64,000 bases of DNA from Batrachochytrium dendrobatidis JAM81 (Eukaryota > Chytridiomycota > Chytridiomycetes > Rhizophydiales), in the NCBI RefSeq assembly GCF_000203795.2, contig NW_006281113.1, forward strand, positions 202,735-266,734. The letters are read 5' to 3'. Numbering within the stretch: position 1 is the stretch's first letter; each line of letters opens with the position of its first letter. Shown one piece after another: positions 1 through 64,000 of the stretch. A program made the translations under genes and the position numbers. Under the pieces are notes generated by a model. The model was given only the letters and a program-made list of their open reading frames with translations. It was not told where the DNA came from and made no database searches.

Positions 1-285
1 TACGGACCCAAAGACATGATCATTATTGGTCGTGGCCAGTATGCTGATAGCTCGGAATGGCAATCATCATCATCTCCACCCTCGGTTGCAAATGGTGGGC
101 CTAATACTACTATTGGAACTGGACAAGGATCTGCCGATTCAAACAACACTCCACCCTCATTGATGTATTCTGGTGCAAGAGCTCAGTCTTTTAGATACTG
201 GCTAGATCACTCTTGTATCTCGTCAGTAATGGTTGTTCAAAAGAAACTGGCGTGTAATGCTCAAGACAATGCTCATGTCGTCTGA
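1..285 (+). CDS. 3' end of an unrecognised gene (partial)
   Basis: The frame is open from base 1 to a TGA at 283-285 and reads as a Ser/Asn/Gly/Pro-rich, probably disordered tail of about 94 residues. The true start lies upstream of the window. No domain is visible. A possible splice donor (CA followed by GTAATG) near 225 means that the last 20 or so residues could be intronic. An AT-rich stretch with AATAAA-like words near 385-395 would suit a 3' end. I do not recognise the protein. Confidence 0.4.
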   Translation, partial: YGPKDMIIIGRGQYADSSEWQSSSSPPSVANGGPNTTIGTGQGSADSNNTPPSLMYSGARAQSFRYWLDHSCISSVMVVQKKLACNAQDNAHVV

Positions 286-1059
286 GCCTTGCTTGCTGAA
301 GATGTGTTGGTTTGTCCAAAAGGTTAATCATTATCAGACCGTTTTGCAATTTATTTATCTGTCTGATCTGTTTTTATTTGGAATTAATAAAATCAAATAT
401 AACATTCCAAAACAATTTATTCGGCCTAGTTTCTGACACCAACAAATGATCAATATTTAAAACTTGATTGGATACACAATTGTATTGGTGTAAAGTGGGA
501 TATTATTATCTTGAACTGGAGCACAAACGCATCAAAACTGGGATACAACCAAAATGAGTTTGTAGAGTTTGATATTAAAACCAAATATCTGGATTACAAT
601 GACTGCCAAATAAGGAAATCTTGGGTTAAAACTATACATGTATTATATGATGAGTATTGTATTTTGAAGGATTGTAGAAACAGTTAATCAACAGGAAAGC
701 ATTAGAAACATTGTATATTATCGAGCAAGACAGTCGATCCAACATACAAGTGTTGTGATGACAGTAATGAAAGTCCATCACGTGGGAAGCATCTACCAGC
801 AATATCCACAGCAATAACAAAGTAACGGTCCGAGACCCGCCACATCCACTCAATAGCCTCGGCTAGATGAAGAGTTTTAATCAGACTTGTCTAATTTGGT
901 CGACTTTTCTCGACTGAGTTGATAATTGACTTGATTACTCTTTTGATACCATTCGACTACAACCGAGTTTTCAGATATCGTAAATTAGCCAATTTGCATC
1001 AAAGCATTTGATTTGGATTACAAAAGCTGGAAACCATTTTCCAGCCACTTCAATATCCA
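286..1059. other. Intergenic region, no gene supported
   Basis: These 774 bases are AT-rich. They hold the probable 3' UTR of the preceding gene and the promoter and leader of the zinc-finger gene that starts at 1060. A minus-strand open frame at 632-853 has no recognisable motif and I do not call it. Confidence 0.6.
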
Positions 1060-4000
1060 ATGAGTTTTTTACAAGCACAACTTTCTTCAGAACAGTTGGT
1101 AATACAGGAGCCACATCACAATCTAATGCCATCAACTGAATTACTAGCTACATCAATTCATCAGTCTACATTGTCGAATGCAGCACTCTGTACAGCTGAA
1201 AGCGTCGATGCTACTATAGATATGAATGACTCTGGATATCAAGGAAGTCCCTTGCGAGCAGCGATCAAGATGAGGGATTTGTCCATTACTCCTGCAACTG
1301 TAACCATTGACAAGGAAATATATGCTGCTGCAGAAGCAGCTGCAATGCTTGCATCGTTAGGTCATATTGCATCTCCACACAAGCAATCAGCATCCAAGAT
1401 ATTCGAAGCAGACTATTGTTCCGCATCATTACATCTGAATCCGTCCAAACCGCAGCAACAGGACTGGATGGTAGCCGCAGCTAAAGAGTCTTCAGCAATC
1501 ACTAGTTATTCCGTTACAGCTACCACTCCATCTACGCAAGCTGTCGATAGTTTGGCTTTATTGCATAGAACTGCGTCCACTAATTCAATTAATTTGAAGC
1601 ACAGTAATTCTGTAGTATCTGATCTTGCCAAGCAGCATTCACCACATCTACTTGATTATGAGCAAGGTCTAATGCAAAGCCGTGCCATGGTAGAACGAAC
1701 AAACCAAGCACTTCCCTTATTCGGACAAGCCGAATCAGATACCTCCAACTCAACCCATGCTGTCACAAAAAAATTGAGTGGGTTGGCAGATAAGCAGCAA
1801 TCTCAGCCTATAACTTATGTGTGTACGTTTCCAGCCTGTAATCGGATATTCTACAAACCATACAATCTCAAATCTCATACTCTGGTTCATACAGGTAAAT
1901 TTTCAACAGTGCTTTGTATCTTTAAATGATTTCATTGATCCAATACAAAGCATTCAGTCAGTACTCTTGCATTTGGGTAGTCCGTGCCATTCATCCTTTT
2001 ACCATCTAGACTACAATCTCACCTTCACCTACTTTAAACGAGGGCTGTGTGAATACCCTGCATAATATGTGCACTTGAGCCATTTACTGAGCTGAAGTTG
2101 GATTGACCAATCTTGCATCTTTTCACTCAATACTGACTTCCATACGGCTTAATTTCGGGACGCTTACTATGAGATTGTGCTTGGTTGATGTTTTCTATTC
2201 CCTCGAGTTTCCTTCAAATTCTGCTTTTACATCTAATCCTTATGTCACTTGTGACATGCGCTTTATTGCAAAAACGGTCAGGCTCTCCATATATTTTCAA
2301 AGCACACTATTTTTCAGGAATTCAATGCATGGTCTAAAACCCGTAGCATTCATATTCAAAAGAATAGATGTGTCGAGACTTGTTCTGTCCAAACATGCAT
2401 TGTCAGTGTTATAGAATTAAGGGCTGTGATAAGGGTCAGCAAAGTCATGTGGTGTGGTTCAAGCAAACTTTCTTGAATGCATTGCTAAAATAGCGGGTCT
2501 GATCGAGGTTGCACCATTCTATTGAGTAGAAAGGTTAGCTAGACCGTTTTGCAGCCGTATTCATGTAAAATGGAACACTTGTTCATTGTGCAATGACTGT
2601 CTTGGAATACACGATGATCAATCATTGTATTCCTACTAGATATTGACTTTTTAAAGCAATGTTCATCATATGATGTACAGTCAAACTATAGTTTTAAACT
2701 GGGATTGTTTATTTGGCAGTCATTCATTGCAATCTAGATATTTGGGTTTAATATCAACCCTGACACATTCCTCCTTGCACTCTAAAATCTCGACTACATT
2801 CGCGCTCTAGTTCAATACAACTGTTGTTTCCATGCCAGTCATCCAATGTTTGGTCATAGAGAAGGAGAGTTGGAGATTGAAGAAACTTGGGATGAATTAA
2901 ATCAGATGCAGACATCTGTTCAATTGTTTATACAATAGTAAGCACAAGGAAAACCACAAGGTTTACAATACTGTCTAGTAAGACTAGTACCAATTCACAA
3001 ATGTCTAATCTTTTGGCACTCTTATTTAATGGTTTATTTTACGTGAATACGGCAGTCATTACAGTCATTTGCCATGATCTAAACCATTCTCTATGTTTTG
3101 CGGTCATGTAAATTGCCCATGTGGCACTTGTCCATTTACAACACCCAATTGATCGAGTGCCAGCTACAATCATTGACAGTCTTTAAATCTGTTGGTAATT
3201 GAATGTTTAATGTGCTTTCAATATGGCATAAATGATGCTACTTTGGACAGACTACCATCCCTGTCACAACCATTATTCTAAATGCCATAGCGTAGTAAAA
3301 TGCAATGGATTTTTGATGTGCTTGTTTGTTGACCATCAACTAGCGGTAATCAAAGCATACACAAAGCCTTTATTTCCGATCCCTTGCATTTTACCAAATC
3401 TTTGATTACGTATTGCAGTAAATGTTGGGCTTGAAGGGCGGTATCAAGCTTGATTTAGTCCATTTACCCTTATTTCTGAATTGCATTCAATTAGTTCTCA
3501 ATACTCTGGATCGTATTTTTATTGACCCAGCTTGATCTGCTTGGATAATGCAACGAAAATTAAACTATTGGCTTTGGTTTGTTGTGTATTTTATGCAAAG
3601 TATTATTGATAGTCCCGCCATCAACAAGCACTAATGCTTGTTGATGGCAATGTCAAAATATACCCTTTGAATCTATTGCCAAACTGCCGTTATTTGGCAT
3701 TTCTAAGCCATCTAATCTTTTTCGACACGTTTTTATTCAATATCCGACATTATTTGGGCTTTACTAACAGCTGCTTTTTACAATACTTTGCACTTTAAAT
3801 TCACGCACATCGCTGGAACGGATTATATTAAAAACCAATGACGCCATGGCGTTTCTGCGGCATGTGATACCAATTCATGTCTGTTACCCTTTCTAACATC
3901 TGTATAAGGTGTCCGCAACCATGAATGTAGTATCTGTCAAGCCGCATTCGTTCGCCGCCATGACCTCCTACGACATAGTCGTATTCTCCACAGAAATATC

Positions 4001-7000
4001 CGTCCTGAATCCAATGATAGACAGGAGATGGACAAGATGTGTGATGCTGCTGTCATGGACAGCAGTAATAGTCTTAATATCAGTCAAGCCTCTAATATTG
4101 ACAATACTATAGTAGACAATCTAGATCAAAGTGTGAATAAGAGCTCTGAAACGCTCAAGGAAGGCCCAGATCTTGGCACTCGAGGCAAAAGAAAGAGCAC
4201 TACACTATCTAAACGAATACGTAACAAATGTACCAAGACAAATGCAGCCAAAGATGACCAGATACAGCTGAATGTAGAATTACTTGGTCTTCATCCAGCT
4301 GCAACTGTACAAATGCCAGCTGCTCTCTCGATCAACACTAAAACTAAAATGAGTGATAAGATTGAAGAGTTGGAAGCAATGCAAGCTGACACATTGGTAG
4401 TGCAGAGCTCTCAATCGCCACATCTGACTGCTTCTAATGTGGTGGACAGGTATCCACATAAACGGCAGCCTCAAACTCCTTGGTATTCTTCTACTGACAA
4501 GTATACATTGGATGCCAGCCAGCAGCAACGTAGTGTACATGGCGATGCTGAAGCGTTTTATTCAATACCAGCTGAATCCCAACACATACCACTCGTACAA
4601 GACTCATTTCCGTTGAAAGACTCTTTGCGAATCTCATCCATTGTTGACCATGTACTAGATGGTGACACGAAACAGTATTTGTTATCACAGTCACCCCCAC
4701 AAGCCCAATTTGAACGGGATCCAAAACATCCTGAACAGCTTTATTTGCTTGCAAATAGTGCTTTTCGTGGGGTGAATTGTGTTAATCAGCATGACTCGTG
4801 TTCTCTAGCATCACAGTCGAATGCATCAGTGATGGAGCATAGTCATGGCTACAAAAAAATTGAACATACAACCCATGGCTCCAGGGATCTGTGTCAAGAC
4901 AGATCTGAGCACCAGAAACTGTGTTTTCGTCAGCAAGAGTATACCAACTACAACGCTTTGGAAAATAGCCCTGAAAATCATTTTATCAGGGATGACAGTA
5001 GCAAGGACAGCATGATTCATTCTACTGGTCCCAGTTCCAACAAAATAGAGTCTCAAGAGAACCATGTCATTTCATTAACATCCAATTCAGCGAATCAATC
5101 CAAATGGAATGATCCAATCGATAGTCATAATGCTCAGCCAACTCAGCATTTGGAATGGGAACAGAGGTGTAATGTAGACGCATTTCAAAGCGATTACCCA
5201 GTCATTTGTAGTCAGTCATACGGGTGCCAATTGAATGTGCCAAAGCCGCATAACCTGGTTATGCAATCGATTTGTCGAGAACAGTCTCGATCTTTACAGG
5301 CATTGTCCCAAGTAAAGCACTGGCAGTCATGTTTCCAAAAACGCGAATTTAGCCACCAGAATGGATTGCATCATCAAAAGCTTCAAAAAGCAAATCAGCA
5401 GACGCAAAAAGCATTGCTAGACTACCATCATAGATCCAATAGTTTTTCTCCATATAATTTACAATGGGAATATCCGCAGCTTGAACACCAACAGAAATTT
5501 CATGAGCAACAGACACAGCACTGTCAAATTGAGCTTAGCCTTAACTCAGACCAAGCACCGGCTACGGTTGCATTGGTAACTTGCAAGCAAACACTTTTAC
5601 CCACACTTATTACACAGCAACAAAACCAACAGTTTATCTATGCCGGCTCGCCACCACAACACAAGATTGATGATAACAATTTGGTATGTGACAACCCCTC
5701 AGTACCCAATGCGCAAAAACAGCATACTAGTATTGTTGATACACATTCTATTGCTCCGACTAAAGCATTCCAGCACATTCAATCTCGAGAACTTGTAAAG
5801 ACCCGCGTTCAAAGTATTTCGCCTCTCCACATTTCTTTGCCCAATCCAAAAACTACACCATTTAATGCTTTAAAGACTGGCCTTGTTCGCCGCGCTGAGC
5901 CCCAATCTCCGCCAAGATTTACTAACGATTCTAAATCTATTTCTTGCGTTCCTATTCTACGACTCACCTTACCCTTTACTGCTAATTTAGATACATTGGC
6001 ATCTACCGAAATTGGCAATACCTTTCCTGATTGCACTGATACTCTATCCTGTTTTCCTAAAGCCTTCAAGGTTTCTTTAGACACTGCTTACCCTGCCAAA
6101 ACGCCTGAAATCATGTCAACAACTGCAGGTATATACCATTTTCTAAACGATTGTTTTTCAATTGGACCTTCAATCTATCCAGTAGATAATGATCTACTTT
6201 ATTTATCCTTTCAAAGTTTAAATATTAAATATACTTTACCATTATTACTTGACTGAATGTTTAGAAATGAGCACTCCATTAGCAGTTGCAAATGGCTACA
6301 CCGAACTTCAACTTCGTTCCTCTCTTCCTAGCATCAGCTCGCTTTTACTACCATTTACCGAATCAGACCAAACTCAACAGCCAATGCAACCACCTATCAA
6401 ACCATCAACACTGCTTCCTATTACGCATCGCGACCTCTCCACAACCCGCCATCATCATACTTCTGAACCAGCCTTGAACATCATTGCGGCCAATACTATT
6501 TTTCCGCCATCAATACCTTCCCCTCAATTGGTCGCAGCTTCCAACAGCGACAATGTTTTTGTTTCAGAACCAAATCAATCTTCATTTATACCTTCATCTC
6601 CAAACTCATATATATGCCTGCGCAACTGGTTTTTACGTAAACAAGATGTCGATCCAATGCGCGCAGATGCATATGGTGGTGCATCGATTTGGGTTGCTTT
6701 GGCAGGATATTTGGCCAATTCAACCGACACTGCCCAAAAAGATTCGTTGTGGACAACTTCACATATTGTTTCGTGTATCGACGAGTCCAGGGTATGCACT
6801 TTTAATGGAGAAGTATATCGTATTATTGGCGAGATGGATATTCAACAAACTCTAGCTCAAGGATTTCCACTGCATATTTGCGAGGCTTTCAAGAATGGAT
6901 TCCCACAAAATTGGCAAAGTCTATTGACTTCTCTAGTCAAAACCAACGAGATGCAAATATCCACTCAAGATCAATCAAGTAGACCTGCATCTCTGACTAT

Positions 7001-8828
7001 TGGCGCAATTGACATGAACCAATCTGATCATTCTACTCGACGACAATCAAGTTCAAGTATTTCTGCTGCTCACAAGTCAAGCAAATCGGAAAACGGAAAT
7101 TTACATCAAGCCATTGAAAAATCCTCCACTCAGCCACCTCTGGCACACTTTCATTCACAAACACAATCAGATAATATCTCCATGACACACATGAGCACCA
7201 TCATACCACCTACAGTGATTCTATCTAATGCACCCGATTCAACACTTCAAGAACTCAGCGTATCCAACATCATCCACACTGGTGAACCACAACCACACTC
7301 TTCACAATTTCTCGATGTAAAACCAATTCAAATACCAGCTGGGTCTTCACGGAATGAAAACGAGATAACATGTGCACGATCATGGAGCAAGAGCAGCAAT
7401 GACAGTAATATGGCTGTTGCCGCAAAAAGAAGCACCAAAGGTACATCTCGACATCGCACTACTCCAGGCGCCATCACAACTTCTACAGGATCATCTCAAT
7501 CTGCAACAACCGGACCATTCAGGTGCCAGCACGAAGGATGCGGTAAAGTATTCAATCGTGTTTACAAATTGAAATCGCATCAAGCGGTGCATGAGGGGAA
7601 ACAGTACTCATGTCCATTCTGTAGTCTCCCCTTTGCACGTCGACATGATCTATATCGTCATGCAAGAAGTATTCACTCTCAAAACCGCAAATTTCACTGT
7701 CGAGACTGTTTTTCTGGATACGAAAAGTACGAGCAATACCTTCGTCATCTCACCCTATCCAAACATGATCGAAGACCCATCACAGATGAGATTCGCCACA
7801 AATTCGAACTAGAAACTCGACGAATTGAATTGATGAAACGATTGAGGAATTTTGACGATGAAGATGTTTTGGCCATGTCGGCTTTGAGGGTGCATTCATC
7901 ACAAAGTTTGCCTACTTCACCTATTACTCTGCAGTCTGATGCACACACATATATCAACAGCAGAGTAGGACTCAACACAAGTTTGCCTGAGCATCAGCAA
8001 TACTATCATTCTGCTGTGCAGTCGCCTGTATCAAGCGATGTAACAAACGCGAGTGGGATCAACAGTCATTTGTCTGTTGATGATACGGGTGGGCCGTCAA
8101 GCAAACACATGGTTGCTGGCCTACCGTATACAAGCACCACCATGTCTTTGGGATCTCCTCCGTCAACCAACATGCCTTGGTCACCTGTAATACGTCCACA
8201 AAAAATGTTGCAATCGCCAAGAACACCTGCTGGTATGTTTCTTCCACCTATTCGTGGATACAGCCAGTCGAGTAGTGGAGGTGGACATGACGAGTTGTGC
8301 TTATCACCTCACCCTCTGTCCACTTACAGTGGAAATGGCAGCATGCATTCATATACCGACGCGGCAGAATTGCAGCAGTCTTTTCCAAATGTTCACACTG
8401 ACACATATGAGAACTGGTCGGTTCAAATTGGTGTTAAAAGTGATGGTCTAGACCCAAGTGCAACGCATTGTCTACGACCATGGATGTTGATCTGTGGCCA
8501 TGTGCACGATGCATTCACAGGGAAATGGGTTTGGAAAACCTCTGCCGTGGTAGTAGCTCGACATACATCCACACTAGTTCAAACCTCTGACAGAATAGTA
8601 TGTAAACTTGGTAAACCCAACCTCCACTCACTCCGAGACAATCTTGGATCAGATCTATTCGACTATGGTATACCAATGAATTGGATTGAAGTGATTTCAG
8701 CAAGAACAAATGTCTTGTCTACTGCTCATCCAGAAATTGAAGAAGATGAGATGGGTACGAAACGATGTCGTGCTACATCTGGTGTCGACGAGACGTTTTG
8801 TGGTACTCCGAAATCGACTCGAGTTTAA
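1060..8828 (+). CDS. Large C2H2 zinc-finger protein with two SANTA-like domains
   Basis: The model has three exons: 1060-1894, 3909-6128 and 6265-8828, giving 1872 aa. The first splice falls inside a zinc-finger linker and restores a Crz1/Ace2-like C2H2 pair (about 253-310) whose second finger ends FVRRHDLLRH. The second intron (6129-6264) has a good donor and a TTTAG acceptor, and both junctions keep frame. A second C2H2 pair with an extra finger lies at about 1437-1520. A SANTA domain lies at about 1133-1240: the NWFLRKQ start, the TSHIV core and the GFPLHICEAFKNGFPQNW end fit the family, which is otherwise known from the CENP-A loading factors KNL2 and Mis18BP1. A second, more divergent SANTA-like unit lies at about 1754-1832. 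The rest is Gln/His/Ser-rich and probably disordered. It is likely a nuclear DNA- or chromatin-binding protein. Two separate genes (break near 6256) is the main alternative. Confidence 0.72.
1895..3908 (+). other. 2014-bp intron of the zinc-finger/SANTA gene
   Basis: The donor is ACAG followed by GTAAAT and the acceptor is ATAAG before GTGTCC. Joining the exons makes one Gly codon and recreates the standard linker between two C2H2 fingers (HTG-V-R-NHEC). At about 2 kb it is far longer than the other introns here, and part of the length is a 500-bp inverted-repeat element at 2554-3053. I see no further exon inside, but small ones could be missed. Confidence 0.7.
2554..3053. mobile_element. TIR element copy A (MITE-like), inside an intron
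   Basis: The left end reads GCCGTATTCATGTAAAATGG and the right end is its near-exact inverse (TTTTACGTGAATACGGC). The interior shares blocks with copy B, including GTTGGAGATTGA at 2869 and 20976. It has no coding capacity, so it is probably a non-autonomous DNA transposon. I could not define a target-site duplication by eye. Confidence 0.75.
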
Positions 8829-8941
8829 TTTTATTTTACTACATTTGGTTTACATCTTGTTTCAACTATACCCTTTTTTTATTATCATTTATTTTTTTTG
8901 ATGGGAATAAACCAATATTTTTCAATATACAATGGTGAGTC

Positions 8942-11900
8942 TTATCGATGGTATCCGCTATTGCCATGGTAACGGTCGTGGTACCCACTGTTTGTGCCCC
9001 GAGAGTGTTCACCTCGACCCCTTCCACCATTATACCGATACCTTCCCCCTCTACCTCGATATTCATTCCGATCACCACGATGTCCACCCGTATGGTGATA
9101 TGTGGAAGTATACCCCTGAACCGCATCCCCTACATCGGCATGCCGATCCGACCCATGCAACTGTGGTTGTAAATAAGTATACTCACCACTAGGAGTAGAA
9201 TGAGACGAAACAGGATGATTTCCAACCAACGAAGCCAACATCTGACTTACATCTCCATTACCAGTGGTATCGTTTTGTGATGGAAGATGTAATCCAGCTT
9301 GAGTCATCAAGTTGTGTAGAGTTTGAACATCTTGATAGGTTTGATTCATTCCGCCTACACCTGCAAGGGAAGGCAATAGAGTGGACAAGGCTGATATATC
9401 CAATCGTGCTAGAGGTTGTTGTGGTATAGATGAGGATGTAGATGGATAGGATTGAGTTTGTGAAGTGGTGGATGATGCAAGGGATGGTAATGCAGATAAT
9501 GTTGGCAAGAGATTGGATGTCAGGGTTGAGGTTGTGGGTTTAGATATGGATGTGAGTAATCCAGTCAAAGATGAATGTACTTGTGGCATGGCTCCAGTAG
9601 ATAGACTTGCCAAAGTTGGCAATACCATTACAGCTGCAGTAGTGACTGATGGAATGTCTGTAGAGATCTTTGGTTGAGTTGACAGTTCTGTAGCAGATTG
9701 TCCATTACGACGTTTAAGAGATCCATCCTTGTCATTAGCAACAGTTGTACTAGCAGTTGTACTAGTAGTTGTACTAGTAGTCACACCAACAGTTCCATTA
9801 ACAGTTGTACTAGTAGTTCCAACACTCAGTGTTGGTTTGGTTGATATTAAACCACCTAGATTACGAGCAACAACAAAGTCTCTTGCTAATAGAAGCAGTC
9901 CAAACAGTCGGTCTCTAGTACTGTGAGCATCAATGCGTACATCACCAGGAATAGTAGTTAGTAATGATGGCAGTGGAGTAGATGCCTTTGCAGGCACCAA
10001 GTACATGTCCTTGACTGCTGCCAGATGTTGTCCGATAACTGCACATCGATCCCTTGATGCAAAATAATCAACAAGAGTCTGCAGTCCATCTACTGCTGTT
10101 GGCTGGTCTACATTGCTAGTAGATTTAAACTCAACAACAACCAGCACTCCATTCCCACTTGATGTTCTTCCATGCAAGTAAGACTGCACTCGGTCTATAG
10201 GAATTCGTCCACTGATGTCCATGGTTGTCTCAAGAATTGACATCCAAGTTGCTGCTGGTTGAACCCATTGTCCTCCTACTTGTGTTGCTGAACCAACAAA
10301 CTTGCCCACTTGTGGCATGTGTACCGTTCCTTTCCATACTATTGGAGATGAGTCCTTGTGAGGTTGATTCTGACGATTACCAGCCAAACTCGACACAGTT
10401 GATTTCTTTGATGGTTCATCATCGCTACTTGAAGCAATACTGTCAAAGGGTGAAAGTGGTTGTTCTTCATAGTCACTGCCATATCCTGATGTAACTGCAA
10501 TATTAGTTGTTGCTCGAGGCTTTAGTTTCTTCTCTTCATTGCTGATAATGGGTGTATCTCGTATAGCATTACTGCCATTCATACTAGCAATCAAATCATC
10601 CAACGTATCCGTCTTTTTTTTGCGTTGTAAAGTAATGTTAGTACTAGTTCCACTGGACATCGATACCTGTCCATCTCGATCTACATTAGATATACGTGGA
10701 GTAATGGTTCCATGTTTATCACGACTATCAGTGGATTTTCCCCACTCGCTCACATTCTCTACTAACTGACTGTTTCCTTTGCTAAAATCTCTTACAATTT
10801 GCGGGGTTTCCACTCGAGGTTTGAACGCATTCTTCAAACTCTGTCGTTTGACTCTGTCGGCTGTTTCCTTCATCTCCTCGTTACCAAGCTCATCGGGTGA
10901 CAACCGCACTAATGCGTCTGCATCTAAATACTGCTTTCCTGAAAGCAATATTCGCTTGCGTAGTCTCGTGTTGGTCACATCCATCAGATTGTATCGCAAT
11001 GATCGGAATTTAGCCTTGTACTAAAGTATGCATTAGTATCTGATTCTAAATGTTTTTCAGTTTATCAATCCATAGATACTTACTTGATCACTCACAACCC
11101 TGACTCCATTCTTTAAAATATGAGTGGTGTCAAACAATGCTTGTTCAACCTTTTTTGCCATGCCATTATAATCGTCTAGTTGGATCGAAGCATGCAGAGG
11201 CTCGCCCAGTTCTTCCTTGTGTGTTTTTGCCCATTCGTAAATATCGCGAAATGTGGCAGTAAAATGACTTAGAAACGCAGCTCGAAGCGGATCAATCGAG
11301 GACTGTGATGAGGTGCTGGCAGTATGATCTACTGATTTTGCACGCTTGGGCTCGACACTCAGCTTCGTACGTTTTATTGACTATAGTAAAGTATAGATTT
11401 AGCAAATAGATGGACAAATTTGCACTAGACCATCATGTTTTTTAGATTGACAAGTCAATACAAATAGTACATACGGGTGTTGCTGTCGAAGCGGACATTG
11501 CTAATGGTCGAGAGTCGGATAGACTCTTTCTCTTTTGTTCTTGTGAAACCACGCTGGTATCCATCACTGACTTGACATCATTATGGCTCAATTTATCCTT
11601 TGCTAAATAGAAACACCATTAGGATTCACAGAGCTTTCAAAACGCACTGTATAAAAATGGACTCGACTTACCAGAAATGGAAGGTGTCTGCAGAGTAGAT
11701 TTGAGTTTTTTTTCCTTTTTGGAAAGTTTGGTAGGTTTTGAAGATAAAGGTACATCAGGGCTAGAAGGCAATAGTGAAGTTGTCGAGTTTTGATATTGCA
11801 TTCCATTTGTGATGGATGAATATAAAGCGTTTGAAGGCATGACTGCAGATGGATTGATTGCAGTTATCGGAATGGTGGATGACAATCCATTGGCGTGAGT

Positions 11901-12369
11901 ATCGACTATGGAAGAAGCGGAATAAGAGAATGGAGAAGTAAAATACAAGTCAGCTGGAACAGCCGCCATACGAGCAGCTTTCCCAGCAGGACTGGTAGCA
12001 GCATCAACCAGATATTTAGGCCACTCTGTTCCATCGCAATCAGCACAACAATAAGTACTAAGACTATCAACCTGTTTATCAGTTAAACCTAAACAGACAC
12101 CATGAAACCTAATACGATAATTCACAAGAATTAGACTAAAGTTGAACACAAGAGCAGTCTCATAAACAGAGTAATACTTGCCAGTCTTCGCACCAGTCAC
12201 ACTGTAACATAAGCGACCCATTGTCCTCGTCCTGACAGATACAATAGATGCGTTCACCAGTAGCGTTAAAAACGGCGGGTTTGATCGACTTTTTCCTACG
12301 CTGAGTTCTTTTTGGTCTAGAGGAAGCAGTATTGCTTTCCAATGAGAAGGACACATTAGAGTTGAGCAT
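8942..12369 (-). CDS. BYE1: Bye1-like PHD / TFIIS-like / SPOC transcription protein
   Basis: Five exons (12182-12369, 11672-12108, 11475-11602, 11084-11380, 8942-11020) give 1042 aa. In order it has a PHD finger (about 39-90: YCICQ, CDWCEDW, FHGVC, CCADC), a TFIIS-central-like domain (about 275-400: FRSLRYNLMDV, LRKRIL, SPDEL) and a SPOC domain (about 578-735). This is the order in yeast Bye1 and animal PHF3/DIDO, which bind Pol II and histone H3. The first intron must be GC-AG: only the donor TG|GCAAGT rebuilds Trp-Phe-His-Gly. A Thr/Ser repeat and an Arg/Gly/His-rich tail follow SPOC; the RG-rich tail is not something I know from Bye1. The gene starts 106 bp from the divergent homeodomain gene. 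Confidence 0.88.
9735..9820. repeat. Imperfect 12-bp minisatellite in the Bye1-like gene
   Basis: Degenerate copies of a unit close to AGTTGTACTAGT run through this stretch. On the minus strand they encode alternating Thr/Ser residues after the SPOC domain. The repeat keeps the reading frame. Confidence 0.7.
12109..12181 (-). other. GC-AG intron (Bye1-like gene, intron 1)
   Basis: On the minus strand the donor is CTG|GCAAGT and the acceptor ATTAG|GTTTC. A GT four bases further on would break the conserved PHD-finger core, whereas the GC donor restores Trp-Phe-His-Gly. Confidence 0.8.
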
Positions 12370-12475
12370 AGTCTATGAGTGAATGCAGACAATCAGTAGT
12401 GGTTGTAGCAGCCAACTTTGTCTACAAATTTGGATTTAACCAAAAAACTAATTTTTGGTTTTTTGCAATGAAAAT
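12370..12475. promoter_or_regulatory. Shared promoter of the Bye1-like and homeodomain genes
   Basis: Only 106 bp separate the two divergent start codons, so both promoters must lie here or overlap the first exons. No certain element can be named. Confidence 0.5.
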
Positions 12476-12967
12476 ATGCTGCCAGTCGACACTGCAAGAA
12501 ATACAATTGAAACTGTTCAAGCCAAAGCAAGTTTGGACATTCCTGTCACTCAAAGTACTGCTCGAGACACTCATCGAGACACTCCTCGACGTATACCTTC
12601 TTCTGTTCAAAATGCTCTTGTTCAGATCTACTCCACCACTCCGTATCCTACAACTCAACTGCATCACACAATTGCTTGTGTCTCGGGAATATCTCCCAAA
12701 ACCATCAGAGTGAGTCAATCCATCAACATATTCAACTAACTCAATCTTCATCATTCACTCATACAACTATAGATATGGTTTCAGAATAGGAGACAGAAAG
12801 AAAGGGATGTCAACAAGAGAGCTTCCTTGATTCATAGACAACGAACGTCTCACAACCCAATCGATACTGTTGATTCAACCTTGTCGCTTGTCTCGACTCG
12901 TGATGTAGCTTGTCAAACCATTCTTACATCCATCAATTGTTTCAATATTCATTCGCATCTCTCTTGA
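12476..12967 (+). CDS. Small homeodomain protein
   Basis: Exons 12476-12709 and 12773-12967 give 142 aa. The homeodomain spans about residues 30-95. The splice (AGA|GTGAGT ... CTATAG|ATA) falls just before the recognition-helix signature IWFQNRRQK, which proves the join. The loop between helices 1 and 2 looks of typical (non-TALE) length. The tail is short with no other domain. It is likely a nuclear sequence-specific transcription factor; its targets cannot be guessed. Only 121 bp separate its stop from the convergent MSH5 stop. Confidence 0.85.
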
Positions 12968-13088
12968 GCAACCTTTATTCACTGCTACCAACTAGCCAGT
13001 GTCGTGTACAAACTTTTCATTTGGTAAATTATTGCAAAAAATAAACTTTACTGTCATGCATTGTAATCATTACAGTACTATTGAAACC

Positions 13089-16000
13089 TTATTGAAACCG
13101 ACTTTCAAATGGTTCAATGTGCGACCATAACGTGCATTGTAAGTCATCAATCACTACGTTGCACTCTTGAAATACTTGGTAAATACGATCTGCTATCTGC
13201 TGTCGGATATGGTCTTGAGCTGTTTTGTTCATTGGAATGGGTTCACCTTGAATAACACATTCAGATACCTGTTGTGCTGCATACCATTGTATTATAAACG
13301 TGTATAAGCATACGGATTATTCAGATTCATGATTTAATCTTGAATTACTGTTTACCTCGATCAATAACACTCTTGGGTAATCCTGCAACCTGTGCACAAT
13401 GCACACCAAGTGATTGCAAACACTTGCCATGGATAAGCTGATACAAAAAAGTCACTCCAGTCCTACTTGTACCGTTGTAGGTTTCATCCGATTCATCATC
13501 ATGCGTTTCAATGATCCTCATGGTATAATAGTCAATCGTGGCTGTAGGTTTTATCATGCAGTCGTGTCCAGAATACACGCTGGGTATCATGCAATCAAGT
13601 ACTCCATCCATCAACAGTTCTAGTTTCATGTAACACAGTTGCATGTATAAGTCAATCACATTTAAAGTGTAAATCGTGTAGACACTGTACCATGATAATG
13701 CGTGGCAATAAGCACATGCGGACACTCTTGTCCTCGGCTACAAAACGATTGAATCATTGCACACAAAAGTCCAATCCCATCTATCAACATGCATCAGTCA
13801 TTTGTGTAAAAACTCGACTTTTTTGATATGCACTCACCATGACTTATGGTTCCCTTGCCAAATTCATCCACTATGACAAGACTCCTAGGTGATGAGTTGA
13901 CTACTGCATACGACATTTGCTGTAAATCAATCAAAAATGATCCTTTGAGTGCAGATACGCTGTCGTCAGAGTGAATGCGAGTAAAAATACGATCTGTAAG
14001 ACCAATCGTTGAAAACGATGCTGGAACAAAACTACCAATATGGGACATGATGACAATCAAAGCTACTTGCTGAAGATAAACTGACTTTCCTGAAAAATTG
14101 GCTCCAGTAATAAGCATCATTTTGGCATTGGACAATGAAGCATCTGCATGACATTGGGTACTGTGGGTAGCAGTCGTGTCTTGGTGAGAACATCCAATAT
14201 GAGTGTCATTCTCAATAAATGCATCAATGCACAGTTCTTTCAAAGGGTGTCTAATCAGTCCCATCATATAAATCAATGCATGTAGATTCAAATGAATGCA
14301 ACATCTAGACATAGCATGTCCAATTCAAACTACCTTCCACCAATAATGTGCAGACCGCTTTCATGTGTCATGGTTGGCCTCGTGTATTTATATCGAACTG
14401 CAGCTTCAGTAAGCGAAAGTATGCTGTATATTCAAAACACATTTAGTGCCAGAATGCAGTCTACTTGATCAACACCCATCTTACCATTCAAGCTCGGTGA
14501 GAGTCCTGGATGCTTGTAAAAAATACTCACCATGATCCAACATAACCTCTCGTAATTGTTGTACAACCTCTAGTTCACGATCAACAATCATAGAATGAAT
14601 ATCACCCAAGGTGTCGTCAAGTTCATACATCATGTCACTCTTATAGTATGCCATCGTGGCTGTAGAAAATTGAAATAACAGACCATCAATGGCATAGTCG
14701 TGATTAGATTGGCATTTTAGAATAGCAGAATTTGAAATTGCTACAAGATATCCAAGCTGGGGAAAGTATACAATATTTAGAGACTTGGAAAGGGTTTGAG
14801 GAACGGTTTGAGCAACTGTTGTCGCAACAGTGGATAGAATTGTCTCGAGATTGCTATACGTTTTTTTGAAAGAATCTAAATCCTCATCAACATTTTGTTT
14901 GACAACTAATCGTGCTTCCTCTTTTGACATATCAAAATCAATCTTTAAATATATATGGTATGCTTGTTAATGTGATCCAAACAGTAATTCCATTACAAAT
15001 AACCAGTGTTAGTGCAATATACTTGCCACATCGTTGATATGCTGAGAGAGTTGCTGAAATAGACTAGGCGGAACATCATCTAAAATCTACATCATTCATT
15101 TTAACAGTGACCAAATGAATTTGATAGATTCAATAAATAGAGTAGTGATCATATACCTTGATGACAATTTTTAATTGAGATGGGTGACAATGATCCCGAA
15201 AAAATGTGCGTATGGTGAGAGAATAAAACATAAACTGATCCAACACGCTACTTAGCCATATGCAGTCTAGTTGTTTTCATAAAATCAGTGTACTAATTCA
15301 CCTGATGGAGTGCTTGCCAATCTGCTAGTGATAGTTTTGAATTCATAGCCCTAAGTAGTTTCTATGTAGTAGTTGTATCGTGGATTGAATAATGAATATC
15401 TCGAGGCTCGATACAAACAAAATCAATACATACGGGAATATTTCGAAGCCGCCTCAACGAGTCTTGCAGCATTTTGCGAGAAGATAAATCTTGTTGAATA
15501 AACCATTCAATTGAATCATGTCTTTCCTTGATAGTATCTAAATCAAGCAGAGGTCGCATAATCCACTGTTTCAATAGCATTTTTCCAGCCTGGGTTTGGG
15601 AAAAATTCAAGATTCCTAAACATGCACATAGCAATATACAGTTACTGATTTATCAATTCAATTTACATGAAGCATAATGCATTATTACCAAATAGGGAAA
15701 GACTTTCTCGTTTAGCTTGTCGAAATATATTTGGATGGCCTTGTTCTTGAAAAATATGTAACGATCTACAGATATTCATGATCAGATGAAACCTACAACC
15801 CATTCAAGCGATTTAAACCAAATGCCTACGTCATTGCATTCACAGACAATTGCATTGTATTTTCCAGTGAAATGTTTTCAACAGTTTGAATTGTAATGTG
15901 GTCACCATAGTCAAACGTTCTAGTCAAATTAGTTTTTGCAAGATAGGTTAACAGTGCACCAGCAGTACCGACCATCTCGCGATGATCCAACACAACGATG

Positions 16001-16864
16001 CCTTCAAGAAGCATTTGAAGCCGAGTACGGTATTTTGCTTTGCTATCGGATTGATCAAGTACGCAGTAGACTGAACTGTTGAGATGAGCAAGCTGAATTG
16101 ACAAGAGTTTAGATTTACCACTTTCGTATGAGAATTCAGGAGTGGGACGGAGTAACAATTCACAGGACTGGTTTTCCATGGATGAGATGGCTTGTTCAAG
16201 AATACGAATAAAAGCCTGATCAGCACGAGCAAATGTAAGAATACTAGTAGGATGAGTCTGGAATAAGACTAGAGTTTATAATTGATTAATCATTACAGCG
16301 TGTCGGACAAGAAAGGTTATATCGAGACTACTCACGCGATCTACACATTTGGTAGGTCGAGTCTTCACATACATCTTCAAACAACTGGAGAGTAGATGTG
16401 GAACCATTCAACAGAGCAGCACCCATTCTGTTATGTCTACAGCATATGGCCATGATAACAGTGGTTTGAACACTGGATTCACTACAAGCATTGGCTTGGA
16501 TACAGTTGGAAGGATTGTGATGTGAAAGGGATTGTATACGCTTATTAGGTTGTGTATCTGTTTCATCGATGCACTCGGACAGAGTCCTGATGCATGGCAC
16601 AGACGAATGTATTTGTCTCTGAGGATACTCGATCATGGATGCACAATGACTCGTACACGATGGTAGAATCACACTCGCATCAGGCACAGTAGATTCAAGA
16701 TTGTGAGACACTTGATCGTGTAAAGAGACACCCACTAGCGAGGCATTTGAATGCACATCCAGTTGTACAGATGGTTGAAAGCGTCCTGTTCGAATCAATG
16801 AATTCATAGAGTGCATGCTTGTCTGATCATCTGAGATGATATCCATAGTTGTATCGTCACTCAT
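13089..16864 (-). CDS. MSH5: Meiotic MutS homologue MSH5
   Basis: Thirteen exons join in frame to 975 aa: 16336-16864, 15830-16268, 15689-15765, 15434-15615, 15302-15361, 15157-15234, 15027-15086, 14485-14942, 14334-14423, 13838-14250, 13691-13780, 13356-13619 and 13089-13276. Family landmarks are SLHIFQEQGHPN and LFGILNFSQTQAGK in the core, the HPLKEL segment before the ATPase, a Walker A (TGANFSGKS), Walker B (LVIVDEFGKGT), ATHYHELL and the C-terminal GLPKSVIDRA. These match MSH5 rather than MSH2, MSH4 or MSH6. With MSH4 it forms the MutS-gamma clamp that stabilises crossover intermediates. Oddities: Walker A has Ala where GPN is usual, and intron 7 (14943-15026) is GC-AG. The N-terminal 150 residues are Ser-rich and unlike the family. 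Confidence 0.93.
14943..15026 (-). other. GC-AG intron (MSH5, intron 7)
   Basis: The exon ends GATGTG, the donor is GCAAGT and the acceptor TTTAAAG precedes ATTGAT. The nearby GT alternative would create an in-frame stop after splicing. Confidence 0.78.
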
Positions 16865-16942
16865 GACTGCTCGTCAAGAACGTATGTTTGTTGGTTGAAA
16901 CAAGTCTTTGCAACTTGAGCACTTTCTTGATTCTGATCTGGA
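16865..16942. promoter_or_regulatory. 78-bp divergent promoter between MSH5 and APC11
   Basis: The two ATGs lie 78 bp apart on opposite strands, so a meiotic crossover factor and a core cell-cycle ubiquitin-ligase subunit share their upstream DNA. No named motif can be assigned with confidence. Confidence 0.6.
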
Positions 16943-17388
16943 ATGCCACTACAGATCACTATCCACAGTAAGTGGTCTTTTACTACTATTCAGCATGCTA
17001 TCACTATTCTTATTATTGTTTCAGACTGGAGATCTGTAGCAGAATGGCGTTGGGCTGTTGTTCCTGACGATGATGATGTATGTGCCATCTGTATGAATCC
17101 TTACGAATCCTGTTGTCCTAAATGCAAGCTGCCAGGTGATGACTGTCCACTAGGCAAGTCTGACTATTTGTAATAACTCTAATCATGACTTCTATACTAA
17201 ACCCTCTGTTAGTCATTGGAGTATGTACTCATGTATTCCATATTCACTGCATCGAAGAATGGATCGAAACAAACGATCCTCCCACTTGCCCAAAAGTAAG
17301 TTTCATGTCCTTCAACACTTTATATTAAAACTTGTACATTACTAACTCATATCTACAGGATCGTACAAGCTGGGCAGTGAAATCTTAG
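16943..17388 (+). CDS. APC11: Anaphase-promoting complex RING subunit Apc11
   Basis: Exons 16943-16967, 17025-17153, 17213-17295 and 17359-17388 give 88 aa, close to the usual 84-94. The RING-H2 metal ligands are all present: CAICM, CCPKCKLPGDDCPL, CTHVFHIHCIEEW and TCPK-DR. Apc11 is the catalytic RING of the APC/C, which recruits E2 enzymes to ubiquitinate securin and cyclins. The WR-VAEWRW segment before the RING is the part that packs on the cullin subunit in this family. Intron 2 (17154-17212) must be GC-AG, because only CTAG|GCAAGT joins Leu to Val in frame. The first coding exon is only 25 bp. Confidence 0.93.
17154..17212 (+). other. GC-AG intron (APC11, intron 2)
   Basis: The donor is CTAG|GCAAGT and the acceptor CTGTTAG|TCATT. 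The GT four bases downstream would shift the frame within the RING domain. Confidence 0.82.
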
Positions 17389-17518
17389 ATTCTCATCACA
17401 ATTGTATATATTTGAACTCAAAAATAAATCAAATCTGTCCGAGAATAGCAAGTCAATCATGGTCTGATTATTCCTTTTTTTAAATCAAAAGTTCACAAGA
17501 ACGATGCATTCCCTTGTA

Positions 17519-19302
17519 TCACATAATGATCTTGGGTTGAGGAACATTCGCACTAACCGACTTGTGGGGAAGAATACACGCACCATTCAAGTAGATTTCA
17601 TCAGAAACTTGGACATCTTCACCAGTAATCGAGTTTCCTTCGACACGAGTCCATCTACCAATGGTTGACCGCCATCCTATAACAGATGAATTGATCCATG
17701 CATGATCCTTGATCCTAACAGATTCCAAAAGAACCGTCCGGCTAAGTCGCACTCCATCTCCAATTTCTACTCCTGGACCAATCACTACATTGGGACCAAT
17801 GCGACAATGTTCACCAATGATGGCCGTGGGATCAATAAGTACGTTGCCAATATATCCTGGTCCTGTGGTAAGGGAACTGGGCGACTTTTTGTTCAATGAT
17901 GCCAAATAAAGGCTCATTCCAATCAAGTAATCCTTGGGTTGGCCCACATCCATCCAGAATCCAGCAAGATCCATATAATGCAGCTCACCTGCATCTGCCA
18001 TGAGTGGGAAAATCTCTTTTTCAATCGATGTTGGCTCTGGCTAATAAACATGTACAGTACAATTTAAAAGGCTGAAGTAATCTGACGTGCTTAAAAAAGA
18101 GATTCTGTACCACACCTTGATGCGCTTCAGAATGCTAGTGTTGAATATATAGAGACCAGCATTGATCTTGTTGGATACAAAAGTTTGTGGTTTTTCAACA
18201 AACCGGTCAATCTTGGTAGAGTTGGGCTTGTTGATCACCACACCATATTTAGATGGTTCTTCGACACGAGTCACCAAAAGAGTACCTTCGTTGCCATGAG
18301 ACTTGTGAAACGCAGCCATCTCCTCAAACGGAAAATCACAGATAACATCAGAATTGAGCACAAAAAAGGGGTCGTCGTTTTTGCCAAGAACATCGCTAGC
18401 AAGTGCCAAGGGACCAGCTAATCCATAATGTTACAATGCCAAATATACGCAATAATAGTAAATCAAATAAGCAACACGATTTAAACTTGATCATGGAAAG
18501 GCTTGGTCAGATCTACTTACCAGTACCAAGAGGCTCAGTCTCGACAGAAAAGGTGATATGAACACCAAGTTGAGCTTCGTACGTGGCAATAAAGTTGGCC
18601 ATAACTTCTGGACGATAATTGACTGCCAGAACAATGTCGGTCACGCCAGCCTAAAAACAATTGAACCAATACAAGAGTTATACACAAGTACACTAAATGG
18701 TATCTAGAAAAGTCGAATAGGCGGTCTCTAAACTCCACCATGCCAGACATAGACTCGTAAACACTATGAAAATCAAACAGTTCAAATAAAGTATAGCGGC
18801 AGAGTATAAAAGCCTGCTAGCCCTATCGGTTAAAATATAACCCATAGATGAACCAGAACAGCAAGGGTCGCGGATATGCAAAATAGATACACATCTGACC
18901 AGGACACAACGTATCTCAGCCAGATTCAATGTACATGAATAGTAGTAATTACCTTGACTAAAGCCTCGATTTGGTGCAAGATCATGGGTCGGTTAGCAAA
19001 CTCGACCAATGGTTTGGGAAGAGTCAACGTCAAAGGACGTAGACGAGTTCCAAAACCTAGTCTCAATGAGCATGAATATTATACGTGGAGCATGCAATGG
19101 ACATTCACAGTATTAGTAGACTGGACTACAACAGCATATCTACGATACGAGCAGACAACACCACTTGAGCTTTCAGGAAAACAGCATGCAATGCACTTGA
19201 CATGTGTACGACTTTGCACATCACTGTTGTTCCTTCACCTCAATTCGAGCATGGGTTTTACCAATAGAGATACGCACCTCCTACAAGAATGAGTGCTTTC
19301 AT
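17519..19302 (-). CDS. MPG1: Mannose-1-phosphate guanylyltransferase (GDP-mannose pyrophosphorylase)
   Basis: Exons 19278-19302, 18953-19056, 18521-18650, 18116-18417 and 17519-18040 give 360 aa, the normal length for this enzyme. It makes GDP-mannose from mannose-1-phosphate and GTP in the cytosol, for N- and O-glycans, GPI anchors and wall mannan. The nucleotide-binding signature is split over the first intron (LVGG, then [10 protein letters not shown]). VEKP and NAGLYIFN mark the catalytic fold. The C-terminal half is a left-handed beta helix of I-G-x-x repeats ending PQPKIIM. Intron 2 (18651-18952, 302 bp) is longer than most here. Its start is 120 bp downstream of the NEM1-like stop on the same strand. 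Confidence 0.95.
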
Positions 19303-19422
19303 ATTCGTCAGTTGTTGGCCGACCGACTCGATTGAATTTCATTTTGATTGTAAAACCCTTCCTCAGGACAACCCAAACGCCACTTCATTCGAGGTCTCAT
19401 GTGTAATTATGGTATAAATGGT

Positions 19423-20783
19423 TTATATTCGCAAAGATAAAACAGATCGCACATCGTCTGCAAACCGCAAAGCATCTAAAAACGGCAGTAGATCAAGTAG
19501 TGCCTCGTCATTGGGATCATCAGTCCAAGTCTCAATTGGAATGCCATTATCTACAATAAAACTGTCAGTCGGAAAGAATGCTCATGGGTTTAAAACTATA
19601 GCATCTTTACATGTAGTTGTACCTGGATTTAGCTTATATGACAATGGTGCATTATCAATGAGGCAAACTTGCGATAAATCTGACTCCACAACCTCTAGAT
19701 TCTTTGTAAGCGTTCCAAAAAAGCTTGTACACGACTATAGATGCAAAAACAAAAGGTCTAGATTAGACTCCATTCATTACATCAATCACACTACTACACA
19801 CCTCTCTAAAATAGCGTTTTGAAACAATGGTGCGTGTGGAATCCAACCAGTCTATTACTGGATCAGCATACTCTGGCATAGATGCAGTGAATATCACAAT
19901 CTTGAACCATTCTGTGGCCTATAGACCATTCAATAAAATAGTGTTTAAACATCTACTCGGATGACTGATAAATGAGAGTCTAGGACCCATCTCAACCCAA
20001 AATAATAAAAACCTTGCGTAAAAACAAATCGACATGGGGACGCTTATAGACATGGTACAGGCAAATATGACTATTCACCAACACTTCGACAATAAAATCG
20101 TGTCGACGAGATCCTCTAGATGTCGAATGAATCAGAGTCTCATCAAGATCCAATACTAACGTCTTTTTCCGTTGTCGGTCAAGTCTCTGACGATGGCTTG
20201 GCATACCAAGGAAAGGAGATACAGAAGATGGATTGGGTGAACAAGTATTTGCTTTGCCACGTCGCTTATGAGGAATAGATAGCTGCGATGATGAATCTGT
20301 AGCTGTATCGGGGTGAATCGAGTAAGCATTTGTGTTGGCATCACTCCGTAGTCTTGACGACCTTTTGGGTCTTGTTGGCTGCTCAGATCCTTCCTGTGTT
20401 GATGCGATTATAGACGAGTCGGATTGTAAATGTGTCGATACACTCTTGCGTGGAAATGAAGAGTGTGAGTTTAGTGTATCCATAGTGCTGTCTTGCTTGT
20501 CATCTCTTCTTTTTTTTGCAGTAGTGAAGGACCAAAAGTCCTTGCGAATGAAGGGTAACAAGGTTGCAATAGTATTGACTAGCATGATAATAAACTGCAT
20601 CAATAGAGTGCTTTCGTTACGCTGGTTTAGTCGTTGATTAGATGCTCTCTTGGTAGAAGCATAATCAATCTGGTCTTGGTCTGTAAATAAAGAAGTAGGG
20701 TCAAGTGAGGAGTCATGATGCAAGACAGGAGTAGAAGGAAGTACTGTAGGAATACTTAGGTCTTCACCTACTATCATCGGCAT
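19423..20783 (-). CDS. NEM1: NEM1/CTDNEP1-type HAD phosphatase
   Basis: Exons 20013-20783, 19802-19918, 19623-19734 and 19423-19550 give 375 aa. The catalytic DLDETLIH motif (DxDxT, about residue 213) is followed by [23 protein letters not shown] and [10 protein letters not shown], diagnostic for the FCP/SCP-like phosphatases. A hydrophobic segment at about 58-82 is expected for Nem1, which sits in the ER/nuclear envelope and dephosphorylates the lipin Pah1. A membrane-anchored family member other than Nem1 is possible. The frame stays open upstream, but the first ATG is at 20783, only about 17 bp from the end of an inverted-repeat element (copy B). The transposon therefore probably provides part of the 5' leader or promoter. 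Confidence 0.87.
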
Positions 20784-20799
20784 CACTTTAAATTTGTTG

Positions 20800-21171
20800 G
20801 TCGTATTCACGTAAAAATGAAACACTTTTGTAGACTATTTTTCTCCTGAATAAACAATCAACTATTTGTTGTTGTATTCTAATATCAGATACGTTCTACT
20901 TTAACATATCTCAAGAATGCAACTATACATGACAATCATGCAATGTTTGAAATGTTTGTTTTGGAGAAAAGGAAAGTTGGAGATTGAAAACATGTGGAGT
21001 GTATTGGAACAGAGATGTGAACATTTACTATGTATTCTTGTACAAGAATGAGCATGGAAACCAGTGGATTGAGAGTTCATAAAACAGTATTGTCCAGTAA
21101 GATTGACACCAATCAAACATGACTGTCTTGTATTTTAGCTTATTTAGTATTGCATTTTATATGAACATGAC
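20800..21171. mobile_element. TIR element copy B, abutting the NEM1 start
   Basis: The left end is GTCGTATTCACGTAAAAATG and the right end is a decayed inverse (ATTTTATATGAACATGAC). The interior aligns block by block with copy A (GTTGGAGATTGA, then a stretch around GTATTGTCCAGTAAGATTGA). At 372 bp it is shorter than A. The rest of the gap, 21172-21539, is AT-rich and has no supportable gene. Confidence 0.72.
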
Positions 21172-21539
21172 TAGACATATATCACCAAGTTTATTATATT
21201 CAGCTGTGAATCCAACATACAGAGTTGTTAAACATTCATCACTCAAAGTAGGTTGATTTACCAATCCCAGATGAAATTTTAACAAGATTTTGTTTAATTT
21301 GTAGATAAGCCTGAATATACCACACTTTAATAACTCGATTAAACAAAATACCACGGGTGCTTCCCACACAGGAGTATACATGATTATTTGCATATAGAAT
21401 GGTCAAACCCGCTTTATTTTAAATCAAAATGCTGATCTAATATAATTGCAATAGTAAAAGATCAATCAAGCGACCAGTAAAAAGTAAATCCGAGCTTATG
21501 GAAGCCAGGGCCAAGTCGAAAAAATGGTTGCAAATTCAA

Positions 21540-21833
21540 TTACTTTTTAGAAGCAGGTTTTTTGGTAGAAAGGTGCTCCTTTTTAATAGCATCAATAGTA
21601 TGTTGTTGCATTTCGGGGATAGACTCATTGATATGGTCACCAACAACTGCATCCTCTGATGGTGTGGGATTATGACGATGCCAGTCAGCTTGCTGAGCAG
21701 AACCAGGCTTTCCAGTGGCAGTGGCAGTGGTAGGCTTGCGAGTGGCAGTGGAGAACAGAACGCAGTGGTTGGAAGTCAATCTATGTCTGAATACATGAGA
21801 AAAGACTGGACGGAATCTGATAGCACGCATCAT
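21540..21833 (-). CDS. Small protein with probable mitochondrial presequence
   Basis: A single exon encodes 97 aa. The first true ATG is at 21833. The N-terminus (MMRAIRFRPVFSHVFRHRL) is Arg-rich, has no acidic residues and reads as a classic mitochondrial targeting peptide. It is followed by a Thr/Ala linker and a conserved-looking core around HNPTPSEDAVVGDHI and a Lys-rich C-terminus. I do not recognise the family. The upstream 353 bp are shared with the divergent GPI gene. Confidence 0.6.
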   Translation of the reverse strand: MMRAIRFRPVFSHVFRHRLTSNHCVLFSTATRKPTTATATGKPGSAQQADWHRHNPTPSEDAVVGDHINESIPEMQQHTIDAIKKEHLSTKKPASKK

Positions 21834-22186
21834 GATCAAGTGGCGATATAAGTCGAGTTTGGTAAAGGAAATGGAAATATAAATCTTGAATATTCCACTT
21901 TAACATGCGTTTCGATCTGGAAACCACAGATTAGAATATTGGTTTGAATGTCTAGAAAATGCATCGATTGATTTGGGATAAACGATAGTTTTGTACTAGA
22001 CAACACTTGGTAAATCTTGACAATCAACTGTGTAATGCATTCCTAAACACAGTCAATGCATTGGCAAGGAATGGCAGTACGACAAGCAACTTACTGCGGG
22101 ATATTTTTCATGTCAGCAGTCGACGCATTCATCGTTCCTTTTTAAAGGTCGATTGATTTATCCTTAAATTAACCCTACTGCCTGTC
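21834..22186. promoter_or_regulatory. Divergent intergenic region upstream of GPI
   Basis: This 353-bp region separates the small mitochondrial-type gene from glucose-6-phosphate isomerase, transcribed in opposite directions. No gene is visible, and I cannot name individual elements. Confidence 0.45.
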
Positions 22187-24166
<1,980 letters not shown>

Positions 24167-24470
24167 AGAAATGAAGCATCGAGTTGTTTACATCTCGTTT
24201 TCATGAGCCATTCCCACTGATTCTAAAAGTGGTTTTTGAATACAAAAGCAAGTTTCCAACACCCATCCCCTGCACTGCTCAAAATCCAATCAGCAAAAAT
24301 GTATTTATTAAAACGCTATCATTTAGTGTTTTAAAGTCAAGGACAATAGGTCCTGAAAATAAGTTAAAATTTGAAAGTCTCCATATTTCGACAAGTGTTT
24401 AAAAAGCACATCCGGTTGGCAACTTGAAGCCATAACAAGTGTACGCAATAATACTAAAACTAGAAAAGAT
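24167..24470. other. Intergenic region, convergent 3' ends
   Basis: This 304-bp stretch holds the 3' UTRs of GPI and of the convergent small-protein gene. No other feature is seen. Confidence 0.5.
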
Positions 24471-24782
24471 TTAATACGATACGGTCTTTCGCTGGGCGGT
24501 TATACCACAAGGTTGCTTATGCATGATCTGAGAGCTAGGACGAAGGTATGTAGCGCTAGCCAAAATATCATCACTAAATTTACAGCTTTCCATGGATTGG
24601 AATGGACGCTGCTTCGAGCGCATTAATTCGTGAGCGGGTGATGCTGAAAATCTAGATGGAGCTCTAGATCGGGCCGATTCATATAGCGACGATGCGCAAG
24701 ACATGGAAGATTGGGATGTATACGCGCTGTTTTGAGAAAAAGCAGATTGGGAAATAGCTGCGGTGACTGAGAAAAGTTGCAT
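24471..24782 (-). CDS. Small Ser-rich protein, paralogue 1 of a new family
   Basis: This intronless frame encodes 103 aa with an ATG after an A-rich leader (TCATCAAAT-ATG). I do not recognise it, but it resembles the 79-aa protein at 25975-26214. Both begin MQ-L/F-F. Both have F-x-S-x-ESCK-x-S (residues 61-70 here), PSSQ (82-85) and QRK with a C-terminal Tyr (97-103). The spacing from ESCK to QRK is 32 here and 33 in the partner. No signal peptide or membrane segment is seen. The middle (21-55) is Ser/Ala/Arg-rich and is absent from the shorter protein. The shared ends and motif across diverged sequence support real coding. Confidence 0.65.
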   Translation of the reverse strand: MQLFSVTAAISQSAFSQNSAYTSQSSMSCASSLYESARSRAPSRFSASPAHELMRSKQRPFQSMESCKFSDDILASATYLRPSSQIMHKQPCGITAQRKTVSY

Positions 24783-25974
24783 ATTTGATGATATTTGACT
24801 GAGAATGAGTTGAAAATATGTTTATAAATCTATTGTCTTGAAGTTTAATGCAGAATACGATTGAAAGATGGGGTAGTCAACACTGCACAACGCTCTATTT
24901 ATAAAGAGTAGTGGCTTACCAATCTAGCAAGCGGAATGTGTGGCATATTTTCAAGTTGGTGTCTTGATTCTGGAGAATAGCTTGAATCTCACTGCTGTTC
25001 AATATTCACGATTACAGAGAGATGAGCTTAGATGATCAACAGGTGCCGTTGTAAGTCTTGCGCCACTCGACAAGCTATTAATGGTTTGGATGGTAAGAAA
25101 ATATTAAACTTGCCTAAAATATTGATATGTTGCCACACTTGAGCCACCACTGCTTTTTTGAGACCAAGTAGATCTGACAGGTAGAGCTTTGATTATACAC
25201 GAACTGTAGATTAAGAAATAAGGGTATTCGTACATCCAAGCAGCCAGTAGTGCTAATCGAAAGCTTAAACGAAAAAATGGGGTTTAATTAATCAGCTATG
25301 GAGCTGCATGGATGATAGGAAGCCAGTTTTTAGAATCAACCTAGTTTAGCAAGGTTGTGGATAGTATCACTCTTAAAGTTTTATGAATCTAATGATAATA
25401 ATACTATGATAATAAATCTACACTCTTGGTGTGCCGAGTGAAATAAACATGCTGTATATTTTTACTAAATCACGGTGTATAAAACCATTTCAACCACCAT
25501 CTATCCCTAATAGACACGGTTGATTATCAATAACTACGAGTCGCAATGCCATAAAAGACCATATAAAATATATCTTGAGTAGATCCATTGGACAGTCCAT
25601 ACACAATCTTACAGCAGTAGCTACACGACCGCTCAAGATTAGAGTGCGGAATATTTACATCTACGCCATGTCTATGGAATAGTAAGGTGGTGGCTAAAGT
25701 GTAGCTGCCTAACCCTGCTATTTTCATGTATCGGAATTACTGATGCCTTTTTGTACGGCTTGGTGGTTTGCATAGCGAGCCCGTAATCAAATCTATTCAA
25801 GGTTACACTTTGTGTAGTGGCTTATCAGCACAATTGCGCTTGCCTTGATCTGATTTCAAACAAAAGCCACCAAGTCTAAAAGTATAAAATAGGGATTGAT
25901 CGTCCAGTCTAATCCTCATCAGCTCTGACATCAATCTCCTACTGCTTTAAAGACATAGACTAAATTATTCAAAC
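24783..25974. other. Region between the two small-protein genes
   Basis: This 1192-bp stretch separates two divergent related genes, so it should hold both promoters. Base composition is AT-rich. A minus-strand frame at 25527-25727 (66 codons, true ATG) shows no motif and is not called. I see no tRNA or repeat with confidence. Confidence 0.45.
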
Positions 25975-26214
25975 ATGCAATTCTTCCCCATCTCCACCTT
26001 CTCAAACGCCAATGTTTCCTTTGTTGGCCCCAAATCGACAGGTATAACCCCAGTCAAGCCCCAAAAGTTCAACTCTGCATTCAAGTCCTTTGAATCTTGC
26101 AAGGCCAGCAACGAAGGCCTTCCCAATTTTGATTTTGTGCCCGCATTCAAACCTCCCAGTAGCCAGCCTCAGTTCACTGAGCCCAAAAGCCAGCGCAAGC
26201 GAGCCAACTACTAA
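25975..26214 (+). CDS. Small protein, paralogue 2 of the same family
   Basis: This intronless frame encodes 79 aa starting MQFFPISTF and ending QRKRANY. It carries FKSFESCKASNE at 36-47, PSSQ at 61-64 and QRK at 73-75, matching the 103-aa protein at 24471-24782. It is Lys/Pro/Phe-rich, basic and without a signal or membrane segment. The leader just upstream is pyrimidine-rich and typical of an expressed gene. The function is unknown. The short length and the conserved ESCK motif could mean a peptide that binds a larger partner, but that is a guess. Confidence 0.68.
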   Translation: MQFFPISTFSNANVSFVGPKSTGITPVKPQKFNSAFKSFESCKASNEGLPNFDFVPAFKPPSSQPQFTEPKSQRKRANY

Positions 26215-26715
26215 ATGTTTTTTCAATTTGAAATGGTATCCTGTTCAGCTAGTAAACCCTGACACTATGAATAAGCTTTGTAAGCAATAGTCAGCTAAAT
26301 ATGATTATTGATTGAACCTGTTATCTTGATACCTTTTTTGTTTTTGAGTTTATTTTGAAATAAAATTTAAATTTGTTTCCAACACATTGGGTATTTGGAG
26401 TTCAACTAGATTGACTGTATCGTGAGTGTTTATTGGATTCAAAATGGGTAGAAAAGCGCACCAAATACTCCACCATTGTAGAATAAATACAGACGTGAAA
26501 TATTACTTGCCAGTTTATTCTAATCCCAATATTCTTCAGGGTAGACTACAAATAACGAATGCATGTACTGGACATTCGCCATCTATCCCTTGAAAATATG
26601 AATGCCAAGCTTACAAATGGAATGATTTGGCAGATATACATATTGACTCGAATACATCAATTCATCTAGTCAAAATATTTTATTTGGTTTTGTACATCTG
26701 TATTAATTTCAACCA
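26215..26715. other. Intergenic region, 3' ends
   Basis: These 501 bp lie between the small-protein gene and the convergent F-box gene. They contain AT-rich, AATAAA-like words (for example near 26355) that suit polyadenylation. No gene is supported. Confidence 0.5.
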
Positions 26716-28552
26716 TTAGACAGAGTTAAAATCCCATGAAAGAAGTTTGCCATTATAGCATCCAGCAATCAAGGTCTGACCAACAACGCTCAAGCTTAGT
26801 ACAGCACTCTGGTCATTGGACTGGATGACTCCAAGCAGTGATCCAGTGATACGATCCCAAACACGTATCTTGCAATCCCAACTACCTGTAAAAACAAGAT
26901 CGTTGAAAAAAGAGGCGTGAATACAAGAGACCCAATCGCATGTAGTATGTGGAGCTTCAAATGCATTTAATGGTAACCAGTCTACTGTTTGATTCATAGT
27001 GGTCCAAGTAGATAGATTTGATTCCCATCGACATACATTTCCATCCTTGTATCCACACATTATAGTGACTATCCCGTTTGGATCAACATTCACATGGGAG
27101 GTCACCATATCGCTTTTTGTAGACGTGCTCGACACACTTTCAAGATGTATAGGACCATCAGGCGATATATGTATAGTCCATACAGTGATTGTTCCAGTTT
27201 CACATGTGGTAATAATATGGTTCGATACCGTGGATAACCAATGAATTCCGCAAATCCGCATATCAACACATGTGACTTGTGCAAGTGGACGAATATCGTG
27301 CAAGTCATACACGATGATATGACTCTTGTATCCAGCAATAATGAGATTGGCTCCATCATGGTCCAAACACGACACAGCAGATGTACTGTCAAGTAAGGGT
27401 ATATTGTCCATATAGTTATATGAACCTTGATTAGGTGGACTGTTTAGTAAAGGTGGCAAGTTTATGTGGGGTTGGACGCAAGTTGAATGCAGTGGCCATG
27501 ACATTAGTGTTGATGTGGATCTCCTATCCATTATATTGGGGGGTTTACGACATCCAGCAACAAGATATCCTCCTTTAATTTTGATGCACTCTATAGGACA
27601 TTCTATACATAAACATCCAATAGCAAACCAGTTTTAAAATGGATTGTTAGGTTGAGTGGTTTGGTATTCCCAAGCATCTAATACTCGATTAAAACTTACC
27701 CAGTCCTTTGAACGATGATACAAGTTCAAACTCTCCACAAGCTTGTTTTAGCCACATATTGACTTGGCCGTCCCATCCACCAGTATAAATTCTTAAAATT
27801 CCTTTAGTCGTTTCTTGAGCATGAATACACGACACGCCATGTCGGTGAGCCTGAACAGATCCAAATGTACTAGGTAACCGACTCCATTGGCTTCGGTTTG
27901 AATGGTATACCTTGAATGCTTGACGATACAGTGTAAATAAGTCTTGGTTTGCATAGGTATTCATGTGTGCGAGCATGGATGTATGTGAATGGGCTGGGCC
28001 ATTCCGACCACATTGAATTCGCCAAACATTGTTGGAGGAGCACAAGGAGTAGAAAGCTTGACTGGTTTGACCCAAACAAAGCAGGTCAATAGGAGATAGA
28101 TAGGATGCAACCAAATACCACAGCTCATAAGGAAATGCTGGATAGTGACAAAATTCCAAATAAGTGGTGGATTTGTAATGGCATTGTAGATACCCGTCCC
28201 ATATTTGTCCTTGTTAGTTATTAAGCTTGCATTTAAAATTGGCCATTTCATTCCTATACGTTGCATGAATAGCCAGTCAAACCACATTACCTTGGATACC
28301 ATTGGATGCTGGAACATGAATCGCATTGGACTCGACTGGCTTGTAGGTAGCAGCACGGGACAAGCCAAAACAGGTATTCACGCAGTTGCTCTGTATGAGC
28401 ATCATTTTATGTAGTAAAACAAGAAAGTTGAAGAATGAGTTCAAGTTGAAGAGTTGTGCGCACCATTCGTGTCGAGCTACGTGTTTCAATGTGGTGGCAT
28501 TCTGGAGGGGTAAATCTTTTGGTTGCAATGAGCTCCACGATAAACCAAACAT
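26716..28552 (-). CDS. F-box / WD40-repeat protein
   Basis: Exons 28291-28552, 27700-28209 and 26716-27602 give 552 aa. The F-box is at about 115-155 (AFPYELWYLVASYLSPIDLL ... NNVWR). It is followed by WD-type blades such as YTGGWDGQVNMW, IIAGYKSHIIVYD and VFTGSWDCKIRVWDRITG up to the C-terminus. The order suggests a substrate receptor of an SCF (Skp1-cullin-F-box) ubiquitin ligase, with the propeller binding the target. No specific orthologue is recognised. Intron 1 (28210-28290) was placed by frame: the reading frame immediately upstream of GACAAATATGG has a stop, so an acceptor is needed there. The N-terminal 85 residues have no known motif. Confidence 0.8.
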
Positions 28553-28889
28553 GTTACTGCGCCAATCATGAGTTTAATAAAACATACATTTCAAGAACGG
28601 ATTAAATCTTATATTACTAACCACCAACCCAACCCAACCCAACCATTCACTCGGAAATATTGAAGATAAAAATAAAAATCGATTAATTTAAAATCTGCGA
28701 GAAAACGTCAAACTATCAAGGGCAAAAGAAAAGATGAAAAATAGTCAAAGATTAAAAGATGGATTAAACCCAACAAGTGGGTTTAAGATAAGCTTCATGG
28801 TTTTTGCCGTTCTTGAACTTCCACTCCCTTTGCCTTGAAATTCTTACTGAAGAGCAAGATGGGACACCCAAACACTTGGGATTCTCAAT
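28553..28889. other. Intergenic region with a short CCAAC repeat
   Basis: This 337-bp gap holds the F-box gene promoter and the 3' UTR of the CCCH gene. About four perfect CCAAC units lie at 28624-28643. Nothing else is recognised. Confidence 0.55.
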
Positions 28890-31157
28890 CTAGTTTGGCG
28901 AGATGGGTGGAGACATGAGTTCAAAAGGTGGGCAGACTGCTTCAGAAGCTTCCTGGTGTCCAGAAGCAGCTGGAGTAGACAGCATTGCCATGGCAGTGAC
29001 GTTGGTATCAGTGTTGATGGAGACTGGAGAAAACACAAAGCCACGACGAGACAAGGCCATCTTGGTCGGGGATGCATGCAGTGGAAGCTTACCTGCTGTA
29101 GATGATAATGCAGTGCTAGTAGTATCAGTGGCTGAAGTGGAAAAATGCATTGTTTCAAAACGATCATTGATATCCTCTACACTGTTGGTGGTATCTGATT
29201 CACTGATGCCAGCTGAAGTGCAGTCTGAAGGTGTGGCCAAGCAAAACTCCTGCAGCTTCTCGGCAGATGTCATTTGGCGAAGTTGATGGCCAGAAGTGGT
29301 TGGTGCAAAAACAGCAGCACGGTACTCCATGTCAGAAGTGCGACTGTTGTTGTTGGAAGAACTAAAATAAGTGCTAGAGTCTATAGACGAGTTCACGGTA
29401 TGATTGCCTCCAGTGTGCTGTGAAGCCATCCTGACACCCTCTGACGAACTGCGGGTGCGTGGAGTAACAGAGCGAGACCCATTCTGTGTAATGTTGATAG
29501 AGTTGGTATCACCAAATGGATTGCGAGCAGCATGCCCCTTCTTCCCCATGGCAGCAGTTGCAATTCCAGCATGAACAGTAATACCTGCTGCTTCAAGCGC
29601 AGCGGCAGTGGGAACAGCACCATCAGCAGCAGTGCGTTCCAAATGGATGAAACAGCATCGCTTGCCGTACAAACAACTGCCTCGCTCCCAAAATGTTTTG
29701 CACATCTCAGTCTTGTACTTGGGATGGCGATCTAACTGACGAAGCTCAGAAGAAGAGTGCGCAAATTGGCATTTGGTGCCGTACCTGCAAGATCCAGTTT
29801 CTTCCCAAGCACGACAAAGCTCAGTCTTGTAGAGGGTAGGATTCTTGACCTTTGGAGCACTGCTGCCACTGCCACTGGTGGTGGGTCCAACAGATGAGTG
29901 GGTTTGTGCATCATCCGAATTGGATCGCAGATTCATCTGGTAGGGAATACCAATTGGGTCTGTGGTGTTGCCTGGGTGGAACGAATCTATTGTCATGGAT
30001 CGTTTGCGTTGAGTTGGACGAACAGATCCCTGCGAAGCCACAGTTGAAGTTAATGGAGATAGAGTGGATGCAGGAAACAGTTGACGAGCAGCAGATGACA
30101 AACCATTGAAGTTACTACTAGAGTGATTCAATGGAGCAGACGAAGATAGATCTGACTGGGGTTGTGTATGGTTCATGTGTTGCAAACCATGAGGTTGAAA
30201 TAAAGCGTTATCTAAAGAACTCTGCAGATGATGCTGCTTTTCAAAATGCTGCTGCAAATAAACAATGTCTGCAGGATATAGGCCGGAGCGGGAATCGGCA
30301 CTGTATTTGGATCCACTACGAAGTCCAGAAGAAGGACCAGGCAAAGATGAAGCCAAATCCATGGGCGAATTCAGATTAAAAGTTTTTTCAGACTGCGATG
30401 GTAAGCCAAAATGTTGCTGACGATAACGGAGCGCACTGTTGCTGCTCATACCTCCTATAGGAGATCCAACTGCACCAGGAGCAAATGGAGATGATATGGG
30501 CGATGCAGAAAAGAGCAATGGCATATCAGTGTTGATTGACAAGGAATTCGAACTAAGCGACTCTTGCTTTCGTCCAAATGAGGCACTGGAAGCTGATATG
30601 GACCCTGACAGGCCAGATGAGCGAGGGAAGCCTGACATTTGACGAGATGGGGAAGCAGTTCTTGGAGAAATACCGTATAGGGATGGACTTGCTAAAGCGT
30701 TGGATTCAATCGAGTTGGTCGTGTCATAGCGAGATGTATGCTCGGGCAAGAAGGAATCCGGAATGTTGCAAGCAGAGGTATTATGAAGAGCAGTTTGGGT
30801 AAGTGGTGTTGGAAACATATTGTCCTGACCAAGCACGCTGATTAGGTGCGAGCCCAGACTATGCTGCATATCCTGCAGGTCCGAATGATCATGGATTGCA
30901 CCAGAAGTGTTATGATCCATTATGCCTGGTGGGGATGCCTTGTAGTGCCTTTGAGATAAATGCTCGCTTTCCTGCTGGCGGATAAAGGAAAGCTGCGACA
31001 GCTGCGATACGGGTCGCTGGTTGAGCTGGTCAGATAATGGCGAGTAGCGCAGATGATGAAGCTGCTGCTGTTCGTGCATCTGAATAGCAGAAAAGCGGTC
31101 TTTTTCGGCATGAGCGTTGATAAGAGAAATGGAGTCGGTAGGGTTTCCAGAAAGCAT
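28890..31157 (-). CDS. TIS11/ZFP36-type tandem CCCH zinc-finger protein
   Basis: A single uninterrupted exon encodes 755 aa, unusual in this intron-rich window. Two CCCH fingers at about 440-510 have the diagnostic spacing and lead-ins: [15 protein letters not shown] with [11 protein letters not shown], then [15 protein letters not shown] with [11 protein letters not shown]. Proteins of this type bind AU-rich elements in mRNA 3' UTRs and recruit deadenylases, so a cytoplasmic mRNA-decay role is likely. The rest is Ser/Gln/His/Asn-rich and probably disordered, which is normal for the family though longer here. The ATG at 31157 follows about 300 bp of purine-rich DNA, probably a 5' leader. Confidence 0.88.
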
Positions 31158-34100
31158 TATTGATGGTTGGTAATGTTGAGATTAAAAGTTAGAAAAATAA
31201 GAATTGAAGATTAGAATGATTGGTAGGTCAATGTCTAATATAGTGGGTTAGAGTAATAATGAAGAATCAGTGATTAGAATATGGAGTGGTTGGTCTTGAT
31301 AGTAAAGACTGAGGCTGATGTGAATCTAGTGGGTAACGTCAAGAGATAAAGACTTGATGAAGAAAAATTAGAGAAATAGGGTCAATATTTAAAGGCGAAT
31401 GGTAGATTCAGGTCAAGAGTAACAGAGTACAATAATGGCACCAATGACTCGGGTTAGTGTCGAGTCGAACAGGGCAGCACAGACTGCTGGACAAAGATTT
31501 GAGAACAGACAGTACAGGAAGCGTGTTTTACTGCTAGCAGAGATTTCAGGCAAACAAGGGATTGTGTGTGTGTATTCAAACATGTCGAGATTCTTCCACC
31601 CAATAGGGTCACAAGCATCAGAAGATAGCAAGACACAACCAACCGATGGGATACGACAAACAATCGCAAACAAGCACAAGACTAGCAAATAAAATCACAG
31701 CAGTTGGAAGACACAAACACAAAATAGGACAAAGCGTGAGGTACAAGTTTAAATAATAGACCACAATAGGAATAGTGCGTGATTCAAGATAATGTTGGAC
31801 AGACAAATGATGAAGCTTTCGAGATGGGAGTAGTAGGATAGTAGGCTGACTAAGCAGTGAACTAGAAGAGTCGAGTGAAAATCAGCCCAATATCAAGTGA
31901 AAAGGAACTTGGCGTATTCTCAATGGAAAGTTGAATGGCTGAGCATTTGGCAGTCTAGTAAAAACTAGTAGATGGTCTCGCTATGCATTCTGCTGAATCT
32001 ACCCTGTCAGACAGTGTCTAATTGCTTGGTAGTCTGTTCAACCTACACAACATGTCAACCATGCAGATTCTATTGAATGCATCTCCAGGTGTTCAAGACA
32101 CCAGAATGCATGAGGTAAGATTGAGGATTTACAAAGAATTCCAATGAACCAATCAAACTGCACATTCAGGCCACCATTCTAATCAAGTATTAGCCCACCC
32201 AAAAACACTTGGCACTAGACAAGACTCTGTCCAACTCCAAGTACATTCTAGTATGTTGATCATATATCAAAGGGGTATAGCGACTGTCCAATCACATTGA
32301 AACCGTAAAAACAGTGATATAGACTAGACCATTTGAGCACCAAGAGTTTTGAATACACTGGATTGTAAATGGATTTTGCAACACAACCCTCCCTGTGGTT
32401 GCTACTAAGTCTGGCAACAACCGTCTGAATGCAATCAGTTGGGTGTTTGCTGTTGATGCAATACAAAAGTGGCTATTCACACCCAATGCATAGATACCCC
32501 TGATTCATGGCGATCCTGCAATCGCTCAGTTTCAGAATGAATCCTGTTGCTAACTAGACTAAGAGTCCAATGAAGTTGGGAAATATACATGCATGGAACA
32601 AACAAGGAATCTTGCAAGTCAAAAAACTCAATCATAAACTTACGCTGGTTGTTGTACAATTATAAGAGTTACAATATCGACTATGATGTAGCGAATCAAG
32701 TTGAACCCAAGGCGTTACAATCCAATTAAGATGCAAGTTTAGAGCACTGGTGGATTGGAAACAGCTTAGATTTACTAGACCGCCTAGTATATACCGGTTA
32801 CTTTACAAAATAGATGTTTTAAAAGAGTATAGAAACTGTCTGGTTTTTAGCAATCAACTAGAAGCAGTCGAGTATAAACAGCTACACTTTGGAAAGAAAA
32901 TTTACCCTAAATTAGCGGTCTTGTCTGGTTGGAATTAGAAACACTTTTGCTTCGTGTTTCGAATAATTGAATTATCAAGATTGTAGTCTTGCAATAAAAG
33001 CAAAGACATGAGTAATGGATTTCGCTTGTATATTGATGAAAATGGTCAAGTCGAGTTAAAACATAACCAACATCATCATTTGTATTGACAACTCAGAATA
33101 ATATTATGACTTCACTCGAATACACCTGACAAAAAACTTTATATCTAGGATACTGTATCCAATAAAACATCATCTATTGACATTGAAAAAGGTATATTCT
33201 ATTACTGCTCTTGACCATATTTACGTAAAATACTAAGAGTGTTGGTGTATAATAAACAGCCAGTCTCCTGGAATAATTGGTGCTAAATCTACTAGACAAT
33301 AGTGTTCTCTAGCAAAGTCGACTGGTCTCCTGCCGATTGGCATGGAAATAAAAGTTGCATTTGTGACGTGCAATCGTTATTCTCTCGGATTAAGGCGCAA
33401 ACATATCCGAGTTTGTACACAGTTTGATTGACAACATCAAAACACTCAAACCAAACATGTGGGTTTCAATGAATGAATCTGGTCTCAAACTTGACAATCA
33501 TGCAATGCATGACTATGCTAAAAGTGGAAAGAGTGATGGTTTTAGTCTAAAATTATAGGTTGATTGTGTGTATCATATGATGGACGTTGTGTTTATTGAA
33601 TTGATCATATCTACTAAAGTCGATTTCTAGTAGAAAAGCACAACGTATATTTAACCATTGTTTATTCCAAGACAATCATTACAAGATAAATACAAAAATA
33701 TTCTATTTTACGTGAATACGACTCTAAAATCCAAGATGGTGTGTATACTATGGATTGCAAATAGCGTGGACACGTTTTCACACAATCGTGGATACGCCCT
33801 TGCAAAGTTTATATACATTACAGCCTAACCGGAAGTTCCAGCCACTATTCAATTCCAATATGATTTTGTGCAAATATAAATTTGAATTTGTTTGGATTTG
33901 TTTCAGATCATTCAAATAATAGTATTTTAAATACACTGTGACCAAGCGTAAGTCAAACATAATATTCTGCCAAGATCTTGTTTGACAAGACATTTTACCA
34001 ACCAGCAGTATTAAATAGATTCAATTTGATTTTAAATCTTTGGCTGATCAGACTTCACATACGTATACCATATAGTCAGAGCCACAGACTTAAAGCATAG

Positions 34101-34222
34101 CACTTTCTAAAGAGACTCAATCACTTCCTGTAGGAGTTGACCAGACTTTATCTCAAAACCTGGTTGCATTTTTTAAACTTACACGCTTAGTAGTTACTAT
34201 TGGTTGACGTACTCACAGAATA
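31158..34222. other. 3-kb region with no supported gene
   Basis: This is the longest gene-free stretch. 31158-31450 is purine-rich and probably the leader and promoter of the CCCH gene. 31451-33213 has only short frames without motifs. 33214-33722 is an inverted-repeat element (copy C). 33723-34222 would be the promoter of the next gene. I looked for tRNA-like B boxes and long hairpins and found none that I trust. Confidence 0.5.
33214..33722. mobile_element. TIR element copy C
   Basis: The left end is ACCATATTTACGTAAAATAC and the right end ATTTTACGTGAATACGAC. The subterminal block TTAACCATTGTTTATTCCAA is nearly identical in copy E (48060). The internal ATCATATGATGGACG is shared with copy D. 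Its orientation is opposite to copy A. It is 509 bp long and non-coding. Confidence 0.78.
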
Positions 34223-36941
34223 ATGTCGCTGGAAACCTTGGCGGCAACTGCTAGCCTTACGGCATTGAATCATACCACGCCAACCAAACCTTTACTCACC
34301 AATCCCACTGATAGCACAGAACGACAATACACTGGGTTTCTCCAACCAAATTCCAAACACTGCAAAAATTTACCATTGCCAAAACCTCCTTCAGCATCAT
34401 CACTAGTTTTCAATGCAGGAAAATCTCGTCTACAGGTAGAAAACTCATGTCTTGTAAGGAGTGTTTCTGAAAATTTATATACCAGAACACCGTCTATTCT
34501 AGCCGATTTGAGCGAAGTGAATGAAGACTTGATTGACCCAAAAGAAACTCCTTGCGATCGGTTACGAGTCTATATTCCCGAACCACGACCCAAAAAAAAG
34601 GTAGCCTTGTTTTTTTGCAGATTTTTGAAATAACAATTTTGATATCAACTTGGTTTCCAATTGATTTTAATAACCAAAACTATGGTGTAAATCAAATCTG
34701 CTTCAAGAATTACAAATCAGAGTCATCGCGTCAACGAAAAGCTGTTTTGATCCCACTTTACGATAGGTGATACCATATTTAATCCAGTGTTTAAAATCAA
34801 CTTTTTAAAATGTATGGGTAATAATGATGTACATGGTGTAACATACAGTGCAGATACAGTGGTTGACATCACTCCGCCTCAGTTGGTTCTGCCAAAGCTT
34901 ACTCGTATTGAACATGACAGCGTTTTTAATTCAGCATCATCGTCCAATAATATTGTACCCGTTTCTGATAAATCGTCAAACCAATCACTGTCGCAGCTTG
35001 AAGTTAAAACAATTCAGCTAAAGATAGAGCCAGATACGAAAATCACATGCATAACTGATCTCTCTGAATCCAACAATAAGCCATTCGAGTCCTTGGATCT
35101 AGATCCAAAAACTATCATAGCAAATTCCAAAATGCAACGCAAAATCGCCTATTCAATATCTAAATGGAAGTTGTTGGCAACAGGTTTACTACCACAAGCA
35201 TCTGCAGAAAAGGTAAATTCTAATACAGTATCTCCCCAATCATCTGTCACAGAAGAATCACGGCCTTTTAAAACTGCCTCCAAACTTCAGAGTTGCATAG
35301 TTTCAAATGATGGTCCAAGTAAAGGTGAGATGCATGTATTACGTTTGTCAAATAAGTTAAAATATTGCTAATTGATGTTTACTGCATTGGTTATAGCCAT
35401 GACCCACTCATCCACCGTGTTTCATACAATAGAGCAACGCATTCGTAACCGTCGATCCCTTGAAATGATTCATTTCGAAGACTCTAAATCAGACCATTCC
35501 CTTGATTCAAGTAACAGTGATGCAAGTGTATCCAGACCTTCATTCTCAACAGGAAGTTATGCTGAAAAAAGTGGCAGTGGAGATACAATCCCACGAGATT
35601 CGGTTGGGCTACTGAAGCTTGAATCAGAAAATACGACAATGGTAGACCCAAGTGTATCCACTCCATCATTATACAGTGCAATTTCTGTTCCTCGTAGAAG
35701 ATTTCGTGTTTTTGGTGCAAGCAGCTCAGTATCCAGACCACAGACCTCCTCGTTAGATCTTAAAGCCGCTGCACAGCACAGATACAAAATCACAGCCAAG
35801 CCTAAACCATCTGCTACAATCGGTATAGGTTTCAAGGATTATGACGAAATCAATCGCGAGTGGTTACAGATGATCGAAGAGCCAATAGTGACTATCAAAA
35901 AGCCCCAAACCAAAAAGAGTCGAGCCATTACTTTTGATCCCAAAGTGTCCGCTTTAGAATTCAGTCAGGAAACGCCAGTAATTAACTTGTATGATTTGGA
36001 AGACAGATGTGTAGAAAGTGGTGGGTTTACAGTCGGTATTGTTGAATAGTTGCTTGGATATCAAAGGGTTTCAACATGGTCGAGTCTAACTTTTGATTGT
36101 GTATACATCACTATATGGATACTTGAAAATGATAGATACGGATGATCAGGATGAAATGGGGTCGGATACGGATCCCATAGCCCAGTCAATATTGCCATCG
36201 CCTCAGCCTTTGATTCAAGTTTCATCAACATCAGACCTATTAAAAAAAGCAGAACAGGCTTGGATTTTATGGACATCCAATGAAAATCTCGCCAACATCG
36301 ACTATATTCCCTCTCAGCGTGACTACGATGACATGACAGATGAGGAGCGATCTATTCCAAACGGAATTTACATTACACTTGTTCGAACGGCTGTACGTGA
36401 TACGTCATCGCCTGCAACAAGAGGGTTGCTGATTCCAAAACATTTGGGTGAATTTCGAACTGGCGCAGTGCGAATAAAAGGAATGGACATTGGGAATGGA
36501 GGTAAACATATGTCAAAGGAATCTCTGACGCAATCATTGCCACTAGTTGTTGGATACAAGGCGAGTGGACAGTCCATGCCTGCGATAGGAGTCGCGCTCG
36601 AGGATCAGCCTAATTATGATGCGCATCGCACTGAATCATCTCTATGGGTATCAACCAATGCACTGCTGAGTCAGTTTGCTTTACCACCATCTCATTCATA
36701 TCATACTCATATGCAATCATCACGAGCTGAACTGCCTAGTACAGTGGATACAACACACCTACCAACTGTAGCAACACACTCTGGACCTATTTCCAACTGT
36801 ACCTCGCTTGTCCAAGCCATTGGCACAACAACCGAATGGGTTGCTGGTAGTATTGCAAGGCTCACTACCAAAAAAACTACCAAACCGCAAACAAGAGCTG
36901 ACAGTACATCTGGTATCGTCATGACCCAACCCAACCTATAA
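34223..36941 (+). CDS. Unrecognised 785-aa protein
   Basis: Five exons join in frame: 34223-34600, 34708-34766, 34849-35324, 35397-36035 and 36136-36941. The protein is Ser/Thr/Pro-rich with scattered more ordered patches (for example RKIAYSISKWKLLATG, GFKDYDEINREWLQMIEEP and DLLKKAEQAWILW). I recognise no domain, signal or membrane segment. The last intron (GTATTG ... GATAG) is the least certain. If it is not spliced, there are two genes: one ending at 36049 (521 aa) and one from an ATG at 36129 (270 aa). I favour one gene because the splice is in frame and only 79 bp would separate the two. Confidence 0.6.
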
Positions 36942-37031
36942 TTATTGAACGATCAACTTTTTACAAACACCATAGTTGCTTTAAAAATAAATCCAGCCTG
37001 AATAACAAGTGGAAACAAGTTTATTAAGGTG

Positions 37032-37989
37032 TTAATCCTTTAAAATATAGGGTTGGGGTTCTTGGGTGACATTATATGGAGTTTCAATCCATCGACGTTG
37101 CACCAACACTTTTTGTATAGAAAACATGAATGGACGAAGTAATTTTCTATATACTACCAATGACCCATTATATTTGGCCAACCAGATCATGAGTACGATT
37201 TTTGGGATGTAGTAGATACGCAGCTTTTTTTGAATGTAAGTTGCCATATGGTCAAAAAGCGTCAATACACCATAGACGGACCCTATAGCAGTAGATCCAT
37301 ACAAAGTTAGATTTGATGCAATGAATAGTGTAACAGAAAGCAGATAGAACCTTACAGTAGGTTAGCCATCGCTCGTCGTCATCCTCACGAGGATGTTCAA
37401 TGGCGCGAATGCTACACCAAGCAGGGTAGATGACACCGACACATGTGGCTACCTGATGAGGATATTTGGCCAGTATTTTTTGACCAGCAATTGACCCAGC
37501 AATGGCCATTAAAAAAGTGGATACAGCTGCAGGGATGCCAAAACGGGTTTCGATACTGGACATTATTTTGGAGCGAGCAAGGCGGGATTCAGCATGATTG
37601 ATGCTGGTCAGATATCGATGGAAAGTAGCCATGAGAGTGCCAAACGAAGGTGGGAGATGAGGACCTTGTGGGATACAAGATTCCAAGTAGACGACAAGTT
37701 TAGCCAGACTCGTTGAGAGAATAAGGTTGGGTGATGCGTTCAGTTGTGTTGGAGTAGATGTAGCATCAGCACATGCAAGCTGAGGTTGTGATGGCAGATG
37801 AGTGATATGTATGGCATCATCTTCAGCAGCAGCAGCTACAGGGTGTTCACAGACGGCTGATAATGAATGGCTGGTGTATGAAGCAGAAGACAGGGAATGA
37901 ATGTCAGACTGGTTTAATGGCAAGGAAGTAGAAATAGAGTGCATGCCAGGTTTTGAGTGGACACTATCAAGAGGTAGTATCTCGGCCAT
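37032..37989 (-). CDS. REEP5/Yop1/HVA22-family ER-shaping protein
   Basis: Exons 37356-37989 and 37032-37282 give 294 aa. The TB2/DP1/HVA22 domain lies at about 170-290. Its core is CVGVIYPAWCSIRAIEHP, then DDDERWLTYW. The junction (T|GTAAGG ... ATAG|GG) rebuilds the conserved Trp and continues SVYGVLTLFDHM. Family members form hairpins in the ER membrane and maintain tubule curvature. The first 120 residues, Ser/His/Pro-rich, are an extension not found in the short Yop1 proteins, so this may be a distinct branch. Confidence 0.85.
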
Positions 37990-38755
37990 GGACTAATCTT
38001 TAGAATGGATGGGTAGATCTGGCTTGAATGTGGAGCGGACTTTGACTGGCATTTGGCCAATCAGCATCGAGTTGAACTTGATTTCAAAGTCGATTTAAAC
38101 CTGCTTAAGCATTAGTTTAAGTAGGACACAAGCAGTTGGCTATGAAATGTAAGATTGAATGTGCCAAATTCATGCAGTGATAAACTCATGTTTACCAAAC
38201 ATTGCATTGCATTGCATCATGTGGTTTCTAGTTGATAAAACCCTGTTGTTGATATCATTCTATTCGCAAAATACAAATGATAAACAACCAGTTCATGAAA
38301 TGATGTCAGTTGACTGTCAGTTGACTGGACAAGACTGTTTTTAAAACCCTTTAATCGATTGGTTTTTTGGTAATTGACATGTAGTATTCCTGTGACCTGC
38401 AATCGTTGTTTTCTAAACTAGAACGTATCTGTGAGGTTTAGGATACATGAATTTGTTAAACTCAATATCTGAATTGTAATGAATGAATTGGGTGATTGTA
38501 CAATATACATTCAAAAAGAAAAGGCAGAGTCAAGAAATAGTTTGATTTATGCGCATCATATGATGGACGCTGTGTTTGGGTTGAAAATGTAATCAATTTG
38601 CAATGGGAAAGCAACGAGCATTTAACCATTGACTTCAATGCAGTGATTGCAAGATAAATACAAGTGTTCCATTTTACGTGAATACAATAGTAAAACCTTA
38701 TTTCTATAAACTCTTGCTATTCACACACCATCTTGCTGTTTTACTGGGTTTCTCA
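37990..38755. other. Divergent intergenic region
   Basis: This 766-bp region lies between the REEP gene and the RING-like gene. About 430 bp of it are an inverted-repeat element (copy D), leaving roughly 68 bp between its right end and the RING-like ATG. Confidence 0.55.
38257..38688. mobile_element. TIR element copy D
   Basis: The right end is clear (GTTCCATTTTACGTGAATAC). It carries the subterminal TTAACCATTG and the internal ATCATATGATGGACG block shared with copy C. The left end is decayed (near CTATTCGCAAAATAC), followed by a GATAAACAACCAGT stretch matching the left part of C and F. Confidence 0.68.
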
Positions 38756-40204
38756 ATGTCCAAGCCTGCCTACCAACTCACTTATGTGGTAGAAACTCAT
38801 CAGTTTCCTAAAAAGGCTTGGAACCATGCAGACGATCCATTTGGAACCGCTGGCTTGCTGGTCACTCCTATTGAGGTACAGCTTGATTATCAAGACACTC
38901 ACAAAGTAGAGGATAAGCTACTAGAAAAAAGGGAATATACTACTATTGCATTGGACTCGACTCCATCAACACCCATGATAATTCCTACTGCATCCACATC
39001 TGATATGGATTTGATAAACTATCAAGCAGCAGCATCCAGTGCAACTCCGCATCCAACATTTCATCGAACCATGTCTTGTCTTAAGCCAACAGCCACAATA
39101 ACCAGTCCTTCCAATATTAACATTGACCACACTCCACCATCATACATACCCCTGACACCAGCAGAAGCAACTTGCAAATCAGCCTTTTATGCACTTTATC
39201 CGGCTCTTGCAATTGAATCTCTCTCCTGTCCACTCTGCTTTCATATTCCCAACCGGGCCAAGCGATTTCCTTGTTGCAACTATATTATTTGCAGTCCATG
39301 TGCTCGGCAGTGGCTGAGACCATCTCGATCCATAGCAAGCCAGTCGCTGTCCGACTCAGCTCCGCCTCAATCCTCGTGTCCATTTTGTCGAAGTGAGGTG
39401 AGCATGAGCATGGCAATGAATGGACTGCCCGATGCCGTTGGTATGCAAATGGTCTTGGATGGAATGGATATTCTGTGTCCTTATAGCGATCATGGGTGCG
39501 GATGGATAGGCGAACGACGAGATATACTTTTACATATTCGATCGAATTGCATCATCGCTGTAGGCAAGTCTTGTTTTCTATGAGTGATGAACAAGAAATG
39601 TGTTATTTATTTTTATGATTTAGATCCAGAAACTGGTACACCTACTCCTGGTACACTGGACATATCCGAATTTTGTTTAGAGGCTCAATGGTCTTTATCT
39701 GGGTCAACATCCTATGCTATATCTGATTCAGTCCTATTGAGATCGGCTCTACTTCAACCTACATTGGTTCATACTGAATCGACTACAGGAAGTGTATACA
39801 GTGGGGGAATTGAAAGTCATATAGAGAGTGTTTCTACTGATATGGGAAGACTTGACACGGAAACCGAGACAGAGATTCGAATTGATCAAGAATCTGATCA
39901 ACCTTCACAAGAAAGATCCATTCGACTTATTGCTGAAAACCTTGTTCAAACCATTCGTAATAGTTTCCGTCGTAGTTATCGGAGAAACACACTCGGTGGT
40001 ACAGAGGAAACGGACTCTCTTTTACCACAGCAGAATAGTCCTGAATCTATTTCATCGACTCGTACCAGATGGTCTAGTCGGAGCGTGGGTGAATTTTTGT
40101 ATAGAATAGCCACTACCTATTGGTCAGGACTGTTGGCTCTTGTTTTGGTTCTTACGATTGTTATCATGGCAGTGATTCTCAATGTTCAACTGCTTGCTCA
40201 ATGA
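38756..40204 (+). CDS. Tail-anchored RING-like zinc-finger protein
   Basis: Exons 38756-39563 and 39624-40204 give 462 aa. A RING-like motif at about 158-211 has CPLC, CC-x-x-IIC-x-x-C and CPFCR, resembling fungal Sip5-type fingers. A TRAF-like CPYSDHGC ... HIRSNC motif follows. The C-terminal 28 residues (WSGLLALVLVLTIVIMAVIL) form a single membrane segment with almost nothing after it, typical of a tail anchor. It may be an E3 ubiquitin ligase on the ER, mitochondria or another membrane. The intron (39564-39623) is GC-AG: GTAG|GCAAGT joined to TTTAG|ATCC is the only in-frame option. The start is the ATG at 38756; the open frame upstream runs into the copy D element. Confidence 0.78.
39564..39623 (+). 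other. GC-AG intron (RING-like gene)
   Basis: The donor is GTAG|GCAAGT and the acceptor GATTTAG|ATCCAG. Using the downstream GT would put the second exon in a frame with an early stop. Confidence 0.82.
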
Positions 40205-40596
40205 CACCCTCATTGAGTCACTGTAGGCAGACATCATCTGGTCTCACCCTACTACAATAAAAATGCATGTTATATATCCTGTAAACTAAGCATGTGATGA
40301 CAAGACTAGTGAATTTGATACAATTAACGATATCGGTTCATTTAAAAATGCTCTAAATAGCAGCACAGTCTGTTTTAGATTGGGGATGAGATGGTATTAG
40401 CAAATGGCATATTCATAAGTGAAACAGGATGACAACCATGTCGATAAGTAATATAAAATTGCAACTAGACATTAAACCTAAAATACGCTTTGAAGACAAA
40501 CTGATTGAGCTGGAAAAAATACAAGGATGAAACGATATCAAGTCTCCCCAAATAAGATAGGACACACTTTTGAATAGCCTAATCTTAATGCGAAAC
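40205..40596. other. Convergent intergenic region
   Basis: These 392 bp hold the 3' ends of the RING-like gene and the WSC gene. AATAAA-like words occur near 40255. No gene is seen. Confidence 0.55.
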
Positions 40597-41767
40597 TCAC
40601 GGAGCTGTAAGGGGTGGAGGTATCATGCTAATCTGTATCGAGGCCTGAGTCCGCTCTGGAACAGCCAAGGCGTGGGCAGGTGCTTTTTCTCTGTCAGGGA
40701 TCAAACAAGTCAAAGGGAATACACCGGCAGCACCGGTACTCAAATCGGTTCCCATGGCCCATCCATCCGAGTATGTATTTCGAATAGCAACGACCTGTTT
40801 CAATCCTAATGACAACTCATCTTGTCTCCGTGCTTTGTAGACCGCGTAGACAGAATAGAGTTGATTGGGAGTGCGAGGTAAGAGTTTTGGGATCAAATAT
40901 TCTGTAGATCCAGACGAGTCGATCATGGGTGTAGCAGGGATTGCCTTTCGTTTTCTGTGGCGACGGATGAGAATAAAAGAAACAATTATGATGATAAGGA
41001 CGGCTGCAAGAACACCAACAATGATAGCAATCTGCTGTTGGTTGATGGAGTTTCCAGGACCAACACTTTCATTTGTTGTTTTATTAGGCCCCTAAATACA
41101 GAATAAAGGTTAGATACAAGTAGTTTGGCAGTAGGGACTGAGTGTAATGTTTGGATGAGGCATGACAGCAAGACAGTTGAAAAAGGCCACGTGGAAAGTA
41201 AGGAAAATAATAACTAAATGAAGCAGTTTCAAGCCACAGACTAAAAGGGACGAAAGGACAGACTGGGCGAGTCAAGGGAAGCAAAAGAATGATTGCAATT
41301 CAACAGAATCCAGCATGAGCTCGTGTATCACTACAAGAGTATAAAGTTACCTGTTTAGGAATGCCAGTGTCGTTTTTACCAGGTCCGTCTTGGGGTCCAT
41401 TTGTTGGTGGTAATGACGCCTCAGTGACGTTGTAAACGGAAAATCGGTTCAACGCTACAGAACTACCGCAAGGCAATCCGTCAGAGCAAACAAGAGAGCA
41501 TTCGGGCATATTCACCGTATATGTAGTGGATTCAAGAGCAGACTTGCTAGTGATGCATCTGCAGGCAGCACCACCTAGCAATGCAAATGCTTTGGAATTG
41601 CTGGAACAAATATCCACACATGCCTGAACAGTCAAGTTGGCGGACAAAATAGACTCGGCATTGGGAGATGAAGAGCCGCCACGAGACATTGTTCGACAAT
41701 CCATAAGAGAAAATGCAATGGCGGTTAAAGGAAGCAGCTGCAAGGAGAGCAGCAGTGAATAGAGCAT
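40597..41767 (-). CDS. WSC-domain membrane protein with cytoplasmic SH3
   Basis: Exons 41351-41767 and 40597-41091 give 303 aa. A signal peptide (about 1-20, Leu-rich) precedes a Cys-rich WSC-like domain with CVDICSSNSKAFALL and ACRCITS. A short Pro/Gly/Asn linker and one membrane segment (about 159-181, IAIIVGVLAAVLIIIIVSFI followed by RRHRKRK) come next. The C-terminus holds an SH3 domain (about 217-271: VYAVYKARRQDELSL, SDGWAMG, TGAAGVFPLTCL). This is a type I surface protein. The WSC part would contact wall glycans and the SH3 could recruit actin or MAPK regulators. Yeast Wsc sensors lack an SH3, so the combination resembles WSC and Sho1 parts in one chain. Confidence 0.83.
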
Positions 41768-42348
41768 TATTGACGAGTGATAGTTTACAAGAGCTGGTGA
41801 GGACGATTGTTGCAGATAGTGGTGGTAGTGCTATCAGCTTAGAACAGGAAGTGAGTCAATAGGAAGTATCCAAAAGACCAACAGCCAGTAGTAAAGATTA
41901 TAGTAGGATTGCTCAAACCAGTTAGTCTAAGATGGATGCAATATATGAATAGCAAACAAGTGGTTTCCAAGTTTGCCATTTTGTTCACGAGTGGCTGTGT
42001 TTTAGGGAGAGTTTTGATGGAGATCAGACTCTATAATATAGAGTCTAGCATCTATATGAATGAAACGCGAAAGACTCGAAGCAAGACCAACACCAGCAAG
42101 CAATCATTGTTAGACTCGACAAGTGATATTGTCCTGTGTTGAATCAGTATCGATAGATGGTTCAGCAAATAGGCCAGATTGTCACTGTAATACAGGAAAC
42201 ACAATAAATGATCATGCCATTCAATCCAACAAGGATGACAGTTTATGATTTTATTTTGGGTTTCATGTCCTGTGTTATAAACTACAAAAGACTATTATCA
42301 ACTGTAAAAGACTATTATCAACTGCAAGACTATTATAAACCAATGAAA
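41768..42348. other. Intergenic region with a 20-bp tandem repeat
   Basis: This 581-bp region carries the WSC promoter and the 3' UTR of the DUF4536-like gene. Two perfect copies and one partial copy of a 20-bp unit (AAAAGACTATTATCAACTGT) lie at 42286-42341. A plus-strand frame over it is not called. Confidence 0.55.
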
Positions 42349-42697
42349 CTAGAAAAAAAAGCCTCGCCAGATCCCTACACACCCACTGACTACATTGATA
42401 TGAATACACCAATGTTAGAATGAGTTGATGATTGTCTCATGATTCAACTACAGTGAATAACTCACCTACAGCCATTCCTGCTAGTAATGATCTGTGTCGG
42501 GATGCTTTACGCAGGGCTGTATGGAATGCTTTATCACCAGCGTCTCGTTCCAACTTTGTAACATTTGTCCAGACAGGCTGCGTAGGAATTACTACGTTTT
42601 TACACTCATAGAGCAAGTAACCACACAAACCAATTCCTGTCAAGCTTCCCGTAATACGGCATCCTGTGCAGTCTTGTCGTCCAACTGTCGGTTGCAT
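42349..42697 (-). CDS. DUF4536 / DMAC1-like small membrane protein
   Basis: Exons 42466-42697 and 42349-42389 give 90 aa. The N-terminus has DCTGCRITGSLTGIGLCGYLLY, matching the DUF4536 pattern (D/P-C-x-x-CR then a Gly-rich membrane segment). In animals this family includes DMAC1/TMEM261, a factor for assembly of the distal membrane arm of complex I. A second hydrophobic segment (LLAGMAVVSGCVGIWRGFF) depends on the short second exon; without splicing the protein would end in a different tail of similar length. It is probably in the mitochondrial inner membrane. It is divergent from the helicase gene with 99 bp between starts. Confidence 0.65.
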
Positions 42698-42796
42698 ACA
42701 GCCTTGACTAGAGTCATCTCAACTTTACATTTGATATTCCCTGAGGACATGAACAAAGTGGACGTTTTGGACTGCCAAATTTAACCAACGCAATCA

Positions 42797-45486
42797 ATGA
42801 ACGAATTACAAAAGAATCTTCCCATCTATCAGTATAGAGACTCATTGGTCGCTGCTATCAAAGAATATCAGTTTCTAGTCGTAGTAGGTGATACTGGAAG
42901 TGGTAAAACTACTCAACTGCCTCAGTATATTCTTCAGGATCTTTCAGATTCCATTCACAACATTGTCGTCACTCAACCAAGACGAATAGCTGCCATCTCT
43001 GCTGCAACAAGGGTTTCTGAAGAACACCAAACAAAACTCGGTGATCTCATTGGATATACTGTCCGCTTCGAAAAGTGTCTTTCTGCATCAACTCGACTCA
43101 CTTATGTCACCGATGGCATTCTGCTTCGTCAATGCACCGCAGATCGTCAACTCACATCCTACGATCTTGTTATTCTCGATGAAGCCCATGAGCGCAGTCT
43201 CGAAACTGACATTTTGTTTGGTCTCTTGCGTCGAGCCTGTCGTTTACGACCTGCGCTCAAGGTTGTTATCATGAGTGCCACGTTAGATATCGACGAGTTT
43301 TCGTCTTTTTTTAACGATTGTCCAGTCTTTTCTGTTCCTGGTCGCATGTTTACTGTAGATATCCTCTGGCAAAAAAATATGAATTTTGCTGTATTAAAGG
43401 CTTCGTTTGTTAATCGATGCGTAGAAACATGCATGCAGATTCATTGTGAAGAACAACCTGGAGATATGTAGGTTTTCAGTAGTCTGCAAGCGTGAAATAC
43501 TTGGCTATGCTTTGGTTGCGAATCTAAACTCCCTGTTTCAATACTTTGAATTAGATTGGTGTTTCTTACTGGCCAACAAGAAATTGAGACGGCGATGCAG
43601 AGAATTATGGAGGCACACCAGGATCTTGATTACAGCACAGTCAGATACAACAATGATGTTTCCAATATTGTCGTGTATCCAATCTACAGTACACTCGAAA
43701 GTATTGAGCAACGTGCCATATTTCATCCACCACCTCCTACAGTCCGAAAAATCGTTCTTGCCACCAACATTGCTCAAACCTCTGTCACTGTCCCGGGCAT
43801 TCGCTATGTAGTCGATAGCGGATTTGTAAAACAAAAAATGTATGATTCTCAAACATATATGGATGCATTAGTAATTGTCCCTATTAGTCAAGCTGCCGCA
43901 ACGCAAAGAGCTGGTCGGGCTGGTCGCACCGAACATGGAAGAGTATACCGCTTATATTCACGAGAAGCATTCGAAGAAATGGATAAAGCTACTGTGCCTG
44001 AAATTAAACGCAGCTCATTACTGGGAACTGTGCTGCAGCTTAAAAAAATGGGAATTGATGATGTTTTGAATTTTGAATTTATCGATCCACCTGATCCAGA
44101 CTTGGTTATTGCAGCCACTAAGCAACTTTTTCTACTATGTAAGTACATTTCTCCCATGTTAGTATTTGGATTTGGCTTAAAACTCAATCCGTGCATTTTT
44201 TTATTTTTGTGTAGCTGCTGTAGACGAGCATGGGCATTTGACACCGCTTGGCAAACAAATGAGTGAACTGCCTTGCTCACCGTTTTTGACTCGTGCACTT
44301 ATATCAGCTGCCGTAGATTTCCACTGCGCATATGATGTCGTGACTATCGTAGCAATGCTATCTAGCGAAGAAGTTTTCTCCACTCCAAGATCAAAAAAGC
44401 GTCAGTCTGAAGCAGGTCAGTCTAATTCAATTATACTTTGATTTAAATATCAACTAACCTCTTTTTGTGGATCTTTGACATTTAGATGAGGCACATCAAC
44501 GCTTTTACCATTATTCTGGAGACCATATGACACTTTTGCAGGTATATAACGCATGGGTCAAGGAAGGCTATTCGCGCGACTGGTGTATTCAAAACTATTT
44601 ACATTACAGAGCACTTAAAAACGCAAAAAGTATTCGATCTCAGCTGGTTGATATTATGAAGCGATTGCAATTGCATGTAGATATAGGGGAAAAGGCACAT
44701 GGCAATAGTCCTGCACTCAAGACTACTTTACATTCTCATCATCATAAGCGCGACCATCAAGATGATCTTTACAACCACAAAGATCGTAAACGAAAACATC
44801 ATGATCATCACAATTCAGAAGCAGTGGATGAGATTGCATTAAATCACACGCCCAACACCATATCAATTCTCAAATCAATCTGTACTGCATTTTATCCCAA
44901 TACTTCCAAGCGTCATCCAACGCGACCCATATTCATTCCATACCTAGCATCTATCGTACTGTCAAACACCAGCACACAACAAATTGCACTGTATATTCAT
45001 CAAAAATCTGCGCTATATAGCTCGGATATAGCCAAGATGAATCAACTTGATTGGGTAGTTTACAATGATATTCAGTACGTCAATCGGGCATGTATGCGAA
45101 TAGTAAGTCGTGTGAACTTTTCAATGGTAGAGGTGTTGTGTCAGAGAGTAAAGCTATTGAATGTGAGCAAGTTGCTGGGAAATGAACCTCGGAAAAGCAT
45201 TTTAAGCGAGGCGGACAAGGATGTTGGTAGTGATGATGGCAGTAATACGATACCTGTTGGATTTGATCTTGTTGAAGAGGTCATTGACGAGCAACATCAT
45301 ACCGAGCACCCTGCTGGGGATTCTGACAAAGAGCCAGCAGTGCCTACAGTGCGAGTTCATGAAAGATTGCAGCTACATCCTGCCGGCAAGCATAACACAC
45401 TTGGTGATGAGGATAAAACAATGCGACAGGAAAAGATTGATTCTGCTCGAGATCGGTTTTTGAAACGTAAGGGTACTAGGCGATGA
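42797..45486 (+). CDS. DEAH-box RNA helicase, DHX40-like
   Basis: Exons 42797-43467, 43555-44138, 44215-44415 and 44486-45486 give 818 aa. Helicase motifs: GDTGSGKTTQ (I), TQPRRIAA (Ia), DEAH (II), SAT (III), LVFLTGQQE, ATNIAQTS (V) and QRAGRAGRT (VI). They are followed by the winged-helix/ratchet/OB-fold region ending in the DWVVYND ... NFSMVEVL block. There are only about 13 residues before the helicase core, and GFVKQ plus the VPISQAAATQRAGR spacing look closest to DHX40, but DHX33/DHX35 are possible. A His/Lys-rich insertion sits near 560-590 and an acidic/basic tail of about 80 residues follows the OB fold. It probably acts in nuclear RNA processing. Confidence 0.85.
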
Positions 45487-45655
45487 TCAATGGTAGATTT
45501 AGTTTATTTGATTCCCTTGTGCTGCACATTTTATATGCATTATATAATTTTGTGTTTTTAAATTTAGATTAAATAGTCTACATACTTTAGTGGTTTTTAT
45601 TTTATTTGTACTTTTGTGGCGAGAAATCAATCTGGTTATACCACATATCAATATT

Positions 45656-46767
45656 TTATTCTTTTTCAAATCTGTTTTCGTGAATAGGGCAGCTGAATGT
45701 GGGATGCTTGCCAAACCTAATTGGCACATCTGAAGCTTGCATCTCATGAATCTGTCCAGCTCTATGTCCAACCACTTCGTTATTGTTGGGCTCTTGACTG
45801 TATCCTTGTTTATGCAGATATTTTGCAGGTGTTGAGCAAACCGCTGTGCCAGATCCTTTTGCTGCGTAATCGCTCCAAAAAGTAATTGGCTTGGCATACT
45901 TGTCACTCTGACTCTGTTTCCTCCATAATAGATAGTTTAGTTGTGTATTTGGATATACAAACACATTGAAGCATGAGAATTAAAACTCGTCCATCATACC
46001 TGATCTGGGAGTTTCGATCCTATGTTGATAAAATCATCAATTTCCACATCCCATTCAACACATATTAGCATCCCCAATACTTGGCTTATCATCACAAAAC
46101 GTTTGCCATGATTTGGCAAATTGAATCACTCTACTACCTAATTTTACAAGTGGTGGATACACGTCTGAATGACAGAAATCATGCATGGTAGTCGACTCCC
46201 ATTGCTTTGATTCGTTTATCTGTGGTTGCGATTTTTGCCCTGATCTACACAACATCTTGTCAGCAATATGAATGCTTATTAGTATGATTATTGACGTGTT
46301 ATTGAAGACCTACATGGCGATCTTGAGCATTTCGGCTTCCATAAGCTGTCGCCGTTTTCCTACAGTCTGAGAAGCCAAATCACTGCGAGAAACTAGTTTG
46401 TAAGAGGCCCTGCTTGTTGTTTGCATAGGTTCTTGTGGTGTGTCGGTTGAGTGAGTAAGAAGATCCTTGCATTATTTGAATATGTTGCTAGTAAGTTGAC
46501 ATGAATTCTGCCCTCACACCCAAACAATACACTTGAGCAGTATATACTTGAGCAAATTTAAACATTATACACAAGGTGGTAATCTTTCCAACTTGCTTCA
46601 TTTACACTATCCTTGGTTTAGACCATGTATCTTACCTTGTGTCCATTTCGACTCAGCTGACAAATATCAGACCGTTCTTTAATAATAGTATCTCCAACTG
46701 AGCGCTCCTCGACCCAGTTTTCAAGGAGTGTAGCTCCTACACCATGATGTTTATTCCAATCCGACAT
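45656..46767 (-). CDS. SPAG8-like flagellar microtubule inner protein
   Basis: Exons 46636-46767, 46314-46465, 46138-46244, 46000-46079 and 45656-45913 give 242 aa. The order of short motifs follows animal SPAG8: LLENWVEERSV, then GHKDLLT, then a Thr/Ser-Tyr segment, then GKRRQLMEAEML, a MHDF segment, and finally ITFW ... FGKHPTFSCPI. SPAG8 lies inside the A/B doublet microtubules of motile cilia, so this protein would be expected in the zoospore axoneme. The exon 3-4 junction (46080-46137) is the least certain, but all five exons are in phase. It is convergent with the helicase gene. Confidence 0.68.
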
Positions 46768-48392
46768 GATTATATCTAAACTTGTAGATGCGACGCGTCT
46801 GGTGAATAAAGTTGAAAATACAAGTTTGTTTATTTCTAATGTAGACAAGAAAAACTCGCAAATTGTGTATTTATATCACTTTTGACTATGCAATCAACTC
46901 GATTGCTAGTATAAATCCTTCAACCCTGTATATACTCTTTCAAACTGGTCGATTTATGCCAATGCCTATTTAAACCTTGTCGTTGGCTGATTAAACCCTT
47001 TTTAGCCAATGTCATTTCAATTGTTTAGTATGTAGGCTTGGGCTTAAATTCATATAATCACACATCTCATTCCAATGTAAATAAAATAGGAAAACAATGC
47101 AATCCTCAATCGAGTTATCCATGCCGTACAATGGGTTGCTAGCATGTGTATACCAAGCATGGAGATAGATGCGACCAAACATACTCTTTCAATTCAAGTA
47201 ATATTTGAACAACCAGGCAAACTAGTATCAAAATACCACATCTATTCATATCTCTGTCCTGCAGCTGTATTCACGTAAAATAGAATGTTAAAGCACATGA
47301 CAAGCAGCCAATTCTCATCAACTCTATTGCATGTCATGCTCTTGAACTCATTGATAGTGTAATGGTATCTGCTTATTTTTGTACCAACTAAACAAATGTT
47401 TAAAGTAGTGTTCACATCACAGTTCCAGTAAATCTCATGTTCAATTGTCAACTCTTGTTTCATTACAAGTAGACATTGAGTGATTGGCATACAAGTAGCA
47501 ATTGCATTCCCAAGACATGTAATGTGTTCTCTTGAACTAGAACGCGAAAGTATGAGATTTAGATACAGCAGAGATGAGTGTGTATAGAATGGTATTGAAA
47601 GTAGTCAAACTCTATCTGAATTGTACGAGTGTGCTTGGTGATCGTGCGATATATAGGTATGCCAAAAAAGGAGATGATTAGTTTAAAACTATAGTGTGTC
47701 AATCATATGATCACTATGTCTAGAGGTTGATTAGGAAAACCGTAAATGCTTTGATGTTTCAAGATTTTCTAAACACCGATATTTGAAGAACATTTTCCAA
47801 TGCACACTTGTTTCTATACAACATACTATTTCACAAGGCTACAAATTTACTCATTAAACACGATTTTCCAACTGGTCAACAAAAAACAATGTTTCGAGGC
47901 TGAGCTTCATTATACAGTTACATATTGCCTATTCTTAAGTTTTGCTAAAGTTATTTTAGCATAATACAAAATGACTTTGCGCGATGTGTGATTCCAGATA
48001 TATAAGAATTGTGAGTGTCTATTAAAGAGGCAGTGTCTAGTAGAAAGGCGTAACGACTATTTAGCCATTGTTTATTCCAAAGCAAAAAAGGCAATCTTTA
48101 CAAGATAAATACAAAATGATCCATTCTACGTGACTATGGCTAATTGTACAAAGATTTTGAAGGGTGCTACTAAAAATTATATATTGTGTAAATGTAACAG
48201 CTATTCAATAAAGCATTTTTGATATTACTTTTATTGAAGCTTGTTTCGCGATTTTATAAAGACGCTTTGAATGCATCTTTTTCTTTCCTAAATACATCCA
48301 TCTCCTACATCATCTCGCAACTCGACTATATCCCGAACCTCGATTTCATACACAAATCGATATAAGCACCTTGATCTGTAGTGCGCGCGTAA
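46768..48392. other. Divergent intergenic region
   Basis: This 1625-bp region lies between the SPAG8-like and kinase genes. 47262-48141 is an inverted-repeat element (copy E). 46768-47261 and 48142-48392 are AT-rich with no gene; the latter must hold the kinase promoter and leader. Confidence 0.55.
47262..48141. mobile_element. TIR element copy E (longest)
   Basis: The left end is CAGCTGTATTCACGTAAAAT and the right end ATTCTACGTGACTATGGC. The subterminal TTAGCCATTGTTTATTCCAA near 48060 almost matches copy C. It shares CATATGAT and CTTGAACTAGAACG-type blocks with C and D. At 880 bp it is the longest copy, yet no transposase frame is visible. Confidence 0.75.
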
Positions 48393-51019
<2,627 letters not shown>

Positions 51020-51081
51020 CACACTGGCTCTTGTTAGTATTGGATTTTTGAATAAAAATTAAAGAAATGAGTTGAATGACT

Positions 51082-52606
51082 TTATTTTTTTATAAAGAGT
51101 GGGAATAGTTTGGCTTCTTTGGTGATGGGCTCAACAACTGATGACCCCAAACTGCGATTTAGTAGTAATAGAATAGGAACGTGATCACTAGCTCCGTAAA
51201 TCTCTGATCGAATATCTGCTTCAATAATATCATCCTGTAATGCTTTGGAGACGACAAAGTAATCCAATCTATTCAAATGCATGCCATTTGAAAAAATTAC
51301 GGTTAGCTTCAGATTGAATTAAAGTTGAATGGGAGAATACAGGACAAATACTTGACATACCGCCATCCAACATTATTAGCCCTACTATTATGACGAAATG
51401 AGTAGTAAGAGTACATTCCAGTAGCTGTAGGATGCTTGAGCCGAAACGAGTCAACCATGTCAAGGTCAGTCAACAAGTTTCCAAAATCCTCGCGTTCCTC
51501 GGGAGTAAAGCCAGCAGACCTGTTGAAGCATAATTTATCCAAAACATCAGTGAAAAGCACATGCAGCGAAATGCAATCACCAATTGAATATCAATACCTA
51601 CTTTGTATTGGTAGCTGGACGAGCCAAATCGATTTCTGTATGAGCAACATTCAAATCTCCAGACCAAATCACTGGTTTCTTACTCTGTAGTTCACCCATA
51701 AACTTTTTCAGTTTTACATAATGCTCTCGTTTCAAATCCAGACGACCCAAATCGGCTCCAGCATTCATAATGTAGCATCCAATATAGTAAAAGTCTAGTG
51801 GACACGATACATATCAATAAAAGATTCAATCCATGAAAATGAGATTGTTGGATAAGCAAAAGATGACCGAGTTACCTTGATACTCGAGAATTACAAATCG
51901 GCCTTCATCATCAATGGCTGAATGGCCCATTTTGTATTCTACTGACAAGGGCTTGACTTTTGAAAGAACCATCACGCCGGAATATCCCTTTTTGGTAGTA
52001 CAATGCGACCAGTATCTAAATGGTACAAATCCATCAAACTCATCAACAAATTGAATCTGGCCAGACCCAGATTAAACCATATAGAGCCAATCAACTCAAC
52101 TGGTGGGGATATTGCTTGCGACTAAACATACTAGTATCCAACGATGCATTCATCTTGGTTTCTTGCAAACACACCACATCAGCATCTTCAGCCTCGATGT
52201 ACCTCATCATGTCCTTTTTCAAGCTAGCTCGCAGACCAGCAACGTTCCATGCAATAAACTTGGTTGCTCCAACAGGTGTTGGATCAAACTTGATCGTATC
52301 AGGCAGTTTAGTGTTGGTGTAACATGGCTGATGAGAGGAATCAACAGGATTTTCTGTGATGGCAACAGTTGGGTTACTGGAATCACTGGTTTCCTGAAGA
52401 GCGACATTGGTGGAGGTTGCAGTGTCTGACTGGATATTAGATGAGCTGAGATTTGAAGAACAGGCTCGTTTAGGTCGTTTATTTAAAGATGCTGATGCAT
52501 TATTAACTGATTCATCTGCTTTGTCTTTCTTGCTGCTAATATCAGACTGTTTGCTAGAAACCGCATCGATGGATCTTTTTCCAGCTGCCGAGGGAGTACT
52601 CACCAT
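51082..52606 (-). CDS. APN2: AP endonuclease, APE1/exonuclease III family
   Basis: Exons 52101-52606, 51876-52015, 51602-51794, 51361-51519 and 51082-51268 give 394 aa. The enzyme cuts DNA 5' to abasic sites in base-excision repair, in the nucleus. Catalytic motifs are present: WNVAGLRA, CLQETK (metal-binding Glu), KKGYSGV, SGDLNVAHTEIDL, NVGWRLDY and ASDHVPI (last His). The first 110 residues are a Lys/Ser-rich tail with KRPKRA, probably nuclear localisation. The first donor is GTTGAG (weak), chosen because it alone gives HQYW in phase, as in APE1. No C-terminal zinc finger like that of yeast Apn2 is present, so it is closer to APE1; the symbol is tentative. Confidence 0.9.
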
Positions 52607-53359
52607 ACTTTTGACTGCCTAAATCAGTTTCAATATTGAATGGAGAAAGTGACAAGTATTAGTTATATTTGACAATCATGTGTATATAAACCAGATGAAT
52701 GCAATCATGGAATCTATTGTAACATAACTGATACTGAATTTGGTTTTAGTGATATTCCTAAATATATTCGAGTTGGTTCAAGAACCGAAACTCGACAATA
52801 AAATAAACAGATTCTATTACGACATGATTGCAATCGTAACATGATCGGGAATGCATGATTGAATGATAATACAGATGGTCTAAGTGAGTTTAGACTTACA
52901 ACTCGTCCAAGTATTATCATGATGTATAATTTGCTTTTGACCTTTCAGCAACAATGAGCATAAAAACAGATAAATAAGAAACTCGACAATTATCAGTCGA
53001 CTGTTGATTTGAATGGCAGAATCATCTATCGCTCGTGTCTTTTATAGCATGACGACAATCTGACTTGTTGACACGACCAGTTTGATCAACGACCTGCTAT
53101 TCGTTTCGATTGAATACAGAACATCACCCATCGAGTCTTGTTCTGACGCGAGAGTTTCAGTATTTCTATCTATACTGTCAGTACGCTAACCTAACACAAT
53201 CGTGCAGTTTCAGAGAATTCATGTTGAAATGCAATAAGCTGCTCAATGCTACAAGAATGTTATCAAACCATGATGAAATGGCTTGAAACTTGAATAAATA
53301 TTTTCCAAATTCTCGTCCCTTTTGTCGTTGTGAACCAATAATTATTATTGATACGGACA
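52607..53359. other. Divergent intergenic region
   Basis: These 753 bp separate the AP endonuclease and EAF starts. Only short frames without motifs occur. It must hold both promoters. Confidence 0.5.
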
Positions 53360-54868
53360 ATGATGTCAGATGCCAGCGTCAATGCAAGAGTGCCTGTGCG
53401 ACTGGGACAGACTTTCTTGGAAAGTGCCTGCGGAGGGTCTTCCACAAGTCGCTCAGAGGGTTTTGTGGCTTCTGCATCTAATCCTAAACCACTTTATGCT
53501 TACCATACTCTGAAATGTAAAGCCAACCAAGTACTGCACTATCGTAATCATGCTTTTGCTACTGGATAACACATCTAATGCTGGTTGTTTTACTTCTAGA
53601 CTTGCTACGGCCTGATCATGTCGATTATTCTAAACCTGGCGTGCTTGCAAAAGAGGCAGATAACCAGAACTGGACGGTTACATTGCCTGGTCTGCAGGTA
53701 TGTCTTGACAGGCGTTGGACTGTTCGTAAAGCCTTATGATTTCAACAGTTTTTTGGATTAACTGACTGGTCTTGGATCTGATTATCATCTAGCCAAGTGA
53801 GCCAAACCAGCAATTCACTTCTCCACTTGTATCCTCTAAAGAGGTCGAGTGTATCTTAATATACGATCCTGAAACAAAGGTGAGCACGCTTATCAAGTGT
53901 ATCTTTTAAAATCGTTGGTTTTTGTAGAATCGTAAATGATGTAAATTTGGCTGTTGATATGTAAAACCCAGAGTTATGTTCTCGAGCATATCAATTCGAA
54001 TTTCAATTTAAATCCACAGCGTAGATCTGCTCAATCGTCTTTGGCCGCACATGGCGTTACTACTGCAGCAGTAACAAACATCAACGATGCTGAAAAAAGT
54101 CCTCCTCAAACGATATCCCGCACTGCTGACTCAAATTCAAGTCAGCCAACCATTAATACACACCCGCATTCCATCTCTAATATTAATTCTCATACTGGCA
54201 CAAAAAAGAATACTGGCCCGCGAATTAAACTTCAAACTATTCCAAGATCTGCAGTGCAGCCATTGAGTGCAGAGCCCAGACCGGCTTTTGGAGCTAGTAT
54301 TAAAAAAGTCGTGTCTAACAAGTCCAATCCAGAAATTGATAAGCATAGTATTGACTCTTCAAAACCCAAACCTGCTGAACCTCAACCATACATATCATCA
54401 ATCAAGGTTCCTCCGCCAGCCATTCCAGAACCTGTTGTTGATTCAAAAACACTCGATCCGGTTTTGTCTGACTCACTCGAGGACGAATATGGCATAGATA
54501 TGTATATGGACGAGGCTTTGCAAAGCCCCATGGCTGATTTTATCATGGATGATCAATTAGCTAGTCATGAAGATCCTCATATAGCTTCCAATGCCGATAC
54601 TGTCAAGTCTACCGACTGGGAAGAAGTGGGAAGTCATCCTATCAAGGAGTTATATAGCAATGATTGCAATTCTCAGCCAGATATTTTTGAAGTAAATACG
54701 CCGAATTTGACTCGTCCATCTGGACCTATTTCACTGTCTGCTGCAATCGACGGTATGTTAATTGGGCCATTTTAAATTGATTATATATGTGACAAAACCT
54801 GATTCTATTTCTAATGTATAGGAAATAATCAAAGCTCGAGTGATGAGGGCTCTTCAGCAGAAGATTGA
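53360..54868 (+). CDS. EAF1: EAF (ELL-associated factor) transcription elongation protein
   Basis: Exons 53360-53516, 53600-53697, 53793-53879, 53972-54752 and 54822-54868 give 389 aa. The N-terminal EAF domain starts VRLGQTF, continues with YHTLKYLLRPDHVD (rebuilt across intron 1), WTVTLPGLQ and ECILIYDPETKSYVLEHI, matching the family's ECILI-D-x-T-x-x-x-LE pattern. The rest is Ser/Pro-rich with an acidic stretch (LEDEYGIDMYMDE) and ends SSSDEGSSAED. EAF binds ELL and stimulates Pol II elongation as part of the super elongation complex; fission yeast has the ELL/EAF pair. Two start ATGs are adjacent (53360, 53363). Confidence 0.85.
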
Positions 54869-55114
54869 ATTGCAGATGGGTAAAGGATCTGATGTGGCCA
54901 GAGTTGCAGCCAGTATGTAACCAAGACTTTTTTGGTTTAGTCTGGAATAAAATGTATTACTATTTAGCTGATTGATCACAACTCTTGAAAAGCAATTGTC
55001 AAATATATTGATACCTGAGCATGAAATGTCTTGCGTATCTGGTTTGACCAATACAAATCGAAACTTTATTCAAGTCACCGCGTTTGTTTGATTAAACTCA
55101 ATTACAGTAATATC

Positions 55115-57890
55115 ATGTGCATACATGAACTTCGAATTCAACTGGAACTCCCATTTATAGAGCAGAGCCAGCAAGGAAATAGTTGTATTCCACCATGGAA
55201 TGAGTGCGACTACTTTTATATCCAGTTAGTCTCGACGAGTTCTAATGGAGAGTCCATGAAAACCATGTCAGAACCAATCCCATACACTAATGTTGAACAG
55301 GTGTGTCTTGCTTTGTAGCGTAAACTTAGACTTTTAATTTGTTTGATAGTATATACTGACATCTAATCTAAAATACTGGTAAATATGCACATGTATTTCT
55401 TTAGGCTGAAGTATCTGTAATGTTTCTGATACCAGACCATTATATACAAGATTGCAACACTTCACTTGTATTTGAACTCTATGGTAAAATCTTGATATAT
55501 GGAAAAGAGCCGTTAATGTCTCGATTTGGAAGTGCGTTTGTACCAAAGACATTGAAATCGTGTCTGGTGCTTCCCATTCTATCACTTCCAAGTCATCGCG
55601 AACCAAACGAGTTGGTTATAGGCAGTTTGCATATTATTGAAATGTGTATTTCTGCAGTAGGGGCTCGCTCAGTTGCCAATCTACAAGCATTTTATTTAGT
55701 GACTCGTACTCGGGTGCCGGTTAAATCTTACGTAAAAACAGTTGAAACAGGACTAGAAAAATCAATCTATACTCTCTTGTTAGATACACTCGAAAAGCAT
55801 ACATTGGACGCACTTGACAAAATTGCACTGTTCCCATGCAAACATCCTTGTCACGTCACTGCAGCATGCTACCACTCCAAGGTATCTAATCAACAAGAGT
55901 CTCATTCTGGCGCACTTTCTTTAGTCCGGAATAGATTGAATGGGATCTATCGCAATCAACTGTTGCAAATTGAGCACCATCAGAGTCAGGCGAGTGTGAA
56001 TGGGTTTGGCCATCGCGACTCAAAACTTGTAACCAAACAACTATTATGCTTGAAAGGTCTTGACAAAAAAGTTTGTGGTGTGTCTAATCCTTGTAGATAA
56101 TTGGAAATCTTGAAAATTTGGCAAACATTTATTATTCTAATCATCACTTTCAAAAACACCCATCTTTGCTATTAAAACTGTTGTAAATAGTATATTATCA
56201 ATCATGTATTCTTGAAATGGAGCAACTGCACCAGGAATCGCTAAAATATAGTGAAACAAGCAGCGAAACGTATCCCTCATTTGACCATATTGACAAGGTA
56301 TTCATTTCGCTTGGCTTAAAATCAACATCAAGTAAATTACGTGGTCTGGCACAACAAATGCAAAAAGAGTTTCAAGTCATTGCTACAATTGCAAAATCAT
56401 CCTCTGGATATCACGTAGCAAGCTCCGAACTTATATCACAGATCAACATTGCAATAGCAGCCATTGCCAACACCGTTCAAACCATCACTCGCCACATTGC
56501 TTGCATAGTGTCTGATATTTCTAGTTTTGATCCTAAATTACTTGTACAAATCCGTCAAATCGATATGTCCATACAAGTCTTGTCAGGTAACGGGTTGTCT
56601 ACAAGACAAAAGAATGCTCAACCTGCATCAATGCGTTTACAATCTCCAAGTACTAGAGCATTCACACCGTTTATGAATAGCAGAAATAATTCGATCAACG
56701 ATGTTTGTGATCTAGCTGCATGTGTAGTGGATCGAACAATGCTACTTATTGAAAATCTGACGCCAGCTCAAACTCCGTGTGTAGAGCGTATTGCAGATCA
56801 CTCTTGGTCAGCTCAAGTTCTGTATGATCCCATCACGCTTCAGTTGATTTCCACTATTGCTACAGTATTTACCACCACCCTTTACGCGTGGGTAGCTGAA
56901 GAGTCTTGGTTTTATCCAGATTGGAGCTACCAAGACTCTGACCAAATGCAAAAACACAGTTGTCGCGAAACATGCGTGGATATTTTCATTTCAAGGATAT
57001 GGCCATTTTTGGCCGAGGTGGGATACGCTGTTCCATTTGGTATCAATGAAACTCGGAATCTGATTGCATCTTATGGTGTGTCTCTCGTATGGCAGGTGAT
57101 TGTTGAATTGCGGCATCGACTTTGTTTAAACATTCATCCAGAAAATGTCAGTACTGTATGCGATTCAAGCAATGGATCTCCACTACCCACACCCTTTCGA
57201 ATCACGATTGACACCATGTGCATATGTATATCTGTACCGATTAAAAGCGACATATACCACAAAATCACAATGAATAATACTCACAACCCAATCAAAGTTA
57301 TTCCGTTGCTCTCAGTTTCGTTTGATCCAAAATTGTTTGGCCGTCATACACAAGAGTCACTATCGCATGAACGTTTTCCTGGACCATCGTTTCAACTTGC
57401 TTGCAAAGTAAATGAAAATACAACACATACTTTAAAGTTGTATCTCAGCCAAGTTCAAACGTGGAAAAACAGACACGCTAAAAACAAGGGCATGCCATCA
57501 ACATGCTTTTCTAGATTTATCCCAGATACGTTCAGTGCTCTTGTAAAAGCCGACAGAGATGCTCAAGTCAACTTAAACCAAAGATTGGCTGTGTTTCAGG
57601 GCAATCACGCGGCGTATATAAAAAGTATTGGCATACAAAACCATAAGCCCGTTTCTTTAATACCGCAAGATTCTTTTAAGCTGGTGTGTAGACTCTTGCG
57701 CGAATTAAGCTCATCATTAACTCCTTTATCAGTATGCCATTGTACCTACCCATCACTCTTCACACCCTGCGCACTCGAAACTCCATCTCAAACACATCAA
57801 ACAACAGATTATGGGTCCACATCACTATTCAATTGCCATGAACAAGACGCAATCGAAAAAGTCCTTACGGAAGATTATCCAATATTGTGA
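55115..57890 (+). CDS. Unrecognised 852-aa protein, possible N-terminal C2 domain
   Basis: Exons 55115-55300, 55405-56077 and 56191-57890 join in phase. Residues about 1-140 have the alternating strands of a C2-like domain (LRIQLELPF, DYFYIQLV, CLVLPILSLP, ELVIGSLHIIEM). The C-terminal two thirds are mostly helical and carry no motif that I can name. A GINETRNLIASYG stretch recalls the GINE segment of INPP4 phosphatases, but I find no Cys-x5-Arg active site, so I do not assign that function. An acceptor-like TTACAG just before the ATG (55107) suggests an upstream 5' UTR exon, so the start could lie further upstream. Confidence 0.6.
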
Positions 57891-57932
57891 AATAAACGAA
57901 AGTATATATCGATAAGATAGAATGATATAAAA

Positions 57933-59692
57933 TCAGTCTAAATCCACTGAATCGGGAAACACTGCACTATCAAATAGATTGGTGTCGTGTGCAAAGAAAT
58001 CCGACACTGTTACTGGGCGAATCTTGGTAGTCTAAACATAAATAAATCAGTTTGCATAAAGTCATACGCCATAGTATCTAAGAATACAAAAATTACCCTC
58101 AAGTCGGCATTTTTGAAATCCCCTTTGATGGTTTTGATGGATTCACGAACAGGAACCATGACTGCATTTCGACACAGTTCTTTCAAGTCGCTACAAGAAT
58201 ATCCATGAGTTTGCGAAACAAGGTCTTCAAAGTTGAACAAGGGATCGAGATTAATCCGTTTCAGCAACTAAACATTGACCAGTATTAATTAAAAGTTGTC
58301 AAAGCAAGTACAGTTATATGTATCCATCCAATCCCAGCTACTAAATTCATCGAGTATTACCAGCTGAAGGACCTTTGATCGCTGTGAAGCATTAGGTAGC
58401 TGTATAGCAAACCGTTTTGGCATGCGACGTAGAATTGCCTTGTCCAGATCAGTAGGTCGATTCGTTGCACCAAGAATGATTACTCTGCCATTTTCTCCTG
58501 AAGCCAGCCCATCCCAAAGTGTCATAAACTCTGATTTCATCATAGATGTTGCTTCGTGATCATTGCTACGACGTTCACGAAGAAATGCATCAATTTCATC
58601 AATAAACACAATAGTAGGCTGTAGTTTTTTTGCGATTGAAAACAATGCATTGACGAGTTTTTGAGATTCTCCAAACTATTATAAATAACATGCATCATGG
58701 AAAGCAACGAGTTTTTAGAATCTATTTTTAGCAATGTTACATCTAGTATAGCTATTTGACATTTCCTAAAATCTATATAAGCTCAAGCCTACCCATTTCT
58801 CGGTCAAGGTTGAAACATGCAAATTGATAAAGCATGCACCTGATTCTTTTGCAAGAGCTTTTGCCAGCATAGTTTTACCACATCCTACACATCACATGGT
58901 TTGTAATTCATGTATTTTTGAGTATAAGCTTGACGGATAAAACATTTAAAAATCAGCTGTTACCGGGAGGTCCATATAGCAACACTCCTTTTGGTGGACC
59001 AAAAAGAGAGGACGTCGATTCGAATAGCTCGGGATATACTAGTGGATAAATAACAGTCTCCTTGAGCGAGTCGATGATGGGTTCCAAGCCTCCAATATCT
59101 GAGCAATTAAATGTAAATCATTTAGAAAAATTGTAGTCAAGATTACAGTTAGATCCAAGCTACCTTCACCTTCAAACCCTACTGTGAGATCCTCTGGCCA
59201 GACAATTTCACCAGAAATAATCTCTTCATGCTCATTGAGCTTCATGTCGTGTAGCTACAAAAGTGGTTTAGTATAACAGTGTCCAGTATGATCAAAAGTG
59301 AATTTTGACGGTGTTGGTTGTTCTATTGTGCTCATCAAAACTGCAAGCGACTTACTCCTAGTTTACTCATGATTTTATTGCTCTTGGATTTGGAATCCGC
59401 CCGCTTATTTCTCATTGGGTCAAGCGATGATATAACCCATTTTACTCCGTAGTAGAGTGCAACTTGAGATAATGCCAACAGCGTTACTAACAACAAGGCA
59501 GATGTGAGAAGCCATGCACAATGAATGCTGTTTTAAAATATTGATAGCAGTGGTAGGAATACCATCAAATACAATCTTCTTGGATGTGGGAGAGAGGCTT
59601 TTGAAAAACGACATTCCAGAATATATAATGCTCAGCAGTTGAAGAGTGCAGGCAAGAAATACGATCATTTTATTAATCAATTGTTCATCCAT
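57933..59692 (-). CDS. MSP1: Msp1/ATAD1 AAA ATPase (tail-anchored protein extractor)
   Basis: Eight exons (59613-59692, 59356-59527, 59170-59254, 58964-59098, 58793-58884, 58361-58675, 58097-58267, 57933-58031) give 382 aa, close to the usual 360. A membrane segment (about 30-55) precedes [26 protein letters not shown], Walker A GPPGCGKT, Walker [15 protein letters not shown] and the ATNRP sensor. These match Msp1/ATAD1, which sits in the outer mitochondrial and peroxisomal membranes and pulls out mislocalised tail-anchored proteins. The first exon is uncertain: its donor (GTCGTT) is weak, but the frame upstream of the membrane segment has a stop, so a 5' exon is required. Confidence 0.88.
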
Positions 59693-59812
59693 ACAATCCT
59701 CTACACTCGTGTCAGTCGCCAATTTATTAATTAGTTTTTATAGTTGAACTAGAAATGTTCAATAACGCTGGTTATGGAACGTATTGGTTATAGTAAGAAA
59801 GTACTGGTGGAA

Positions 59813-61634
59813 TCATGTCAACACTTTGCTAATAGTGGTAAAGATGTGATCCCAAAACTTGCATTTCTGCTTCATATCTTCAGTGATGGTTTCTAATGTC
59901 AATGGACTCTCATGCTGCCAAACAACTTGCAGTTGATCACTTTGTTTATAAATAGGCCACGCTGTAGGAAGTTGGTTAGATGGCAAACCAGTATCTAGTA
60001 GTCTGGGCACTTTACCATGGGCAAAATCAGTAAATGCGGTAATCAATCCAAGAGAAATAGCTCTATCTCCGTTATGGGGATCGAGTAATGAGCTATAGTT
60101 CCAAGTATACGCTAACTCTGCACCATGATAAACTCCTGCATTCTTGAGCGCGTCCTTGCCTGGAGGTAATAGACTAGGCTTTACGTTGAACCGACCTTTG
60201 TAAACTTCGGCATCATCCCCTTGATTAGACAAAAACTGCGATATCTGTCTGCTGGGACAGTTGAAAATACCATCACCGTACGGAGCTCCGCCTCGGAACA
60301 CTGGACTAATAGGTCCATCAACAGGATACAGCGCATCCAGCTGCTCATACATGGGTAATTTCAGAAAATCGAGACTCTTGTGCATAAATTTACGTGCAGC
60401 TTCTGGTGAATCAACTCCTGCTTTTATGGCAAAGTATGTTCCTTCATCCGTGTTACCAAGCATAATGGCTGGAACACGATCGAGACGTTGTCCAACAACA
60501 GCTTTATATGGCTGTTCGGTAATGTAGGTGCCATCCACAGATGGGCGATATATCAATTGAAGTTTAAAAGACTCTTTAAAAAGAGTACTTGCATCTACAC
60601 TTCGTAAGCAATCCATTACTGGAACTGCCGAGGTTTTTGGACAATTTACCGAAAGCGCTACCTTGTCGAAATCATTCTGTCCTTGATATGGCGTATTAAG
60701 CACCGGCGGCAATCCTCCAGATTGTAAAATCATGCGATCAAATGGAGTATTGTCAGGATTCTTTCCACCATACTGCATCAGATGAGTGGCAATGGAAACT
60801 AATAATATGGTTTAAACATGATGAGTATATCTTGAAAAAAAGCATATAAACCTAATAAACAATTCACTTACTTGCTCCAGCAGACTGACCCCAAGCAGTG
60901 ATAAGACTGGAATCACCACCAAAAGCTTCAATATTTTGTTTAACCCAACCAAAAGCGGCTGCCTGATCCATTAAACCAGCATTCAAACTTCCCTCACGCA
61001 TCAATTCCATAGAACTCAAAAATCCAAACACACCAACACGGTAGTTTGGAACAACAATCACAGTCTGACGCTCCTGTGCAACAACCTGGAGAAACGATGC
61101 GCCATTAAATAAAGGATTACTGTTTTTCCCACTTGTAAATGATCCGCCATAAATGAATACAAGAACTGGAAGCTTTCTACCACTGTTACCGAGCATTCTT
61201 GCTGGTGTGTAAACGTTGAGATTTAGACAATCTTCTGACTGGTTGGGTGCATGATCACTGGTTTCTGATGGATCCTGAATGCAAATGTTGCCCATTTGTG
61301 TTGCATCAAAGATGGACTCGACTGAAATGTGTTGTACTGGTTGAGGTTTACGGAATCGGTTTGCTCCAACAGGTGGCGCAGCAAACGGGATACCAAGAAA
61401 GGATATTACTTTACCATCTTCAGAAGGTTTACCTTGAATAGTGCCATATGGAATACTAACAGAGTAAGGCACTGGTTCGTATTCAGTTTCATCCATTCTT
61501 AAAACGTCAAACATGGTTCGTTTTTCAAGTATTGAATTTCTAGCGCTGTATCGCAGACCCTCGAATGGAAATGCTGTCGTTTGAAGTATAGCAGACAAGA
61601 CCAGAACCATCAAAACTGTGACGATCTTGAACAT
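59813..61634 (-). CDS. Secreted type-B carboxylesterase/lipase
   Basis: Exons 60872-61634 and 59813-60798 give 582 aa. A signal peptide covers about residues 1-21. Family landmarks are FLGIPFAAPPVG, EDCLNLNVYTPA, FIYGGSF (oxyanion hole), GQSAGA (nucleophile Ser251, just before the intron), GNTDEGTYF (acid Glu) and HGAELAYTWN (catalytic His). All three catalytic residues are intact. It would hydrolyse carboxylic esters such as lipids outside the cell. No transmembrane or GPI-like tail is seen. It may be one of an expanded secreted hydrolase set, but the window shows only this copy. Confidence 0.92.
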
Positions 61635-62515
61635 GTCGATTCTTTTAATCTAATAACTGGTCTACTTGATCCTACCAAACAAATTGTCTTTTGAAGATGT
61701 ATGCCGATTCTATTTTACAACCAATAATAAGAGAAATGACTACTGATTTACTAAAATCTGAAAGTCTATTCAAGCCATATATGACTTGCATACATTTCTG
61801 TGGCGTTGATTCATGAAACACTCCAAGCTACACGAAATGGAGTTGTAAAGATAGCAGTTGAAAGCATACACTGAGTGTCTGTTTGTACAATACTTAGTAT
61901 ATCGTAATATGGGGCTAACTTGAAATAGACTTGTAGTATTGAACTTTTAGCATATTTATAATATCAGCTATTACAGCTGTATTCATGTAAAGTGAAACAT
62001 CAATAAGGATATCAATGTATAATAAACAGCCAATCTCATGTTTGGTGACAATTTCTGTTAGATTTACAGCTGTCTAGCTGATATTGTGGGCTCTGATAAC
62101 CGATAATGCAATTCCATGAACATGGGGTTTGGTAGAGTTGGGTTTGAGGTATTGGCAGAAACTATACTTGGTTTATTTTTTTGGTGCAATCAGCCTATTC
62201 CCGATGGCAGTCAATCGCTGTTGGATTGGGTGGACAATCCCACATGTGTCGATACCAATGGCTGTGAAAATATATCCATTCTACAGTATGACTCCTGATG
62301 AGTTTTCCACTACATCTTATGACAATCATCAATCTTGTAGTGGATACAGTTGTCATGGATGACTTTCCAACTCAAATTAGTCATTTCTTGATTAAAATTC
62401 CACTCATTGTAATTATATTTTCCATTTTTATATAAATTGTTTTTCAACTCGAATAAGCTTTCAAGACGCCCATTGCATCAAATTTATTATCTGCATAGTG
62501 GACTCAATCTAGACT
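61635..62515. other. Divergent intergenic region
   Basis: This 881-bp gap lies between the esterase and the transporter. An inverted-repeat element end (copy F) lies at 61974. Two overlapping plus frames near 62116-62362 have no clear motif and I do not call them. Confidence 0.5.
61974..62110. mobile_element. TIR element copy F, truncated
   Basis: The left end CAGCTGTATTCATGTAAAGT and a block TGTATAATAAACAGCCAATC match the left part of copy C (TGTATAATAAACAGCCAGTC). No convincing right end was found, so the copy is truncated or decayed and its far limit is a guess. Confidence 0.6.
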
Positions 62516-64000
62516 ATGATACCATATCTACATTTTCGACCTTCATCAACTCCTAAAAAGCCACCAGATGGAAGGCAGCTTCTTTTTCACAGTGCCAAAA
62601 TGCGAGCCCTGACACTTCTTACATCTTGCTTGGTTTTAATTTCTGCAGGAACGCTTTTCACATTCTCCTTATATTCTAAAGCTTTACGTTCACATTTTGG
62701 ATATAGTTCGGCCGATGTCAATCTTATTGCGGGTGTTGGAAACACTGCTGTTTATCTTTCATTTCTTCTCGTTGGCCCCATATATGACCACTGGGGCTCA
62801 ACCGTCACCATGATACTTGCATTTGTGACCTCTACAATTGGATACGGATGTGTTTGGGCAGCAATCAGTGGACATTTTTCTATTACAAGTGTAACCGTGC
62901 TTTGCGTGCTATATTTTTTAATTGGTGTAAGCTCTACTGCTGCATACCTAGCAGTTGTGGGAATTAATATGATTAATTTTCCGCCGGAGCGCACTGGTCT
63001 TACACTTGGGATTTTACTGCTATTCTATGGTTTATCTGGCACAATCAACTCTCAGGTAAACCAAGTTTATTAGATTAATTGTTTCGAGGTGTTTGTAATG
63101 TGGTGATATACCAAACTCTATGAGCTTATTTATCAAAACAGCACTGCGCTCATCTCATGACATGCCATTATAATCTAACCTTTAGGTGTTTGCGGCATTT
63201 TATTCTGGCGGATCAAAAGAAGACGCGAGTGGTTATATTCTGTTTCTTTGGGTATCTCTGGCCATAATGAATGGCATTGGGTGTTTTACTATATTCCCAA
63301 CCCCATATGCCATGTGTGACTACCATCCAATTAAAAAGACTGGTTCTAGCACACCAAAATCACTTCAAGTTGCCCCTATAAACGGAATGAAAACCAATTC
63401 AAGTGAAGCTTCATTGCTGATGCCGGAACATTCGGCAAAAAGCTATAGCGCAACGTCTGAAAATAGTACGCTTTCTGCCAAAAGAGACATGATGGTTCCA
63501 CCTAGTAGCCATATTTCCGAGTCCATTTCGCCTTCGACAGCCGAAACCCTTCACCCAGAGTCTTTTTATCCACTACAGATCCTAAAATCAAAGTATTTTT
63601 GGATATACGCTTTGGTGTGCATTTGGCAACAGGGACTGACCTATGTCACGAACATTGGCACAATCATTGCTGCAGCAAGTGGTCCAACAGCTACCGCTGA
63701 TTCACTTGCTCGCGCCTGTGCACTTCACGTTACACTATTTTCAATAGGTCAAAGCATTGGTAGATTCTGCACTGGTGCAGTGTCTGATCTGGTCAAGACC
63801 AAGTACCATCATGACCGCACCATGTTATTGGTTGTTAGCGAAAGTGTGATTATTATATCGCATGCGTTTGTCGCGTTTATGGGGACATCATTGGTGGTGG
63901 TCCAGGGGGATGGTGTAGTGGTCACTACTGGGTTGCTATACTTTTGCACTATTGGGATTGGACTGGGATGGGGTTCTGCAGGCGCAATGTTTCCATCCAT
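62516..64000 (+). CDS. MFS transporter, Mch1/nodulin-like (partial)
   Basis: Exon 1 is 62516-63055 and exon 2 runs from 63186 past the window end. About 450 residues are visible. Exon 1 has the first membrane segments, with LRSHFGYSSADVNLIAG and VGPIYDHWG between TM1 and TM3, the pattern of nodulin-like and yeast Mch1-type monocarboxylate-transporter homologues. A Ser/Thr-rich cytosolic loop (about 215-300) separates the two halves, and SIGQSIGRFCTGAVSDL marks the start of the second half. The substrate is unknown. The ATG at 62516 could be replaced by the one at 62609, which would remove 31 residues. Confidence 0.82.

What the first reader, a model, noticed from the sequence alone, without database searches (positions are those of the whole stretch)
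1060..8828. C2H2 zinc fingers combined with two SANTA-like domains in one 1872-aa protein
Exon 3 holds a good SANTA domain (start NWFLRKQ, core TSHIV, end GFP...GFP-x-NW) and a second divergent copy near the C-terminus, separated by C2H2 fingers; exons 1-2 hold another C2H2 pair. SANTA is known from the CENP-A loading factors KNL2 and Mis18BP1. A DNA-reading zinc-finger protein with this domain would be a natural candidate for a centromere or chromatin factor in an early-diverging fungus. I do not know of this architecture being described. The function is inference.
Basis: partly seen in the sequence, partly recalled or inferred. Interest (0 to 1): 0.75.

Follow-up and report, generated by a model that had tools for sequence, protein, structure and literature searches.

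The report
Zinc-finger protein with SANTA domain
A chytrid fungus carries, besides its ordinary centromere-loading protein KNL2, a second gene whose long protein joins zinc fingers, which usually read DNA, to one clear and one worn-looking copy of KNL2's hallmark SANTA domain, an unusual pairing whose job is still unknown.

Summary
Exons 1060-1894, 3909-6128 and 6265-8828 splice in frame into 1872 aa. SANTA copy 1 is decisive: Pfam PF09133 72 bits, cut-off 21, similar to the solved human Mis18BP1 SANTA (E 4e-5). Copy 2 is likely but unproven: 16 bits, below cut-off; a full-length alignment to the genome's KNL2 SANTA beats 1270 decoy tiles, but BLASTP and a PDB search found nothing and AlphaFold failed. 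Four clear C2H2 fingers and a degenerate fifth form two modules with near-identical contact residues. Exon 3 alone holds SANTA, fingers and copy 2, so the pairing survives even if exons 1-2 were another gene. New context: the genome, evidently Batrachochytrium dendrobatidis, has a separate canonical KNL2 with SANTA and a CENPC-like motif, plus Scm3 and CENP-C. The window protein lacks that motif, so it is probably not the main CENP-A loader. Best guess: a DNA-reading SANTA partner of KNL2, resembling plant beta-KNL2. A transcription factor that borrowed SANTA is nearly as likely. No relative was found in one protein database, which excluded full-length ones.

The parts
1060..1894 (+). Exon 1: low-complexity-looking N-terminal region and C2H2 finger 1
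   Evidence: donor GTAAAT
1816..1890 (+). C2H2 finger 1; contact residues K,Y,N,S at -1,2,3,6
1895..3908 (+). Intron 1, 2014 bp, GT..AG; holds a repeat with terminal inverted repeats
3909..6128 (+). Exon 2: C2H2 finger 2 and a long linker
3920..3991 (+). C2H2 finger 2; contact residues R,H,D,R
6129..6264 (+). Intron 2, 136 bp, GT..AG, 25% GC
6265..8828 (+). Exon 3: SANTA copy 1, C2H2 module 2, SANTA-like copy 2, stop
6606..6941 (+). SANTA copy 1 (residues 1133-1244)
   Evidence: Pfam PF09133 72 bits, E 5.8e-20; PDB 9r6h E 4e-5; coordinates
7518..7592 (+). C2H2 finger 3; contact residues R,Y,K,S
7605..7676 (+). C2H2 finger 4; contact residues R,H,D,R
7692..7766 (+). Degenerate C2H2-like finger 5 (C-x2-C-x12-H-x5-H)
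   Evidence: read by eye from the sequence; largely inside the stretch shared with finger proteins L016 and L017
8394..8711 (+). SANTA-like copy 2 (residues 1729-1834), below the family cut-off
   Evidence: Pfam 16 bits against cut-off 21; in-register alignment to the genome's KNL2 SANTA; coordinates

Best explanation
It is one nuclear chromatin protein with two DNA-reading C2H2 modules and one or two SANTA modules. The C2H2 modules, with near-identical contact residues, dock it on particular DNA sites (inferred). The SANTA domains pair with the SANTA domain of the genome's canonical KNL2, or with each other, and so tie DNA sites to the CENP-A loading machinery (inferred from plant alpha/beta-KNL2). 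It would thus work like plant beta-KNL2, a second SANTA protein without a CENPC motif that makes its own DNA contact, but with sequence-reading fingers instead of loose DNA binding. Shown: the gene frame, SANTA copy 1, the fingers by pattern, and the separate KNL2. Not shown: expression, localisation, binding, or any role in CENP-A loading.
For: SANTA copy 1 is as good a SANTA domain as that of the genome's own KNL2 (72 against 63 bits by hmmscan; 64.6 against 66.3 in the genome scan). PF09133 rings at 2 places in the 23.5-Mb genome, this gene and KNL2; that scan also missed copy 2, so worn copies elsewhere are not excluded. The KNL2 gene ends in a CENPC-like motif whose three best solved matches are chicken KNL2 7y7i and two CENP-C chains (weak E 0.087-0.15). 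Scm3 (76.1 bits) and a CENP-C_C piece (31.5 bits, cut-off 29) show that the CENP-A route exists here. Plant beta-KNL2 lacks the CENPC motif, needs its SANTA domain for centromere targeting and binds centromeric DNA in vitro; SANTA-containing fragments of alpha- and beta-KNL2 interact in yeast two-hybrid, with BiFC and co-IP support in planta (PMC13294675, passages). Alpha-KNL2 needs DNA-binding regions for anchoring (PMC11879092, passages).
Against: No CENPC-like motif and no SANT/Myb domain in the window protein. Its fingers belong to a large finger family of the same genome; the 17 fetched relatives (covering 19 of 24 non-self match rows) show no detectable SANTA, as expected of transcription factors. 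In plants the DNA binding that anchors alpha-KNL2 is sequence-independent, so sequence-reading fingers are not an obvious substitute. Full-length alpha- and beta-KNL2 did not interact in yeast two-hybrid, and a longer beta fragment did not either. Arabidopsis KNL2 without SANTA still reaches centromeres (PMC6888302, passage). Nothing here shows centromere location.
Confidence: 0.4

Rival explanations
1. It is a C2H2 transcription factor that captured SANTA as a generic chromatin or dimerisation module and acts at promoters, not centromeres.
For: The finger pairs match a finger family in this genome (24 non-self match rows at E 0.01 or less); in the 17 fetched stretches the similarity is in the fingers only, apart from one stray match at E 0.79. 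The contact residues R,H,D,R and Y,(N/K),S resemble fungal Swi5/Ace2/Crz1 fingers (recalled, not tested). The protein is 12.8% S, 7.5% T and 7.2% Q, a make-up common in transcription factors (recalled).
Against: SANTA copy 1 keeps the KNL2-type signature and scores about as well as the genome's own KNL2; no other SANTA was detected in the genome (a scan that missed copy 2).
Confidence: 0.37
2. Exons 1-2 and exon 3 are two genes: a two-finger protein, and an 853-aa SANTA / C2H2 / SANTA-like protein starting at ATG 6267.
For: Exon 3 begins two bases before an ATG, so it could stand alone; the exon-2 frame is open to 6256. No transcripts were available.
Against: Intron 2 is 136 bp, AT-rich, GT..AG and in frame, short for a terminator plus promoter. 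A protein search with length window 469-1493 aa returned no exon-3-only protein although the database holds at least one B. dendrobatidis protein; this is weak. The SANTA-plus-C2H2 pairing stands in either case.
Confidence: 0.1
3. Copy 2 is not a SANTA domain; the likeness is chance.
For: Below the Pfam cut-off. No SANTA chain among the 3 PDB sequences found at E 10 or less. BLASTP against the KNL2 protein finds no SANTA alignment (best E 7.5). hhalign probability 3.4%. Both AlphaFold models below pLDDT 46. The best local match to copy 1 is out of register, and with that attractor removed 8 of 2000 shuffles score as high (z 3.7). With a two-sequence profile 3 of 5000 shuffles reached its score.
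Against: Full-length in-register Smith-Waterman alignment to KNL2 SANTA, 71.5, z 7.1; 1 of 2000 shuffles and 0 of 1270 decoy tiles as high; 0 of 1000 in an earlier run. SANTA is the only Pfam family it hits at E 10 or less.
Confidence: 0.25

Closest known systems
KNL2 / M18BP1 (Mis18BP1), with SANTA domain PF09133
   Same: SANTA copy 1 is a full member of the domain family and resembles the solved human Mis18BP1 SANTA.
   Different: No CENPC-like motif, no SANT/Myb domain, C2H2 fingers instead, probable second SANTA copy; the genome has a separate canonical KNL2.
Plant beta-KNL2 (PMC13294675, passages)
   Same: A second SANTA protein without the CENPC motif beside a SANTA-plus-CENPC-k paralogue; DNA contact (shown for the plant, inferred here).
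   Different: Beta-KNL2 is described with SANTA as its only domain and has no zinc fingers in the passages seen; the chytrid case would be an independent origin (inference).
Fungal C2H2 transcription factors of the Swi5/Ace2/Crz1 kind (recalled)
   Same: Two-finger modules with ..Y.LKSH / RRHDL.RH helices; a similar family in this genome.
   Different: No SANTA domain was detected in the 17 fetched finger stretches.

Membership tests
SANTA domain (PF09133) | score above the curated cut-off (21 bits), copy 1 | tested here: met
   72 bits, profile 1-91 of 92
SANTA domain (PF09133) | score above the curated cut-off (21 bits), copy 2 | tested here: not met
   16 bits, profile 36-91 of 92
KNL2/M18BP1 | SANTA domain | tested here: met
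KNL2/M18BP1 | CENPC-like motif (found in chytrid KNL2 according to PMC9210943, passage; not universal, absent from plant beta-KNL2) | tested here: not met
   two patterns give no match in the window protein; both find the motif in P0004
KNL2/M18BP1 | SANT/Myb domain (vertebrates and some others) | tested here: not met
   no Myb model; not universal in the family
KNL2/M18BP1 | localises to centromeres and is needed for CENP-A loading | not testable with these tools
   needs cell biology
C2H2 zinc-finger proteins | C2H2 spacing with hydrophobic core positions, in tandem | tested here: met
   four fingers by pattern; solved multi-finger matches
C2H2 zinc-finger proteins | Pfam curated cut-off for zf-C2H2 | tested here: not met
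   16.2, 18.3 and 24.4 bits against 25.2, exon by exon; the spliced protein was not scanned as a whole
Swi5/Ace2/Crz1 transcription factors | orthology by tree with named fungal proteins | not tested
   named fungal sequences were not fetched; the resemblance is recalled

The most novel reading that the evidence does not exclude
Chytrids have a DNA-sequence-reading branch of the CENP-A loading route: a zinc-finger SANTA protein that docks on particular centromere DNA and hands these sites to KNL2, so that centromere position is partly written in DNA in an early-diverging fungus.
Probability: 0.2. Interest if true: 0.85.

Novelty: new variant of a known kind. Interest (0 to 1): 0.52.

Why it matters
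SANTA is the hallmark of KNL2/Mis18BP1, and how it helps find centromeres is unsettled. A protein that joins it to fingers that can read sequence, beside an ordinary KNL2, gives a natural test of whether SANTA works as a partner-binding module, and whether a chytrid uses DNA sequence to steer CENP-A loading.

Tried and rejected
Protein database: three searches. The exon-3 protein (residues 100-853) gave only 2 finger proteins at E 0.001 or less out of 5896 candidates. SANTA copy 1 alone gave 33 candidates and none at E 0.01. The KNL2 SANTA gave 1 of 146 candidates at E 0.1, a B. dendrobatidis protein. By the tool's length rule only proteins of 469-1493 aa or 358-1137 aa were eligible (my arithmetic), so a full-length 1872-aa relative could not appear; the negative is weak. 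The genome collections held are prokaryotic and this genome has no relatives held, so other chytrids could not be searched.

Structure: copy 2 alone, pLDDT 37.1; copy 2 with copy 1, pLDDT 45.2. Both too poor, so no fold search was run.

Internal duplication of a finger-SANTA unit: considered and not supported. The N-terminal finger pair scores higher against five pairs of other genes (best L016, 58% identity) than against the C-terminal pair (43%).

A BLASTP hit between the SANTA copies (E 2e-4) was dropped, because it pairs CLRNWFL with CLRPWML out of register. Alignments A2 and A3 were dropped because copy 2 is misaligned in them.

Mis18 (PF03226): nothing rang, including in the controls, so inconclusive. 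CENP-A: not identified among 10 histone match rows, of which I read 8 loci (the two left out have the same scores as two that were read); inconclusive, since genes are intron-split.

Full report
The gene. The + strand frame 1012-1929 holds ATG 1060. The frames 3908-6256 and 6222-8828 follow. Joining 1060-1894, 3909-6128 and 6265-8828 gives one open frame of 1872 aa with GT..AG introns of 2014 and 136 bp. The first join rebuilds the linker between fingers 1 and 2, and exon 2 has no ATG before finger 2. GC by codon position follows the same order (1>2>3) in all three exons once phase is allowed for. The one uncertain point is exon 3, which begins two bases before an ATG (6267) and could stand alone; even then it holds SANTA copy 1, the second C2H2 module and copy 2. 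No transcripts were available.

SANTA copy 1 (6606-6941). Pfam PF09133 72 bits, cut-off 21, E 5.8e-20, profile positions 1-91 of 92. By sequence it matches the solved human Mis18BP1 SANTA, 9r6h (E 4e-5; the next of 5 rows is an unrelated designed protein at 0.0048). A profile of the three chytrid sequences finds the same chain at E 1e-12 and no other at E 1 or less; that profile includes copy 2, so it does not test copy 2.

SANTA-like copy 2 (8394-8711). On its own, 16 bits and E 0.017, cut-off 21; in a 153-aa piece, 14.6 bits and E 0.046. As a control, 9 other tiles of the protein (two of them overlapping) and the reversed copy 2 gave no SANTA hit, but one tile hit an unrelated family at E 0.017, so the library-wide value alone proves little. 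Against the KNL2 SANTA of the same genome a Smith-Waterman alignment runs in register from NW to GxPxxW: score 71.5, z 7.1, 1 of 2000 shuffles and 0 of 1270 decoy tiles as high, best decoy 52. Results against: BLASTP with the KNL2 protein finds no SANTA alignment (best E 7.5); the PDB search lists 3 chains at E 10 or less, none of them SANTA; against copy 1 the best local match is out of register, and without the misleading CLR segment 8 of 2000 shuffles do as well; with a two-sequence profile 3 of 5000 shuffles (4721 received a score) reached its 9.1 bits, and hhalign gave 3.4%; AlphaFold was no help. I rate copy 2 as a diverged SANTA at about 75%.

C2H2 fingers. Fingers lie at 1816-1890 and 3920-3991, then 7518-7592 and 7605-7676, and a degenerate C-x2-C-x12-H-x5-H unit at 7692-7766 was seen by eye. 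Contact residues (-1,2,3,6) are K-Y-N-S / R-H-D-R in the first module and R-Y-K-S / R-H-D-R in the second. Both modules should therefore read similar sites (inference). That this is the Swi5/Ace2/Crz1 type is recalled. The genome has many such pairs: 26 match rows at E 0.01 or less, two of them this gene itself (the tool calls such counts lower bounds). Of the 24 others, 19 rows lie in the 17 stretches I fetched and 5 were not fetched. A two-sequence SANTA profile over all frames of 40 aa or more found nothing in these stretches better than E 1.8, and Pfam found no SANTA in the 9 of these proteins that I scanned. Both tests could miss a copy as worn as copy 2. Similarity of the window protein to these stretches is confined to the fingers, apart from one stray match at E 0.79.

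The other SANTA gene. PF09133 rings at two places in the 23.49-Mb, 33-contig genome: here (64.6 bits) and C1:1743771 (66.3 bits); copy 2 did not ring. The second gene is 99% identical, over the searched SANTA region, to hypothetical protein BDV3_001113 of Batrachochytrium dendrobatidis, 957 aa, which names the organism. Its C-terminal TRSGRTVVKPLAYWKSER matches chicken KNL2 (7y7i) and two CENP-C chains best; the single E-values are weak (0.087-0.15), but these are the top three of 8 rows. PMC9210943 (passages) states that CENPC-k is found in KNL2 of chytrid fungi. So I take this gene as the canonical KNL2. Scm3 and a CENP-C_C match in three pieces (31.5 bits for the best, cut-off 29) are also present. 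The window protein has no such motif under two patterns that find it in P0004.

How it may work. In Arabidopsis, beta-KNL2 has SANTA but no CENPC-k, needs SANTA and its C-terminus to reach centromeres, and binds centromeric DNA in vitro (PMC13294675, passages). SANTA-containing fragments of alpha- and beta-KNL2 interact in yeast two-hybrid, and BiFC and co-IP are reported in planta; the full-length pair and a longer beta fragment did not interact in yeast. Alpha-KNL2 needs DNA-binding regions beside CENPC-k, of a sequence-independent kind (PMC11879092, passages), and reaches centromeres without SANTA (PMC6888302, passage). By analogy the chytrid protein would be a second SANTA protein whose DNA contact is supplied by fingers. 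This fits the anatomy, but nothing here places it at centromeres. The rival, a transcription factor with borrowed SANTA, is almost as likely and is favoured by the finger family and the S/T/Q-rich make-up.

Print status. Searches for 'SANTA domain' with 'zinc finger' and 'fungi', with 'chytrid', with 'fungal', and with 'C2H2' listed 1, 1, 2 and 3 papers, six different ones. I read passages of five: PMC9210943, PMC3264562, PMC6888302, PMC13072016 and PMC7340788 (the last is about SANT_A of Swi3, another domain). PMC4844285 was seen in the listing only. None of what I saw describes this pairing. Subscription papers and domain-architecture databases were not searched, so it may already be listed there.

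Verdict. A real-looking, unusual gene, a new variant of SANTA protein; the function is open.

Noticed in passing
window 2554-3053; L003 3418-3931: A 500-bp element with 18-bp terminal inverted repeats (94% complementary) lies in intron 1 of this gene; an element with the same left end and a variant right end (3 mismatches) lies in intron 1 of the genome's KNL2 gene. Related pieces occur at tens of places (47 match rows for the intron, itself included, 40 of 144 candidates scored), so sharing by the two SANTA genes is probably chance. It looks like a MITE.
   Followed up: partly
L003 4702-4827: The KNL2 gene appears to use a GC..AG intron inside its SANTA domain (read by eye); the database protein P0004 has the same join.
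   Followed up: partly
window 8945-11020 (-): The neighbouring frame on the other strand holds a SPOC domain (71.9 bits) and the end of a TFIIS central domain (41.5 bits), as in Bye1/PHF3/DIDO-type proteins (name recalled).
   Followed up: no
window 13797-14324 (-): MutS domain V (109.5 bits), profile 1-99 of 188 only, so probably part of an intron-split MutS-family gene.
   Followed up: no
L035 340-1902 (-): A 520-aa frame with an Scm3 (HJURP-type CENP-A chaperone) domain, 76.1 bits.
   Followed up: partly
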